Origin: Companilactobacillus allii
GTDB taxonomy: Bacteria > Bacillota > Bacilli > Lactobacillales > Lactobacillaceae
Assembly: GCF_001971585.1 (NCBI RefSeq)
Contig: NZ_CP019323.1
Location: forward strand, 1,726,053-1,790,052
Direction: 5' to 3'
Length of the DNA: 64,000 bases
The notes under the pieces were generated by a model. It did not search any database, had not been told where the DNA came from, and was given only the letters and a program-made list of their open reading frames with translations. Numbering within the stretch: position 1 is the first letter of the stretch; the number at the start of each line of letters is the position of its first letter. Both the position numbers and the translations under genes were made by a program. Shown here one piece after another: positions 1 to 64,000 of the stretch.

Positions 1-9
1 GGAATAGTT

Positions 10-858
10 ATGGAAATAAAGAAATTTACAGAATTTCATGAAGCAATATTACCTGAATTCAATGAATTTTTGATAAATAAATTAACTATGGAAATTAAGC
101 AGCCTACTTTACGTGATGCGATGATCTATTCAGTTAATGCTGGTGGTAAGAGAGTCAGACCGATATTGATGTTAGCGGTGATTTATTCTTGTGGCGTAAA
201 GAAAGAAGACTTACCTAAATATTTTGATATTGCGGGTGCCATAGAGCTAATTCATACCTATTCTTTAATTCACGACGATCTTCCTGAAATGGATAATGAT
301 GATTATCGACGAGGCAAACTTTCAAATCATAAGAAATTTGGAACTGGCCCAGCTGTTTTAGCTGGGGATGGCTTGTTGACACAGGCGTTTTATTGGATTG
401 CAAAGTCTGATTTAGATACAAGTAAACGAATGGCAGCCGTTAGGATTCTATCTCACAATGCTGGTCCCATGGGAATGGTTGCTGGTCAGATGACTGATAT
501 AACCAAAGAAGACAAAAAGTTATCTGAAAATGAGTTAACAGAGTTGCATCGTCAGAAAACTGCAGATTTAATTGTTGCTGCGATAACGATTGGCGCTTTT
601 TGCGCTGATCATAGTTTGTCGAAGAATTTAGTGGATTATGCAAATAAAATTGGCTTAGCATTTCAAGTCAAAGATGATTTGGATGATTATGGTAGTCTGG
701 AAGATGCTGATAAAAATACCTTCCCTAACTTAATTGGAAAAGAAGCCACTGAAGATAGGCTTAATAATCTAGTTAAGGATGCTTTGAATGCAGTGTTAAA
801 AGAAGAAAAGTTTGATAAGAATTTGATGGTAAGCTTTTTAGATTATTTCAAAAATTAG
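10..858 (+). CDS. ispA: Polyprenyl synthetase (farnesyl diphosphate synthase type)
   Basis: A trans-isoprenyl diphosphate synthase of 282 residues that condenses IPP with allylic diphosphates to make the C15 precursor for undecaprenyl phosphate and quinones. The first Asp-rich motif DDLPEMDNDD is at residues 89-98, GGKRVRP (45-51) binds IPP diphosphate, and the second Asp-rich motif appears as KDDLDDYGS near residue 220. The length is normal for the family. In related genomes this gene follows xseA-xseB; only 9 bases precede it here, ending a stop codon (TAG at 5-7) that could belong to xseB but cannot be assigned. It works upstream of uppS (49011) in cell-wall lipid supply. The family call is firm; the exact product chain length is inferred. 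Confidence 0.93.
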   Translation: MEIKKFTEFHEAILPEFNEFLINKLTMEIKQPTLRDAMIYSVNAGGKRVRPILMLAVIYSCGVKKEDLPKYFDIAGAIELIHTYSLIHDDLPEMDNDDYRRGKLSNHKKFGTGPAVLAGDGLLTQAFYWIAKSDLDTSKRMAAVRILSHNAGPMGMVAGQMTDITKEDKKLSENELTELHRQKTADLIVAAITIGAFCADHSLSKNLVDYANKIGLAFQVKDDLDDYGSLEDADKNTFPNLIGKEATEDRLNNLVKDALNAVLKEEKFDKNLMVSFLDYFKN

Positions 859-885
859 TTTTAAAACAAGATTGGGTGAAAAAGA

Positions 886-1713
886 TTGGCAAAAAAAAGG
901 GTAGATGTATTATTAGTTGAGCAAAATTTATTTGAATCACGTGAACAAGCAAAACGTTCAATTATGGCGGGAGAAGTTTATAATCAGGATAATTTAAGAT
1001 ACGATAAACCTGGTGAAAAAATCGATCCTGACACCATTCTTCATGTTGTTCAAGGTGCACATAGTAAATATGTTAGTCGAGGTGGATACAAGTTAGAAAA
1101 GGCAGTTGAGTCTTTTAATATCGACCTTGATAATAAGATTTGTTTAGATATAGGATCATCAACTGGTGGATTTACTGATGTAGCATTACAAAATGGTGCT
1201 AAATTAGTCTACGCATTGGATGTTGGCTATAATCAACTGGCTTGGAAAATGCGCAGTGATGAACGTGTCGTTGTAATGGAGAGGGTAAATTTTCGTTACA
1301 GTAAACCTGAAGATTTCCATGATGGATTACCTGAATTTGCTATGACTGATGTTTCCTTTATTTCTTTGGAATTAATTTTGCCACCAATGTTTAATATCAT
1401 TCTTCCTGGTTCTGAAGCAGCTTGTCTGATTAAGCCACAGTTTGAGGCTGGACCTGAAAATGTCGGAAAGCACGGAATTGTTCGTGATCATAAAGTTCAT
1501 AAAATGGTGCTTGAAAAAATCCTTAATTTTGCCAAGGAAACTGGATTTATAGTTAAAGGATTGGATTTTTCACCTATTAAGGGTGGAGAAGGAAATATTG
1601 AATTTCTAATGCATATTCAAAAGCCAGAAGAAGAAGATCAACCCGGCAAAATTTTAGACACAGTTTCAATTAGTGATACTATGGATGCTGCTTATTCAAG
1701 TTTGAATAAATAG
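886..1713 (+). CDS. tlyA: TlyA-family rRNA methyltransferase / S4-domain protein
   Basis: A 275-residue protein with an N-terminal S4 RNA-binding domain (about residues 3-65) followed by an FtsJ/RrmJ-type Rossmann methyltransferase. The SAM-binding motif CLDIGSSTGGFTD is at 86-98, preceded by the conserved KYVSRGGYKL (61-70). TlyA proteins 2'-O-methylate rRNA in mycobacteria; in Firmicutes (YqxC) the substrate is less certain. The start is TTG at 886, preceded by a GGTGA-like ribosome binding site. It lies 27 bases after ispA and 10 bases before recN, so the three are probably one transcript. In Bacillus and many lactobacilli argR sits between this gene and recN; it is not here. Confidence 0.9.
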   Translation: MAKKRVDVLLVEQNLFESREQAKRSIMAGEVYNQDNLRYDKPGEKIDPDTILHVVQGAHSKYVSRGGYKLEKAVESFNIDLDNKICLDIGSSTGGFTDVALQNGAKLVYALDVGYNQLAWKMRSDERVVVMERVNFRYSKPEDFHDGLPEFAMTDVSFISLELILPPMFNIILPGSEAACLIKPQFEAGPENVGKHGIVRDHKVHKMVLEKILNFAKETGFIVKGLDFSPIKGGEGNIEFLMHIQKPEEEDQPGKILDTVSISDTMDAAYSSLNK

Positions 1714-1723
1714 GTGAATAAAA

Positions 1724-3421
1724 ATGCTGAAAGAATTAATAATTAATAATTTTGCTATTATTAGTGAGTTACAAATTGATTTTAAAAATGGAATGACTGC
1801 CTTGACTGGTGAAACTGGTGCAGGTAAGTCTATTATTATTGATGCTTTAGGTTTATTAGTTGGTAGTCGTTCGTCTGTTGATTTCATACGCACGGGTAAA
1901 GACAATTTAAAGGTGCAAGGATTATTTGAAGTTAATTCAAGTAGTCCTGTTTTTGCTCTAATGGATAAATTTGGAATCAGTCATTCTGACAAATCTATTA
2001 TTGTCAAACGTGAAATAAATCGTAAAGGTAGAAACGTCTGTCGATTAAATGATGAGTTAGTTAACACCAATACCCTGAAAGAAATTGGTAAGTATCTAGT
2101 TGAAATACATGGTCAAAACCAACAGCAAGAATTATTGGATGAAGATAATCATATTGATATTCTAGACAGATATGCTGATGAAAATTTAGAAAAATCTTTA
2201 AGTGAGTATCGAAGCATTTTTGATGATTACCAAAGTAAAAAAGCTAGATTACGTGCAATTCAAAAGAATTCACAGAATCTAGCTCAAAGAATCGATATGT
2301 TAAAATTCCAAATCGAGGAAATTGATAGTGCCCAACTGAAAAAAGGTGAAGATGATGTACTTGAAGAAGAGAAAAATCATTTGTCTAATTTTGAAAAAAT
2401 AAGTACAGCTTTGCAGGAAAGTTATCAAATATTATCAGAGAGTGGTATAGGTGTTGTAGACACATTAGGAAATGTGCGTGAGCAACTTGATGATATTAGT
2501 GAATACGACAAGGTTTATAAAGAACTTTATGATTCTATTAGTGGAGCCTACTATCAAGTTCAAGATGATATGTCGACTATTTCTGATCAACTTGATGGAT
2601 TGGATTACGATGAGCAAAGGCTTGATGAAATTCAAAAAAGACTAGTCACGTTGGATAATTTAAAGAAGAAATATGGTCCATCACTGGATGAAGTTATTAA
2701 ATTTGGGATTGACGCACATGATGAACTATCAAAGATAGATATAGATGATTCGACGGAAGATAAATTAGAACAAGATATCCAAAATGACTTAAGTAAATTA
2801 ATGAGTCTAGGTAAGCAATTGTCTGAACAACGTCATCAAGTGGCCACAACATTGGAGAAATCTATTAATTCTCAACTTAAAGAATTGTATATGAAAAATG
2901 CGCGTTTTGATGTTGGTTTCAAGATATTGAGTGAAGATGCGATTACTAATAAGGGAATTGACCAAATTAGATTTAATTTAAAAACTAACGTTGGTGAAGA
3001 TTTCAAACCATTGGCAAAAGTTGCATCTGGTGGTGAATTATCTCGTGTTATTTTAGCTTTTGAAGCAATAATAGCTGAGAAAATGAATGTGGAAACTATA
3101 ATTTTTGATGAAATAGACACTGGGGTGAGTGGCCGCGTGGCTCAAGCCATTGGTGATAAGATATATAAAGTGGCTCAAGCGGTTCAAGTTTTGTGCATTA
3201 CACATCTACCACAGGTAGCTGCGATGAGTGATCGACAATTTCAGATAGAAAAAAAGACCATCAGTAATAAAACTCAAACTTCAGTTTCATTACTTGATGA
3301 TCATGAACGAATCGATGCTATTTCATTGATGTTAGCCGGTACAAAGGTCACGGATTTAACAAAGGAACATGCGCAAGAACTTCTTGAACTTGCTCAAGGA
3401 GAACAGAAGAGATTAGACTAA
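1724..3421 (+). CDS. recN: DNA repair protein RecN
   Basis: An SMC-like ATPase of 565 residues acting early in recombinational repair of double-strand breaks, where it gathers DNA ends. Walker A GETGAGKS is at residues 29-36. The long central coiled coil (about 150-400) contains the typical HGQNQQQELLD segment at its start. The ABC signature SGGELSRV and Walker B IIFDEIDTGVSGR lie in the C-terminal third. Length and layout are typical. The last 9 bases overlap tail to tail with the small minus-strand gene ending at 3413. I see no LexA box in front of it; it probably shares the ispA-tlyA transcript. Confidence 0.96.
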   Translation: MLKELIINNFAIISELQIDFKNGMTALTGETGAGKSIIIDALGLLVGSRSSVDFIRTGKDNLKVQGLFEVNSSSPVFALMDKFGISHSDKSIIVKREINRKGRNVCRLNDELVNTNTLKEIGKYLVEIHGQNQQQELLDEDNHIDILDRYADENLEKSLSEYRSIFDDYQSKKARLRAIQKNSQNLAQRIDMLKFQIEEIDSAQLKKGEDDVLEEEKNHLSNFEKISTALQESYQILSESGIGVVDTLGNVREQLDDISEYDKVYKELYDSISGAYYQVQDDMSTISDQLDGLDYDEQRLDEIQKRLVTLDNLKKKYGPSLDEVIKFGIDAHDELSKIDIDDSTEDKLEQDIQNDLSKLMSLGKQLSEQRHQVATTLEKSINSQLKELYMKNARFDVGFKILSEDAITNKGIDQIRFNLKTNVGEDFKPLAKVASGGELSRVILAFEAIIAEKMNVETIIFDEIDTGVSGRVAQAIGDKIYKVAQAVQVLCITHLPQVAAMSDRQFQIEKKTISNKTQTSVSLLDDHERIDAISLMLAGTKVTDLTKEHAQELLELAQGEQKRLD

Positions 3422-3751
3422 ATTGATCGATCTAATTTGGTTTAATTCGACTATTTTATAGAAGGAAGAATTGATTTTAAGGACGTATTTATTTTCGTTA
3501 ATGCATCTAATCAACTTGCCTTCAAACTGTTCATCGTTTACCATAGTAACAATAATAAAATATTGTTTTTGAAAACTTTGTTTAGCAAAAATATTAAGTT
3601 GCTTATGAGGCATTTGTTTTAAAGTATTGCTATAGACATTGTTGGTAATGTTACCTAGTTTGAAATCAAAGTTATTGTCGATAAAGGTTGCCGTGTTACT
3701 GATAATTGTTTGTGCCAGTGTGTTGTTGAGATGTGATTGTTTTACTTGCAT
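3413..3751 (-). CDS. Small LexA-box-controlled protein, possibly YolD-like
   Basis: A 112-residue protein I do not recognise with certainty. The start chosen is ATG at 3751, which has a GGGGG ribosome binding site (3761-3765) nine bases upstream. Two earlier in-frame ATGs (3814, 3787) lie in or upstream of the promoter; the second is part of the -10 hexamer. The N-terminal half is helical and Asn/Gln-rich. The last 50 residues (FIIVTMVNDEQFEGKLIRC, then YKIVELNQIRSINLV) form a strand-turn-strand pattern with a G in the second strand, like the small beta-barrel end of YolD-like proteins, which often accompany SOS-induced Y-family polymerases. No polymerase is adjacent. The gene converges on recN and overlaps it by 9 bases. 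The YolD link is an inference from pattern only. Confidence 0.7.
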   Translation of the reverse strand: MQVKQSHLNNTLAQTIISNTATFIDNNFDFKLGNITNNVYSNTLKQMPHKQLNIFAKQSFQKQYFIIVTMVNDEQFEGKLIRCINENKYVLKINSSFYKIVELNQIRSINLV

Positions 3752-3764
3752 TTTTAAGAGCCCC

Positions 3765-3814
3765 CGAACGCTTGTTTGTGTCTTCATTATACGAACCCCT
3801 GTTCGTTTTAGCAA
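3765..3814 (-). promoter_or_regulatory. Promoter with two LexA (SOS) boxes
   Basis: Reading the minus strand, a -35 TTGCTA (3809-3814), a 17-base spacer and a perfect -10 TATAAT (3786-3791) precede the small gene starting at 3751. One LexA/DinR-type box, CGAACAGGGGTTCG (3792-3805), fills the spacer with perfect CGAAC/GTTCG half-sites. A second, CAAACAAGCGTTCG (3765-3778), covers the predicted transcription start. The Gram-positive consensus is CGAACRNRYGTTYG. Two boxes flanking the -10 would give tight repression by the LexA encoded at 31132-31755. Confidence 0.85.
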
Positions 3815-3864
3815 CCATATTTTAATTTTTCTTAACTATTTTTTTGTTGAACAAGCTCAAAGCC

Positions 3865-3893
3865 TTGAAAACACAATGAATTTATTGCATGAT
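3865..3893 (+). promoter_or_regulatory. Putative promoter for gmk-rpoZ-priA
   Basis: TTGAAA (3865-3870), a 17-base spacer and CATGAT (3888-3893) lie 37 bases before the gmk start. The -35 is good and the -10 matches 4 of 6 positions. A new promoter is needed here because the upstream gene points the other way. Confidence 0.5.
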
Positions 3894-3929
3894 AGATAAC
3901 ATAATAATTAGATAAGTAGGGATAGTTAA

Positions 3930-4541
3930 ATGTCAACTAGGGGAATGTTAATCGTATTATCAGGTCCATCCGGAGTGGGAAAAGGAACTGTTAGAAAAGC
4001 AATGCTAAAGAAATCATCAATTAGATTTGATTACTCGGTTTCGATGACCACTCGAAATATGCGACCTGGTGAAGAAGACGGGGTTGATTATTATTTCCGA
4101 ACAAATGAAGAATTTGAGGATGAGATTGCTAATGGTGGTATGCTTGAGTATGCCAAATACGTTGACCATTATTATGGAACACCATTAAAGTATGTTAATG
4201 AAAAGTTAGACAAGGGTATTGATGTCTTACTTGAAATAGAAGTTAATGGAGCAATGCAAGTGCGTGATAAGATGCCTGATGGGGTGTTTATTTTCTTAAC
4301 ACCACCAGATCTTCCTAGTTTACGTCGTCGAATTACTCACCGCGGAACAGATGATGTTAAAACAATTGATAAACGTATGGAGCAGGCAAAAAAAGAAATA
4401 GAAATGATGTCAAACTATGACTACGCCGTAGTTAATGATAAAATACCTAATGCAGTCAAAAAAATTGAAGGTATAATTAGAAGTGAACACTTAAGAGTGC
4501 CACGTGTAATTGACAAATACAAAAAAATAATAGGAGAATGA
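3930..4541 (+). CDS. gmk: Guanylate kinase
   Basis: Phosphorylates GMP to GDP with ATP, an essential step in GTP and dGTP supply that also affects (p)ppGpp pools. The P-loop GPSGVGKGT is at residues 12-20; the GMP-binding stretch STTRxxRPGE appears as [19 protein letters not shown]; the lid RRRITHRG follows. 203 residues is normal. First gene of the gmk-rpoZ-priA-fmt-rsmB run, 4 bases before rpoZ. The remA and yloC genes that precede gmk in Bacillus are not here. Confidence 0.97.
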
Positions 4542-4545
4542 TAAT

Positions 4546-4800
4546 ATGATTATTTATCCATCAATCGATAAGTTATTAGACAGAGTAGATTCACGTTACT
4601 CACTTGCCGTTCTAGCAGCTAAAAGAGCTCATGAATTGGAAAATGGAGACATTGAATTATTGAGCAAGTATGAATCACCAAGAACCATCGGTAAAGCATT
4701 CGAAGAAATTGCTGATGATAAAATTGAAATCGATCCTAAATCAATCCTTCTTGAAAAAGAAGCTGAAAAGATTGAAGAAGAAAAAAAAGAAGAAGACTAG
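4546..4800 (+). CDS. rpoZ: DNA-directed RNA polymerase omega subunit
   Basis: The small omega subunit (84 residues), which supports folding and assembly of the beta' subunit. The family core is visible: [19 protein letters not shown], then [12 protein letters not shown] (about residues 21-32) and [17 protein letters not shown]. The C-terminus is a Glu/Lys tail that varies between species. It sits between gmk and priA as in other Firmicutes, but the coaBC gene that follows it in Bacillus is absent. Confidence 0.95.
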
Positions 4801-4877
4801 GTCAAATATTTCCTTCACTGATTGTCGAAAGATGATGGTGGAGGTTTTTTTATTATTAAAAGGTGGTGTGAGAAACT

Positions 4878-7283
4878 ATGTCAGTTGCTGAAGTTGTGGT
4901 AGATGTACCAACAATGCAAACAAATCGACCGTTTGAATATGCAATTCCTAATAGCTTAGAAGATGTTGTTGTACCAGGTATGCGTGTAGAGGTCTTTTTT
5001 GGACGAGGTAAGAGAAAAGTTCAAGGATTTGTAATGAAAATTAATGAAACAAGTAGTTTTTCCGGTAAATTAAAACCAATTAATCGTGTAATTGATTTGC
5101 GTCCGGTTTTAACACCAGAAATGTTGAAGTTATCTTCTTGGTTGGCAGATGAGACATATTCATTTGAGATTTCTTGTTTACAAACTATGCTTCCTAGCGT
5201 GATGAGAGCTAAATATAAGCAATTTATCGAACCAGTTGAAGAATTTGTTGATGATCAAGAAGTTATATCGTTACTTGATGGGAATCCATCTTTGGAAATA
5301 ACTCCACAAATGTCAGATGAAAAATTACAATTGATAAATCATCTTAGACGTCAAAATAAAATTAAGATTGAGTACGTAGTTGAGAATCAAGCTAGGCAGT
5401 TGAAACGTCAGGCTATTACAACTGAACTTAATACGATTCAATTACATGAACAAAAGAATAATCTTCGTAGTAATGCAAAAGCACAATTTAAACTTATTAA
5501 CTTCTTAATTGATAACTTGGACAAGTTACCTATTGAAATGGGAGAAGTTGAAGGTATTTCTAGAGCTACAATCAAAACGGCTGAGAAAAATGGTCTTTTA
5601 AAGATTGTAGAGGTCACGAAGCGAAGAAAACCAATTGAAATCACGCCTGAACAAACGACCAAACTAAATTTAACTGAAGAACAAAAAAGTGCTGTTGATC
5701 AGATAAATGATTCAATTGATAATTCAAAATCAGATACATTTTTAATCGAGGGTGTAACTGGTAGTGGTAAAACCGAAGTTTATTTACAGTCAATTGAACG
5801 TGCTCTCAAGCAAGGGCACTCGGCATTGATGTTAGTTCCAGAAATATCATTAACTCCACAAATGGTTAATAGAGTTACAGGGAGATTTGGAGATAAGGTT
5901 GCGGTATTACATAGCGGATTATCAAATGGAGAGCGTTATGATGAATGGACCAGAATTGAAAATGGCGAGGCACAAGTAGTAGTCGGCGCCAGAAGTGCAG
6001 TGTTTGCTCCACTAAAGGATATTGGCTTGATTATCATAGATGAGGAACATGAAGCTAGTTATAAACAAGATGATAATCCACGCTATCATGCTAGAAACGT
6101 TGCTTTATGGAGAGCCAAACAACATAAATGCCCTGTAGTACTAGGTAGTGCTACGCCTAGTCTTGAGTCACGTGCGCGTGCACAAAAAGGTGTGTATCAT
6201 CTTATTTATATGAAAAAAAGAGTTAACGAACATCCACTGCCACATGTACAGATCATTGATATGCGGGATGCAGAAAATTCTGCAGTAAAGGGTGATATAT
6301 CACCTCTATTACAAGACAATTTGTATCGTGCAATTAAGCGTGGGGAACAGGCAATTGTTCTGCTCAATCGTAGAGGATACTCGTCTTTTATGATGTGTCG
6401 TGAATGTGGATTCACGTTGAAGTGTCCAAATTGTGATGTTTCGTTGACTTATCATAAAGATTTGGCGAAGATGAAATGTCATTATTGCGGACATGACGAA
6501 CCAGTTCCTAGTATCTGTCCAAATTGTAAAAGTAAAAAAATTGGCTTTTATGGAACTGGTACACAAAATATTGAGCATCAATTAAATGAAATTTTGCCTC
6601 AAGCTAGAGTTTTAAGAATGGATGTAGATACAACACATAAAAAAGGAAGTCATGCTAAAATTATTAAAGCGTTTGGTGATCATAAAGCTGATATTTTGTT
6701 AGGTACTCAGATGATTGCTAAGGGTTTGGATTTTCCAAATGTTACACTAGTTGGTGTAATTAATGCAGATACGACATTGAGTATCGCCGACTATCGTGCA
6801 AGTGAGCGAACTTTTCAACTACTAACACAAGTAAGTGGGCGTGCAGGACGTGCGGATAAAGAGGGTCATGTTATTATTCAGACCTTTAATCCGGATCATT
6901 ATGCAATTAAAGATGCTTCTAAACAAGATTATGAAAACTTTTATAAACAAGAAATGTATTTACGTCATCAATCCAATTACACACCATATTATTTCACCAC
7001 TCTAATTAGTGTGGCACATAAGGATGAGGGGCAGGCTTTAAAACAAGGTTATTGGTTGAAACGTCAATTACAAGAGGCGTTATCTGATCATGCAATTCTT
7101 TTAGGACCAACTCCTACGATGATTTCTCGTAAACAAAACAAATATTATTACCAAGTTATTGTAAAATATAAACATGAGCCAAAACTTCACCAAAAATTAT
7201 TGGATATTTTGAATGATACGCAGGCGGATACTAAAAAGGGATTTACTATTGCAATTGATAATGAACCACAACATATTGACTAA
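4878..7283 (+). CDS. priA: Primosomal replication restart helicase PriA
   Basis: A 3'-to-5' superfamily 2 DNA helicase of 801 residues that recognises stalled forks and reloads the replicative helicase. Walker A GVTGSGKT is at residues 292-299 and the DEEH box at 388-391. Two paired zinc motifs, CRECGFTLKCPNC from residue 507 and CHYCGHDEPVPSICPNC just after it, are the PriA hallmark. The N-terminal 3'-end-binding domain begins VVVDVPTMQTNRPFEY. The start ATG is preceded by AGGTGGTG. The next gene is fmt; the def gene found between them in Bacillus is absent. Confidence 0.97.
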   Translation: MSVAEVVVDVPTMQTNRPFEYAIPNSLEDVVVPGMRVEVFFGRGKRKVQGFVMKINETSSFSGKLKPINRVIDLRPVLTPEMLKLSSWLADETYSFEISCLQTMLPSVMRAKYKQFIEPVEEFVDDQEVISLLDGNPSLEITPQMSDEKLQLINHLRRQNKIKIEYVVENQARQLKRQAITTELNTIQLHEQKNNLRSNAKAQFKLINFLIDNLDKLPIEMGEVEGISRATIKTAEKNGLLKIVEVTKRRKPIEITPEQTTKLNLTEEQKSAVDQINDSIDNSKSDTFLIEGVTGSGKTEVYLQSIERALKQGHSALMLVPEISLTPQMVNRVTGRFGDKVAVLHSGLSNGERYDEWTRIENGEAQVVVGARSAVFAPLKDIGLIIIDEEHEASYKQDDNPRYHARNVALWRAKQHKCPVVLGSATPSLESRARAQKGVYHLIYMKKRVNEHPLPHVQIIDMRDAENSAVKGDISPLLQDNLYRAIKRGEQAIVLLNRRGYSSFMMCRECGFTLKCPNCDVSLTYHKDLAKMKCHYCGHDEPVPSICPNCKSKKIGFYGTGTQNIEHQLNEILPQARVLRMDVDTTHKKGSHAKIIKAFGDHKADILLGTQMIAKGLDFPNVTLVGVINADTTLSIADYRASERTFQLLTQVSGRAGRADKEGHVIIQTFNPDHYAIKDASKQDYENFYKQEMYLRHQSNYTPYYFTTLISVAHKDEGQALKQGYWLKRQLQEALSDHAILLGPTPTMISRKQNKYYYQVIVKYKHEPKLHQKLLDILNDTQADTKKGFTIAIDNEPQHID

Positions 7284-7300
7284 GTGAGGGAAAATAATAA

Positions 7301-8254
7301 ATGACAAATGTTATATTTTTGGGGACACCCGAATTTGCAGCAACAGTTCTAAAAGGATTATTAAAAGAACAATACAACGTTGTTGCTGTTGTTACACAAC
7401 CTGATAAACCAGTTGGAAGAAAGCAAAAGCTTCAAAAGAGCCCAGTAAAGTTAATTGCTGAAGATGAGAATATCAAGTTGTTTCAACCAGTGAAGCTTTC
7501 TGGCAGTGAAGAGTTAGAACAGTTGAAGAATATTCATGCTGATTTAATTATTACGGCAGCATATGGACAATTTTTGCCAACTGTATTTTTGAAGTCAGCA
7601 AAAGTAGCTGCAATCAATGTACATGGTTCATTATTGCCTAAGTACCGTGGTGGTGCTCCTATTCAATATTCACTATTAAATGGGGATAAAGAAACCGGTG
7701 TATCCATTATGTATATGGTCAAGGCAATGGACGCAGGGGATATTATCAGTCAAGAGAAATTACCTATTGAAGATAGTGATGATAATGGATCATTGTTTGA
7801 AAAACTTGCAATAGTCGGTAGAGAATTATTATTGGATACAATTCCAAATATTTTGTCTGGTGATATCAATCCAATTAAACAAGACGAAAGCAAAGTGGTT
7901 TTTTCACCAACTATTTCTAAAGAACAAGAAGAGTTGGATTTTAGTCAAAGTGCTAAACAAATTTTTGATCAGATTCGTGCTTTGAGTCCTGATCCAGGTG
8001 CCTTTGCAATTTTTAATGAACAAAGAACTAAGTTTTATGGTAGTGAGGTCGTTGATATTGTGACTGATCAAGCTGCTGGTACTGTTTTTGAAGTGGGTAA
8101 GAAGAAGTTAGTAATAGTAACTGGAGACAAAAAGGGTTTATCAATCAAAAAAATTCAACCAGCTGGTAAAAAAGTAATGGACATTGCCAGTTACATGAAC
8201 GGACTCGGAAATAATTTAGAAAAAGGACAAAGAGTGGTTAAAATAAATGAATAA
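7301..8254 (+). CDS. fmt: Methionyl-tRNA formyltransferase
   Basis: Formylates Met-tRNAfMet with 10-formyltetrahydrofolate for translation initiation. 317 residues. The N-terminal Rossmann domain starts IFLGTPEFAATVLKGL; the catalytic signature NVHGSLLPKYRGGAP lies around residues 106-120 with its essential His; the C-terminal beta-barrel tRNA-binding domain follows. It overlaps rsmB by 8 bases, so the two are translationally coupled. It shares its fold and folate cofactor with PurN (40558). Confidence 0.97.
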   Translation: MTNVIFLGTPEFAATVLKGLLKEQYNVVAVVTQPDKPVGRKQKLQKSPVKLIAEDENIKLFQPVKLSGSEELEQLKNIHADLIITAAYGQFLPTVFLKSAKVAAINVHGSLLPKYRGGAPIQYSLLNGDKETGVSIMYMVKAMDAGDIISQEKLPIEDSDDNGSLFEKLAIVGRELLLDTIPNILSGDINPIKQDESKVVFSPTISKEQEELDFSQSAKQIFDQIRALSPDPGAFAIFNEQRTKFYGSEVVDIVTDQAAGTVFEVGKKKLVIVTGDKKGLSIKKIQPAGKKVMDIASYMNGLGNNLEKGQRVVKINE

Positions 8255-9569
8255 TAATTTGCGTGCACTTGCAGTAGAGGCTTTAACTAGAGTTTTAAAA
8301 AATAAAGCTTATTCCAATATTGAGATAAATAATATTTTGAAGAATTCAGACTTATCAGATGCTGATTCTAGACTAATGACAAACATTGTTTATGGAGTTC
8401 TTCAACATAAACTTACTTTGGAATATCAATTACAGCCATATACTACAGGTAAGAACTTGGATTACTGGGTAAAAGCGTTATTAATGTCAGCTATATATCA
8501 GATGCAATATTTGGATAAGATACCTGATCATGCTGTTTTAAATGAATCTGTTGAAATTGCTAAGTATAATGGTAATCAAGGCTTGGGTAATTTGGTAACT
8601 GCTGTATTGAGAAATTATCAACGACACGGTGCCCGTCCAATACCTAAGGATGATTCTGTTAAATCATTAAGTATTAAATTTAGTACACCAGAATGGTTAG
8701 TAGATTTGTTAATTGAACAACAAGGTTTAAAGAAGACTAAAACAGTACTTGAAACAATAAATCAACCATCACATATTTCTATTCGTGTAAATACAAAAAA
8801 AATTACTCCTGAAGAATTAATTGAGAAATTATCCGACAAGGGATTTGAGATGAAGAACAGTCTGATCTCTCCAGTTGGTTTAACTTGTCACAGTGGTAAT
8901 TTAGTTGATACTGAAGAATTTAGAGATGGATTGTTTACAATTCAAGATGAAAGTTCAATGCTAGTTGCTCCAGCAATGGATATAAAACCAGATAGTTCAG
9001 TGCTTGATACTTGTGCCGCACCTGGTGGTAAAACAACACATATTGCTAGTTATTTAACAACTGGTTCTGTTATGGCATTAGATATTCATAAGCCAAAGAC
9101 AAGATTAATTCGTGAAAATGGGCAAAGATTGGGTTACGGAGATATAATACAAACAAGAGCTTTAGATGCTAGAAAAGCTCAAGATGAATTTGAATCTGAA
9201 TTTGATCGTATTTTAGTTGATGCACCATGTTCTGGATTAGGATTGATGCGTCGTAAACCAGAATTAAAGTATTTCAGGGAACCAGAAGATTTGATGAATC
9301 TTCAAAGAATCCAACTCCAAATTTTGGATAGTATTACAGGTTTATTAAAGATTGGTGGACAACTTGTATTTAGTGCATGTACATTTGATGCAGAAGAAAA
9401 TGAAGATGTTGTTATGAAATTTTTGAATGCACACGATAATTATGAGTTAGTTCCTGTTAAACATGAAAAATCTCTAGATAAAAACGTGAATGACGGTGTC
9501 TTGAAGTTGTTGCCAAGCGATTACTTTACAGATGGATTTTTTGTAGCCGCATTTAGACGAAAAAAATAA
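8247..9569 (+). CDS. rsmB: 16S rRNA (cytosine967-C5)-methyltransferase RsmB
   Basis: Methylates C967 of 16S rRNA. The 440-residue protein has an N-terminal NusB-like RNA-binding domain (about 1-130), then the catalytic domain with the SAM motif DTCAAPGGKTTH, the active-site DAPCSGLG (Cys328) and the second conserved Cys in FSACTFD (Cys378). Both catalytic cysteines of the RsmB/NSUN family are present. Its start overlaps the end of fmt. In Bacillus rlmN follows; here stp follows directly after 19 bases. Confidence 0.95.
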   Translation: MNNNLRALAVEALTRVLKNKAYSNIEINNILKNSDLSDADSRLMTNIVYGVLQHKLTLEYQLQPYTTGKNLDYWVKALLMSAIYQMQYLDKIPDHAVLNESVEIAKYNGNQGLGNLVTAVLRNYQRHGARPIPKDDSVKSLSIKFSTPEWLVDLLIEQQGLKKTKTVLETINQPSHISIRVNTKKITPEELIEKLSDKGFEMKNSLISPVGLTCHSGNLVDTEEFRDGLFTIQDESSMLVAPAMDIKPDSSVLDTCAAPGGKTTHIASYLTTGSVMALDIHKPKTRLIRENGQRLGYGDIIQTRALDARKAQDEFESEFDRILVDAPCSGLGLMRRKPELKYFREPEDLMNLQRIQLQILDSITGLLKIGGQLVFSACTFDAEENEDVVMKFLNAHDNYELVPVKHEKSLDKNVNDGVLKLLPSDYFTDGFFVAAFRRKK

Positions 9570-9588
9570 TGAGGTAAGGTTTAGGAAT

Positions 9589-10332
9589 ATGGACTATGCG
9601 CTATTAACTGATGTAGGAAAATTACGAGAGAATAATCAAGATTATGTGAATGTTTTCAAGAATAAAAAAGGAATCGTTTTTGGTATTGTTGCTGATGGTA
9701 TGGGTGGACATCGTGGTGGTGATGTCGCTTCTGATATGGCAGTTTCTCATTTAGGGCATAACTTTGAAGAATCAGAAATTGATGATTTGGATAGTTTGCG
9801 TGAATGGACGATCAAAGAAATCAGTAAAGAAAACGATAGAATTGTTTCTGTTTCAAATCAATTTGATGACTTAAATGGGATGGGAACAACCATGGTTGGT
9901 GTTTTCTTCGTTGAAGAAACAATGATGGTTGTCAACGTTGGTGATTCTAGATGTTATGTATTTCATGATGATGAGTTTGATCAACTTAGCGTTGACCACT
10001 CGCTGGTTCATGAATTACTCGAAACTGGACAGATCAGTCCTGAAGAGGCCAAAAATCATCCTCAGAAGAATATTATTACGCAAACACTAGGTGTCTCCCA
10101 GACTGTACAACCCAGAATAAAGAATTTTGATGTGATTGATGATTCTATTATTTTGTTATGTACGGATGGATTAACTAACATGGTTTCAGACGAAGAAATA
10201 AAAGAAGTTCTTTCTCAAAAAATTGGTCTTGAGTCTAAGTGTCGTGTTTTGATTGACAAGGCTAATAAGGCCGGTGGTAGAGATAATATCACGGCTCTAC
10301 TTTTTGCCTCCAAGAATGGGGGTCAAAAGTAG
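9589..10332 (+). CDS. stp: PP2C-family Ser/Thr protein phosphatase
   Basis: A metal-dependent (Mn/Mg) phosphatase of 247 residues that reverses phosphorylation by the neighbouring kinase PrkC. The PP2C motifs occur in order: VADGMGGHRGGDVAS with metal-binding Asp, GMGTTMVGVF, VGDSRCYVF, LLCTDGLTNM and GGRDNITALL. It is cytoplasmic, with no signal or membrane segment. The stop codon abuts the prkC start codon (10333), giving tight coupling of the antagonistic pair. In Bacillus it is named prpC. Confidence 0.96.
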   Translation: MDYALLTDVGKLRENNQDYVNVFKNKKGIVFGIVADGMGGHRGGDVASDMAVSHLGHNFEESEIDDLDSLREWTIKEISKENDRIVSVSNQFDDLNGMGTTMVGVFFVEETMMVVNVGDSRCYVFHDDEFDQLSVDHSLVHELLETGQISPEEAKNHPQKNIITQTLGVSQTVQPRIKNFDVIDDSIILLCTDGLTNMVSDEEIKEVLSQKIGLESKCRVLIDKANKAGGRDNITALLFASKNGGQK

Positions 10333-12297
10333 ATGGACAAAGGTTACCTAGTTGGTGGTCGATATGAGATTCTAGGTACTCTTGGTGAAGGTGGCATGGC
10401 TAATGTTTATTTAGCTAATGACACAAAACTGAATCGTAAAGTTGCAGTAAAAGCTTTAAGATATGATCTTCAAGATGATGAATCTGTCAAAAGGAGATTT
10501 GGACGTGAAGCCAAGGCTACTAGCGGTCTCTCTAATCCGAATATTGTTAACGTTTTAGACGTTGGCACTGATAATGGGATTCAATATATTGTAATTGAGT
10601 ATGTTGATGGCCCTAACTTAAAAAAATATATTAAGACACATTTTCCGATTGCATATCATGAAGTAGTCGACATAATGGAACAGATTTGTTTGGCTGTGGC
10701 TGATGCACATGACCATGGAATAATTCACCGTGATTTGAAACCAGAGAATATTTTGGTTGATACTTCAAAACAGCCTATACAAGTCAAAGTTTCTGACTTT
10801 GGTATTGCGTTGGCGTTAAGTGATAGATCGATTACGAGAACTAATTCTTTATTGGGTTCTGTTCACTATATGTCACCAGAACAAATTAGAGGTAAATCTG
10901 CCACAGTTTTATCTGATATTTATGCACTTGGAATTATCTTGTTTGAATTATTGACTCAGCATGTACCCTTTACCGGAGATACGGCTGTGTCAGTCGCTTT
11001 AAAGCATTCTAAAGAAGATATACCAGACCTTAAGACAATTGACCCAAATATTCCACAGCCTCTTGAGAACGCTGTTTTGAGGGCCACAGCTAAGGATCCG
11101 GATCAGAGATATCAATCTGTTCGTGAAATGTGCGAAGACTTGGATACTTGTTTATTGCCAGAACGTGCTAATGAACCAAAGTTTATTCCTATACCACTAG
11201 ATGATTTAGGAGAAACCAAAGTTATTGGTGAGGCTCCACTGGTTGATGATGAGGATAAGGAAGCACCAACGAAAAAGAGAAATAAGAAAAAAAGAAAAAT
11301 CATTTTACTATCATTGATTCCAATAGCTTTAGTTTTGCTATTAATTTTTATGATTGTTAAGGGTAACGAAGAAACAAGTGTGCCAGATCTTCGAAATTTA
11401 ACGATCAAACAAGCAGACGTCATGTTAAAGGGCTCAAACCTAAACGTTGGTAATATTTCTAAGGAAAATAATGACGATGTAGAAGCCGGTCATGTTATTA
11501 AATCAATTCCTGCTAAAAGTTTGAAACTCAAGAATGGTGCTAAGGTTAGCTTGGTCGTTAGTCTGGGTGCTACTTACTACAAGATGCCAAATGTTGTTGG
11601 TAAGGATTATGATGATGTTTCTGACAATTTAAGGAAGCGTGGTTTTAAGGTAAAAGTTAAATATAAATCAAGCAGTAAATATGAGTCTGGGGTCATTATT
11701 TCTCAAAGTATTAAAGCCGGTAAAAAAGTAGTAACCAAAAATAAATCTTTAACATTAACACTAGCGAAGACACCAACAGTCAAACAAAAAGTCGTTAAGG
11801 TTAGAGATTTATCAGGATATAATTTAAAGAGTATCCAAGATTATGCAAGTGAGATAGGTGCAACTTTGCGTGTTACATATGATTATTCTGATACTATTGA
11901 AGATGGAGTAATGATAAGTCAAAGTCCTGAACCAGACAGCGTAATCAATAAGGGGGATACTTTGTCGGTTGTTATTTCTAAGGGAAAAGAAACTGAAACT
12001 AGTGATGACGATACTGATAAATCAGATAGCGATAATGATTCAGATTCTTCGGCATCAACTGCCACTAAGACAGTGTCTAAAGACGTTACAATTCCCTTTG
12101 ATTCTAGCGACAGTAGCAATACGATAACTATTTATCTTGGAGATGCTACACACAGTATAAACACCGTTTATAAGTCAATGAGCATTTCACAAGACACAGC
12201 ACAAACTTTGGTATTTAATTTAAAGAGTGGGCAAAACGGAAGTTATAACATCGAACGTGATGGTAAAACAGTATTGTCTGGCTCAGTAAGTGGGTAA
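10333..12297 (+). CDS. prkC: PASTA-domain Ser/Thr protein kinase
   Basis: A membrane eukaryotic-type kinase of 654 residues that senses muropeptides or lipid II and controls wall synthesis and division. The kinase domain covers residues 12-275: GEGGMANVYLA loop, ATP-binding Lys40, HRDLKPEN (132-139, catalytic Asp134) and DFG (155-157). A basic stretch (314-322) precedes a single membrane helix (about 322-342). Three PASTA repeats follow outside the cell (about 349-414, 417-482, 488-552), then an Asp/Ser-rich linker and a 70-residue beta-rich tail with no family I can name. It starts directly at the stp stop, and rsgA starts just beyond its end. Confidence 0.96.
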   Translation: MDKGYLVGGRYEILGTLGEGGMANVYLANDTKLNRKVAVKALRYDLQDDESVKRRFGREAKATSGLSNPNIVNVLDVGTDNGIQYIVIEYVDGPNLKKYIKTHFPIAYHEVVDIMEQICLAVADAHDHGIIHRDLKPENILVDTSKQPIQVKVSDFGIALALSDRSITRTNSLLGSVHYMSPEQIRGKSATVLSDIYALGIILFELLTQHVPFTGDTAVSVALKHSKEDIPDLKTIDPNIPQPLENAVLRATAKDPDQRYQSVREMCEDLDTCLLPERANEPKFIPIPLDDLGETKVIGEAPLVDDEDKEAPTKKRNKKKRKIILLSLIPIALVLLLIFMIVKGNEETSVPDLRNLTIKQADVMLKGSNLNVGNISKENNDDVEAGHVIKSIPAKSLKLKNGAKVSLVVSLGATYYKMPNVVGKDYDDVSDNLRKRGFKVKVKYKSSSKYESGVIISQSIKAGKKVVTKNKSLTLTLAKTPTVKQKVVKVRDLSGYNLKSIQDYASEIGATLRVTYDYSDTIEDGVMISQSPEPDSVINKGDTLSVVISKGKETETSDDDTDKSDSDNDSDSSASTATKTVSKDVTIPFDSSDSSNTITIYLGDATHSINTVYKSMSISQDTAQTLVFNLKSGQNGSYNIERDGKTVLSGSVSG

Positions 12298-12298
12298 A

Positions 12299-13189
12299 AT
12301 GGAAAGTAAAGGCAGAATCATAAAATCAATTAGTGGATTCTATGATGTATTAGATGAAAAGAGTCATGAATTAGTACGTACTAGGGCTCGTGGCAATTTT
12401 CGAAAACGCGGTATTAAACCGATCGTTGGTGACTTTGCTGAATATGATGCTAGTGGAGATTTAGGATATCTATTGGAGATATTACCTAGAGAAAATAGTT
12501 TGGTTCGTCCACCAATAGCCAATGTTGATCAGGCAATCGTCGTAACTTCCGCAGTTGAACCTAAATTTTCTAGTAATTTGTTAGATAAGATATTGGTCAA
12601 CATTGAACATAATGGTATAAAGCCACTAATCTATTTAACAAAAACTGATTTACTTTCAGATGATAGTTATCGGGAATTAAAAAATACTTTGTCAGGATAC
12701 AATGAAGCAGGATATGTAGTATTTGATGAAGTTGATAGTTATAGTACAAGCCAAATTGATAGATTAGAAAGTCACTTTGCTGATAAAGTTACAGTATTTA
12801 CAGGTCAATCAGGTGCTGGTAAATCTACATTGTTAAACCATATTAATCCTGATCTAAAATTAGCCACGGCAGCCATTTCTCAAACTTTGAATCGTGGTAA
12901 ACATACTACAAGACAAGTTTCACTGTTCGAGATCGCAGATGGATTAGTCGCTGATACACCTGGTTTTTCTTCTTTGGAATTAATTGATATCGATAAGGAA
13001 GAATTACCTACCTTATTTCCAGAATTTGTTAAATATAGTCCAGAATGCCAATTTCGAGGATGTCATCATGTAAATGAACCTGGTTGCAAGGTCAAAGAAA
13101 TGCTTGCTTCTGGCAAAATAATGCAAAGTCGATACGATAATTACCTTTATTTTTTAAATGAAATTAATTCGTACAAAAAAAGATATTAG
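12299..13189 (+). CDS. rsgA: Ribosome small-subunit GTPase RsgA
   Basis: A circularly permuted GTPase that checks late 30S assembly. Order of parts: OB-fold (about 1-65), then G4 LTKTD before G1 GQSGAGKST and G3 DTPGFSS, and a C-terminal zinc domain with CQFRGCHHVNEPGCKV supplying the Cys/His ligands. I prefer ATG at 12299 (296 residues) to the GTG at 12290, because GTGGG just upstream can act as its ribosome binding site and the GTG has none. In Bacillus (CpgA) this protein is a PrkC substrate, which fits the gene order. Confidence 0.95.
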   Translation: MESKGRIIKSISGFYDVLDEKSHELVRTRARGNFRKRGIKPIVGDFAEYDASGDLGYLLEILPRENSLVRPPIANVDQAIVVTSAVEPKFSSNLLDKILVNIEHNGIKPLIYLTKTDLLSDDSYRELKNTLSGYNEAGYVVFDEVDSYSTSQIDRLESHFADKVTVFTGQSGAGKSTLLNHINPDLKLATAAISQTLNRGKHTTRQVSLFEIADGLVADTPGFSSLELIDIDKEELPTLFPEFVKYSPECQFRGCHHVNEPGCKVKEMLASGKIMQSRYDNYLYFLNEINSYKKRY

Positions 13190-13201
13190 GAGAGTGGTTA
13201 T

Positions 13202-13870
13202 ATGACAACGAAAAAAATTGCACCATCAATTCTTTCAGCTGACATCATGAATTTGGAACGTGATGTAAAAATTGCAGAGCAAGGTGGAGCTGATTTATTC
13301 CATATTGATATTATGGATGGTCACTTTGTTCCCAATATGTCTTTTAGTCCAAGTGTTGTTGCAGGGATGAGACGTGTCACTGATAAGCCATTGGACATTC
13401 ATTTGATGATGGATAATCCTGATGATTATATTAAGGCATTTGTTGAAGCTGGAGCTGACACGATTTTAGTCCATGCTGAAAGCACAAAGCATATTTATCG
13501 CTCAATAGACCTTGTTAAGAGTTTGGGTGCTAGAGCTGGTGTTGTTGTTAACCCTGGTACTCCTCTTGAAGAAGTTAAGGAATTATTCCCAGTTATTGAT
13601 CAAATATTGGTTATGACTGTTAATCCAGGATTTGGTGGTCAAAAGTTTATTCCAGGAATGACAAAAAAGATCCAAAGATTGGATCAATTACGTCAAACAT
13701 CTGCAGATGATGATTTTGAAATTGAAGTAGATGGTGGAATCAACGATGAAACTATCGTTCAATGTGCTAAGGCTGGTGCAGATATTTTTGTTGCCGGATC
13801 ATACTTGTATAACGGACAAGATGGATTTAAGGATCGTGTCGATACACTTAAAAAGCTCGTGGAAGACTAA
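13202..13870 (+). CDS. rpe: Ribulose-phosphate 3-epimerase
   Basis: Interconverts ribulose-5-phosphate and xylulose-5-phosphate in the pentose phosphate or phosphoketolase route. A 222-residue TIM barrel with the family motifs APSILSADIMNLERD, FHIDIMDGHFVPNMSF (metal-binding His and catalytic Asp), IHLMM, MTVNPGFGGQKFI and the final EVDGGIN with the second catalytic Asp. The order rsgA-rpe-thiN is standard for Firmicutes. A good GGAGAG ribosome binding site precedes the ATG. Confidence 0.97.
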   Translation: MTTKKIAPSILSADIMNLERDVKIAEQGGADLFHIDIMDGHFVPNMSFSPSVVAGMRRVTDKPLDIHLMMDNPDDYIKAFVEAGADTILVHAESTKHIYRSIDLVKSLGARAGVVVNPGTPLEEVKELFPVIDQILVMTVNPGFGGQKFIPGMTKKIQRLDQLRQTSADDDFEIEVDGGINDETIVQCAKAGADIFVAGSYLYNGQDGFKDRVDTLKKLVED

Positions 13871-13872
13871 AT

Positions 13873-14532
13873 ATGAAGCGAGTGAATATTTTGTTAGGTG
13901 GGCCAAAGAGCGAATATCCTGATGAACTTTCAAAAAGTATTAAGGGTATTCCAGGACCTTGGATCGGTGCCGATCGTGGCAGTCTTTATTTAATTGCTCA
14001 TGGTATATTGCCCGAACTTGCAATTGGTGATTTTGATTCAATTAACAAGAAAGAACAAAAACTTCTTAGAGACAACGTGCATGACTTCCAGAAATTTCCA
14101 CCAGAAAAAGATGATACAGATTCTCAGCTTTGTATTTTGGCAGCAAAAGAAAAATTTGAAGCTGAGGAATATTATATTTATGGTGCAACTGGGGGAAGAA
14201 TAGATCACTTCTTGGTCAATCTATTTTTGCCATATGATCAAAGGTTCCTGAGTTTTTACGATAAATTATATTTCAAGTCATCGACTAATACGATTAGATT
14301 TTTTAGGCCTGGTAGATATACTATTTACCATGAAGAAAGTATGAAATATGTTGGATTTGTTAATTTAGGACCTGTAACACATTTGAATATTTTGGATGCT
14401 AAGTATAAACTTAACGATTTCACAGCTATGCGACCTGTTAGTTTCGCTAGCAATGAATTTGTTAAGGATACAATTAATTTTGGATTTGAAAGTGGGATCG
14501 TTGCAGTTATTCAGTCTAAGGATTCAAAGTAG
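13873..14532 (+). CDS. thiN: Thiamine pyrophosphokinase
   Basis: Transfers pyrophosphate from ATP to thiamine, making TPP directly from salvaged vitamin. 219 residues with GADRGSLYLI, the metal-binding GDFDS, KDDTDSQLC and GATGGRIDHFLVN, all diagnostic of the family; a beta-sandwich thiamine-binding domain makes up the C-terminus. It starts 2 bases after rpe and is the last gene of the run, followed by a terminator at 14542. TPP is the cofactor of phosphoketolase and transketolase, which links it loosely to rpe. Confidence 0.94.
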   Translation: MKRVNILLGGPKSEYPDELSKSIKGIPGPWIGADRGSLYLIAHGILPELAIGDFDSINKKEQKLLRDNVHDFQKFPPEKDDTDSQLCILAAKEKFEAEEYYIYGATGGRIDHFLVNLFLPYDQRFLSFYDKLYFKSSTNTIRFFRPGRYTIYHEESMKYVGFVNLGPVTHLNILDAKYKLNDFTAMRPVSFASNEFVKDTINFGFESGIVAVIQSKDSK

Positions 14533-14541
14533 AGTTACCTT

Positions 14542-14579
14542 AAAAAACGGTATTTACATAAGTAAATATCGCTTTTTTA
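14542..14579 (+). terminator. Rho-independent terminator after thiN
   Basis: A hairpin with arms CGGTATTTAC and GTAAATATCG around an ATAA loop, followed by CTTTTTT. It closes the gmk-to-thiN gene run. Confidence 0.8.
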
Positions 14580-14665
14580 GATTTATAAAAAGAAAATTGT
14601 GCTTTGACACATTTTGCTAATACCGTGATGACTGAAACAGATAATTTTTAGAAAAGAGTGAAAAT

Positions 14666-15418
14666 ATGAAACCAATTGATAATACTATAACTGATCTGCT
14701 GTTTAAGCATGTCTCTGTACGTTCTTTTACAAATGAAGTATTGCCAGATGAAGTTGTAAAAAAGCTTGTGACGGTTGCACAGGCTGCTTCAACGGCTAGT
14801 TTTCAGCAATCATATTCCATAATTGATGTGGTTGATGAAAATTTACGAGAAAAAGTTACACAAGCTTCTAGGAATCAGCGCTTTATGAATCAAGGTGGCA
14901 GATTATTTATATTCTGTGCTGACCTAAATAGAAATAACCAAATGGCCAAAGATTTAGGATTAGATGTTACTCAAACTATTGAAGGACTAGATGCAACTTT
15001 GGCAGGTACAATTGATGCCACTTTAGCAGCTCAAAATATGGTTATTGCGGCAGAATCAATGGGATTAGGCGTTTGTTTTATTGGTGGAGTACGGGATAAT
15101 ATCGAAGAAGTATCAGAGCTTTTGAATATTCCTGATCATGTATTCCCAGTTTATGGTTTAGTTATCGGTCATCCAAAAGACAAATTAAATGATATCAAAC
15201 CACGTTTACCATTCGAAGCTGTTTATCATAAGAACCAGTATGCAGATAAGATTGATATTGTTAGATCCTATAATATTAAGACAAATGAATATTATAATAA
15301 ACGATACGGAAAAAAGACGGATCGAAACTGGGCAAGAACTGCAGTTAACAGTTTAATTAAATTACCTAGGTCATTTATGAAATCATATTTGAATAGTCAC
15401 AATTTGAGTAAGCATTAA
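14666..15418 (+). CDS. Flavin-dependent NADPH oxidoreductase / nitroreductase (NfsA/FRP type)
   Basis: A 250-residue FMN-dependent nitroreductase-fold enzyme. The N-terminal HVSVRSFTNEVLPDE segment carries the RS-x-R/F FMN phosphate contact; QAASTASFQQSYS and the central AAESMGLGVCFIGGVRDN match the NfsA/Frp subgroup, which reduces quinones, nitroaromatics or free flavin with NADPH. The physiological substrate cannot be told. It stands alone between two terminators (14542 and 15432), with TTGACA at 14604 but no clear matching -10; a TGCTAATAC extended -10 lies nearby. It breaks the usual thiN-rpmB adjacency, so it is probably an accessory insertion. Confidence 0.85.
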   Translation: MKPIDNTITDLLFKHVSVRSFTNEVLPDEVVKKLVTVAQAASTASFQQSYSIIDVVDENLREKVTQASRNQRFMNQGGRLFIFCADLNRNNQMAKDLGLDVTQTIEGLDATLAGTIDATLAAQNMVIAAESMGLGVCFIGGVRDNIEEVSELLNIPDHVFPVYGLVIGHPKDKLNDIKPRLPFEAVYHKNQYADKIDIVRSYNIKTNEYYNKRYGKKTDRNWARTAVNSLIKLPRSFMKSYLNSHNLSKH

Positions 15419-15431
15419 AACTTTTATAGAC

Positions 15432-15468
15432 ACAAAAAAACTAGCAAATTACTTTGCTAGTTTTTTTA
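15432..15468. terminator. Bidirectional terminator between nitroreductase gene and rpmB
   Basis: Arms ACTAGCAAA and TTTGCTAGT with a short loop, flanked by seven A on the left and seven T on the right, so it can stop transcription from either side. Confidence 0.88.
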
Positions 15469-15484
15469 GTTAATTATATGATAA

Positions 15485-15670
15485 TTATACTCTAGTAACT
15501 TTTCCTGACTTCAAAGCTCTAGCTGAAACCCAAACGCGCTTAGGTTTACCATCAACCATAATACGAACTTTTTGCAAGTTTGGCTTCCAAGAACGTTTTG
15601 ATTGATTAAGAGCGTGAGAACGTTTGTTACCAAACACTGTCTTACGGCCTGTAATAATATCTTTTGCCAT
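15485..15670 (-). CDS. rpmB: 50S ribosomal protein L28
   Basis: 61 residues, the normal size of the short Gram-positive L28. It begins [19 protein letters not shown] and contains [30 protein letters not shown], with two blocks of ten residues or more that match the family closely. No zinc-binding cysteines are present, so it is the Zn-independent form. An AAAGGAGGT ribosome binding site precedes it. It is divergent from asp23, as in other Firmicutes. A possible promoter on the minus strand (TTGTTT, 17 bases, TAAATT) lies within 15720-15750. Confidence 0.97.
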
Positions 15671-15790
15671 GGGACCGACCTCCTTTGGCTACATGTTTTC
15701 TTTAAAATATCACCTGACTAATTTACCATAAACTAAAAATAAAAACAATAGTTGAATAATAATGTATCAAAAATCTTTAATTCAAAATCT

Positions 15791-15799
15791 TGCTATGAT
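15791..15799 (+). promoter_or_regulatory. Extended -10 promoter for asp23-fakA
   Basis: TGCTATGAT is an extended -10 (TGn followed by TATGAT) about 50 bases before asp23, without a strong -35. Confidence 0.45.
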
Positions 15800-15847
15800 A
15801 GAATTTTAGTGTTTATGATAGTTAGATCCAAGATAGGAGGATCCCAA

Positions 15848-16216
15848 ATGGCAGTTACAATAAAAACAAAACATGGTGAAATTGATGTGTCAACAAATAC
15901 CGTTTCAACGATCGTTGGTGGGGCTGCGTTAGATATCTACGGAATAGTAGGTATGGCAAGCAAGAATCAACTTAGAGATGGAATGAACACAATTTTAAAT
16001 CGTGAAGATTTCTCACGCGGAGTAGTTATTCATCAAGAAGATGAAAAAATTGCCGTTGATGTTTATATAATCGTAGGATATGGTATTAAAATATCTGAAG
16101 TTGCTAGAAATTTAAAAGAAAAAGTAAAATATAACCTAGAAACAATGCTTGGAACACCAGCTGGCACTGTTAATGTGTACGTCCAAGGAATAAAAGTTTT
16201 AGATGACATTAAATAG
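15848..16216 (+). CDS. Asp23/Gls24 family envelope stress response protein
   Basis: A 122-residue YloU-type protein. It opens MAVTIKTKHGEIDVSTNTV, then VVGGAALDIYGIVGMAS and the C-terminal VYVQGIKVLD, typical of the family (alkaline shock protein 23). The start at 15848 is set by the GATAGGAGG ribosome binding site; an in-frame upstream extension is not translated in relatives. Function is poorly defined; Gls24 relatives are linked to envelope or alkaline stress. It is adjacent to fakA in nearly all Firmicutes. Confidence 0.92.
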   Translation: MAVTIKTKHGEIDVSTNTVSTIVGGAALDIYGIVGMASKNQLRDGMNTILNREDFSRGVVIHQEDEKIAVDVYIIVGYGIKISEVARNLKEKVKYNLETMLGTPAGTVNVYVQGIKVLDDIK

Positions 16217-16243
16217 GTATTACGCTAGTTGGAGGGGAAACTT

Positions 16244-17911
16244 TTGAGCAAAGAACTTATTACTAAAAATGAATTTTCCGATATGATACGTGTGGCTTCA
16301 CACCGTCTTGAGAAGAATGCAAAGTTTGTTAATTCACTAAACGTATTTCCAGTACCTGATGGTGATACAGGGACAAATATGAGTCTAACCGTTCAGAGCG
16401 GTTTTAAGGCAGTTAATGAGTCAGAAAGTAACAATGTAGGAATATTAGGTAAGGCACTTGCTAAGGGCCTTTTAATGGGTGCTCGTGGTAACTCAGGTGT
16501 TATTACATCACAATTATTCAGAGGATTCTCAAAGAGTATTGAAAGTAAAGATACTTTAACGTCAGATGATTTGGCCAAGGCTTTTGATGACGGTGTTAAA
16601 ACGGCATATAAGGCAGTTATGAAACCTGTTGAAGGTACTATTCTTACTGTTGCACGTTTTGGATCTGAGGCCGGAGTTAAGAAGGCTAAGGAAACTAAAG
16701 ATATTGTTGAAGTTATGAGAGCTGTCGTTAAAGGATCAAAAGAAGGACTAGAAAAAACTCCTTCGTTGTTGCCAGTTCTTAAAGAAGTCGGCGTGGTTGA
16801 TTCTGGTGGTCAAGGTTTAGTATTTATTTATGAAGGATTCCTAGAAGGAATTTCTGGAGAAGCAAGTGATGAATCATACACTCCTGATGAAACTGAAATG
16901 GCTGAAATGGTCAATGCAACGCACCATCAATCAGCACTTGGACAGTTTAATACGGATGAAATTGTGAATGGTTATTGTACTGAAATGATGATTCAATTGG
17001 GTGAAGATCCTACTTCGGATGAGAAATTTGATTATGACAAATTCAGAAATTATTTGAGTGAGATTGGCGATTCATTGCTAGTTGTTTCTGATGATGAAGT
17101 CGTAAAGGTCCACGTTCACACTAATTTCCCAAGAAAAGTTTGGGCTGCTGGTAAAAAATTTGGTGCCTTAACAAAAATCAAAATTGATAATATGAAGATT
17201 CAACATGAAACAATCGTTGACGATGAAGCAACTGAAACAGTAAGCAATAAGCCAGTAGATTATGCTGTTATTACAGTTTCATCTGGCGATGGTTTGTCTA
17301 AATTGTTTAGAAGTTTGGGTGTTACTAACGTTATTAGTGGTGGACAAACAATGAATCCATCAACTAATGATATTGTCGATGCAATCAATAAAGCTAATGC
17401 AAAACGTGCACTTATTTTGCCAAATAATGGAAATATCATTATGGCAGCCAAACAAGCTGCGCAATTAGCTGATATTCCAGTTGAAATTGTGGCATCAAAA
17501 ACTATTTCTCAGGGAATGACAGCTATGCTTTCATTTAATCCAGAGGCTGATTTAGATGAAAACAAAGAAAACATGGAAGACTCATTGGATACAGTTAAAA
17601 GTGGTCAAGTAACTCAAGCAATTAGAGATACAGAGATTGATGGGTTAAAGATTACTAAGGGTCATTATATGGGAATTGTTGATGGTAATATCTTAGTTGA
17701 TAATTCAGACATCATTTCAGTAACTGAACAGATGTTAGATAAAATGATCGATGATGATAGTGAAGTTATCACAATTCTTGTAGGTGAAGATGGAAATACT
17801 AAAGATGCTCAAAAGTTTGCAGACTACTTAGATGATAAGTATGCAGACTTAGAGACAGAGATTCATCAAGGTGATCAACCGGTGTATCCATATTTAGTTG
17901 CTGTTGAATAA
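16244..17911 (+). CDS. fakA: DAK/DegV-family fatty acid kinase subunit FakA-like (YloV)
   Basis: The ATP-binding subunit of fatty acid kinase, which phosphorylates exogenous fatty acids bound to FakB for entry to phospholipid synthesis via PlsX/PlsY. 555 residues from TTG at 16244, chosen because GGAGGGG lies at 16231-16237; an in-frame TTG at 16229 lies upstream of that site. The DhaL-type nucleotide domain has FPVPDGDTGTNMSLT with metal-binding Asp residues and GARGNSGVITSQ; VVDSGGQGLVF follows; the C-terminal half is DegV-like. It fits the nearby plsX (20043) and acpP (21059). Confidence 0.9.
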   Translation: MSKELITKNEFSDMIRVASHRLEKNAKFVNSLNVFPVPDGDTGTNMSLTVQSGFKAVNESESNNVGILGKALAKGLLMGARGNSGVITSQLFRGFSKSIESKDTLTSDDLAKAFDDGVKTAYKAVMKPVEGTILTVARFGSEAGVKKAKETKDIVEVMRAVVKGSKEGLEKTPSLLPVLKEVGVVDSGGQGLVFIYEGFLEGISGEASDESYTPDETEMAEMVNATHHQSALGQFNTDEIVNGYCTEMMIQLGEDPTSDEKFDYDKFRNYLSEIGDSLLVVSDDEVVKVHVHTNFPRKVWAAGKKFGALTKIKIDNMKIQHETIVDDEATETVSNKPVDYAVITVSSGDGLSKLFRSLGVTNVISGGQTMNPSTNDIVDAINKANAKRALILPNNGNIIMAAKQAAQLADIPVEIVASKTISQGMTAMLSFNPEADLDENKENMEDSLDTVKSGQVTQAIRDTEIDGLKITKGHYMGIVDGNILVDNSDIISVTEQMLDKMIDDDSEVITILVGEDGNTKDAQKFADYLDDKYADLETEIHQGDQPVYPYLVAVE

Positions 17912-17921
17912 GTATTACTTT

Positions 17922-17962
17922 AAAGATCAAAATGAGACTGGATTATTTCTGGTCTTTTTTTT
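17922..17962 (+). terminator. Weak terminator-like hairpin after fakA
   Basis: Arms AAAGATCA and TGGTCTTT (one G-U pair) around a 20-base loop, with a run of T after. The long loop makes it a partial terminator at best, so recG may receive read-through. Confidence 0.45.
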
Positions 17963-17978
17963 GTATAAGGAGTGAAAG

Positions 17979-20015
17979 ATGAGTTTAAGAGATGTTTCAG
18001 TGGCACAGCTTCCAGGAGTAGGCCCAAAGCGTTTGGAAGCAGTTAAATCTCTTGGGATCAATAGTATCTATGATTTATTGTTTTATTTTCCTTTTCGGTA
18101 TGAGGATATGGAGGTTAAATCATTAGATGATGCAATTGACCAAGAGAAGATTTTACTTAAAGGCGTGGTTGCTAGTGAACCAGTTGTAGTCAGATTTGGA
18201 TATAAGAAAAATAGACTCAATGTCCGAGTTTTGGTTGAAAATGAGTCAATAATGATTACTTTTTTTAATCAACCATGGTTAAAGGATAAGTTTGAAACAG
18301 GTGAAGATGTTGCTGTTTATGGAAAATGGAATGAGTCTCGTCGTTCAATAACTGGGATGAAAGTTATTGGTAGTAACGAAGAGGGTTCAATTGATTCTGT
18401 ATATTCCGTTAATAAAAGTATTCATCAAAAAACATTGGTCAATCTTATAAAACTCGCTTTTGACAAGTATCATGAACAAATTGATTCTGTTATTCCACAG
18501 TATATTGTTGAAAAATATCAATTGATGGATGATGAATCAATTGTTAAAGGGATGCATTTTCCTAGTAATGAAATTGAGAATGAATCTGCTCGTAGAAGTG
18601 CTAAATTCCGTGAATTCTTTTTATTTGAATGTGGGATTCAAAGTGTTAAAGCCAATGATGAGCAGCAAAATGTCGGATTAGTTGAAGCTTACGATGAAAA
18701 ATATATTGCCAAATTTAATGAGTCTTTACCGTTTAAATTAACAAATTCACAGTCAAAAGTTGTTAATGAAATATTGGCCGATATGAAGTCAAGTCATCAT
18801 ATGAATAGATTATTGCAAGGTGACGTTGGTTCTGGTAAGACTATTGTTGCGGTCATTGCCATGTTGGCCTCTGTAACTGCTGGATTTCAAACTGCAATTA
18901 TGGCGCCAACTGAAATATTGGCCCAACAACATTTTGAGAAAATAAGTAGTCTGTTAGAAAAGTTACAAATTAGAACTGCGATTCTGACTGGATCACAAAC
19001 AAAAAGAGAACACGATACAATTGTTGAGAATATTCGTGAAGGAAAAACAAACGTTATTGTTGGGACACATGCCTTGATTCAAGATAGTGTTGATTTTAAA
19101 AATCTTGGGTTAATAGTTATTGACGAACAACATAGATTTGGGGTCAACCAGCGTAAGGCTTTACGAGAAAAAGGGAATAATCCAGATGTTCTTGCTATGA
19201 CTGCTACTCCTATTCCTAGAACTTTAGCAATCACTGCTTATGGTGATATGGAGGTCTCAAGAATTGATGAGCTTCCGGCTGGGCGTAAAAAAATTGAGAC
19301 GTATTGGATCAGAAGTCAAAAGGTTGAGCAAATGTACAAATTTGTTTCTAAGCAATTGGCAAATAAAGCTCAAGTTTATGTCGTTACACCGCTTATTTCC
19401 GAGTCAGAAAAAATAGATTTAAAAAACGCAGAACTTATTTATGATAAATTTAATGAACTTTATGCTCCGAAGTACAACATTGGAATATTGCATGGTAAAA
19501 TGGCTAATGATGAAAAAGAGGACATAATGAATAAGTTCAGTCATCAAAAAATTGATGTCTTAGTTTCAACGACTGTGATCGAGGTCGGTGTTGATGTTCC
19601 AAATGCTACAGTGATGGTAATTTATGATGCAAACAGATTTGGGTTATCTCAACTTCATCAATTGCGTGGTCGTGTTGGTCGTGGTGAAAAGCAATCGTAT
19701 TGTATCTTAATTGCAGATCCTAAAAACGATGTAGCACTTGAGAGAATGAAAATATTAACTTCGACAAATGATGGATTTGTTTTAGCTGAAGAAGATTTGA
19801 AGATGCGTGGTTCTGGTGATTTATTGGGTAGCAAACAGTCTGGCCTTCCAGATTTCAAAGTTGGTAATCCGATTGCTGATTTTAATATTTTACAAACAGC
19901 ACAAATAGAAGCTGAACAAATTTTTAAGGATCCACAGGTTATGAATAAACCGGAAAATAAAGTGTTAAAATTATTTTTAAATGATGAATTTGAACAGCTA
20001 AATAATTTTGATTAA
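17979..20015 (+). CDS. recG: ATP-dependent DNA helicase RecG
   Basis: Branch-migrating helicase that reverses stalled forks and processes Holliday junctions. 678 residues: an N-terminal wedge/OB domain (about 1-230, beginning VAQLPGVGPKR), Walker A GDVGSGKT (about 281-288), the DEQH box (about 382), MTATPIPRTLAI, then the second motor domain with TTVIEVGVDVPNAT and QLRGRVGRGE. A GGAGTG ribosome binding site precedes the ATG. In Bacillus the sda genes lie upstream and fapR downstream; neither is here. Confidence 0.97.
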   Translation: MSLRDVSVAQLPGVGPKRLEAVKSLGINSIYDLLFYFPFRYEDMEVKSLDDAIDQEKILLKGVVASEPVVVRFGYKKNRLNVRVLVENESIMITFFNQPWLKDKFETGEDVAVYGKWNESRRSITGMKVIGSNEEGSIDSVYSVNKSIHQKTLVNLIKLAFDKYHEQIDSVIPQYIVEKYQLMDDESIVKGMHFPSNEIENESARRSAKFREFFLFECGIQSVKANDEQQNVGLVEAYDEKYIAKFNESLPFKLTNSQSKVVNEILADMKSSHHMNRLLQGDVGSGKTIVAVIAMLASVTAGFQTAIMAPTEILAQQHFEKISSLLEKLQIRTAILTGSQTKREHDTIVENIREGKTNVIVGTHALIQDSVDFKNLGLIVIDEQHRFGVNQRKALREKGNNPDVLAMTATPIPRTLAITAYGDMEVSRIDELPAGRKKIETYWIRSQKVEQMYKFVSKQLANKAQVYVVTPLISESEKIDLKNAELIYDKFNELYAPKYNIGILHGKMANDEKEDIMNKFSHQKIDVLVSTTVIEVGVDVPNATVMVIYDANRFGLSQLHQLRGRVGRGEKQSYCILIADPKNDVALERMKILTSTNDGFVLAEEDLKMRGSGDLLGSKQSGLPDFKVGNPIADFNILQTAQIEAEQIFKDPQVMNKPENKVLKLFLNDEFEQLNNFD

Positions 20016-20042
20016 AAATAAGATTGATGAGGGAATTAGTTA

Positions 20043-21044
20043 ATGAAAATTGCAGTTGATGCCATGGGTGGCGACAATGCGCCTCAAGTTGTTGTAGAGG
20101 GAATTGAAAAGGCACGTGATCAATGGACTGATTTAGAGTTTCTTCTTTATGGTGATGAAGATAAAATTAAGAAATATTTGAAGAATAATGATCGAATTAA
20201 AATTATTCACACTACTGAGGAAATTTTAGGTACAGATGAGCCTGTTAAGGCAATTAGAACTAAAAAGAATTCCTCGATGGTTCTTGCAGCTAAGGCAGTC
20301 AAAAATAAAGAGGCAGATGCTTTGTTTTCTTTAGGTAATACTGGAGCCTTATTAGCATCAGGAATTTTTGTTGTTGGACGTATTAAGCAAGTTGATAGAC
20401 CGGCTTTAATGCCAACATTACCAGTTGTAAATTCGGCACTTGGTGTTAATATGCTTGATGTAGGTGCTAATGCTGAGGCAAAACCAGCATATTTACAACA
20501 GTGGGCTGTTATGGGATCGATTTATGCTCGTGATGTTAAAAAAATCAAGAATCCTCGTATTGCACTATTGAATAATGGTACAGAAGAAGACAAGGGGGAT
20601 TCAACTCATAAGGAAGCTTATAAATTACTAGAAAATACTGAAGAGATTAATTTCATTGGTAATATCGAATCAAATAATATTTTGTCAGGTGATGCTGATG
20701 TTATTGTTACAGATGGATTTACAGGTAATGCAGCTTTAAAGGCTATTGAAGGAACTGCAACAACATTGTTGACGCAGATGAAGCATTCTTTAATGGATAA
20801 TGGTATTTTTACTAAGATGGGCGCAGCAATCGTTGCACCTTCGTTACGTGGACTTAAAGATATGTTTGATACATCTAAATCTGGTGGAGCTGTGTTATTG
20901 GGATTGAAATCACCAGTCATTAAGGCTCATGGTGCAGCAAATAGTGAAACAGTTTTCTATACAGTTAAACAAATTTATGATATGTTGCTTAACGATACAG
21001 TTAACAAGGCAAATAAATATTTTGAACAAATGTCAAAGGATTAG
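20043..21044 (+). CDS. plsX: Phosphate acyltransferase PlsX
   Basis: Makes acyl-phosphate from acyl-ACP (and back) for PlsY at the first step of phosphatidic acid synthesis. 333 residues; motifs IAVDAMGGDNAPQVVVEG, SLGNTGALLASG, LLNNGTEEDKGD and VTDGFTGNAALK are all present. It is followed after 14 bases by its partner acpP. The fapR gene that regulates this cluster in Bacillus, and fabD/fabG, are absent here; the fab genes presumably lie elsewhere. Confidence 0.97.
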   Translation: MKIAVDAMGGDNAPQVVVEGIEKARDQWTDLEFLLYGDEDKIKKYLKNNDRIKIIHTTEEILGTDEPVKAIRTKKNSSMVLAAKAVKNKEADALFSLGNTGALLASGIFVVGRIKQVDRPALMPTLPVVNSALGVNMLDVGANAEAKPAYLQQWAVMGSIYARDVKKIKNPRIALLNNGTEEDKGDSTHKEAYKLLENTEEINFIGNIESNNILSGDADVIVTDGFTGNAALKAIEGTATTLLTQMKHSLMDNGIFTKMGAAIVAPSLRGLKDMFDTSKSGGAVLLGLKSPVIKAHGAANSETVFYTVKQIYDMLLNDTVNKANKYFEQMSKD

Positions 21045-21058
21045 GGAGAGAACTATTA

Positions 21059-21301
21059 ATGTCAGAACAGGAAATCTATGATAAAATCGTCGCTTTGATT
21101 GTTGATAAATTTGAGGTCGAAGCAGATTCAATTAGTAAAGAAACGTCATTTACAGATGATTTAGATGCAGATTCAATCGATTTGGTTGAATTTGTCTTGG
21201 AACTTGAAGAAGAATTTGATGCTGAAATTCCAGATGAGGATGCAGAAAAAATCACAACTGTTGGTGAAGCAGTTGATTATATTAAAAACAATCAAAAATA
21301 A
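21059..21301 (+). CDS. acpP: Acyl carrier protein
   Basis: 80-residue acidic carrier of fatty acyl chains. The phosphopantetheine-attachment Ser is Ser39 in LDADSIDLVE, where most ACPs read DSLD. FTDDLDADSIDLVEFVLELE and EDAEKITTVGEAVDYI complete the four-helix fold. It pairs with plsX; a second ACP belonging to a fab cluster may exist elsewhere in the genome, so which of the two is the main fatty-acid carrier is not known. Confidence 0.95.
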   Translation: MSEQEIYDKIVALIVDKFEVEADSISKETSFTDDLDADSIDLVEFVLELEEEFDAEIPDEDAEKITTVGEAVDYIKNNQK

Positions 21302-21323
21302 GACCAATCGGTCTTATTTTTTT
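21295..21323 (+). terminator. Terminator after acpP
   Basis: Perfect arms AAAATAAGACC and GGTCTTATTTT around AATC, followed by more T. The hairpin overlaps the acpP stop codon, a compact arrangement. Confidence 0.88.
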
Positions 21324-21354
21324 AGCCATTTAATTATTTGATGCGAAAGTTTAG

Positions 21355-21360
21355 TATAAT
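21355..21360 (+). promoter_or_regulatory. Putative -10 for the rnc-smc-ftsY transcript
   Basis: TATAAT 27 bases before rnc and just after the acpP terminator. The -35 region at 17-base spacing (AATTAT) is poor, so this is suggested mainly by position. Confidence 0.4.
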
Positions 21361-21386
21361 TAAAGTTATTAGAAAGGGGACGCGTT

Positions 21387-22079
21387 ATGCTAGATCAGAA
21401 ATTCTTAGATTATTTACAACAAAATTACGAAATTACTTTTAATAATAGAAAATTGGTTGAACGAGCTATGACTCATTCTTCTTTTGACAATGAACACAAG
21501 GAATTAGGAATAGGTAACTATGAAAGATTGGAGTTTCTTGGAGATGCTGTTTTGGAAATTAACATTTCAAGATACTTATTTGAAAAATATCCTCAATTAC
21601 CAGAGGGTAAATTAACTCGTTTAAGATCAGATATAGTAAGAACTGATAGCTTTGCTAGATTTGCTAAGGAGATTCAAATTGACAAGTATTTGTTAATTGG
21701 TAAAGGCGAGGAGAAACAAGGTGCACGTCAGCGTCATACGTTACTTGAGGATATATTCGAGGCTTTTAATGGAGCTTTATACTTGGATCAAGGAAATACA
21801 AAGGTCGAAGAATTTCTTGAAAGTGTAGTATATCCACATATTGACTCAGGTGAGTTTTCTGAAGATACAGATTTCAAGACACATCTACAGGAACGTTTAC
21901 AACAATCAGGTGAAGTTGAAATTGATTACAAGGTAATTGATGAAGAGGGTCCTGATCATGATAAGAAATTTGAAATTGAATTAATTGTTAATGATAAGAT
22001 CTTGTCAAAAGGATTTGGTTTTAGTAAAAAGCATGCTGAACAAATGGCTGCTAAAGAAGCATTGGAACAATTGAAGTAG
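21387..22079 (+). CDS. rnc: Ribonuclease III
   Basis: Cleaves double-stranded RNA in rRNA and SRP RNA maturation. 230 residues: the catalytic domain with signature NYERLEFLGDAVLEI and the second acidic patch LLEDIFEAFNGALYLD, then a dsRNA-binding domain from about residue 155 ending SKKHAEQMAAKEALEQL. The order rnc-smc-ftsY is conserved in Firmicutes. AAAGGGG precedes the ATG. Confidence 0.97.
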   Translation: MLDQKFLDYLQQNYEITFNNRKLVERAMTHSSFDNEHKELGIGNYERLEFLGDAVLEINISRYLFEKYPQLPEGKLTRLRSDIVRTDSFARFAKEIQIDKYLLIGKGEEKQGARQRHTLLEDIFEAFNGALYLDQGNTKVEEFLESVVYPHIDSGEFSEDTDFKTHLQERLQQSGEVEIDYKVIDEEGPDHDKKFEIELIVNDKILSKGFGFSKKHAEQMAAKEALEQLK

Positions 22080-22103
22080 AAGAATTATAGGAGTTTTTAT
22101 TTT

Positions 22104-25100
22104 ATGCCATTAAAATCATTAACAATCAATGGGTTTAAATCTTTTGCTGATAAAACAAAGATTGATTTTACAAGCGGAATTACCGGTATTGTAGGACCCA
22201 ATGGAAGTGGAAAATCAAATATCACCGAAGCAATTCGTTGGGTTATGGGAGAACAGTCAGCTAAGAGTCTCCGTGGTGACAAGATGGTAGATATTATTTT
22301 TGCCGGAAGTGCAACTAGACCACAAATGAATCACGCTGAAGTTATATTAGAGTTTGATAATTCTAATAAGGAACTTAAATCTGACCAAAATAATATCACC
22401 ATCAAACGTAAGCTTTTTAGAAATGGTGATGCAGAATTTTCAATCAATAATAAATCTTGCCGTCTCAGGGATATCACAGAATTATTTATGGACTCAGGGA
22501 TGGGTAAACAATCGTTTTCAATCATATCTCAAGGTCGTGTTGAGGAAATATTTAATAGCAAACCGATTGAGAGACGATCAATTATCGAAGAATCTGCAGG
22601 AATAGCTTTATTTAAGCAGAAAAAAACTCAGGCAGAAAGTAGGTTATCTGAAACAACTGATAACCTGCATAGAGTCTCTGATATTGTTTCTGAACTTTCA
22701 AAACAAGTGGAGCCATTAAAGGAACAGGCAAGTATTGCTAGAGATTATAAAGAACAAAAAAATAAGTATGATAATATTTATCAACAAATATTAACTATTG
22801 AAATTAAAGATTTATCAAAGGCAAAACGTGAAACAGAATCGAAATTACGTGAGGTTAAACTTAGTCTTCAAAATATTGAAAAACAAGTTAAGAATTCTAA
22901 TGAACATGTAACTCGTAATCGTAATGAAACTAGTGAAATAGTTAAAAAAATTGATTTTAGTCAAGATGAATTAGTTAGGAAGACACAATCCTTAGAAATT
23001 TTGAATGGTAAGGTTGCTGTCTCTGACGAGCGTAATGGGTTTAATACGACTAATCAAACCTCTTTGAATGAACAGTTACAAAATATTACAAAAAGTAAAA
23101 TTCAACATGAAAAGAAATTATCTGATTGTAATATTAAAATTGAACAATATAAAGAAGAAATTAGTAGTTATAGTAAAAGACTCAAAGAAATTGAGCAACT
23201 TCAAAAGAAAACGCCAGAAGAAATTCAAAATAATATTTCAAATTTACGTGATAGTTATGTTAATACGCTTCAAGAACAAGTTTCTACTGGTAATGAGCAA
23301 AAATTTACCCAAAGACAACTTGATCGAATTAAATTAAGCGATGAAGATATTAATAATCAGTTGGAAGATATCAAAAAGAACTTGAAAGAAACTAACATTT
23401 CTGCCAACGAAGTGAGTGAAAAGTTGCAACACTTTATTGATGATAATCAAGATTTAATTAAGAAAAATGATGAGCTTGATCGAGACATTAAAAATGTAAC
23501 TGAGACTGGTCAGTCTGAAAATCAAGAATATTTGAAATCTTTGGAGAATCTTCAAGAAACTAAAGCAAGAAAAACTGTATTAGACAATATGCAGCAAGAA
23601 CATGTGGGCTTTTTTGAAGGTGCTAAAAATGTTTTAAATAATCAGGATAAAATTGGTGGGATTATTGGCGCGGTTGCTGAATTAATTAAGGTGCCACAAG
23701 AATATCAATTAGCAATTGAAACAGTAGTAAGTAATCAATTACAGGCAATTGTAACTAAAGATGAACCCTCTGCAAAAGAAGCAATAAGCTTTTTACGTAA
23801 GAGAAATGGTGGTCGTGCAACGTTTTTGCCAATAAATATTATTCGCGGCAGATCAGTTAATAGTAGTGATCTAAATGCTTTAAGCCAAGTCCAAGGATAT
23901 ATTGGTGTAGCAAGTGAGTTGGTTAAGTTTGATTCTAAGGTTGAAAATATAGTTAAAAATATTTTGGGAAACCTTTTGATCGTTAAAGATATTAATGCAG
24001 CTACAAGAGCATCATCAGTCTCTGGTCGTAAGTATCGTGTTGTAACACTTGATGGAAACGTGGTTAATGCTGGTGGTTCAATGACTGGTGGCCAACAGCG
24101 TCGTGTAAATTCTAGTATTTTAACTAGAAAAGATGAACTTGTAAAATTGAATTCGCAATTGTCAAAACAAGAAATGGCACTTGATCAAAAACAACAAACA
24201 GTCGTAGATTTACGTGAGAAATTAGTAAATTTAAGAAATGAAAAGAAACAAATCGAAAGTAAGTTGTCTAATTTTAATCAAGAACGTAATCAATTGAGTA
24301 ATCAGTTATCTAGTTATCAAAGTGAACTTAAGCATTTACAGGAACAAAAAAAAGCCGTTGAGTATAATGGCAATAAAAATGACGAAGAACGCAAACAGTT
24401 AAAAAAGAATTTGGATGGACAACTTCAAGGATCCAAAGAGCTTCAGAAAAAAGTTACTGATCTACAGTCTGATATTGAGGCCAACCAAAAGCTTTTAAAG
24501 GACTTTGATTCAGAATTAACTCAAATAACTAGCGAAATACAGCAAACACAAACTAAATTAGCAGTTGTTAAGAGCAACCAAGATAATGAACTTAAACAAA
24601 AGAAACAATTTGACCAAGAAATTTTGGATGATAATGATAAAATTAAAGAATTGAAAATACGCTTGGATCAACTTAATTCTGAACGTGATCAGTTAACTTT
24701 GAGTAATTCAGAAGTTAAAACCAAAATAACAGAACTGAATGGAACTATTAAATCTTTAAAACTTACTTTGAGCGATCTACAAAAACAAAGAAGTGAAAAA
24801 GAACAAGTGGCTGTGAAGCTAAACGATGAAGCACAGCGTAGTTTTGATTTACAAAAATCTGCTTCTGATGAACAAGAGAATTTAGCTATTTCTGTTACTA
24901 AAATAACCAATAAGATAGATACTCGTTTGGATGTATTGTCTGAAGAATATCAACTAACTTATGAAGCAGCAATGAAAAATCTAAAAGCTCAAGACTTAGA
25001 CCCAGATGATTTAAAACGTGAAGCAAAGTTACTCAAAATGGGGATTGATGAATTAGGTACAGTTAATTTGTCTTCTATTGATGAATATGACAAAGTGAAA

Positions 25101-25679
25101 GATAGATATGAATTCTTGACCACGCAACAAAATGACTTGCTTAAAGCCAGACAACAATTACTTGATACAATGTCTGAGATGGATCATGAAGTTTCCACTA
25201 GATTTAAAAAGACCTTTGACAATGTTTCTGCTGCCTTTGAAATGATTTTCCCTGAAATGTTTGCTGGTGGTCGAGCCAAGCTTGTGTTGACTGATCCAAC
25301 CAATCTACTAGAAACAGGAATTGAGATCATTGCTCAGCCACCTGGGAAAAAATTTCAGAGATTAAGCTTATTATCAGGTGGAGAAAAGGCCTTGACTGCA
25401 ATAACATTGCTGTTTGCCATTATCAAGGTTCACCCGGTTCCGTTTTGTATTTTGGATGAAGTTGAGGCTTCACTAGATGATGCCAATGTAGATCGTTTTG
25501 CAAGTTATCTAAATCGTTATGATGATAATACTGAATTTATTGTTATTACTCACCGTAAGGGTACAATGATGAATGTAAATCGTTTATATGGTGTAACTAT
25601 GGAAGAATCAGGTGTTTCCCGAATGCTATCAGTTGAAGTTCAAAATCTACATAATAACTTAGCTTCGTTTAACAATTAA
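22104..25679 (+). CDS. smc: Chromosome segregation protein SMC
   Basis: The condensin ATPase that organises and separates chromosomes with ScpA and ScpB. 1191 residues: Walker A GPNGSGKSN from residue 31, a first coiled coil, the hinge (about 515-665, VGFFEGAKNVLN to GGSMTGGQQRR), a returning Gln/Lys-rich coiled coil, then the C-terminal signature LLSGGEKALTAI and Walker B FCILDEVEASLDD. The coil composition is biased to Asn, Gln and Lys, as expected from low GC. Confidence 0.97.
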   Translation: MPLKSLTINGFKSFADKTKIDFTSGITGIVGPNGSGKSNITEAIRWVMGEQSAKSLRGDKMVDIIFAGSATRPQMNHAEVILEFDNSNKELKSDQNNITIKRKLFRNGDAEFSINNKSCRLRDITELFMDSGMGKQSFSIISQGRVEEIFNSKPIERRSIIEESAGIALFKQKKTQAESRLSETTDNLHRVSDIVSELSKQVEPLKEQASIARDYKEQKNKYDNIYQQILTIEIKDLSKAKRETESKLREVKLSLQNIEKQVKNSNEHVTRNRNETSEIVKKIDFSQDELVRKTQSLEILNGKVAVSDERNGFNTTNQTSLNEQLQNITKSKIQHEKKLSDCNIKIEQYKEEISSYSKRLKEIEQLQKKTPEEIQNNISNLRDSYVNTLQEQVSTGNEQKFTQRQLDRIKLSDEDINNQLEDIKKNLKETNISANEVSEKLQHFIDDNQDLIKKNDELDRDIKNVTETGQSENQEYLKSLENLQETKARKTVLDNMQQEHVGFFEGAKNVLNNQDKIGGIIGAVAELIKVPQEYQLAIETVVSNQLQAIVTKDEPSAKEAISFLRKRNGGRATFLPINIIRGRSVNSSDLNALSQVQGYIGVASELVKFDSKVENIVKNILGNLLIVKDINAATRASSVSGRKYRVVTLDGNVVNAGGSMTGGQQRRVNSSILTRKDELVKLNSQLSKQEMALDQKQQTVVDLREKLVNLRNEKKQIESKLSNFNQERNQLSNQLSSYQSELKHLQEQKKAVEYNGNKNDEERKQLKKNLDGQLQGSKELQKKVTDLQSDIEANQKLLKDFDSELTQITSEIQQTQTKLAVVKSNQDNELKQKKQFDQEILDDNDKIKELKIRLDQLNSERDQLTLSNSEVKTKITELNGTIKSLKLTLSDLQKQRSEKEQVAVKLNDEAQRSFDLQKSASDEQENLAISVTKITNKIDTRLDVLSEEYQLTYEAAMKNLKAQDLDPDDLKREAKLLKMGIDELGTVNLSSIDEYDKVKDRYEFLTTQQNDLLKARQQLLDTMSEMDHEVSTRFKKTFDNVSAAFEMIFPEMFAGGRAKLVLTDPTNLLETGIEIIAQPPGKKFQRLSLLSGGEKALTAITLLFAIIKVHPVPFCILDEVEASLDDANVDRFASYLNRYDDNTEFIVITHRKGTMMNVNRLYGVTMEESGVSRMLSVEVQNLHNNLASFNN

Positions 25680-25694
25680 AAAGGAGATTAAAGT

Positions 25695-27119
25695 ATGGGA
25701 CTTTTTGATCGAATTAAGAAGGCTTTCACCGGTAAAGATGATGATGAAGAAAAGAAATCTACCGAGGAAAGTATAGAGAAACAAGAATCAACTGAAGATA
25801 CAAAAGAAGATGATACTCAAACCCTTGAGAACGTCGATAATAATGAAGTAGAAAAACCAGTGGAACCTACTGAGAAATCTACAGATGAACCTGGCGAAAA
25901 ATCTATTGAAACCACAGATTCTGAAGATGTTTCCAAAAAATTGGATACTACTAATACGGATGAAGTTACAAAAGTTAAAGAAGAGGTTAAACCGCATACC
26001 TCTGAGCCAGTCAAAGAAGTAGAGTCTAATACTAGTGTTCAAGAAGAACCTGAGGATATAGAATCCGAAAGTGACTCTTCAGAAACAATTACGGATACTA
26101 CAACTACATCAGAGAGTCCAGCGGAATCAGATGAATCTACAGATGAAGACGAAAAGGAAAAATCTGAAGAAAAAGATGTAAAAGAATATGATGAGGGCTT
26201 AAAGAAGAGCCGGAATTCATTTAGTACTAGATTTAATCATTTTTTGGCTAACTTTAGAAGTGTCGATGAGGATTTCTTTGATGATCTAGAGGAGCTTCTT
26301 ATCGAATCAGATGTTGGATATGAAACAGCTATGCGTATATCTGATGAGTTACGTGAAGAAGTTAAGTTGGAGAATGTTAAAAAAAGATCAGATGTTTCGG
26401 ACGTTATTGTACGTAAATTGGTTGATATGTACGATGAAGAGGGAAAAGAAGAAGATAACTCTTTAAAATTTAGTACAGATAAAGTTCCAACAGTATTTTT
26501 GTTTGTTGGAGTTAATGGTGCTGGCAAGACTACGACAATTGGTAAGTTAGCCCACAGATATCAACAAGAAGGTAAGAAAGTTCTTTTGGCTGCTGGAGAT
26601 ACATTTAGAGCCGGAGCAATTGAACAACTTCAAGAATGGGGTCGTCGTGTTGATGTACCTGTTGAAGCAAGCAAACCTCAAACTGATCCAGCATCAGTAG
26701 TTTTTGATGCTGTTAAGCGTGCAATTAATGAAAACTTTGATATATTATTGGTAGATACTGCAGGTAGATTACAGAACAAAGAGGGCTTGATGCGTGAACT
26801 TGAAAAAATCAAGCGTGTGATCACTCGTGAATTACCTGAGGCGCCTCAAGAAGTATTGTTAGTTCTAGACGGTTCAACTGGCCAAAATGCCTTAAGTCAA
26901 GCCAAACAATTTAATGAGACCACTGAAGTTTCAGGAATTGTTTTAACAAAGATTGACGGAAGTTCACAAGGTGGTATTGTATTAGCAATCAGAAATGAAT
27001 TGCATATTCCAGTTAAGCTAGTTGGACTTGGAGAACAGATGGATGATTTACGTGATTTTGATCCAGAGAAGTTCATCTATGGATTATTTAAGGAACTCAT
27101 TGTTGGTTCTGGTAAATAA
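25695..27119 (+). CDS. ftsY: Signal recognition particle receptor FtsY
   Basis: The membrane-associated SRP receptor, a partner of Ffh (27476). 474 residues. It begins MGLFDRIKKAFTGK, a short amphipathic membrane anchor, then about 150 residues of low-complexity Glu/Asp/Ser/Thr-rich sequence. The NG GTPase domain starts near residue 175: VGVNGAGKTTTIGKLA (about 271), GDTFRAGAIEQL, DTAGRLQNKEGL and LTKIDGSSQGG. The acidic A-domain is long; Bacillus FtsY is about 330 residues and lacks it, while E. coli has a similar one. Confidence 0.96.
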   Translation: MGLFDRIKKAFTGKDDDEEKKSTEESIEKQESTEDTKEDDTQTLENVDNNEVEKPVEPTEKSTDEPGEKSIETTDSEDVSKKLDTTNTDEVTKVKEEVKPHTSEPVKEVESNTSVQEEPEDIESESDSSETITDTTTTSESPAESDESTDEDEKEKSEEKDVKEYDEGLKKSRNSFSTRFNHFLANFRSVDEDFFDDLEELLIESDVGYETAMRISDELREEVKLENVKKRSDVSDVIVRKLVDMYDEEGKEEDNSLKFSTDKVPTVFLFVGVNGAGKTTTIGKLAHRYQQEGKKVLLAAGDTFRAGAIEQLQEWGRRVDVPVEASKPQTDPASVVFDAVKRAINENFDILLVDTAGRLQNKEGLMRELEKIKRVITRELPEAPQEVLLVLDGSTGQNALSQAKQFNETTEVSGIVLTKIDGSSQGGIVLAIRNELHIPVKLVGLGEQMDDLRDFDPEKFIYGLFKELIVGSGK

Positions 27120-27121
27120 TT

Positions 27122-27463
27122 ATGGATATTGATGAGAATACTAAAATTAATTTGTTATATAATTTTTATCATGCATTACTTACAAAGAAACAAGATCAAT
27201 ATGTAGATTTGTATTATGTTGAGGATTTTTCTCTAGGTGAAATTGCAGAGCAACTTAAGGTTTCTCGTCAGGCAGTTATGGATAACTTGCATAGATCAGT
27301 TAGTCTATTAGAATCATTTGAAGTTGAGCTTGGACTAATTAAGAAGACGCAGGAAATAGATGATATTTCTGGAAAACTTGAAAAAGTCGTTTTGGCAAGA
27401 TATCCAAACGATAAAGAATTGTCCAAATTAGTTAAACGTATTTCAAAAATAAATGAAAAATAA
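27122..27463 (+). CDS. ylxM: UPF0122 helix-turn-helix protein YlxM
   Basis: 113 residues of the YlxM/p13 family encoded between ftsY and ffh in most Firmicutes. A sigma-70 region-4-like helix-turn-helix is visible in DLYYVEDFSLGEIAEQLKVSRQAVMDNLHR (given here only as position: about residues 34-63). YlxM in streptococci associates with SRP and modulates Ffh/FtsY activity. Start 2 bases after the ftsY stop; 12 bases to ffh. Confidence 0.92.
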   Translation: MDIDENTKINLLYNFYHALLTKKQDQYVDLYYVEDFSLGEIAEQLKVSRQAVMDNLHRSVSLLESFEVELGLIKKTQEIDDISGKLEKVVLARYPNDKELSKLVKRISKINEK

Positions 27464-27475
27464 TGGGAGCAAAAA

Positions 27476-28915
27476 ATGGCTTTTGAAGGATTAAGTGAAC
27501 GACTACAAAAAGTTTTTTCTTCACTAAAGGGTAAAGGAAAACTTTCTGAAGACGATGTTCGTACTGTAATGCGTGAGGTTCGTATGGCTTTACTTGAAGC
27601 CGATGTTAACTTTGACGTTGTAAAGAGTTTTGTTAAACAAGTTAGAGAACGTGCTTTAGGTTCTGAAGTTATGGATAGTTTGACACCTTCTCAACAAGTT
27701 ATCAAAATTGTTGACGATGAGTTGACCAAATTAATGGGGGACGAAGCAGTTCCTTTAAATAAGTCTCCACACATACCTACGATTATTATGATGGTTGGTC
27801 TGCAAGGTGCCGGAAAAACTACAACAGCTGGTAAATTGGCTAAGTACTTAATGGCCAATGATAATGCCAGACCGATGTTTATTGCTGGGGATGTTTACCG
27901 TCCTGCTGCTATTGAGCAATTGAAAGTGGTTGGAGAGCAAGTCGGAGCACCAGTCTATGATGAAGGTACTGATAAGGACCCTGTTGACATTGTTCGTAAT
28001 GGATTAAAGCAGGCTGATGAAAATAAAAATGATTATGTAATTATCGATACTGCAGGACGTTTGGAAATTGATGATAAATTGATGGATGAACTATTGCACA
28101 TAAAAGAATTGGCACATCCAGATGAGATCCTTTTCGTTGCTGATTCAATGACTGGTCAAGTGGCAGCTAAGGTTGCACATGGTTTTGATGAACAATTAGA
28201 TATCACTGGTGTAGTATTAACTAAATTAGATGGTGATACTCGTGGTGGTGCTGCACTTTCAATTCGTTCCGTGACTGGAAAGCCAATTAAGTTTATTGGA
28301 CAAGGTGAAAAATTAGATCAATTGGATGTATTCCATCCTGATCGTATGGCTGATCGTATCTTGGGTATGGGTGACATGCTTACTTTGATCGAAAAGGCTC
28401 AGACAGATTATGACGCTAAACAAGCAGAAGATATGGCTGAGAAGATCAGAGAAAATAGTTTTGATTTCAATGATTTTATTGATCAAATGGATCAAGTCCA
28501 AAAGATGGGTCCTCTTGATGAAATAATGAAGATGATTCCAGGTATGGCTAATAATCCACAACTTGCTAATGTTAATATTGGTGAAAAGGATATTGATCAC
28601 TTAAAAGCAATTGTTTATTCAATGACACCAAAGGAACGTGAAAATCCAGATTTATTGAATCCGTCGAGAAGACGTAGAATAGCCAGTGGTTCTGGTCGAA
28701 ATATTCAAGAAGTCAATCGTATGATCAAGCAATTTAAACAATCCCGTGACATGATGAAACAAATGAGTAAGGGAAATATGTCAGGTATGGATCAGATGAT
28801 GGGCGGTGGAATGCAAGGTAAATTAGGTAAGATGGCAATGCATTCTATGGTTAAAAAACAAAAGAAGAATAAGAAGAAGCGTTTGAAGAAAATCAAGCGT
28901 TTTAAATCAAAATAA
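27476..28915 (+). CDS. ffh: Signal recognition particle protein Ffh
   Basis: The SRP54 GTPase that binds signal peptides and SRP RNA. 479 residues: N domain (1-90), G domain with GLQGAGKTTTAGKLA (from about 108), GDVYRPAAIEQL, DTAGRLEIDD and LTKLDGDTRGG, and the Met-rich M domain (about 310-479) with the SRP-RNA-binding SGRRRRIASGSG-like stretch and a Lys-rich tail. SRP RNA is not in this window. A strong terminator follows immediately. Confidence 0.97.
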   Translation: MAFEGLSERLQKVFSSLKGKGKLSEDDVRTVMREVRMALLEADVNFDVVKSFVKQVRERALGSEVMDSLTPSQQVIKIVDDELTKLMGDEAVPLNKSPHIPTIIMMVGLQGAGKTTTAGKLAKYLMANDNARPMFIAGDVYRPAAIEQLKVVGEQVGAPVYDEGTDKDPVDIVRNGLKQADENKNDYVIIDTAGRLEIDDKLMDELLHIKELAHPDEILFVADSMTGQVAAKVAHGFDEQLDITGVVLTKLDGDTRGGAALSIRSVTGKPIKFIGQGEKLDQLDVFHPDRMADRILGMGDMLTLIEKAQTDYDAKQAEDMAEKIRENSFDFNDFIDQMDQVQKMGPLDEIMKMIPGMANNPQLANVNIGEKDIDHLKAIVYSMTPKERENPDLLNPSRRRRIASGSGRNIQEVNRMIKQFKQSRDMMKQMSKGNMSGMDQMMGGGMQGKLGKMAMHSMVKKQKKNKKKRLKKIKRFKSK

Positions 28916-28962
28916 AAAAACACAGGGTGTAAAGAAAAAAACTTTACACCCTGTGTTTTTTT
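28914..28962 (+). terminator. Strong terminator after ffh
   Basis: Arms ACACAGGGTGTAAAG and CTTTACACCCTGTGT with an A-rich loop and a seven-T tail: a 15-base-pair perfect stem. Its 3' arm also holds the -35 of the rpsP promoter. Confidence 0.93.
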
Positions 28963-28971
28963 GTGTATACT
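28943..28971 (+). promoter_or_regulatory. rpsP: Promoter for rpsP-rimM-trmD
   Basis: TTTACA (28943-28948), a 17-base spacer and TATACT (28966-28971) with TG one base upstream of the -10 (extended -10). The -35 lies inside the 3' arm of the ffh terminator and the spacer includes its T-tract. Confidence 0.78.
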
Positions 28972-29001
28972 AACAAAGTTAAGTATTTAGGAGGAAATCA
29001 A

Positions 29002-29274
29002 ATGTCAGTTAAAATCAGAATGAAACGTATGGGTAGTAAGTTAAGACCATTTTATAGAATCGTTGTTGCAGATTCACGTGCACCACGTGATGGCCGCTTT
29101 ATCGAACAAGTTGGTTACTACAACCCAATTTCACAACCAGAAGAAATTAAATTAGATGATGATAAGATTATGGACTGGTTACAAAAAGGTGCACAACCTT
29201 CAGATACAGTTCGTAACTTACTTAAGACACATGGTATTATGCAAAAGTATCATGAAAGTAAATATTCAAAATAA
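29002..29274 (+). CDS. rpsP: 30S ribosomal protein S16
   Basis: 90 residues from ATG at 29002, set by TAGGAGGAAATCAA; an upstream in-frame start falls inside the promoter. It begins [19 protein letters not shown], then [18 protein letters not shown], diagnostic of S16. First gene of the rpsP-rimM-trmD set. The KH-domain gene (khpA/ylqC) usually found between rpsP and rimM is missing. Confidence 0.97.
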
Positions 29275-29287
29275 TGAATAAGTAAAT

Positions 29288-29332
29288 TGGGATCAGATAA
29301 AACTTTGTTTTATCAGGTCCTATTTATTTATC
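29288..29332 (+). terminator. Hairpin between rpsP and rimM (attenuator or partial terminator)
   Basis: GGATCAGATAAAAC pairs with GTTTTATCAGGTCC (13 of 14 positions counting one G-U) around TTT, followed by TATTTATTTAT rather than an unbroken T run. It probably reduces expression of rimM and trmD relative to rpsP, or marks a processing site. Confidence 0.6.
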
Positions 29333-29344
29333 ATGGAGGATTCA

Positions 29345-29863
29345 ATGACTGAAGAACTTTACAGAGTGGGTACAATTGTTAATACTCACGGTATTAAAGG
29401 TGAATTAAGAATTATTCCGATTACAGATTTTCCAGAGGAAAGATTCAAAAAAGGTGCTAATCTTTTTTTGCGTCAATCTGGTAAAAAAGATAAAAAACTT
29501 ATTGTTGAATCATCTAGGAAACATAAGAATTTTATTTTAATTAAGTTTGAAGGCTATGATAATATCAATGACGTCGAACAATATGTTAAATCGGAATTAT
29601 TCTCTGGTAATGAAACAAAACCTAAACTTAATGATGGCGAATTTTTCTACAGTCAAATAATTGGATTAACCGTTGTTGATCCTAATTTGGGTGAAATTGG
29701 TAAAATAAAAGAGATAATTGAACTTGGTCCTAATGATGTTTGGGTTGTTAAAGGTCCAAAATACAAGGAAGTTTTAATACCTTATATTGCAGATGTTGTT
29801 AAAAAAGTGGATCTCGATGCCAAAAAGGTGGATGTCGAAATTCCGGATGGATTGATAGATTAA
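29345..29863 (+). CDS. rimM: Ribosome maturation factor RimM
   Basis: Assists 30S head assembly by binding S19. 172 residues from ATG at 29345; the GGAGG at 29335-29339 shows that the earlier in-frame ATG (29333) is not used. [18 protein letters not shown] and the C-terminal PRC-barrel ([30 protein letters not shown]) are typical. Its stop codon overlaps the trmD start (TAATG). Confidence 0.95.
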
Positions 29864-30588
29864 TGGATATTACAATTTTAAGTATCTTCCCTAGAATGTT
29901 TCAATCTTTGGATGAATCATTGATAGGTAAGGCTCAAGAAAAAGAATTAGTTAACATTGATGTTGTAGACTTTAGGGATTTTACGACTAACAAACAAAAT
30001 CACGTTGATGATGCTCCATATGGTGGTGGAGCAGGGATGTTACTTCAAGCTCAGCCGATTTATGATGCTATGGATTATGTTGAAACTAAGAAACCCGGTA
30101 AAAAAAGAGTTATTTTGCTAGATCCAGCAGGTAAAACATTTAATACCAATATGGCTAGAGATTTTGCTAAAGAAGATCAGTTGGTATTTATCTGTGGCCA
30201 TTATGAAGGTTTTGATGAGCGTGTAAAGGATTTGGTTACTGATGAGGTGTCAATCGGTGATTATATTTTGACCGGTGGTGAGTTACCAACGATGAGTATG
30301 ATTGATGCTACATTACGTTTTGTACCAGGTGTTTTGGGCAATTCTGTTTCTGCAGAGGATGAATCATTTTCAAATGGTTTATTAGAGTATCCTCAATATT
30401 CTCGACCTGCTGATTTCAGAGGCAAGAAAGTACCTGAAGTATTAACAAGTGGTAATCATGAGAAAATTCGTTTATGGCGTTTGGAGCAATCTTTGAAGAA
30501 AACTTTGAATAGACGTCCAGATTTATTGGAAGATGTTGAATTCAGTAAAGAAGAACGAAAAATATTAAATGATATAAAATCAAAATAA
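29863..30588 (+). CDS. trmD: tRNA (guanine37-N1)-methyltransferase TrmD
   Basis: Makes m1G37 to prevent +1 frameshifting; essential. 241 residues of the trefoil-knot SPOUT family: [36 protein letters not shown] and [13 protein letters not shown] form the SAM knot, and YSRPADFRG binds tRNA. Overlaps the rimM stop by one base. rplS follows but under its own promoter. Confidence 0.97.
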
Positions 30589-30591
30589 TAG

Positions 30592-30620
30592 TTTACAGTT
30601 AAAATCAAATAATGTATTAT
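30592..30620 (+). promoter_or_regulatory. rplS: Promoter for rplS
   Basis: TTTACA (30592-30597), 17 bases, TATTAT (30615-30620), starting 3 bases after the trmD stop; a close match to consensus. Confidence 0.78.
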
Positions 30621-30623
30621 TGT

Positions 30624-30700
30624 AAGAGTGTTTGAACACATATTAACGATATTCCGCTGTATATTCTTTAAGATATATAAGAGTGTCGAATGAGGAGAAG
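30624..30700 (+). ncRNA. Probable ribosomal protein L19 leader RNA
   Basis: The transcript from the rplS promoter has an about 80-base leader. It holds a GTGTT/AACAC hairpin (30628-30639), the word ATTCCGCTG, a second AT-rich hairpin (arms near 30659-30664 and 30672-30677) and GAGTGTCGAAT before the ribosome binding site. From memory the words ATTCCGCTG and GAGTGTCG are conserved in the Firmicutes L19 leader; the identification was not checked by a model search. Confidence 0.62.
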
Positions 30701-30706
30701 CTTTAA

Positions 30707-31060
30707 ATGAAGAAATTAATTCAAGATATTACATCAGAACAATTACGTTCAGATATTCCTGACTTCCGTCCTGGAGACACAGTTCGTGTCCATGCTAAGG
30801 TTGTTGAAGGTTCACGTGAACGTATCCAATTATTCGAAGGTGTTGTAATTAAGAGACATGGTTCTGGCGTTAGTGCTACATATACTGTTCGTAAGATCAG
30901 TAGTGGTGTTGGTGTTGAAAGAACATTCCCATTAAACACACCACGTGTTGAAAAGATTGATGTTGTAAGACATGGTCGTGTACGTCGCGCTAAACTTTAC
31001 TATCTACGTGATCGTAAAGGTAAGGCAGCTCGTATCAAAGAACGTCGTCGCGATATCTAA
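30707..31060 (+). CDS. rplS: 50S ribosomal protein L19
   Basis: 117 residues at the interface of the subunits. [30 protein letters not shown], given by position as residues 17-46, plus [14 protein letters not shown] and [18 protein letters not shown], are family hallmarks. Ribosome binding site GAGGAGAAG. Monocistronic, between its own promoter and terminator. Confidence 0.97.
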
Positions 31061-31067
31061 TGACTTT

Positions 31068-31098
31068 AAAAAAGATGCCTTAGGTATCTTTTTTTTTG
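31068..31098 (+). terminator. Terminator after rplS
   Basis: AAAGATGCC and GGTATCTTT (one G-U pair) around TTA, then nine T. Confidence 0.85.
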
Positions 31099-31102
31099 TA
31101 AA

Positions 31103-31128
31103 TAAAAAAGAATGCCAAAGGCATTCTC
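31103..31128 (-). terminator. Terminator of lexA
   Basis: On the minus strand GAATGCC, TTT loop, GGCATTC, then six T. It lies 4 bases beyond the lexA stop, side by side with the rplS terminator. Confidence 0.82.
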
Positions 31129-31131
31129 AAA

Positions 31132-31755
31132 TTAAAATATTTCTGGACGATATAGTCCAACAACTTTTCCTAAAATTTCGATATTATCCAAAATGATTGG
31201 ATCCATCGTATCGTTTTCAGGTTGTAGTCTGAAGTGTCCATCTTCACTGTAAAATCTTTTACAAGTGGCTTCAATGTCTTCAGTCATTGCGATTACTATT
31301 TCGCCATTATTAGCAGTATGTTGTTCATGAACGATTACTTGGTCACCATCCAAAATACCGATATTTATCATACTTTCACCGTGAATTTCTAGCATATATA
31401 ATTCACCGGAATCGCGGTTTAAGTCAGGTGGTAAAGGGAAGTAGCCCTCTGGGTTACGTTCTGCTGTAATAGGTTGGCCTGCAGCAACTGCACCTAGAAT
31501 TGGAATTTGTTTTGATTTTATACCAATTGAATTAAGACCAGCAACTGTTAATTCGATAGCTCTAGGTTTTGTTGGATCACGCTGGAGATATCCCTTTTTC
31601 TCTAGTCTTGATAAGTGACCGTGAACCGTTGATGTTGATGAAAGGTCAACTGCTTCACATATTTCTCTAACTGTTGGCGGATATCCATGTTCGTCTAAAT
31701 AATCATGGATACATTGTAAAATTTGGGATTGTTTAGATCCTTCTGCTTTTGACAT
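31132..31755 (-). CDS. lexA: SOS repressor LexA
   Basis: 207 residues. The winged helix-turn-helix (about 1-70) has [20 protein letters not shown]. The self-cleavage site is Ala92-Gly93 in AVAAGQPI; the catalytic dyad is Ser128 (GESM) and Lys166 (ATCKRF). On DNA damage RecA filaments trigger cleavage and derepression. Its own promoter carries a LexA box (31813-31826). It is divergent from the UPF0291 gene, as in Bacillus where yneA and ynzC lie at this place; the division inhibitor yneA is not present here. Confidence 0.97.
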
Positions 31756-31786
31756 TAGAACACCTCATTGTTAATATCTTAGTTAG

Positions 31787-31826
31787 ATTGTATCAGAATA
31801 ATGATATAAATTCAAACAAGTGTTCG
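31787..31826 (-). promoter_or_regulatory. lexA: lexA promoter with autoregulatory LexA box
   Basis: Minus strand: -35 TTGAAT (31810-31815), 17 bases, -10 TACAAT (31787-31792). The LexA box CGAACACTTGTTTG (31813-31826; 13 of 14 core positions) overlaps the -35. Confidence 0.85.
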
Positions 31827-31833
31827 GTATAAT
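31813..31833 (+). promoter_or_regulatory. Divergent promoter sharing the LexA box
   Basis: On the plus strand the same box is followed one base later by TATAAT (31828-31833), giving a possible start near 31840 for the UPF0291 gene. The -35 (TATAAA at 17 bases) is poor. LexA bound here would block both directions. Confidence 0.5.
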
Positions 31834-31893
31834 AAAGAGAGATCAAAAAAATATTAATTTGATTCTCTAGTATTGTTTTAGGAGATAATGTTT

Positions 31894-32136
31894 ATGAAAG
31901 AACAAGAAAAGCTTATTGCTGAAATTAATGAATTGGCACATAAGGCAAAAGCTGGAACAATTACGCACGAAGAAGAGCATCAGCAAGAAGTTCTAAGGAA
32001 AAAATATTTAGCAAATTTCCGAGCTGGTTTCAGACAACAAATCGAGACTATGCGCGTGTTTGATAAAGAAGGAAAAGAAGTTACACCAAATAAAGTTAAA
32101 GAAATTCAACGTAAAAAAGGATTACGTGACGATTAG
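31894..32136 (+). CDS. UPF0291 (DUF896) family protein, YnzC-like
   Basis: An 80-residue basic helical protein of unknown role. KLIAEINELAHKAKAGTITHEE and YLANFRAGFRQQIETMRVFD are the conserved blocks. The start is taken as ATG 31894, nine bases after AGGAG; ATG at 31888 is only three bases after it. The gene is next to lexA in most Firmicutes; in Bacillus ynzC is SOS-induced with yneA. Confidence 0.88.
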   Translation: MKEQEKLIAEINELAHKAKAGTITHEEEHQQEVLRKKYLANFRAGFRQQIETMRVFDKEGKEVTPNKVKEIQRKKGLRDD

Positions 32137-32200
32137 TCCTTTTAATTACATTAAATTTTTTGTATCATTATAAGATGTATGGAAAGGGTGAACAATAGAT

Positions 32201-32428
32201 ATGGGAATAACAATCGCAGTTGGTATTATAGCTTTATTAGTTGGTGCAGTCGGTGGTTTCTTTGCAGCAAGATATTACATGAAGAAATACTTCGAAGATA
32301 ATCCACCAATTAATTCTGATATGATTAAGCAAATGATGGCTCAAATGGGACAAAAGCCTTCACAAAAGAAATTAAATCAATTGATGAGTTCAATGAAAAC
32401 TCAACAAAAGAAAAGCAATAAAAAATAG
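32201..32428 (+). CDS. UPF0154 family membrane protein (YneF-like)
   Basis: 75 residues. An N-terminal membrane helix (about residues 3-25, [20 protein letters not shown]) ends with [15 protein letters not shown], the family signature; the rest is a short Met/Gln/Lys-rich cytoplasmic tail. Function unknown. It follows the UPF0291 gene as in Bacillus, and is closed by a strong terminator. Confidence 0.92.
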
Positions 32429-32436
32429 TTTATAGA

Positions 32437-32487
32437 TTATAGGTCACACGAGATTATTAAATTAATCTTGTGTGACCTATTTTTTTA
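32437..32487 (+). terminator. Strong terminator after the UPF0154 gene
   Basis: ATAGGTCACAC.AGATTA pairs with TAATCT.GTGTGACCTAT, then seven T. It isolates the purine block from upstream transcription. Confidence 0.93.
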
Positions 32488-32510
32488 TATAAGGAAAACA
32501 AATTACAGCT

Positions 32511-32608
32511 AAATACGAACTAATATAATTATTTACTATTAAAATTTTCTTTTTTAAAGCGTATCCACGAATAATAATTAACTGTATCAATATAAATGTA
32601 CGTATTTT
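32511..32608 (+). promoter_or_regulatory. Possible PurR operator region
   Basis: AAATACGAACTAAT (32511-32524) resembles the Gram-positive PurBox AWWWCCGAACWWT. Two further weaker copies are CCACGAATAAT (32565-32575) and, inverted, AAAATACGTACAT (32596-32608 on the minus strand). The last two are spaced 33 bases between CG centres in opposite orientation, near the geometry of paired PurBoxes, and end just before the purE -35. No purR gene is in the window, so this is a pattern-based proposal. Confidence 0.45.
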
Positions 32609-32610
32609 GG

Positions 32611-32639
32611 TTGAAAGATCAAAAAAAAACTGATATTAT
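32611..32639 (+). promoter_or_regulatory. purE: Promoter of the purine operon
   Basis: TTGAAA (32611-32616), 17 bases, TATTAT (32634-32639), 32 bases before purE. Confidence 0.75.
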
Positions 32640-32671
32640 TTGTTTACTAATAAAGAAAGGGTAAACAAATA

Positions 32672-33157
32672 ATGAAAGACGTTGCAATAATTATGGGATC
32701 TATCTCTGATTTAAAGACAATGAATAAGACTGTCGAGACGCTAGAGAAATTAGAAGTTAGTTATGAACTTAAAGTGATATCTGCGCATAGAATGCCACAA
32801 GAAATGCTTTATTTTGCCTCTCAAGCTTCTCAAAGACATTTTAAAGTAATTATCGCCGGTGCGGGTGGAGCAGCACACCTACCCGGTATGGTGGCTTCCT
32901 CGACGATACTTCCAGTTATAGGTGTACCCGTTCAAACTAAAGCACTTAATGGTATGGATTCATTATTATCGATTGTACAAATGCCTAGTGGTGTTCCTGT
33001 GGCTACTGTAGCAATTGGAGAGTCAGGAGCTATAAATGCTGCAATTTTAGCAACTAAAATTTGTGCTCTTGAAAATAAAGAATACGAATCAAATCTTATT
33101 AAGTATCAAAAGCAAATGCATGATAATTCTGTTGAAAGTGGGAAGAATCTTGAATAA
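32672..33157 (+). CDS. purE: N5-carboxyaminoimidazole ribonucleotide mutase
   Basis: Converts N5-CAIR to CAIR, working with PurK. 161 residues, class [37 protein letters not shown] and [15 protein letters not shown] carry the active site. First gene of an eleven-gene pathway block from AIR carboxylation and PRPP onward. Its last codons overlap the purK start. Confidence 0.97.
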
Positions 33158-34271
33158 TCAAATTTTATCTGGTTCGACTATCGGAATTATTGGTGGTGGT
33201 CAATTAGGACAAATGATGTCTTTATCTGCCAAAGAGAAAGGGTACAAAGTAATTATCTTAGATCCTCAACCTAATTGTTCAGCAGCACAGGTTTCGGATG
33301 AACAAATAATCGCTGAATATAGCGATTTAAATGCATTGATTGAATTAGCTAAAAAAGTGGATGTTTTAACATATGAATTTGAAAATGTTGATGCAACGAC
33401 AATAAAAGAAGTTTCCAAATATACTTATATCCCACAAGGCACTAAGGCCTTGGAAGTAACTCAAAATAGAATTTTTGAAAAAGATTTTTTAGAGAAAAAC
33501 GATTTTCCAGTAGTTCCACATGAAGTCGTCAGTAGTATTGAAGATTTTACAAAGGCTATCGATGAAATAGGCGCACCTTCAATAATTAAAACCATTCGTG
33601 GTGGATATGATGGAAAAGGACAAATTAGAATTAGTTCTACCAATATAAGCGGTATTGAAGATCTCATTTCTTCTGGGGAGTGCATTCTAGAAAAAACAAT
33701 TATTTTAGAAAAAGAAGTATCGGTTGTTGTTTCTAGAAATGTTGATGGGCAGACTTCTCTTTTTCCTGTGATCGAAAATATCCATCGTGAGAATATACTT
33801 CATTTGAGTATATGCCCAGCACGAATTAGCAGTGTTATGGCTGAAAAAATTCAGTTTATTGCTGAAGATATTGCAAATAAGTTAGAACTTGTAGGTACTA
33901 TGTGTGTTGAATTTTTTATTTCGAATACGGATGAATTGTTTGTTAACGAAATTGCACCTAGGCCACATAACTCAGGACATTTAACGATTGAAGCATGTAA
34001 TATTTCACAGTTTGATGCACATATTTTGGGTATTTGCAATTTACCTATGCCTAAAATCAAGCAATTTAGTCCAGCCATAATGGTTAATGTATTAGGTCAA
34101 CATCTTGAAGAATCTAGAAAAAGTGTTTTTAACCATGTTGAGTGGAATTTACATGATTATGGAAAATCTGAAATAAAACACAATAGAAAAATGGGACATA
34201 TTACGATTTTGACAAAGAATTTAGATGAATCTATAAATAAAATTGAAAAAAATTCAATTTGGGATAAATAG
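33150..34271 (+). CDS. purK: N5-carboxyaminoimidazole ribonucleotide synthase
   Basis: ATP-grasp ligase that makes N5-CAIR from AIR, ATP and bicarbonate. The real start is TTG at 33150, overlapping the purE stop by 8 bases, because [20 protein letters not shown] should lie near the N-terminus; a longer in-frame extension runs inside purE and is not plausible. 373 residues. [20 protein letters not shown] and the C-terminal [12 protein letters not shown] are typical. Confidence 0.94.
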
Positions 34272-34280
34272 GGAGAAATT

Positions 34281-34985
34281 ATGAATAACGATTTGATTTA
34301 TTCAGGCAAAGCTAAGGACTTGTTTAAAACCAATAATGAAAATGAATTGTTAGTGGTATATAAAGATCAGGCTACAGCATTAAATGGTAAACGTAAGGAA
34401 ATAATTCCTGGTAAGGGTGTTTTAAACTGCAAGATTTCCACATTGGTATTTAATTATTTGATTAAAAATGGAATTGAAACACACGTGATTAAGAATATTT
34501 CTGATCATGAGCAATTAATAAAGAAGACTGAAGTAATTCCACTCGAAGTTGTTTTGAGGAATCGAGTTTCTGGAAGTTTGGCTAAAAAGTTCGATTTAAT
34601 GGACGGAGAAATGCTTGAAGAGCCAATTATTGAATTTTATTTCAAGAGTGATGAATTAGGAGATCCATTTATCAATGATTCACAAGTATTATCACTACAT
34701 ATTGCGAAGCAAAAAGAGATTGATTTTGTTAAAGATCAGATATTGAAGATCAACCAATTATTAATTCCATTTTTCAGTAAAGCAAATTTAGATTTAATTG
34801 ATTTTAAATTAGAATTTGGACGTATCGATGGAAAAATTATTTTGGTTGATGAATTCTCACCTGATAATTGTCGTTTATGGGATCAAACAAGTCATAATTC
34901 TTTGGATAAGGATATTTTTAGACAAAAAAAAGGTGACTTGGCTGTCACTTATAAAAAAGTTCTAGATAGAATAATTGCTGAATAG
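34281..34985 (+). CDS. purC: SAICAR synthase
   Basis: Ligates aspartate to CAIR. 234 residues: the ATP-binding start LIYSGKAKDLF, then GKGVLNCKIS, PLEVVLRNRVSGSL and the catalytic LVDEFSPDNCRLWD. The next pathway step (PurB, adenylosuccinate lyase) is not encoded in this window. Confidence 0.97.
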   Translation: MNNDLIYSGKAKDLFKTNNENELLVVYKDQATALNGKRKEIIPGKGVLNCKISTLVFNYLIKNGIETHVIKNISDHEQLIKKTEVIPLEVVLRNRVSGSLAKKFDLMDGEMLEEPIIEFYFKSDELGDPFINDSQVLSLHIAKQKEIDFVKDQILKINQLLIPFFSKANLDLIDFKLEFGRIDGKIILVDEFSPDNCRLWDQTSHNSLDKDIFRQKKGDLAVTYKKVLDRIIAE

Positions 34986-34994
34986 GAGAGAATC

Positions 34995-35243
34995 ATGATA
35001 CTTGTAAAGGTGTATGTTACTTTGAAAGATTCTGTTGTTGATGTACAAGGCGAGGCTGTTAAGGATGCTATTCACAGTATGAATTATAAGGATGTTCTCG
35101 ATGTTAGAATTGGAAAATATTTCGAAATCAAATTTGATGATAGAAGTAATAATTTAAAAAGTGAAATCGATTCAATCTGTGACGATCTGTTAGCCAATCC
35201 AAATATTGAAAGTTATCGTTATGAAATTGTGGAGGCTAACTGA
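34995..35243 (+). CDS. purS: FGAM synthase subunit PurS
   Basis: 82-residue small subunit that helps channel ammonia from PurQ to PurL in the three-part Gram-positive enzyme. [19 protein letters not shown] and LGxYFEIKFD-like sequence are typical. The stop overlaps the purQ start by one base (TGATG). Confidence 0.95.
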
Positions 35244-35920
35244 TGAAATTTGCTGTAATAGTCTTTCCTGGTTCTAATTGTGATATGGATTTATATTATG
35301 CAATTAAAGATGGTATTAAAGAACAAGTTGAACTAGTCAGTTATAAGGAGACTTCTCTAGATGGATACGACGGTATTTTAATTCCTGGTGGATTTTCATA
35401 CGGAGATTACTTACGTAGTGGAGCTATTGCAAGTCATGCGCCAATTATTGAAGAAGTAAAGCGTTTTGCAGATCTTGGTAAACCAATCCTAGGCATTTGT
35501 AATGGATTTCAAATATTGACTGAAATTGGGTTACTTCCAGGAACATTGATTAATAATCGTCAAAATAGGTTCATTTGTGAGGACGTTGAATTGATAGTTA
35601 AAAACGAAGCCACTACATTTACTAATAAGTATAAAAAGAATGAATCAATTACCCTTCCCGTTGCACACGGTGAAGGTAGATATTATTGTGATAATAAAAC
35701 TTTACAAGAACTAAAAGAGAATAATCAGATTATTTTTGAATATACGTCTGATATAAATGGAAGTGTCGGAAGAATTGCTGGTATAACCAATAAAAAGAAA
35801 AATGTATTAGGAATGATGCCTCATCCTGAGCGTGCAATCGAATTAATACTAGGTTCCAAAGATGGATTGAAACTTTTCCAATCAATGATTGAGAACATGA
35901 AAATAGAGGTGCAATCATAA
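35243..35920 (+). CDS. purQ: FGAM synthase glutaminase subunit PurQ
   Basis: Class I glutamine amidotransferase of 225 residues that releases ammonia for Pur[26 protein letters not shown], the nucleophile Cys in [17 protein letters not shown] and the His/Glu pair in MMPHPERA are all intact. It ends immediately before purL. Confidence 0.97.
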
Positions 35921-38128
35921 ATGAATGAACCAACTCCGAAACAAGTTCAAGAAGAGAAAATATATAGTTCATGGGGATTAAGTGATTCTGAGTATAAATT
36001 AATCAGTGAAAAGATTCTTGGTCGCCTTCCAAATTATACCGAGACTGGTTTATTTTCAGTTATGTGGAGTGAACATTGTTCTTATAAAAATTCAAAAAAG
36101 GTTTTGAGAAAGCTACCTAACAAAGGCCCAAGGGTATTAGCGGGACCAGGTGAAGATGCTGGGATCATTGATATTGGTGATAATCAGGCTGTTGTATTTA
36201 AAGCTGAAAGTCATAACCATCCCTCTGCAGTTGAACCTTATCAAGGAGCTGCAACCGGTGTTGGTGGGATTATTAGGGATATTTTTTCAATGGGTGCAAC
36301 TCCAATTGCACTTTTAAATAGTTTGAAGTTTGGACCAATTAATAATAATCAAACTAAACATTTGGTTAAAGAAGTCGTTGCTGGAATTGGTGGATACGGG
36401 AATTGTATCGGTATTCCTACAATTGGTGGAGAAATAGCTTTTGAAAACTGTTACGAAAAAAATCCACTCGTAAATGCTATGTGTATAGGTTTGTTAGATA
36501 ATACTCAATTCAAACATGGACAAGCTAGTGGAAGTAACAATCTAATTGTCTACGTTGGTGCAAAGACAGGTAGAGATGGTATCCATGGGGCTACTTTTGC
36601 CTCTGATGAATTTTCAAACAAAAAAAAGAAACAGCGTTCTGCTGTTCAAGTTGGGAATCCATTTATGGAAAAGCTATTGATGGATGCGTGTGTTGAAATT
36701 ATTCATGAGCACTCAGAATGGATTTTGGGGATTCAAGATATGGGTGCAGCAGGATTGGTTTCTTCTACAGCGGAAATGGCATCAAAAGCTAAAAGTGGCC
36801 TAATTCTTAATTTGGATAATGTACCTCAACGTGAGTCTGATATGACTGCATATGAAATGATGCTTTCAGAGTCGCAGGAACGTATGGTTCTTTGTATTAA
36901 ACCAGAATTTGAAAAAAGAGTACTGGAATTCTTTTCGAACTTTAATCTTGATGCGGTTGTTATTGGAAAAGTTATCGCTGAAAAACAATATAAGATATAT
37001 CACGAAGACAAGCTTGTGGTCGACATACCAGTAGATAGTTTGGTTAAGGATGTACCAGAATATGATCATAAAGGTATAAAGCCAAAACGAATAATTGAAA
37101 GTAAGAAACAGTTTATTCCAACGATAGATTCATTTAAAGATACATGGCTAAAAGTATTATCGAGTCCAACGATTGCATCCAAAGAATATCTATATAAAAC
37201 ATATGACGCACAAGTTAAGAGCAATACAGTAGTTAAACCCGGATCTGACGCAGGTGTTATACGAATTAGAGGAACAAAAAAAGCAATTGCTTCAACCAAC
37301 GACAGTAATTCACGATATGTTTATGTTGATCCGTATATTGGTGGTCAAATTACAGTACTAGAAGCCGCCAGAAATATTGTTTCTTCAGGTGGGGTTCCAG
37401 TCGGAATCACTGACTGTTTAAATTATGGGAATCCAGAGGACCCTGAGATATTTTGGGAACTAGATCAAAGTGTTCAGGGAATTGCAGATGCTTGTGAGTT
37501 TTTAAATGTTCCAGTTATTTCAGGAAATGTATCTTTATACAATGAATTCAATAAAGAAGCAATTTATCCAAGTCCAATGGTTGGTATGGTCGGATTAATT
37601 GAAAATATTGATAATATTACAACATCATATTTTAGGAATTCTGGAGATCTGATTTATTTACTTGGTGCTACAAATGACGATTTCAATGGTTCCGAAATTC
37701 AAAATATTCAATTAGGAAAAATTGAAGGTTCATTAAATAACGTTGATTTAAAAATTGAAAAGAAAAATCAAGACTTGATCATAGAAGCCATTAAATTAGG
37801 ATTATTGGAAAGTTGTCATGATTTATCTGAGGGTGGATTAATAACCGCTCTATCAGAATCAGCGTTTAAAAATAGATTAGGCTTTAATATTCAAACAGAC
37901 ATTTCGACAAGAAACATGTTCTCTGAGACACAATCTAGATTTCTTGTAACTGTAAATAGTAAAAATAAAACTAATATTGAATCATTATTCAAGAGTAATT
38001 ATGAGTGTCTAGGATTCGTAAGTAGTGAACCGATTTTCACCGTTAAGACTCATGATGATGAATTGGACTTAGAGTTAAACGATGTATTTAGTAAGTGGGA
38101 AGAGGCCATACCATGTTTAATGAAATAA
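35921..38128 (+). CDS. purL: FGAM synthase large subunit PurL
   Basis: 735 residues, the short Gram-positive form that needs PurS and PurQ. MWSEHCSYKNSKK, PGEDAGIIDIG, AESHNHPSAVEPYQGAATG and the second-half LNYGNPEDPEIFWEL and SCHDLSEGGL are family signatures. It overlaps purF by 16 bases. Confidence 0.97.
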   Translation: MNEPTPKQVQEEKIYSSWGLSDSEYKLISEKILGRLPNYTETGLFSVMWSEHCSYKNSKKVLRKLPNKGPRVLAGPGEDAGIIDIGDNQAVVFKAESHNHPSAVEPYQGAATGVGGIIRDIFSMGATPIALLNSLKFGPINNNQTKHLVKEVVAGIGGYGNCIGIPTIGGEIAFENCYEKNPLVNAMCIGLLDNTQFKHGQASGSNNLIVYVGAKTGRDGIHGATFASDEFSNKKKKQRSAVQVGNPFMEKLLMDACVEIIHEHSEWILGIQDMGAAGLVSSTAEMASKAKSGLILNLDNVPQRESDMTAYEMMLSESQERMVLCIKPEFEKRVLEFFSNFNLDAVVIGKVIAEKQYKIYHEDKLVVDIPVDSLVKDVPEYDHKGIKPKRIIESKKQFIPTIDSFKDTWLKVLSSPTIASKEYLYKTYDAQVKSNTVVKPGSDAGVIRIRGTKKAIASTNDSNSRYVYVDPYIGGQITVLEAARNIVSSGGVPVGITDCLNYGNPEDPEIFWELDQSVQGIADACEFLNVPVISGNVSLYNEFNKEAIYPSPMVGMVGLIENIDNITTSYFRNSGDLIYLLGATNDDFNGSEIQNIQLGKIEGSLNNVDLKIEKKNQDLIIEAIKLGLLESCHDLSEGGLITALSESAFKNRLGFNIQTDISTRNMFSETQSRFLVTVNSKNKTNIESLFKSNYECLGFVSSEPIFTVKTHDDELDLELNDVFSKWEEAIPCLMK

Positions 38129-39522
38129 GTAGTTTACATGAAGAATGCGGAGTTTTTGGTGTTTGGGGTGCTGATAATGCAAATTATCTGACATACTTAG
38201 GACTTCATAGTTTGCAACATCGTGGTCAAGAGGGTGCAGGGATAGTCACCAATGAAAATGGTAAACTGCACAGTTATCGAAATCTTGGTTTATTGTCGCA
38301 AGTATTTGCCAACAAACAAAGATTGTATGATCTTGTCGGTAATGCAGCCATTGGACATGTCAGATATTCAACCGCTGGTGAGAACAAAATTGAGAATGTT
38401 CAACCTCTACTCTTTGACTTTACTGATGAGCAATTTGCACTAGCACATAATGGAAATCTTACTAATTCGATTACTTTAAAAAAAGAATTGGAAAGTAAAG
38501 GACATATTTTTAAATCTAGTTCAGATTCTGAAGTACTGATGCATTTAATAAAAATTTCAACTGAAGAAAAGCAGATTGATAAGATCAAAGATGCTCTAAA
38601 TAAGATCCAAGGCGGTTTTGCCTATTTATTACTGACAAAGGATTCATTGATCGTTGCTTTAGACAGTCATGGATTTAGACCACTTTCAATTGGTAAATTG
38701 AACAATGGTTCATATGTTGTGGCAAGTGAAACTTGTGCACTAGATGCAGTTAATGCTGAATTTGTCAGAGATGTGTTACCAGGTGAATTGATTACAATTT
38801 CTGACAAAGGGATGGAAATCGATCATTGGACAAATGATACTAAGTTAGCATTTTGTTCAATGGAATTTGTTTATTTTGCCAGGGCTGATTCAGATCTATT
38901 GGGTATAAATGTTCATACTGCAAGAAAACGTATGGGTAAAAGATTAGCTAAGGAACAACCTGTTGATGGGGATATTGTAGTGGGGGTTCCTAATTCGTCA
39001 TTGTCGGCTGCTAGTGGATTTGCGGAAGAGAGTGGTCTTCCATATGAAATGGGATTAATTAAGAACCAATATATGGGTCGAGAATTCATACAGCCTACAC
39101 AAGAATTACGAGAGAAATCTGTTAGACAGAAACTAGCGGCAGTTAAGGGTGTTGTTAGAGATAAGAAAGTCATTTTAGTTGATGATTCAATTGTACGTGG
39201 CACTACTTGTGCATATATTGTAAGAATGCTTAGAGAAGCTGGAGCAAAAGAGGTTCATTTGAGAATTGCTTCACCACAGTTTAAGTTTCCATGTTTCTTT
39301 GGAATAGATATACAAAAGAAAAGTGAATTATTAGCATCACACAAATCCATTGAAGAAATGCGCAAAATGTTTGATGCCGACTCATTAGAGTTTCTCAGTG
39401 AAGATGGTTTGGTAGATGCTATTGGCTTAAAAACAGATGGTCCGGATACAGGATTAGATTTGTCATATTTTGATGGTAATTATCCCGCATATCTTTATGA
39501 TTATGCAGAGACTGACGCTTAA
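38113..39522 (+). CDS. purF: Amidophosphoribosyltransferase
   Basis: Commits PRPP to purine synthesis using glutamine; feedback-inhibited by nucleotides. The 469-residue reading starts at ATG 38113, giving an 11-residue propeptide before catalytic Cys12 (HEECGVFGVWG). The PRPP loop VILVDDSIVRGTT is intact. The Bacillus enzyme holds a 4Fe-4S cluster through four cysteines, two of them in a C-terminal CxxC. Here that place (about residues 442-462) reads PDTGLDLSYFDGNYPAYLY and has no cysteine, so the cluster is probably lost even though the propeptide remains. Confidence 0.95.
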   Translation: MFNEISSLHEECGVFGVWGADNANYLTYLGLHSLQHRGQEGAGIVTNENGKLHSYRNLGLLSQVFANKQRLYDLVGNAAIGHVRYSTAGENKIENVQPLLFDFTDEQFALAHNGNLTNSITLKKELESKGHIFKSSSDSEVLMHLIKISTEEKQIDKIKDALNKIQGGFAYLLLTKDSLIVALDSHGFRPLSIGKLNNGSYVVASETCALDAVNAEFVRDVLPGELITISDKGMEIDHWTNDTKLAFCSMEFVYFARADSDLLGINVHTARKRMGKRLAKEQPVDGDIVVGVPNSSLSAASGFAEESGLPYEMGLIKNQYMGREFIQPTQELREKSVRQKLAAVKGVVRDKKVILVDDSIVRGTTCAYIVRMLREAGAKEVHLRIASPQFKFPCFFGIDIQKKSELLASHKSIEEMRKMFDADSLEFLSEDGLVDAIGLKTDGPDTGLDLSYFDGNYPAYLYDYAETDA

Positions 39523-39532
39523 GGAGAATGAA

Positions 39533-40561
39533 ATGTCGAATCCATATAAAGACGCCGGTGTAAATGTTGAATCAGGCTACAGAATATCCAAATTTGTCAA
39601 AAAGAATATCGATGGCAATGGCTCTAATAATATAGGCAACTTTGGTGGTATGTATGAAATACCACAGGGTTATAGGAATCCAGTTTTAATATCCAGTAAT
39701 GATGGGGTTGGAACTAAATTATTGTTGACTATTCAAAACTGTAAATTGGATACAATTGGGATTGATTGTGTTGCAATGTGCGTTAACGATATTATTGCGC
39801 AAGGTGCAAGACCACTGTATTTTCTTGATTATATTTCTACGGGTAAAGTTGATGGTAAAGTCGAAGAGATTTTAAAGGGCGTTATAGCGGGATGTGATTT
39901 GGCAGGTATTGATTTGATTGGTGGAGAAACTGCCGAAATGCCAGATGTTTATTCTGAAACCAGTTATGATATTGCAGGATTTTCTGTTGGAATTGCTGAA
40001 AAAAGTGCAGTTTTGAATCAGGAAAATGTTGAAGAAGGCGACGTATTAATTGGTATTTCATCAAGTGGGTTACATTCAAACGGTTATTCATTGGTGAGAA
40101 AAATTCTTTTTAAAGACAATAAATTTGATATGGATACTAAATTGCCTGAGTTAAAACATGGTAGTCTGGGTGATTACTTGTTGGAACCAACTAGAATTTA
40201 TGCAAAAGATATTTTGCCATTACTTGATAAAAAACTAGTGCACGGAATATCTCACATTACAGGTGGAGGATTTTTTGAAAACATTCCACGTATGTTACCC
40301 GACAAATTGACTGCCAGAATTGATACAAGAAAATGGAAGCAACCAGAAATATTTGATGCACTTTGTAAATATGGAAAACTTGCCCCATTAGATATGTATC
40401 ACATATTTAATATGGGATTGGGTATGGTTATAGCCGTATCTCCTGATCAGGAGCAAGAAGTATTGTCCATTTTAAATCGAGACAAAAGTCAAGCTTATAG
40501 AATTGGAGACGTTATTAACCGAATCAAAAATCCAATTGAGTTATTGGGGGTTAATAAATGA
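39533..40561 (+). CDS. purM: Phosphoribosylformylglycinamidine cyclo-ligase
   Basis: Makes AIR from FGAM with ATP. 342 residues from ATG 39533, which follows AAGGAG; a longer in-frame reading enters purF and lacks a ribosome binding site. YKDAGVNVESGY, SNDGVGTKLL, DLIGGETAEMPD and HITGGGFFENIPRM are conserved. Its stop overlaps the purN start (ATGA). Confidence 0.96.
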   Translation: MSNPYKDAGVNVESGYRISKFVKKNIDGNGSNNIGNFGGMYEIPQGYRNPVLISSNDGVGTKLLLTIQNCKLDTIGIDCVAMCVNDIIAQGARPLYFLDYISTGKVDGKVEEILKGVIAGCDLAGIDLIGGETAEMPDVYSETSYDIAGFSVGIAEKSAVLNQENVEEGDVLIGISSSGLHSNGYSLVRKILFKDNKFDMDTKLPELKHGSLGDYLLEPTRIYAKDILPLLDKKLVHGISHITGGGFFENIPRMLPDKLTARIDTRKWKQPEIFDALCKYGKLAPLDMYHIFNMGLGMVIAVSPDQEQEVLSILNRDKSQAYRIGDVINRIKNPIELLGVNK

Positions 40562-41157
40562 AAGCTGCAATTTTTGCTTCAGGAAATGGAACCAACTTTG
40601 AAGCAATAGCAAAATCTAAAAAATTATTTGATGATGGATTAGAAATTAAATTATTAGTTTGTGATAAGCCAAATGCTCCAGTTATTTTTAAGGCAAAGAA
40701 ATTAGGTATTCCGGTTTTTATCAATAATTTAGATGATTTTGACACACGGGCTGATTATGAAAGAGAAATTGTAAATGTATTGAGCCCTTTAGACATTGAT
40801 TATATTTTTTTAGCGGGATATATGCGAGTGGTGACAAATGTCTTATTGGATCATTATCCTAATAAGATAATCAATATTCATCCTTCACTTTTGCCTAAGT
40901 TTTCAGGCTTAAATGCAATTGAACGAGCATTTGATTCTGGTGAGAAGCAAACAGGTGTAACAATTCATTATATTGATGAAGGCGTCGATACAGGGCCAAT
41001 TATTTTACAAAAGATTGTTCCAATCTCTAATAATGACACCGTTGAAACTCTAGAGAAAAGAATTCATGAAAATGAACATATTATGTATATTGAGGTAATT
41101 TCTGAATTAATAAAAAACGAGGGAGAAAATAGAAATCATGAAAAAGGCATTGATTAG
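40558..41157 (+). CDS. purN: Phosphoribosylglycinamide formyltransferase
   Basis: Transfers formyl from 10-formyltetrahydrofolate to GAR. 199 residues: [12 protein letters not shown] phosphate loop, catalytic [12 protein letters not shown] and [16 protein letters not shown]-like sequence (here [17 protein letters not shown]). It overlaps purH by 20 bases, an unusually long overlap for this operon. Confidence 0.96.
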
Positions 41158-42676
41158 TGTTTCCGATAAAACTGGAGTAGTAGAATTTGCGCAAGGATTA
41201 ATCAAAAATGGTTTTGAGATTATTTCAACTGGTGGTACATATAAAAAATTAAAAGATAATGATGTTCCTGTTATTGAGATTGACCAGGTTACAGGATTTC
41301 CTGAAATTTTAGATGGCAGAGTTAAAACATTACACCCAAAGGTACATGCTGGATTGCTTGCGAAGCGTGATAATCCCGAACATATGGCAACTTTAAAAAA
41401 GTTAAAAATCGATACAATTGATTTGGTTTGTGTAAATTTGTACCCATTTAAAGAAACTATAACTAAAAAAGATGTAACAGTTCCTGAAGCCATTGAACAG
41501 ATTGATATTGGTGGACCATCAATGATACGTTCAGCTTCAAAGAACTATCAAAGTGTGTATGTAGTCGTTGATAAGAATGACTATGAAAATGTCTTGGAAC
41601 ATATTGTGGATTCAAAAGATATTAACTTTAGACAAAAGTTAGCAGCTAAAGCTTTCAGACATACAGCGCAATATGACAGTATTATTGCGGGTTATCTATC
41701 TAATTTGGGTAATGAGGAATTCCCCGATGTTGAAAATTTATCGTATGACTTTAAACAATCATTGAGATATGGTGAAAATTCGCATCAAAAGGCAGCATTT
41801 TACAGTAGTTCTCTACCTTCAAAGTATTCTATTTCTTCAGCAAAACAATTACATGGTAAAGAGTTATCATTTAATAATATAAAGGATGCTGATGCAGCAC
41901 TTAGAATCGTATCTGACTTCAATCAGCCTTGTGTCGTTGCCTTAAAACATATGAACCCATGTGGTGTTGGCATTGATGAAGAAAGCATCCACAAGGCTTG
42001 GCAAAAAGCCTTTAGCGCTGATAAAATCTCGATTTTTGGTGGAATAATTGCCTTTAATAGGGAAGTTACTGCGGAAGTAGCCGAAGAATTACATAAGATA
42101 TTCCTTGAAATTGTTATTGCACCTAGTTTTACTGATGAAGCACTAGAAATCCTAGAAGCAAAGAAAAATATTCGTTTATTGACTTTAGATTTCTCTGAAG
42201 CTAAGAATGCAGACAAATATGAATATACTTCAGTTATGGGTGGTCTTTTGGTTCAAGAAAGAGATATCGTTGTTGATAGTACAAATGATTTTAAAGTTGT
42301 AACTAAAAAACAACCAACTGAAGATGAAATACAGGCATTATTATTTGGTCAAAGAATAGTTAAACACGTGAAGAGTAATGCGATTGTCATCTCCACTGGA
42401 GACCAAACATTAGGTATAGGCGCAGGACAAATGAACCGAATCGGATCAGTTAAAATAGCCATTGAACAAGAAGAATCAGGGGATAAACATTCACCACTTA
42501 TAATGGCATCTGACGCATTTTTCCCAATGGATGATTGTGTCAAATATGCTGCAGAACATGGTATTACTGCAATTATTCAACCTGGTGGATCAATTCATGA
42601 TCAAGATTCGATTGATATGGCAAATAAATATGGTATTACGATGATCTGTACAGGCAGACGTCATTTTAGACACTAG
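41138..42676 (+). CDS. purH: AICAR transformylase / IMP cyclohydrolase
   Basis: Bifunctional enzyme for the last two steps to IMP. 512 residues: the N-terminal MGS-like cyclohydrolase domain ([39 protein letters not shown]) and the C-terminal transformylase ([35 protein letters not shown]). Starts inside the end of purN at AAATCATGAAAAAG. Confidence 0.97.
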
Positions 42677-42687
42677 TGAGGTGCTGT

Positions 42688-43944
42688 ATGAAGATTTTAG
42701 TAGTTGGTTCTGGCGCTAGAGAACATGCAATATGTGATGCATTGACTTCAGAAAAGAATAAGATTTTTTGTGCACCGGGTAATGACGGGATGCAACTTAT
42801 GGGAATCAATACAGTTCATATAAAAGAAACTGATTTTAGTGAATTGGTAAATTTCGCAATTTCAGAGAATATTGCTTATACAATTGTTGGGCCTGAGGCA
42901 CCATTGGTGGATGGCATAGTAGATTTCTTTGAGGCTCGAGGATTAAGAATCTTCGGTCCAAATAAGTATGCGGCGCAAATAGAAGGTTCTAAGTCGTTTA
43001 CTAAGAATTTGTTAAAGATGGCAAGTATACCAACAGCTGAATATCAAGAATTCTTTGATTTTAATGAAGCAATGAGATTCTTGAATAATAAGAAAACTGA
43101 TTTTCCAATTGTTATAAAAGCAGATGGGCTCGCTAGTGGAAAAGGGGTCTATATAGCTAATAATGTAGATGATAGTAGGAAAATAGTTTCAGAATTATTA
43201 CGAGAACATAAATTTGAAACAAATAAAATTGTTGTCGAAGAATTTTTGGATGGTGAGGAATTCTCATTGATGGCGTTTGTGAATAATGGGAAGTACTATC
43301 CTATGCCAATCGCACAAGATTATAAAAAACTTCATGACAATGATGAGGGACCTAATACTGGGGGGATGGGTGCTGTATGTCCAGTACAAAATATTTCTAA
43401 TTCCACGTATGAAACAGCAGTTAATAAGGTTATCAGACCATTTGTTGAAATATTGGCAGAAGAGAATATTAAATACACTGGTATTTTGTACGCAGGATTA
43501 ATCAAAACTAAGAATGGAATAAAGGTTATTGAATTTAACGTTAGATTTGGTGATCCAGAAACTGAGGTTGTTTTGCCACGCCTCAAGAACAATTTTTCTG
43601 AAGTAATCTTATCTATCTTAAATGATGATGATCCAGAAATTGAATGGGATGATCAGGGTATTAATCTTGGAGTATTCGTTTCAAGTAGTGGATATCCTGA
43701 AAACCCACAAATCAATGAAAATTTAGGATCAGTTGATTCATTTGAAGATGCTAAGTGCAAATTGAACTTTGCTGGAGTAGTGAGGAAAAATGGCTCAATG
43801 TATAGTAATGGTGGGAGATTATATCTCATGTCTAGTCATGCTAATGACTTAGTAGATGCTCGTCAGAAAATATATAATGAGCTCGAAAAATTGGATACAA
43901 AAAATGTCTTCTATCGTAAAGATATAGGAAAAAATTCAATATAA
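42688..43944 (+). CDS. purD: Phosphoribosylamine-glycine ligase
   Basis: ATP-grasp enzyme joining glycine to phosphoribosylamine, the second step of the pathway though last in the operon. 418 residues from ATG 42688, preceded by GTGAGGTG; an in-frame GTG at 42676 is part of that ribosome binding site. KILVVGSGAREHAI, GPEAPLVDGIVD, ADGLASGKGVYIA and EFNVRFGDPETEVVLPRL are typical. Terminator follows. Confidence 0.96.
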   Translation: MKILVVGSGAREHAICDALTSEKNKIFCAPGNDGMQLMGINTVHIKETDFSELVNFAISENIAYTIVGPEAPLVDGIVDFFEARGLRIFGPNKYAAQIEGSKSFTKNLLKMASIPTAEYQEFFDFNEAMRFLNNKKTDFPIVIKADGLASGKGVYIANNVDDSRKIVSELLREHKFETNKIVVEEFLDGEEFSLMAFVNNGKYYPMPIAQDYKKLHDNDEGPNTGGMGAVCPVQNISNSTYETAVNKVIRPFVEILAEENIKYTGILYAGLIKTKNGIKVIEFNVRFGDPETEVVLPRLKNNFSEVILSILNDDDPEIEWDDQGINLGVFVSSSGYPENPQINENLGSVDSFEDAKCKLNFAGVVRKNGSMYSNGGRLYLMSSHANDLVDARQKIYNELEKLDTKNVFYRKDIGKNSI

Positions 43945-43945
43945 A

Positions 43946-43988
43946 TTAAAAGCCAGCAGTGAACAATAGTTCACAACTGGCTTTTTTC
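43946..43988. terminator. Terminator between purD and plsC
   Basis: AAAAGCCAG..GTGAAC, loop AATA, GTTCAC..CTGGCTTTTTT. The A-rich left flank allows weaker function for the minus-strand plsC too. Confidence 0.88.
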
Positions 43989-44008
43989 GTGCAATAATTT
44001 AGAAGCTG

Positions 44009-44632
44009 TTATTTTTTAACTGGTGGAACATATTTGAAGTCTGGGTTAATTTTTTTATCAATCTTATTCCAGGAATCCTCCATATCATCGTTAACTTGTT
44101 TAGTTTGTTGTTCATCAAGCTTTGCTTTGAAGTCAAAGTCTATCTCAGGCCCAATACCAATAGTTATTTTTTGATGTTTAAGTAGACCACTGAATTTCAA
44201 GGGTCCTTGATAAACAAACGGAACTAAGGGAGCCTTTGATAATTTAGCAATCAATGAGGCTCCACCTTTGAGATCATCTGAGTATCTAGTTCCAGAAGGA
44301 AACATAATTAGAATTTGCTTTTTCTTTTTTAAGGCCTTGACTGGAGTTTTTATAACAGAGGGTCCGGGATGTTTTCTATCAACTGGAAAGGCGTGTGCAT
44401 GAACCAAAATGTATCTTAGAATTGGATTTTTAAATAATTCGATTTTTGCCATAAAGGTTGCTTCTCGAGGCGCAATTACTAATGCAAAAAATATTGGTTC
44501 CCACCAAGTTCTATGTGGTGCAACTATAATGAAGGGCTTGTCAGGTAAGTTTTCTTTACCGTTAATTTCATATTTACCATTTAACAGCCAAACAATACCC
44601 TTTGCAATAACACGTATAAATTTATAAAACAT
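44009..44632 (-). CDS. plsC: 1-acyl-sn-glycerol-3-phosphate acyltransferase
   Basis: Adds the second acyl chain to make phosphatidic acid, downstream of PlsX/PlsY. 207 residues: an N-terminal amphipathic or membrane-associated segment (YKFIRVIAKGIVWLL), then the catalytic block VAPHRTWWEPIFF, where the usual HX4D reads HX4E. The glycerol-phosphate-binding MFPSGTRYSDDLKGGA corresponds to the FPEGTRS motif with Glu replaced by Ser. Family membership is clear from both blocks; the two substitutions are worth noting. Confidence 0.9.
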   Translation of the reverse strand: MFYKFIRVIAKGIVWLLNGKYEINGKENLPDKPFIIVAPHRTWWEPIFFALVIAPREATFMAKIELFKNPILRYILVHAHAFPVDRKHPGPSVIKTPVKALKKKKQILIMFPSGTRYSDDLKGGASLIAKLSKAPLVPFVYQGPLKFSGLLKHQKITIGIGPEIDFDFKAKLDEQQTKQVNDDMEDSWNKIDKKINPDFKYVPPVKK

Positions 44633-44693
44633 TAATTATCATTCTCCCCAAAATAATTTTTACTTAATTAAAATACCACAAAGCAGGTGTTAC

Positions 44694-45419
44694 ATGTCTA
44701 ATATTTCTAAAGATATAATTTCTAACAGTGGAATTACTATCAATCAAAACAAAGAACTGTATTCATTTAACCTAGATACTATTTTACTTTATAACTTTGC
44801 AAGACCAATAAAAAAGGGAAAGATTGTCGATCTTTGTTCAGGAAATGGTGCATTAGGTCTTAGTCTAGCCTCCAAAACTAGCGCTCACATTTATTTAGTA
44901 GAGTTACAAAAAGAACTTTCTAAGCTAGCAGAAAAAAGCTTAGTTGATAACGACTTGATGAGTCAAGTTACTAGTATTAATGATGACATAAAAAACGTAC
45001 AGAAATATCTTCATCATGATTCAATAGATATGATAGTTTGTAATCCACCTTATTTTACTTCAAAAGACTCTACTATCATAAAAGATAATCCTATTTTGGC
45101 AATAGCCCGTCATGAATTGAAGACTGATTTAAACGAAGTATTATATACCATCAAAGTTTTACTTAAAGAAAATTCTCATGTCTATATTGTTTACAGACCT
45201 GATAGGTTGAGCGAATTATTCAGTAAAATGTCTGATAATAAAATTCAACCCAAAAGAATTCGTTTTGTTAGATCACACATTAATGATGATGCTAATTTGG
45301 TATTAGTTGATGCAATAAAAACGGTAAAGGAATCTTCATTAAAAGTTGAGCCGGATTTGATCATGTATGAAAATGATAAGCTAAGTTTGGAGGCAAAAAA
45401 GCAGATTGAAGGTATATAG
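44694..45419 (+). CDS. TrmN6-like tRNA/DNA adenine-N6 methyltransferase (YabB family)
   Basis: 241 residues with a class I methyltransferase fold: SAM motif VDLCSGNGALGLSLA and the N6-adenine catalytic NPPY in MIVCNPPYF (about residue 115). Relatives methylate A37 of tRNA1Val (TrmN6); in Firmicutes the substrate is inferred. Divergent from plsC by 61 bases. The next gene starts inside its last codons and in Bacillus (yabB-yazA) the same pair is adjacent. Confidence 0.88.
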   Translation: MSNISKDIISNSGITINQNKELYSFNLDTILLYNFARPIKKGKIVDLCSGNGALGLSLASKTSAHIYLVELQKELSKLAEKSLVDNDLMSQVTSINDDIKNVQKYLHHDSIDMIVCNPPYFTSKDSTIIKDNPILAIARHELKTDLNEVLYTIKVLLKENSHVYIVYRPDRLSELFSKMSDNKIQPKRIRFVRSHINDDANLVLVDAIKTVKESSLKVEPDLIMYENDKLSLEAKKQIEGI

Positions 45420-45690
45420 TGACTATTACGTCTACATTTTGCTTTGTGCGGACCAAACATTTTATATAGGGACCAGTAACAATGTATTAAAAAGAGTTGA
45501 AACACATAATGCCGGTAGAGGTGCAAAGTACACAAAAGCTCGTCGTCCTGTTAAATTGTTATATTATGAAAATTTACATGATAAATCTGAAGCACTTAAG
45601 CGGGAAATTAAATTAAAAAAACTTAATCGTGTCAAAAAAGAATCTTTTTTACAAGAAAATGGAATTAATTGGCGTGATTTCTTGATTTAA
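45406..45690 (+). CDS. GIY-YIG domain protein (UPF0213, YazA-like)
   Basis: 94 residues with a GIY-YIG nuclease fold: DYYVYILLCADQTFYIGTSN supplies the paired tyrosines, VLKRVETHN the Arg, and GRGAKYTKARRPVKLLY is the UPF0213 signature. It starts at TTG 45406 with GGAGG 12 bases upstream and overlaps the methyltransferase gene by 14 bases. Biological role unknown. The rpsB promoter -35 lies inside its last codons. Confidence 0.9.
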   Translation: MKVYSDYYVYILLCADQTFYIGTSNNVLKRVETHNAGRGAKYTKARRPVKLLYYENLHDKSEALKREIKLKKLNRVKKESFLQENGINWRDFLI

Positions 45691-45710
45691 TAGAGAAATT
45701 ACCCTATAAT
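45682..45710 (+). promoter_or_regulatory. rpsB: Promoter for rpsB-tsf
   Basis: TTGATT (45682-45687), 17 bases, TATAAT (45705-45710). The -35 overlaps the end of the GIY-YIG gene; transcription would start near 45717, leaving a 100-base leader. Confidence 0.75.
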
Positions 45711-45732
45711 ATTTTCTTGTATTGAATACACA

Positions 45733-45790
45733 CACTTAACGATTTGGTTGTTGGTGCGCTAATGCGTCTCAACCGAACAAGACTTAAGTG
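45733..45790 (+). ncRNA. Structured rpsB leader (possible S2 autoregulatory RNA)
   Basis: Nested helices: CACTTAA (45733-45739) pairs with TTAAGTG (45784-45790); TTTGGTTG (45743-45750) with CAACCGAA (45770-45777); and CGC/GCG (45757-45759, 45764-45766) around TAAT. The fold ends 26 bases before the rpsB start and there is no T run, so control would be at translation. I cannot assign it to a named family. Confidence 0.6.
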
Positions 45791-45816
45791 GAGGTAAAAA
45801 CCAGGAGGAATTTTTT

Positions 45817-46602
45817 ATGTCAGTTATTTCTATGAAACAACTACTTGAAGCCGGTGTACATTTTGGACACCAAACAAGACGTTGGAACCCAAAGATGAAG
45901 CCATTTATTTTTACACAAAGAAATGGTATTTACATCATTGATCTACAAAAAACAGTTCGCATGATCGACGATGCTTACAATTACATGAAGGCCGTTGCTG
46001 GTGATGATGGTATCTTCTTGTTTGTTGGTACTAAGAAACAAGCACAAGATGCTATTGAAGAAGAAGCAACACGTGCCGGTCAATATTACGTTAACCACCG
46101 TTGGTTAGGTGGTACATTGACAAACTGGAACACAATCCAAAAACGTATCAAGAGATTAAAGGATATCAAAGCAATGGCTGAAGATGGTACTTTCGAACGT
46201 CTTCCTAAAAAAGAAGTTGCTTTGCTTACAAAACAACAAGCTAAGTTAGAGAAGTTCCTTGGTGGTATCGAAGATATGCCAAGAATTCCTGATGTTATGT
46301 TCATTGTTGACCCTCATAAGGAAAACATTGCTGTTAATGAAGCTAAGAAGCTTAACATTCCTATCGTAGCTATGGTTGATACAAATACTGATCCAGATGA
46401 CATCGATGTTATCATCCCATCAAACGATGATGCTATTCGTGCCGTTCGCCTAATTGTTTCTAAGATGGCTGATGCTATCGTTGAAGGCAAACAAGGTGAA
46501 GAATCAGTTTCTGCTGATGATTTTGCTAAAGATGATAAAACATCTGACGACAAATCAATCGAAGATGTTGCTGAATCAACTAATAATGGTAACGAAAACT
46601 AA
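45817..46602 (+). CDS. rpsB: 30S ribosomal protein S2
   Basis: 261 residues: [50 protein letters not shown] and [21 protein letters not shown] mark S2. The last 35 residues form an acidic Asp/Ser/Glu-rich tail longer than in Bacillus. Codon use is biased to AAC, GAC, GGT and CGT, as expected for a highly expressed gene. tsf follows. Confidence 0.97.
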
Positions 46603-46622
46603 AATTATAAATAGTTATGAAT

Positions 46623-46652
46623 AGAGTCATCTGAGTAAGATGGCTTTATTTA
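46623..46652 (+). terminator. Weak hairpin between rpsB and tsf
   Basis: GTCATCT and AGATGGC (with a G-U pair) around GAGTA, then TTTATTTAT. Likely a partial terminator adjusting the S2:EF-Ts ratio. Confidence 0.5.
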
Positions 46653-46670
46653 TACGACTGGAGGATATTC

Positions 46671-47546
46671 ATGGCTAAAATTACTGCTGCTCAAGTTAAA
46701 GAATTACGTGATAAGACAAGTGTTGGTATGATGGATGCTAAAAAAGCATTGGTTTCTGCTGATGGTGATATGCAAAAAGCTATCGACGAACTTCGTGAAA
46801 AGGGTATTGCTAAAGCTGCCAAGAAGAATAGCCGTATTGCTGCTGAAGGTTTAGCAGAAATCGTTATTGCTGGTAACAAAGCTGCTATCTATGAAGTAAA
46901 TTCAGAAACAGACTTTGTATCATCAAATGATAAGTTCAAGGATCTTGTAAGTAAGATTGGTAAGGCTCTTGTTGAAGGCGAACCCAAAACAATGGATGAA
47001 GCTTTGGCACTTAAAGCTGGAGACGAAACAATCAACGATGCAATCACTGGTTTAACAGCCGTTATCGGTGAAAAAATCACTTTAAGACGTTTCCAAGTTG
47101 TTGAAAAGAGTGATGCACAAGTGTTTGGATCATACCTACATAATGGTGGTTTGATTGCTGCACTTACAGTTCTTAATGGTTCTGATGAAGAAGCAGCTAA
47201 GGATGTTGCAATGCATGTTGCTGCTATTAATCCTACTTACCTTAATCGTGATGCTGTACCTGCTGATGTTTTGGAACATGAAAAGAAAGTGTTCACTGAA
47301 GAAACAAAGGCCGAAGGTAAACCTGAAAAGATTATTCCAAGAATCGTTGAAGGTCGTTTAAATAAATACTTATCAGAGATTAGTTTAGCTGATCAAGAGT
47401 TTGTTAAAGACTCAGATATGACAGTTCAACAATATGTTGAATCAAAGAAGAGCTCACTTGTATCTTACGTTCGTTTTGAAGTTGGAGAAGGTATTGAAAA
47501 AGCTCAAGACAATTTTGTTGATGAAGTTATGAACCAAATCAAATAA
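46671..47546 (+). CDS. tsf: Elongation factor Ts
   Basis: Nucleotide exchange factor for EF-Tu. 291 residues: [20 protein letters not shown] and [19 protein letters not shown] form the N-terminal domain, [10 protein letters not shown] the start of the core that inserts between EF-Tu domains. Ribosome binding site TGGAGGA. Highly expressed codon bias as in rpsB. Confidence 0.97.
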
Positions 47547-47563
47547 TAATTAATTTTTATTGG

Positions 47564-47602
47564 AGGATCGCTTAATTCATTTGAATTAAACGATCTTTTC
47601 TT
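47564..47602 (+). terminator. Terminator after tsf
   Basis: GATCG.TTAATTCA, short loop, TGAATTAA.CGATC, then TTTTCTT. Confidence 0.78.
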
Positions 47603-47672
47603 ATATATAGGATAATTTGAATCAAAATTTATGTAAAATTAACTATTATTACAATCTATGGTATACGATTAT

Positions 47673-47680
47673 GTTAAAAT
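47673..47680 (+). promoter_or_regulatory. Possible extended -10 promoter for pyrH-frr
   Basis: TGTTAAAAT, 30 bases upstream of pyrH in a 164-base gap. No good -35 is seen, so support comes from position and the TGn motif. The rest of the gap is AT-rich without other structure. Confidence 0.38.
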
Positions 47681-47710
47681 ATTTAGTAGCAAAATTAAAG
47701 GAGAGTACTT

Positions 47711-48442
47711 ATGCCTGATATCAAGTATAAAAGAATTATATTAAAAGTTTCTGGTGAAGCATTGGCTGGAGAAAAAGGATTTGGAATTAATCCTCCAGTT
47801 ATTAAAAAAATTGCTGAACAAATTAAAAGTGTTCATGACCTTGGCGTACAAATAGCTATCGTTTGTGGTGGTGGAAATATTTGGCGTGGTGAAACTGGTG
47901 CAGAAATGGGAATGGACCGTGCACAAGCTGATTACATGGGTATGATGGCAACTGTAATGAACGGTCTAGCATTACAAGATGGTTTGGAACAATTGGACGT
48001 TCCTACGCGTGTACAGACATCTATTGAGATGAGACAGGTTGCAGAGCCATATATCAGAAGAAAGGCTGTAAGACATCTTGAAAAGGGTCGTGTGGTCATT
48101 TTTGCTGGTGGTACTGGTAATCCATACTTCTCTACAGATACAACTTCAGTATTACGTGCAGCTGAAATTGAAGCCGATGTAATTTTGATGGCTAAAAACA
48201 ATGTTGATGGTGTTTATTCAGCAGATCCAAAGAAAGATCCTAAGGCTAAAAAGTATGATGAATTGACACAACTTGATATTATTAATAAGAATCTCGGTGT
48301 AATGGACTCAACTGCTTCGTCATTATCAATGGATAACAATATTCCATTAATTGTTTTCAATTTAAATGAACCAGAAAATATTAAAAAGGTTGTTCAAGGC
48401 GAGAATATTGGAACAATCATAAAGGGTGGTAGCAATGACTAA
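47711..48442 (+). CDS. pyrH: UMP kinase
   Basis: Hexameric bacterial UMP kinase, feedback-inhibited by UTP and activated by GTP. 243 residues: [54 protein letters not shown] and [14 protein letters not shown] are conserved. Its end overlaps the frr start by 8 bases. Confidence 0.97.
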
Positions 48443-48992
48443 TAGTGCAATATCTAAAGCTCAAGAGAACATGAAAAAATCAATTGATGTTTTGAGAAAA
48501 GAATTGGCTAATATTCGTGCAGGTAAGGCTAATGCTTCAATTCTTAGCAACGTCCAAGTTGAGTATTACGGATCAAACGTACCATTGAATCAAGTGGCTT
48601 CAATCAATATTCCAGAAGCTAGAGTTTTGTTAATTACTCCCTACGACAAATCTTCATTGGATGCTATTGAACATTCAATAAATTCATCTGATTTGGGATT
48701 GAATCCAGCTAATGATGGAAATGTTATTAGATTGGTCATTCCACAATTAACTGGTGAACGTAGACAAGAAATTGCTAAACAAGTTGGTAAAGAAGCTGAG
48801 GAAACACGTATCGCTGTTCGTAATGTAAGACGTGATGCAATGGACGATATAAAGAAACAACAAAAAAACAGTGACATTACAGAAGATGACTTGCATAATT
48901 TAGAAAAGCAAGTTCAAAAGGTTACTGATAAAGCTGTTGCTGATATTAATGATATTGCAGCTGCAAAAGAAAAGGAAATTACTGAAGGTTAA
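48435..48992 (+). CDS. frr: Ribosome recycling factor
   Basis: Splits post-termination ribosomes with EF-G. 185 residues from ATG 48435, inside the end of pyrH and preceded by GGGTGGTAGC; an in-frame GTG at 48426 is less likely. [33 protein letters not shown] and [13 protein letters not shown] are typical. Confidence 0.96.
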
Positions 48993-49010
48993 CCTTCAGA
49001 GTGCTGGTTT

Positions 49011-49754
49011 ATGACAGAAATTAAAAAAACTGACTTAAGTTCTGATTTGAGAGTTCCAAAACATATTGCGATTATTATGGACGGCAATGGTAGATGGGCC
49101 AAACGTAGCGGTCAACCACGCATTGCTGGACATAAAGAAGGAATGAATAATGTTAAGCGCATAGCCACTTCTGCGAGTCACATGGGTGTTAAAGTTTTAA
49201 GCCTTTATGCCTTTTCTACAGAGAATTGGAGTAGACCAAGCAAAGAGGTCAATTTTCTTATGCGTTTACCAGTAGATTTCTTTGGAACTTTTATGCCAGA
49301 TTTAATTAAAGAAAATATAAAAGTTTTAATTACAGGTTTTACTGATCACTTACCTGACAAAACAAAGAAAGTCGTCTTTAAGGCTATGGACGATACAAAG
49401 GATAATACCGGTATGGTATTGAACTTTGCGTTTAACTATGGTGGACGTGCCGAAATTGTTAATGCAGCAAAAAAGTTGGCAAAACAAGCTGTTGATGGAT
49501 CAATTAATCCTGATGATATTGACGATACAATGTTTGCTGACCAGCTGTTAACGAGTCCTTTGGGTGAATTGGCTGATCCTGATCTATTGATCAGAACTAG
49601 TGGTGAAGAGAGAATCTCCAATTTCTTATTGTGGCAATTGGCTTATTCAGAGATGGTATTTGATAAAACTTATTGGCCAGATTTTACAGCTAGTAATTTA
49701 GCTGAAGATATAAAAATATATAATGACCGCGATCGTCGTTTTGGTTCGATTTAA
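49011..49754 (+). CDS. uppS: Undecaprenyl diphosphate synthase
   Basis: cis-Prenyltransferase that extends FPP to C55-PP, the lipid carrier of peptidoglycan and teichoic acid. 247 residues: IIMDGNGRWAKRSGQPRIAGH with the catalytic Asp and diphosphate-binding Arg, LYAFSTENWSRP, NFAFNYGGRAEI, DLLIRTSGEERISNFLLWQ and the final acidic motif. It uses product of ispA (position 10). Confidence 0.97.
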   Translation: MTEIKKTDLSSDLRVPKHIAIIMDGNGRWAKRSGQPRIAGHKEGMNNVKRIATSASHMGVKVLSLYAFSTENWSRPSKEVNFLMRLPVDFFGTFMPDLIKENIKVLITGFTDHLPDKTKKVVFKAMDDTKDNTGMVLNFAFNYGGRAEIVNAAKKLAKQAVDGSINPDDIDDTMFADQLLTSPLGELADPDLLIRTSGEERISNFLLWQLAYSEMVFDKTYWPDFTASNLAEDIKIYNDRDRRFGSI

Positions 49755-49768
49755 TTTGGGGGAAGAGT

Positions 49769-50563
49769 ATGAGACAACGTGTAATCACAGCTGTCATTGC
49801 TTTAGCAATATTCATTCCAATTTTACTTGCGGGTGGAATTTGGCTAGAAATTGCAGCAGCAGTGTTGGCATCAATTGGTATATTTGAAATATACATCATG
49901 CGAAAAAGAATTATTGTTTCAATGGACTTTGTAATTACGATATTGGGAACATTGGCTATTGCCGTCCCACTTAATTTTTATAAAAGTTGGTTACCAGAAA
50001 GTTTCACACGTTTGGACGTATTTTACGTTTTTGCAGTGTTATTATTACTGATAACAGTATTTTCTAAGAACAAATTTAACTTTGAAGATGTTGGTGTTTC
50101 AGTAGTATCAATGATATATATAGGAACAGGTTTCCATTATCTTGCTTCTGTTAGGAATTCTGCTGGTGGTTTTGGTTTACTTATGTATGCCTTGATAGTT
50201 GTCTGGTCAACTGATATTTTTGCATATCAATTTGGTCGTAAAATTGGTAAGCATAAGTTATGGCCAGCAATTAGTCCCAATAAAACATGGGAAGGTACAA
50301 TTGGCGGAGTTGTTTCTGCTTTAGTATTGTCAGGTATTTATGTATACTTTGTTCCACAAGCATATTCATTAACTACAATGCTTATGATTTCCTTTGTCCT
50401 ATCTGCATTTGGACAATTAGGTGATCTAGTAGAATCAGCATATAAGAGATTTTATAAAGTAAAGGATTCTGGAAATATTTTGCCGGGTCATGGTGGAATT
50501 TTGGACAGATTTGACAGTATGTTAATTGTCTTACCTTTGTTACATATTTTTGGCCTAGTTTAG
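49769..50563 (+). CDS. cdsA: Phosphatidate cytidylyltransferase
   Basis: Integral membrane enzyme forming CDP-diacylglycerol. 264 residues with about seven or eight hydrophobic segments from residue 6 on. The signature SPNKTWEGTIGG and the C-terminal KDSGNILPGHGGILDRFDSM are intact. In Bacillus dxr follows; here rseP starts 18 bases later. Confidence 0.96.
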   Translation: MRQRVITAVIALAIFIPILLAGGIWLEIAAAVLASIGIFEIYIMRKRIIVSMDFVITILGTLAIAVPLNFYKSWLPESFTRLDVFYVFAVLLLLITVFSKNKFNFEDVGVSVVSMIYIGTGFHYLASVRNSAGGFGLLMYALIVVWSTDIFAYQFGRKIGKHKLWPAISPNKTWEGTIGGVVSALVLSGIYVYFVPQAYSLTTMLMISFVLSAFGQLGDLVESAYKRFYKVKDSGNILPGHGGILDRFDSMLIVLPLLHIFGLV

Positions 50564-50581
50564 GCATTCGTGGAGGTTGAA

Positions 50582-51850
50582 ATGACCGCGATAATAACGT
50601 TTATTATTGTTTTTGGAATATTGGTAATTGTTCATGAATTTGGACATTATTATGCAGCAAAAAAATCTGGGATTCTGGTTCGTGAGTTTTCCGTCGGAAT
50701 GGGTCCTAAGATTTTTGCTTATCGTAAAAATAGTACAACTTATACACTGAGGCTATTGCCACTAGGTGGATATGTCAGAATGGCTGGTGCTCAAGAAGAC
50801 GATTCTGAAATAAAACCTGGTACTATGGCTTCTTTAGTTTTGGATGATTCAAATAATGTTATTAAGATTATTACATCTAGTAAGGTATATGACGAAAATG
50901 GTGTTCCAGTTCAGATATCTAAAGCTGATTTGGTAGATTCATTAATCATTGAAGGTTATGAAAATGGTGATGAATCAGAAATTAAGTCATATTCTGTAGA
51001 TCATGATGCGACAATTGTAGAAGAGGATGGCACCGAGGTACAAATCGCACCTCGTGATGTTCAATTGCAATCGGTTTCTGTATGGAAACGTATGATAACT
51101 AATTTTGCTGGTCCGTTTAACAATTTCATTTTGGCTATTGTTTGTGCTATTATAGCCGCATTTATGATGAATGGTGTTGTACAAAATACGAATCAGCTTG
51201 GACAAATCCAAAGTGGTAGTGTTGCTGCTAAAGCGGGTTTAAAGGCAAACGATAAGATCTTAATGGTTAATAATCATAAGACAGATTCTTGGACAACATT
51301 ATCTGAGAATATTCAAAAGTATCCAGGTAAAAAAACAACCTTTAAAGTGAAATCTGGAAATAAAGTTTCAACTATTACATTAACTCCAAAGACTGTTAAA
51401 TCATCCGGTCAAAAGTATGGTCAAATTGGTATTATGCCAAAAAGAGATCATAGTTTTGTCGCTAAGATTAAATATGGTTTTACGTATAGTTGGCAAACAA
51501 CCGTACAGATTCTTCATGTATTAGGTAAAATGGTAACTGGCGGATTTAGTATTAATCAACTATCCGGACCAGTTGGTATTTATTCAATGACATCTCAAGT
51601 ATCCTCACAAGGATTACTAAGTATCATCTTATTTATGTCAATGCTGTCGATGAATCTAGGAATTGTTAACTTGATTCCTATTCCAGCACTTGATGGTGGT
51701 AAGATTTTGTTGAATATCGTTGAAGCAATAAGAAGAAAGCCACTTCCAGAAGAATATGAAAATGTCATAACGTTAATCGGGGTCGGCATTTTGGTTCTTT
51801 TGATGGTAGCTGTTACGTGGAATGATATTCAACGTTTCTTCATAAAATAG
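50582..51850 (+). CDS. rseP: RseP/RasP site-2 metalloprotease
   Basis: Intramembrane zinc protease that cuts anti-sigma factors and remnant signal peptides. 422 residues from ATG 50582, set by GGAGGT; the GTG at 50570 belongs to the ribosome binding site. HEFGH zinc motif at residues 18-22 in the first membrane helix, a PDZ domain (about 195-280), and the third zinc ligand in NLIPIPALDGGK. The segment between the first helix and PDZ is longer than in Bacillus. Confidence 0.95.
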   Translation: MTAIITFIIVFGILVIVHEFGHYYAAKKSGILVREFSVGMGPKIFAYRKNSTTYTLRLLPLGGYVRMAGAQEDDSEIKPGTMASLVLDDSNNVIKIITSSKVYDENGVPVQISKADLVDSLIIEGYENGDESEIKSYSVDHDATIVEEDGTEVQIAPRDVQLQSVSVWKRMITNFAGPFNNFILAIVCAIIAAFMMNGVVQNTNQLGQIQSGSVAAKAGLKANDKILMVNNHKTDSWTTLSENIQKYPGKKTTFKVKSGNKVSTITLTPKTVKSSGQKYGQIGIMPKRDHSFVAKIKYGFTYSWQTTVQILHVLGKMVTGGFSINQLSGPVGIYSMTSQVSSQGLLSIILFMSMLSMNLGIVNLIPIPALDGGKILLNIVEAIRRKPLPEEYENVITLIGVGILVLLMVAVTWNDIQRFFIK

Positions 51851-51862
51851 GGGGATAAAAAT

Positions 51863-53569
51863 TTGAAACAATCAAAACTATATATTCCAACATTAAAGCA
51901 GACTCCTTCAGATGCTGAGGCTATTAGCCATCAGTTGATGTTGAGAGCGGGGTATGTTAGACAAGTTTCTGCTGGTATTTATAGTTACTTACCATTAGCT
52001 TGGTCAGTAATTCGTAAAATAGAGGACATAATCCGTAAGGAAAATGATAAAATGGATGCCGCTGAAATGCGTATGCCTGCTATCATTCCTGCCGATTTGT
52101 GGAAAGCAAGTGGCCGTTACGAAACATATGGAGACAACCTATTTAAGGTTAATGACAGACATGATAGAGAATTTATCCTCGGTCCAACACATGAAGAAAC
52201 ATTTACAAGTATTGTTAAAGAAAGTTTAAATAGTTACAAAAAGCTTCCTATAATTTTATATCAAATGCAAATGAAGTATCGTGATGAAGATCGTCCACGT
52301 TATGGACTTTTACGTGGTAGAGAATTTGATATGTATGACGCTTATTCATTTACAGCTGATAAGGATCAATTAGATGTGATATTCAACCAAATGGAACAAG
52401 CATATCGTAATATTTTTGATATTTGTGGCTTGAATTATCGTTCAATTATCGGTGATGCAGGTGCCATGGGCGGAACTGACTCTAAAGAATTTTCTGCAAT
52501 TGCTGCTATCGGAGAAGATACCATCGCATATTCTGACGATAGTGACTATTCAGCTAATTTGGAAATGGCAGCAAGTAAATTACCTGATAATCCTAGATTG
52601 GAACATAAATCAGCTGAATTGGTTGATACTCCAGATGTTCATACAATTGATGCATTAGCTACTTTGTTAAAAGTTGAATCATCTACAATCATGAAGGCCG
52701 TTGCGTATATGGCCGATGGAAAACCAGTTTTGGTCATGATTCGTGGAGACTACGAAGTAAATGATGTTAAAGTTAAGAACTATTTAGGTGCTGACTTTTT
52801 AAACGAAGCTACGACTGAAGAAGTTCAAAATGTATTCAAGAGTACTCCAGGATTCATTGGACCAAAAGGAATCGCTGAGGATGTTTCGGTATTATTTGAT
52901 AGTTCACTTGAAGGACTAAGCAACTTTGTTGTTGGACCTAACCAAGCTGACAAGCATCTTATCAATGCTAATTTTGAGGACATCACTAGTGATGAACCAT
53001 CATTTAAGGATTTCCGTGTTGTAAAAGAAGGCGAAATGTCTCCTGACGGTCACGGTAATATTAAATTTACTCGTGGAATTGAAATTGGTCATATATTCAA
53101 ACTTGGTACTAAGTTCTCTAAAGCACTAGGGGCTAACTTCTTGGATGAAAATGGTAAATCTAATCCATTGATCATGGGTTGTTACGGAATCGGTGTTTCA
53201 CGACTATTGTCAGCAATTATTGAACAACATAACGATGAAAATGGAATCATTTGGCCAGTAGCTTTGGCACCATATCAAGTACATGTTGTTCCTATCAAGT
53301 ACAATAATGATGTTCAGGGCAAGTTGAGTGATGAAATTGTTGAACTACTTCAAGATGAAGGATACGATGTTTTACTTGATGATCGTAAAGAACGTCCCGG
53401 AGTTAAATTCGCAGATTCAGACTTAATGGGTATGCCAATTAGAATAACAGTTGGTAAAAAGGCTGCTGATGGTATCGTAGAATTGAAGATTAGAAGTACT
53501 GGCGAGACAATTGAAGTAAGTAAAGATGAATTAGTAAATTCAGTAAAAATATTGCTTAAGAATCAGTAA
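51863..53569 (+). CDS. proS: Prolyl-tRNA synthetase
   Basis: Class II synthetase of 568 residues, bacterial type, with the editing (INS) domain between motifs 2 and 3 (about 220-400). Motif 1 region [18 protein letters not shown], motif 2 [18 protein letters not shown], motif 3 [13 protein letters not shown]. It starts at TTG 51863 after AGGGGGAT. A short AGGCTTAAGCCT inverted repeat with seven T just after the gene is too short a stem to count as a firm terminator. Confidence 0.96.
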
Positions 53570-53608
53570 TGAGGCTTAAGCCTTTTTTTATTTGTTGAAA
53601 GGTAAGTT

Positions 53609-56600
53609 ATGTCTGATAAAAATCAACTTTTTAAAATATTAATTAAACAAATCAAATTAGATAATTTGTTGGATTCCGATGATCTATTTAAAAATGCAAA
53701 GTTGGATAAGTTGGAGGTTCATAAGAAGTCACGTCGTTGGACATTCTTCTTTGATTTTGACGATGTAATTCCGTTTAATGAATTTCAAGTTTTCGTGGAA
53801 TCATTAAAGAGTGGATTCGAGGGTATTGCAACTGTTGATTTTGATATTCATGTGAATAATCCTCGTTTAAGTGAGAAAAATATTCGTGAGTATTGGAATT
53901 ATGTATTAGAAAACTGTGAGCAACGTTCACCAGTTGTTTCGCAATTAATGAGTCAACATCCACCCAAGGTTGAAAATGACCAAGTCTTCTTGACGGTTTC
54001 AAACGGATTTATTGCTGATTTTATGGACGGTAAGTTAACTGCCAGTCTGCAGGATGCATATACATCACTAGGGTTTGCACCATTTAAGATTCGCGTAGAT
54101 GTGGATGAGGCTAAAGGTCAAGAAAATATCCAAGCACTGGAACTTGCAAAAAAGGAAGAAACGAAGCATTTTCAGGAAAAGGCCCAAGAGGTCAGTCAAA
54201 AACGTGCTAAAAAACCGGCCGGTAATATTGTGAAAATTGGTCGAAAGATACCAGACGATGCTGAGATCACTCAAATGGTAGACATTATTGAAGAGGACCG
54301 TAACAAAGTTGTGGAAGGTCATATTTTCAATAAGGATGTAAAAAAGTTGAAATCAGGCCGTTCACTATTATTATTGAAGGTTACTGATTATACTTCTTCA
54401 TTCAGCATAAAGAAGTTTTCAAATGGTGAAGATGACGAAGACTTTTTCGATAATTTGGATGACGGGGCATGGATTCGTGTTCGTGGTAGTGTTCAAGAAG
54501 ATAATTTTTCACGTGAGCTATCAATTATGGCGAACGATATTATGGTTATAAAACATGCTGGACGTATAGATAATGCTGATAAAGATAATAAAAGAATCGA
54601 GTTACATGCACATACTAATATGAGTCAGATGGATGCAATCCCTAGTGCCACTGATTTAGTTAAGCGTGCCAGTGAATGGGGACAGCCAGCCATTGCTATT
54701 ACTGATCATAGAGCTTTACAAGCTTTCCCTGAAGCATATAGTGCCGGTCAAAAATATGGAGTAAAAATAGGTTATGGTGTAGAAATCGACTTAGTTGATG
54801 AAGGTAATCCAATCGCTTATAACTTACGCGATGAAGAACTTAATCCAGCTGAATACGTTATATTTGACGTTGAAACAACTGGTTTATCAGCAGTTTATGA
54901 TAATATAATTGAACTAGCTGCCACTAAGATGAAGGATGGCGAGGTAGTTGATTCGTTTGATGAATTTATTAACCCGGGACATCCACTGTCAGAATTCACC
55001 ACTAGTTTGACGAGTATAACTGATAGTATGGTTAGCAACGCTCCTGATGAGAAGACAATTATTCAAAAATTCATGGATTTTGTTGGAAATGACATTTTGG
55101 TAGGTCACAACGTTACTTTTGATATTGGTTTTTTGAATTCCGCTTTAATGCGCATGGGGAGTGAACGTGTTTCAGTCCCAGTTATTGATACTCTGGAAAT
55201 GTCACGTACATTACATTCAGAATATCGTAATCATAAATTAGACTCACTTGCAAAACGATACAATATTGTACTTGAACATCATCACCGTGCTAATGCCGAT
55301 GCTGAGACAACTGGATATTTGATGTATAAATTGTTTGATGAAATGGAAGATAAATTTCAGATTACAAACGTTTCACAACTAAATGATCATATAGGTGGAG
55401 TTGAAGCATACAAACAAGCTCGTCCTAGTCATGCAATTCTAATTGCAAAGACTCAGGCTGGATTGAAGAATATGTTCAAAATCGTCTCATATGGAATGAC
55501 TGAATATTATTACCGAACGGCACGAGTACCGAGAAGATTATTGAATAAATATCGTGAAGGAATTCTGGTCGGATCGGCATGTAAAGATGGTGAAGTATTT
55601 AATACGATGATGCAAAAAGGATATGAAGATACCCGTGAACTTGCACAATATTATGACTATCTTGAAGTTATGCCCAAACCTGTATATCGTCATTTGCTTG
55701 ATGCAAAGCTAATTAAAGATGAAGCAGGACTAGAGGAAATAATAAAAAATATTATTAAATTGGGTAAAGAATTGAATAAGCCTGTTGTTGCAACTGGTGA
55801 TGTTCATTACTTGGATCCACATGATAAAATTTATCGAGAAATTGTAATAAAAGCTGTCAAAAGTAATCCATTGGCTAGACAAACATTGCCAGATGTACAA
55901 TTTAGAACAACTGATGAAATGTTTGATGAGTTTGACTTTCTTGATAAAGAAACAGCACAAGAAATAATTGTTGATAATCCTAAAAAGGTTATGGATGAAA
56001 TTGATGAAATTGCTCCGGTTAAAGATAAGCTATATACCCCTAAAATGGAGGGTGCAGAGGATGAAATTCGTAGTTTGACTATGAATAAAGTTCATGAGCT
56101 GTATGGTGAAAAACTTCCAGAGATTGTTCAAGAACGAATGGACAAAGAACTCAAGAGTATTATAGGTAATGGATTCTCAGTTATTTATTTGATTTCTCAG
56201 CGTCTAGTTTATAAATCTAATAAAGATGGATATTTGGTTGGATCCAGAGGTTCAGTTGGTTCAAGTTTCGTCGCCACTATGACCGGGATTACTGAAGTCA
56301 ACCCACTACCTCCGCATTATCGTTGTCCGAAATGTAAATTTTCAGAATTCTTTACTAAAGGTGAAGTTGGTTCTGGATTTGATCTACCGGATAAGAAATG
56401 TCCAAAATGTGGAACTGAATTAAAGAAAGATGGACAAGATATTCCCTTTGAGACATTCTTAGGTTTTAAAGGTGACAAAGTTCCAGATATTGATTTGAAT
56501 TTCTCTGGTGACTATCAGCCAGTGGCACATAACTATACAAAGGTTCTTTTCGGTGAGGATCATGTTTTCCGAGCAGGTACGATTGGTACGATTGCAGATA

Positions 56601-57907
56601 GAACGGCGTTTGGTTATGTTAAGAATTATGAGGAATTAACTGAAAAACAGATTCGTAATGCTGAAGAAGAACGTTTGGCTATGGGTTCTACTGGTGTTAA
56701 ACGTACAACAGGACAACATCCCGCTGGAATCATCGTTGTTCCAGATTATATGGATATTTTTGATTTTACGCCGATTCAATATCCGGCTGATGATCAAAAC
56801 GCAGCCTGGAAAACGACGCATTTTGACTTCCACTCAATTCATGATAATATTTTGAAACTTGATATTTTGGGACATGATGATCCAACAATGATTCGTACGT
56901 TACAAGATTTGTCTGGAATTGATCCATTAACAATTCCAGTTGATGATCCTGAGGTCATGGAATTGTTCCGTAGTACTAAGTCACTAGGGGTTACGCCTGA
57001 ACAGATTTTTTCAAAAACAGGTACACTTGGAGTTCCGGAATTTGGTACTAGATTTGTTCGTGGAATGTTAGAGAAGACCCACCCAACGACCTTTGCTGAA
57101 TTGTTACAGATTTCTGGATTATCGCATGGTACAGATGTTTGGTTAGGTAATGCAGAAGAACTTATTGATCAAGGTGTTGTTACATTAAAGGAAGTTATTG
57201 GTTGTCGTGATAATATCATGATGGATTTGATTCATTGGGGTATGAAATCACAAACAGCATTCCAAATCATGGAGCATGTTCGTAAGGGACGTGGTATTCC
57301 CGATGAATGGAAACAGGAAATGAAAGATGCAAATGTTCCGGATTGGTATATTAAATCTTGTTTAAAGATTAAGTATATGTTCCCTAAGGCTCATGCGACT
57401 GCCTATATTTTAATGGCATTGCGTATTGCGTATTTCAAAGTTCATTATCCACTGTATTATTACAGTGCATATTTCTCCGTTCGTGCTGATGATTTTGATT
57501 TGGTTTCCATGACTACAGGTAAAGATGCCGTTAAGAATGCTATGAAAGCAATTAATGACAAAGGTATGGAAGCTTCAACAAAAGAGAAGAATTTGTTGAC
57601 AGTATTAGAGTTAGCAAATGAATGTTTGGAACGTGATTTCAAGATAAATATGGTTGATCTGGAGAAATCAGATGCTTTTGAATTCAAGATCATTGATGAT
57701 AAGACATTGCTAGCACCATTCAATGCTATTCCTGGATTAGGGGATAATGTTGCTAAGCAGATTGTTGCCGCACGTGAAGAACAGCCTTTTCTATCTAAGG
57801 AAGACCTATCAACACGTGGTAAGGTTTCGAAAACTATCATTGAATATATGACTGAAAATCATGTTTTAGATGGAATGCCTGACGAAAATCAACTCTCTTT
57901 GTTTTAG
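53609..57907 (+). CDS. polC: DNA polymerase III alpha subunit, PolC type
   Basis: The Gram-positive replicative polymerase, 1432 residues. Domains in order: N-terminal domain, OB-fold (about 230-320), a PHP domain ([16 protein letters not shown]) split by a proofreading exonuclease that begins [16 protein letters not shown] near residue 418, then the palm with [17 protein letters not shown], a zinc finger (CPKCKFSEF and CPKCG, about 905-935), [12 protein letters not shown] with catalytic Asp residues, fingers and a helix-hairpin-helix end. The ending DENQLSLF is the clamp-binding motif (QLSLF). Confidence 0.97.
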
Positions 57908-57923
57908 CTTCAGACGTTAGAGG

Positions 57924-57952
57924 TTGCTTTAAATGTAAATATATGTTAAATT
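57924..57952 (+). promoter_or_regulatory. Promoter of the rimP-nusA-infB operon
   Basis: TTGCTT (57924-57929), 17 bases, TAAATT (57947-57952), with TG one base before the -10. It lies upstream of the terminator hairpin at 57978. Confidence 0.6.
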
Positions 57953-57977
57953 AACTACTAGTTAATTATTGATTAAT

Positions 57978-58004
57978 GAGTGAGCAGAGATGCTCACTCT
58001 TTTT
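57978..58004 (+). terminator. Leader terminator upstream of rimP (likely attenuator)
   Basis: Perfect arms GAGTGAGCA and TGCTCACTC around GAGA, then five T. It is about 26 bases after the predicted transcription start and 28 bases before the rimP TTG, so it may work as an attenuator as well as closing polC. In Bacillus, nusA is autoregulated by NusA-stimulated termination in its leader. Confidence 0.8.
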
Positions 58005-58031
58005 ATTGCCGATTACTTTGGAGGAGAATTT

Positions 58032-58499
58032 TTGAATACAAAAATTGATGAATTAAAAGCCATCTTACAACCCGTTTTAGATAAACATGAGTTTTTTCTA
58101 GTCGACCTAGAATTTGTTCATGAAGGCGGAGATTGGTATTTACGCGTTTATGCTGATAAAAAAGGCGGAATTAGTATTGATGATTGCGCAATTATTAGTG
58201 AGGAGTATGGCGAAAGATTAGATGAACTTGATCCGATTGATCCAGCATACTATTTGGAAGTATCATCACCAGGTGCTGAAAGAGTACTTGATAATGATGA
58301 TAGCCTTTTAAATTATCTAGATGCATATGTAAATGTTTCTTTATACCAAAAGCAAGATGGTGACAAAGTTTTCGAAGGAAAAATGACTGAAATAACTGAT
58401 ACACAAATAACCTTAAATATAAAAGTTAAGAATCTTAAAAAGACAATCATTATTGATAGAGATAAAATTGCTAAGATTCGTTTAGCCATAGAATTCTAG
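58032..58499 (+). CDS. rimP: Ribosome maturation factor RimP
   Basis: Assists 30S assembly. 155 residues from TTG at 58032, set by GGAGGAGAA; an upstream in-frame ATG lies inside the terminator hairpin. FLVDLEFVHEGGDWYLRVYAD, SIDDCAIISEE and YYLEVSSPGAERVL are the family blocks. First gene of the nusA operon as in nearly all bacteria. Confidence 0.94.
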   Translation: MNTKIDELKAILQPVLDKHEFFLVDLEFVHEGGDWYLRVYADKKGGISIDDCAIISEEYGERLDELDPIDPAYYLEVSSPGAERVLDNDDSLLNYLDAYVNVSLYQKQDGDKVFEGKMTEITDTQITLNIKVKNLKKTIIIDRDKIAKIRLAIEF

Positions 58500-58522
58500 A
58501 GAATTCGTCGAAGGAGAATAAC

Positions 58523-59710
58523 ATGAGTAAAGAAATGGTTGACGCACTTGATGCGCTAGAAACTGAAAAAGGTATCAAAAAAGAGTATGTTATTGAATCA
58601 CTAGAGGCAGCTCTTGTTGCAGCTTATAAGCGTAACTATAATCAAGCTCAAAACGTTGAGGTTGAATTTGACGCAAAAAAGGGTAATATACATGTTTATG
58701 CGGTTAAAGAAGTCGTTGAAGAGGTTGCTGATGAACGATTAGAGATAAGTCTTGCTGCAGCTTTAAAGAAGAGCAAGGGTTATGAACTTGGAGATCACGT
58801 TCGTGAAGAAGTAACACCTAAAGATTTTGGTAGAATTGCTGCACAAACTGCAAAACAAGTGATTATGCAACGTGTTCGTGAAGCTGAACGTGATATCATT
58901 TATAATGAATATAGTCAATATGAACATGAAATCATTCAAGGTATTGTAGAACGTAGTGATAGTAGGTTTGTATATATTAATTTTGGTAAGATTGAAGCAG
59001 TAATGGCAAAATCTGACCAAATGCCAGGTGAAGTTTACAATTCTCGTGATAGAATTCGTGTATATGTAACAAAAGTTGAAAATGCTACTAAAGGACCTCA
59101 AGTCTTTGTATCAAGAACAGATCCCGGTTTAGTAAAAAGATTATTTGAACAAGAGGTCCCAGAAATATATGATGGAACTGTAGAAATCGTCTCTATTGCT
59201 CGTGAAGCGGGTGATAGAACTAAGATGGCAGTGAAATCTGATAACGCTGATATTGACCCAGTTGGTACATGTGTTGGACCTAAGGGTTCACGTGTTCAAG
59301 CTGTTGTTGATGAACTTAACGGTGAAAATATTGATGTTGTGCCATATGTTGATGACCCAATCGACTTTATTGCGAATGCACTTAATCCAGCAGAAGTAAT
59401 TGCTGTACAATTTGATGGTAACGACAAAAAACAATGTATTGTTATAGTACCTGATTATCATTTGTCATTGGCAATTGGTAAAAAAGGTCAAAATGCACGT
59501 TTAGCCGCTAAATTGACTGGATATAAAATTGACATTAAACCTGAATCACAAGTTGAATTTGTTGATGATAACGATCAAGATGTAGATATAGATGATATTG
59601 ATAAGAAATTGGATACAGATAAAGAACAAAGTGTTGATACGGATAAGTCTGTGAAGAAAGATACAGATGTAGATAAGACTGTAGATACAGATACTGATTC
59701 ACAAGATTAA
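58523..59710 (+). CDS. nusA: Transcription termination/antitermination factor NusA
   Basis: 395 residues: N-terminal RNA polymerase-binding domain (1-130), S1 domain (IIQGIVERSDSRFVYINFG), and KH1/KH2 (CVGPKGSRVQAVVDEL; LAIGKKGQNARLAAKLTG). The Gram-positive core ends near residue 345; a further 50 residues are a low-complexity tail of Asp, Thr, Lys and Val in loosely repeated DTDK/DTDV units. It may regulate its own operon through the terminator at 57978. Confidence 0.97.
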   Translation: MSKEMVDALDALETEKGIKKEYVIESLEAALVAAYKRNYNQAQNVEVEFDAKKGNIHVYAVKEVVEEVADERLEISLAAALKKSKGYELGDHVREEVTPKDFGRIAAQTAKQVIMQRVREAERDIIYNEYSQYEHEIIQGIVERSDSRFVYINFGKIEAVMAKSDQMPGEVYNSRDRIRVYVTKVENATKGPQVFVSRTDPGLVKRLFEQEVPEIYDGTVEIVSIAREAGDRTKMAVKSDNADIDPVGTCVGPKGSRVQAVVDELNGENIDVVPYVDDPIDFIANALNPAEVIAVQFDGNDKKQCIVIVPDYHLSLAIGKKGQNARLAAKLTGYKIDIKPESQVEFVDDNDQDVDIDDIDKKLDTDKEQSVDTDKSVKKDTDVDKTVDTDTDSQD

Positions 59711-59723
59711 GGGGGTGATGGGT

Positions 59724-60032
59724 TTGGCAACACGTAAGATACCCATGAGAAAAGATGTTCTAACCAATGAAATGTACCCTAAAAGAGAAATGGTTAGAAT
59801 TGTAAAAGATAAAGATGGTATTATCTCTATTGACCCAACTGGTAAAAAGTCTGGACGTGGTGCTTATGTTGGCCTGGATCCTGATGCTGTTAAGGAAGCA
59901 AAGTCCAAGAAAGTTTTGGATAAAGTTTTTTCACATTCTGTTCCAGAAGAATTTTATGATGAATTATTTGAATTTGTCGACCATCAAAAAGCCAGAATGG
60001 ATTTATTTGGAGATTTGAGTAAGAAACATTGA
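59724..60032 (+). CDS. rnpM: YlxR-family RNA-binding protein (RnpM)
   Basis: 102 residues beginning MATRKIPMRKDVLTNE, with VRIVKDKDGIISIDPTGKKSGRGAYVGLD, cited by position (about residues 23-51), the conserved core. In Bacillus the protein was reported to bind and modulate RNase P. TTG at 59724 is preferred because GGGGGTGAT at 59711 is its ribosome binding site; ATG 59718 is inside it. Most relatives have CxxC-type RKC residues; here the Cys is Asp. Confidence 0.88.
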   Translation: MATRKIPMRKDVLTNEMYPKREMVRIVKDKDGIISIDPTGKKSGRGAYVGLDPDAVKEAKSKKVLDKVFSHSVPEEFYDELFEFVDHQKARMDLFGDLSKKH

Positions 60033-60328
60033 ATGATGTATTTTTAAATTTTTTGGGTATAGCTCTGCGTGCTGGAAAAATTATTAGTGGTACAGAATTA
60101 ACCTTGCAGGGAATTCGAAATCAGAGCGTTAAGTTGGTAATTATGGCAAGTGATTGCAGTGATCGCACAAAAAAAGATTTGACGAATAAGACAAATTCTT
60201 ATGCTGTGCCATTGATTGATAATTTCACCAGTCAAGAACTAAAAAGATCTATCGGTAAAGAAAGAAAAGTTATCGGTGTTACGGATCTTGGAATTGCTAG
60301 AAGGTTAATTGAAATTATGGAAAATTAA
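60029..60328 (+). CDS. L7Ae/L30e-family RNA-binding protein (YlxQ-like)
   Basis: 99 residues with the kink-turn-binding fold: [37 protein letters not shown] and [17 protein letters not shown]. The start TTG at 60029 overlaps the rnpM stop by 4 bases, so it is translationally coupled. Invariably between ylxR and infB in Firmicutes; its RNA target is unknown. Confidence 0.92.
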
Positions 60329-60341
60329 GGAGAGTGATAGG

Positions 60342-63300
60342 ATGGCCAAAAAACGAATCTATACTATTGCAAAAGAAAATAGTGTTGAAAATCAAATTGT
60401 ATTAGATGCCGCTGCCAAATTAGGTATCGATGTAAAAAATCACATGTCGTCAGTTGACGAAACAAGTGAGAAGAAAATTGTAGGTAGTCTTAAGAGTAAA
60501 CCAGCTTCAAGACCAGTATCAAAACCTGCTGCTAAGCCAGCTACAAGTGATAATTCACCAAAGCAAAATTCAGGTGAAAGTCATCAACAAGCCGGTGATC
60601 ATAAGACTAAGATTAAGATTACTGCTGTAAGAAGAGACCCTAACAAGAATAAGGGACACTTTGATCACAATAACCATACTCGTAGTAATAACAGTAATAG
60701 TAACGGAAGTGGTAACAGTAACTACCGTGGAAATAATAATCACAATGGTAATCGTAATAGTAACTCTACTGTAAATCATAGTAATAATTCCAATACTACT
60801 AATTCAGTAAATCGTACTAATAGTTCTAATTCAACTACTACAAACCGTAGTAACAATTCCACTACAAATACGACAAACAGTAATTATAGAGGAAATAATA
60901 CTAATAACAGTAGTAACAACCGTCCTGGTAATAATTATAATGGGAATAATCGTCCAAACGGAAATCGTAATAGCAACGTTCGTAGTGACAATCGAAACAA
61001 TACTTCCCAAAATCGTGATCGTCGTAACAATGGCAGTGTTAGACGTGATCGTCCACAAACATCACAAGCCCCAAGACCTAGACAAAGTGCTGGTAACAAA
61101 TATCTAGAGCAATTTAAGACAAATATTCAAGAGGCTAGTCGTACGCCTTCCCGTCCTAGAAACAATCGTAATAACCATAATACAAATAGCGGTAATCGTT
61201 CAGAAGACAACCGTAACAATAACCGTTCTAGTGTAAATCGTAACAATAGTTCCCGTCCTACTACTAACAGTAACAATAGTAGTGGTAATCGTTTCAATAA
61301 TAACAATCATAATACTAGTAACAATAATCATAATAATAATTCTAATAACAGAAACAATTCAAGCAACACAAACAGAAGACCAGCAGCCCAAAGTACTGCT
61401 AAGGAAACTGTAAAGAATAATGTTTCTCCAGCAAGCGTTGAAGTTCCAAAGCCAGAATATAAGAAAACAAAGCCAACTAATAACAATCGTGACTTTGGAC
61501 ACAGACAAAATCTAGCTAATCCTTTCGGAAGTCGTAAGAAGAAGAAAGAAAGAAAGAGACAACAACGTCAAAGAACTGAACCAAGAAAGCCAATGCCACA
61601 AAGAAAAGATCGTCCATTACCAAAGACACTTGTATATAGTGTTGGTATGAATGCTCAAGATATTGGTAAATTGATTCACCGTGAACCAGCTGAAATTGTT
61701 AAGAAGTTATTTATGCTTGGTATTATGATCAATCAAAACCAATCATTAGATAAAGATGCAATTGAACTTTTAGCTACTGATTACGGTATTGAGTCAGAAG
61801 AGAAAGTTGAAGAAGATATCGCTGATATCGATCAATATTTCGATGCTGAAACAACAAATAAAGAAAATCTAGTATCTCGTCCTCCAGTTGTTACAATTAT
61901 GGGTCACGTTGACCATGGTAAGACAACTCTATTGGATCACTTGAGACATACTCACGTTACAGCCGGTGAAGCTGGTGGTATTACTCAACATATTGGTGCT
62001 TATCAAGTAAGATTAAATGATCAATTGATCACATTCCTTGATACTCCGGGACATGCTGCATTTACAAATATGCGTGCTCGTGGTGCTGATATTACTGATA
62101 TTGTTATCTTAGTTGTTGCTGCTGATGATGGTGTTATGCCACAGACAATCGAAGCTATTAATCATGCTAAGGCTGCAAATGATCCAATCATCGTTGCAGT
62201 TAATAAGATTGATAAGGCTGGCGCAAATCCACAACATGTTACTGAACAATTAATGGAATATGGACTTGTTCCTGAAGATTATGGTGGGGATACTATCTTT
62301 GTTAATATTTCTGCTAAGGTCGGAACAAACATTGATCAATTACTTGAAATGATTCTTTTACAAGCTGACGTTATGGAATTGAAAGCTAATCCAGACCAAA
62401 AGGCTGTCGGTACTGTTATCGAAGCTAAACTTGATAAGGGTCGTGGACCAGTTGCATCATTATTGGTACAACAAGGTACACTTCATGTTGGAGATCCAAT
62501 TGTTGTTGGTAATACATATGGACGTGTTAGAACTATGACAAACTATAACGGTAAAGAAGTTAAAAAGGCAATGCCTTCTCAACCAATTGAAGTTACTGGT
62601 TTGAATGATGTTCCTGAATCAGCTGATAAATTCGTTGTCTTTGATGATGAGAAAACTGCTCGTGCAGCTGGTGAAGAACGTGCAAGTCGTGCTCTTCAAA
62701 TTGAACGTCAAAAGACTAACCCAGTTACATTGGATAACTTGTTTGAAACAATGAAAGAAGGAGAACTTAAGACTGTCGACGTTATTATTAAAGCCGATGT
62801 TCAAGGTTCTGCTGAAGCCATTGCAGGAAGCTTGAAGAAGATTGAAGTTGAGGGTGTTCGTGTAAACATCATTCATTCTGCTGTAGGTGCAATTACTGAA
62901 AGTGATGTTAACCTTGCTGCTGCAAGTAATGCCATCATAATCGGATTTAATGTTCGTCCAACAGCTCAAGCTCGTGTTCAAGCTAAGGAAGAAAACGTTG
63001 ATATTCGCCTACATAGAGTTATCTATAAGGCTATTGATGAAATCGAAGCAGCTATGAAGGGTATGCTAGAACCAGTTTATGAAGAGAAGATCACAGGTAA
63101 TTTGACTGTTCGTGAAACATATAATGTTTCTAAGATCGGTACAATTGCTGGATGTATCGTAAACAGTGGTAGTATTACTCGTGACAGCGGTATTCGTCTA
63201 ATTAGAGATAGTATTGTTGTCTATGAAGGTAAACTTGCTTCACTTAAACGTTTCAAAGACGACGTCAAAGAGGTTAAATCAGGATTCGAATGTGGTATAA

Positions 63301-63377
63301 CAATCGAAAACTATAATGATATCAAGATTGGCGACGAAGTTGAAACCTATGTGATGGAAGAAGTTCCAGTCAAATAG
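60342..63377 (+). CDS. infB: Translation initiation factor IF-2
   Basis: GTPase that brings fMet-tRNA to the 30S subunit. 1011 residues from ATG 60342, with AAGGAGAGTG upstream; the earlier in-frame ATG (60309) is in the preceding gene. An IF2-N domain (about 1-50), a long linker, a second IF2-N-like domain (about 425-485), then the G domain with GHVDHGKT (521-528), DTPGHAAF and NKIDKA, and the C-terminal tRNA-binding domains. Residues about 110-350 are low complexity, dominated by Asn with Arg, Ser and Thr, which makes it longer than Bacillus IF-2 (about 716 residues). Confidence 0.97.
60669..61391 (+). repeat. infB: Low-complexity AAT/AAC-rich stretch within infB
   Basis: About 720 bases of imperfect triplet-type repetition of AAT and AAC with AGT, CGT and ACT, coding an Asn/Arg/Ser/Thr-rich linker. 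Both Asn codons are mixed, so it is not a simple recent triplet expansion. Confidence 0.85.
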
Positions 63378-63388
63378 GAGATGATAAA

Positions 63389-63748
63389 ATGGTAAAACAT
63401 CGAATCGGTCGTGTAGAGCAAGAGATTCAAAAAGAAGTAAATGATATTTTGTTAAAACGTATTCGAGATCCTCGTGTACAAGGTGTAACTGTAACCGGAA
63501 TTGAAATGACAGGCGATTTACAATCAGCTACAATTTATTACAGCATTCTATCCGAAAAGGCTAGTGATGTTGAAAAGACTCAAGCTGGTTTAGATAAAGC
63601 TAAGGGATTAATTCGAAAAGAATTAGCTCCACGTCTAACCTTATATAAAATTCCAGAATTGGAATTTAAACAAGATAAATCAATTCAGTATGGTGAAAAA
63701 ATTGATCGTCTAATTGCTAAAATGCATAAGGATGAAGCAACAAGATAA
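63389..63748 (+). CDS. rbfA: Ribosome-binding factor A
   Basis: Late 30S assembly and cold-shock factor, 119 residues: HRIGRVEQEIQKEVNDIL, RDPRVQGVTVTGIEMTGDLQ and APRLTLYKIPELEFKQDKSI with the KH-type AxG kink. Last gene before the terminator at 63764. Confidence 0.96.
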   Translation: MVKHRIGRVEQEIQKEVNDILLKRIRDPRVQGVTVTGIEMTGDLQSATIYYSILSEKASDVEKTQAGLDKAKGLIRKELAPRLTLYKIPELEFKQDKSIQYGEKIDRLIAKMHKDEATR

Positions 63749-63763
63749 AAGATACTTTAATTT

Positions 63764-63806
63764 TAAAAAGAGTCCAGCAAGTAAAATTGTTGGGCTCTTT
63801 TTCTAT
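63764..63806 (+). terminator. Terminator after rbfA
   Basis: AAAAGAG.CCAGCAA, loop GTAAAA, TTGTTGG.CTCTTTTT. It ends the rimP-to-rbfA operon, so truB has its own promoter. Confidence 0.85.
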
Positions 63807-63823
63807 AATAATTTAAAAAATAA

Positions 63824-63853
63824 TTGTTAAATTATTTAAATAACTAGTAGAAT
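63824..63853 (+). promoter_or_regulatory. truB: Promoter for truB
   Basis: TTGTTA (63824-63829), 18 bases, TAGAAT (63848-63853), just after the rbfA terminator. Confidence 0.5.
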
Positions 63854-63897
63854 AGTTCTTGATATGATTTACAAACTAATTGAATTTGGAGATAGAA

Positions 63898-64000
63898 ATG
63901 AACGGAGTAATTCCTCTAAATAAAGAGATCGGAATGACAAGTTCTGATTATGTATATAAGTTACGTAAAATTTTGCATACAAAAAAAATTGGACATACAG
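63898..64000 (+). CDS. truB: tRNA pseudouridine55 synthase TruB (5' end only)
   Basis: The first 34 codons, cut by the end of the window. [19 protein letters not shown] and [14 protein letters not shown] match the TruB N-terminus, which continues GHTGTLDP in relatives. A TTGGAGATAG ribosome binding site precedes the ATG. TruB makes pseudouridine 55 in the T-loop; truB after rbfA is the standard order, usually followed by ribF. Confidence 0.9.

Follow-up and report, generated by a model that had tools for sequence, protein, structure and literature searches.

The intergenic region between polC and rimP of Companilactobacillus allii, which lies within the 64,000-nucleotide stretch of DNA analysed here (the window), carries a hairpin followed by a T-rich tract, and the question it raises is whether this element only ends the transcripts of polC or controls the operon that starts with rimP and has nusA as its second gene. 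Our analysis suggests, with a probability of roughly two in three, that the stretch is a rimP-leader transcription attenuator at which a trans-acting factor sets the extent of termination, NusA being the best candidate for that factor. Within this reading the predicted attenuator itself is held with high confidence, while the assignment of NusA as its effector, which comes from analogy and comparison, is held with moderate confidence. The layout of the region and of the operon is as follows (identities are mean pairwise values over 36 Companilactobacillus genomes):

53609..57907, + strand: polC (PolC-type DNA polymerase III), the upstream gene; ORF, NF001688 and TIGR01405 over cut-off
57924..57929, + strand: -35 element TTGCTT; identity 0.89, versus 0.45 between the polC stop and this element
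57942..57952, + strand: extended -10, TATG (TG at 57944-57945) plus TAAATT (57947-57952); identity 0.93
57953..57977, + strand: short, AT-rich leader of 25 nt before the hairpin; identity 0.83, antiterminator not found
57959..57960, + strand: predicted start of transcription, placed about 7 nt past the -10 from the position of the latter
57978..57986, + strand: terminator 5' arm GAGTGAGCA; identical in 36/36 genus genomes, identity 1.00
57987..57990, + strand: GNRA tetraloop GAGA; GNRA in 36/36 genus leaders
57991..57999, + strand: terminator 3' arm TGCTCACTC; 34/36 identical, identity 0.99
58000..58008, + strand: interrupted T tract TTTTTATTG (T5-A-TT-G); 35/36 identical, identity 0.99
58009..58019, + strand: conserved 11-nt stretch CCGATTACTTT from the tract to the Shine-Dalgarno sequence; identity 0.94
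58020..58024, + strand: Shine-Dalgarno sequence GGAGG; identity 1.00
58032..58499, + strand: rimP, TTG start at 58032-58034; PF02576, PF17384, NF000928 over cut-off
58523..59710, + strand: nusA with NusA_N, S1 and KH domains; TIGR01953, PF08529, PF13184, PF00575
59715..60032, + strand: ylxR/rnpM; NF047356 over cut-off
60029..60328, + strand: ylxQ (L7Ae-like RNA-binding protein); PF01248, NF004078 over cut-off
60309..63377, + strand: infB (ORF, start approximate); TIGR00487 over cut-off
63389..63748, + strand: rbfA; TIGR00082 over cut-off

The two promoter elements are separated by a spacer of 17 nt, with the TG one base 5' of TAAATT, and the hairpin GAGTGAGCA-GAGA-TGCTCACTC (57978-57999) forms a perfect 9-bp stem, 5 pairs of which are G-C. 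The rimP start lies 32 nt from the stem and 27 nt from the T5 run. These features bear out the first-pass annotation, which had placed a TTGCTT/TAAATT promoter 5' of a perfect 9-base-pair terminator and a gap of 27 bases between the latter and rimP, the gap being counted from 58004 to the start codon, whose last base is 58034. The promoter hexamers agree with the consensus at just 7 of 12 positions, and this promoter is missing from the sites called by the consensus promoter scan; the terminator-like sites in the consensus scan number 8, versus a shuffle mean of 6.0. Given that the promoter goes unlisted and that terminator-like sites are about as frequent in shuffled sequence, consensus alone is no proof of either element, and it is their conservation across the genus, rather than a match to consensus, that indicates that both are real.

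A rimP gene was found in all 36 Companilactobacillus genomes, and all 36 keep both the promoter and the hairpin, the latter sitting 20-21 nt 5' of the GGAGG. Comparison of the hairpin across the genus, as the first-pass annotation had proposed, showed the strict conservation of both arms and of the tract listed above, the only deviations being a 3' arm variant TGCTCGCTC in two genomes, which retains a T-G pair, and a tract variant ATTTTTTTG in one; the spacer of the promoter shows an identity of 0.58 and the third codon positions of rimP one of 0.59. The loop is GAAA in 19 leaders, GAGA in 11, GCAA in 4 and GGAA in 2, a count unconstrained by any hairpin pattern because the genus set was found through rimP. 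The stretch CCGATTACTTT is also conserved, although it lies 5' of the rimP start.

Such conservation could in principle be that of a coding sequence, if a longer RimP were to begin at an ATG at 57990 inside the hairpin, and the frame from this ATG is indeed in phase with rimP in 27/36 genomes. It is out of phase in the other 9, for which reason this candidate was rejected, and the GGAGG just 5' of the TTG at 58032 is identical in 36/36, so that a coding explanation is scarcely credible. The inverted repeat might alternatively act at the DNA level, as a repressor's operator lying over the first transcribed bases, which would befit a 9-bp palindrome of fixed sequence. This is very improbable in light of the GNRA loop of all 36 genus leaders, the conservation of the T tract on one side only, and the TGCTCGCTC variants (2/36 in the genus and 41/120 among the pattern matches listed, see below), which keep a U-G pair in RNA but break the palindrome in DNA.

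Beyond the genus, a covariance model built on the leader (R1) matched 222 of 301 Lactobacillaceae genomes, representing 31 of 40 genera, and a scan of GTDB contigs with the hairpin pattern GAGTGAGCAGNRATGCTCRCTCTTTTT recovered at least 120 stretches. Among the matches listed, the stem sequence is specific to rimP: a RimP ORF lies at most 700 nt downstream in 119 of 120, and the 120th is cut by the locus end with the rimP start visible. All of the 80 titles inspected among these matches are from Lactobacillaceae, save one Faecalicatena; this locus (L197, named Faecalicatena absiana in its title) shares 84% identity across 3.2 kb with one titled uncultured Lactobacillus (L176), which suggests that the title or assembly of L197 is wrong. 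An extended -10 motif (TGnTWnnnT) occurs 14-62 nt 5' of the hairpin in 115/120 matches listed versus 32.6 in shuffles, mostly at a distance of 22-28 nt, and in 120/120 an interruption follows the T5 run of the tract; loop and T5 counts in these loci are constrained by the search pattern, whereas the interruption was not.

The element also extends to genomes that the model fails to match. In a sample comprising 20 of the 79 unmatched family genomes and 6 with a weak R1 match, a hairpin with a T run precedes rimP in 25/26 loci versus 3.1 in shuffles, and the remaining locus (L126) also carries the hairpin; the strict extended -10 is found in just 13 of these 26. Two loci of a single family genus (L124 and L126, genus g9) have, by eye, tRNA genes instead of polC just upstream of the rimP hairpin. 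The order and class contributed 100 leaders from 42 families other than Lactobacillaceae; hairpin and T run were detected in 98 versus 14 in shuffles, and the two leaders failing the T-run rule show a hairpin by eye. The strict extended -10 is present in 92 of these 100, and the whole-promoter score is matched by at most 1/40 shuffles in 74; the figure of 99/100 for the extended -10 is inflated by use of a TG bonus that gives 43% in shuffles. Readings of the loci L053-L098 gave a GNRA loop in 42/47 and the reverse complement of GNRA in two more, in a set that was found by a model built on the GNRA loop and whose genomes were not deduplicated.

Whether the hairpin is simply the terminator of polC, with rimP expressed by leakage or from some other promoter and without regulation, is best judged from loci that differ in their upstream gene. 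Of 84 loci found through rimP, 33 show no recognisable PolC end upstream, and the hairpin and T run are present in 32 of them, with the qualification that "recognisable" denotes a C-terminal sequence pattern by which diverged ends may be missed; at one rimP-found locus (L313) the hairpin counted is another one, the rimP-leader hairpin being visible there too. Among the pattern matches listed the PolC end is recognisable upstream in 99/116 judgeable loci, which favours the terminator explanation, albeit in a set biased by having been selected by the hairpin. In the window itself the hairpin lies 70 nt past the polC stop and the scan lists no other terminator-like site between the two, as expected of a polC terminator, but a genus-conserved extended -10 promoter stands in front of the hairpin, and the scan lists no + strand promoter-like site between the tract and rimP from which the operon might otherwise be expressed. 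As the hairpin is kept without a PolC end, it is most likely an attenuator of the rimP leader, beyond any role as the terminator of polC, and the explanation by polC alone appears improbable.

A control hairpin between proS and polC (53571-53584, GAGGC-TTAA-GCCTT plus T7) tempers one line of this argument. The same 5' arm is present in 30/30 genus loci, drawn from 30 of the 36 genomes, and being equally invariant within the genus it weakens the argument from genus-level invariance of the rimP stem. This hairpin is kept in genus loci also where the sequence upstream differs. It is absent from 28/34 family-wide loci, the six carriers being five loci titled Companilactobacillus and the locus L242, and it is possibly a genus-specific terminator of the polC leader. 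A second control gene (window 14666-15418) was dropped, as orthologues with at least 78% identity were present in only 5/36 genomes, that of the window included.

The stem has a distinctive signature. Its motif is GAGC...GCTC, with GAGC present in 36/36 genus leaders, and the published GGGc(...)gCCC motif of the rimP-leader is absent from this stem. With the pairs numbered from the stem base upwards, the 94 readable leaders among the 100 from other families (the six unreadable ones being from families f4, f24 and f6) have G-C at pairs 1, 3 and 5 with at most one exception each, and A-T at pair 2 save for C-G in 3; pair 4 is T-A in 79 and T-G in 15, and G-C occupies pair 7 in 91. Pair 6 follows lineage: it is A-T in 23/23 readable leaders of f2, f3, f5, f7 and f9, five families of the same order, and in all 36 Companilactobacillus leaders, and G-C in the 71/71 other readable leaders, of which 65 belong to other orders and 6 to one same-order family (f8). 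Among the R1-negative Lactobacillaceae leaders, some have G-C at pair 6 (L107 and L109, and by reading L113, L114 and L123) and others a different stem, such as GRGCGGGYC...GRCCGGCTC. Five leaders of two other families show other hairpins at the same place (GAGGCG...CGCCTC in L330-L332 of f4; GGAGTAGG...CCTRCTCC in L353-L354 of f24). Since pair 6 changes on both arms, pairing is kept, and this covariation supports an RNA hairpin; the change is a compensatory one and gives a lineage-specific variant of the rimP-leader signature.

The hairpin has a folding energy of -14.4 kcal/mol (z -4.7) and a G-C pair at its base, and no structure competing with it was found in the RNA ahead of it. For the RNA that runs from 57959 through the 5' arm, the folding energy is just -1.2 kcal/mol (z -0.02), and the nascent upstream RNA of one leader from each of the 42 other families is no more structured than expected (mean z 0.10); no antiterminator was found by folding in the leader of the window or in the 42-family leader set. 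The remark of the first-pass annotation that no antiterminator is obvious is supported by these results. An upstream ACTC, complementary to the GAGT in the stem, was considered as the basis of an antiterminator; ACTCG occurs within 24 nt in 38/120 matches listed, and this candidate was rejected because only some members of the family have the ACTC and it is not seen in the genus alignment. The AACTC-like upstream motifs, which may resemble a NusA-binding RNA of Mycobacterium tuberculosis, were given no evidential weight. With no competing RNA structure, a trans-acting factor that operates on termination is the simplest form of control, and a leader peptide ahead of the hairpin is unlikely since the RNA would begin just about 20 nt 5' of it, which is too short.

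These features are consistent with a mechanism in which RNA polymerase would start near 57959 from the extended -10 promoter and, within about 20 nt, the GAGUGAGCA-GNRA-UGCUCACUC hairpin would form. The interrupted U tract would then lead either to release of a transcript of about 46-50 nt or to read-through into rimP-nusA-rnpM-ylxQ-infB-rbfA, and with more NusA there would be more termination and in turn less NusA. It is probable, too, that transcripts arriving from polC end at this hairpin. NusA is a general transcription factor, the amount of which must be held steady, and the leader is probably its thermostat.

The identity of the sensor is the point at which the attenuator reading divides, for the attenuator could be real and the stem with its GNRA loop be read by RimP, RnpM/YlxR, YlxQ (L7Ae-like), IF2 or a ribosomal protein rather than by NusA. 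Between genera, and for the most part between families as well, it is the sequence of the stem and not its pairing alone that stays the same, a pattern that points to a protein binding there; two small products of the operon bear names that mark them as RNA-binding, and the link to NusA in this lineage is one that we infer. Distal interruptions of the U tract have been described for NusA-dependent terminators, and the hairpins of Nus-dependent terminators tend to be weaker (PMC8060035); the tract TTTTTATTG does have a distal interruption, while the hairpin is strong and has a G-C pair at its base, which counts against NusA. A sensor other than NusA is nonetheless unlikely in view of the autoregulation of Bacillus subtilis NusA by NusA-stimulated termination in its leader, as stated in a 2025 review (PMC12288461), and of NusA's repressive effect on the E. 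coli operon, cited in PMC2965389.

A further feature of the leaders of other Bacilli is a box, GG[ATC][AT]ATACT, at the predicted RNA start in 16/42 families (one leader each); 200 shuffles gave 0.075 on average and never more than 1. Its ATACT lies mostly 10-11 nt past the -10 (e.g. L340, L326 and L339), and the box is absent from the Companilactobacillus leaders; it could be a start-site signal or one at the 5' end of the RNA. As a tentative extension of the attenuator reading, which we regard as rather doubtful, the stem might be read sequence-specifically, with NusA or an RNA-binding protein of the operon recognising GAGUG(G/A)GC, several families of this order having replaced the G-C by A-U while the protein changed to match, and the GG(U/A/C)(A/U)AUACU box of many other Bacilli forming part of the site. 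If a protein does read the stem, regulation should alter when species exchange leaders of the GGG type and the GAG type, and the one-pair compensatory switch in a stem of otherwise fixed sequence would amount to a natural experiment.

Among known systems the closest is the rimP-leader described by Naville and Gautheret in 2010 (PMC2965389), in whose list rimP is the most frequent target of attenuation and for which NusA was proposed as the favoured effector. That report describes an unusual conserved GGGc...gCCC stem with no antiterminator and no riboswitch-like domain, a terminator 4-130 nt from the gene, and no larger conserved element. The leader studied here is alike in having, in the rimP-nusA-infB 5' UTR, a premature terminator made of a hairpin and a T stretch, a conserved stem and no antiterminator, and its terminator distance of 27 or 32 nt falls inside the 4-130 nt range. 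It differs from the published description in its GAGC...GCTC stem (A-U for G-C), GNRA tetraloop and T5-A-TT-G tract, and as the GGGc...gCCC motif is absent it is filed as a variant and not as a plain member. The Rfam model RF01770 (rimP) is named for the same gene and does not match this leader: the rimP-leader was not flagged in the window at the gathering threshold (release 15), no relevant Rfam match, RF01770 included, was obtained in 57900-58100 at E up to 10, and over the whole genome RF01770 gave sub-threshold matches elsewhere only. This model passes its own cut-off in just 1 of 14 control genomes.

The primary source for the autoregulation of NusA in B. subtilis appears to be Mondal et al. 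2016. The parallel with B. subtilis nusA drawn in the first-pass annotation agrees with the statement in the review (PMC12288461): in both cases a leader terminator, predicted here and NusA-stimulated in B. subtilis, lies upstream of nusA, and here, by sequence and conservation, the promoter likewise lies upstream of the terminator, while the hairpin is strong and perfectly paired. The proposal of attenuation in the rimP-nusA leader is itself well supported by comparison, the promoter-terminator arrangement being kept in the genus and the hairpin in the family, and it matches what PMC2965389 states on the rimP-leader and PMC12288461 on B. subtilis; the published rimP-leader had gone unrecognised in the annotation. 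On the whole, the element is largely one already known, the published rimP-leader, and what sets it apart is the GAGC...GCTC signature, together with the lack of a match to the Rfam rimP model.
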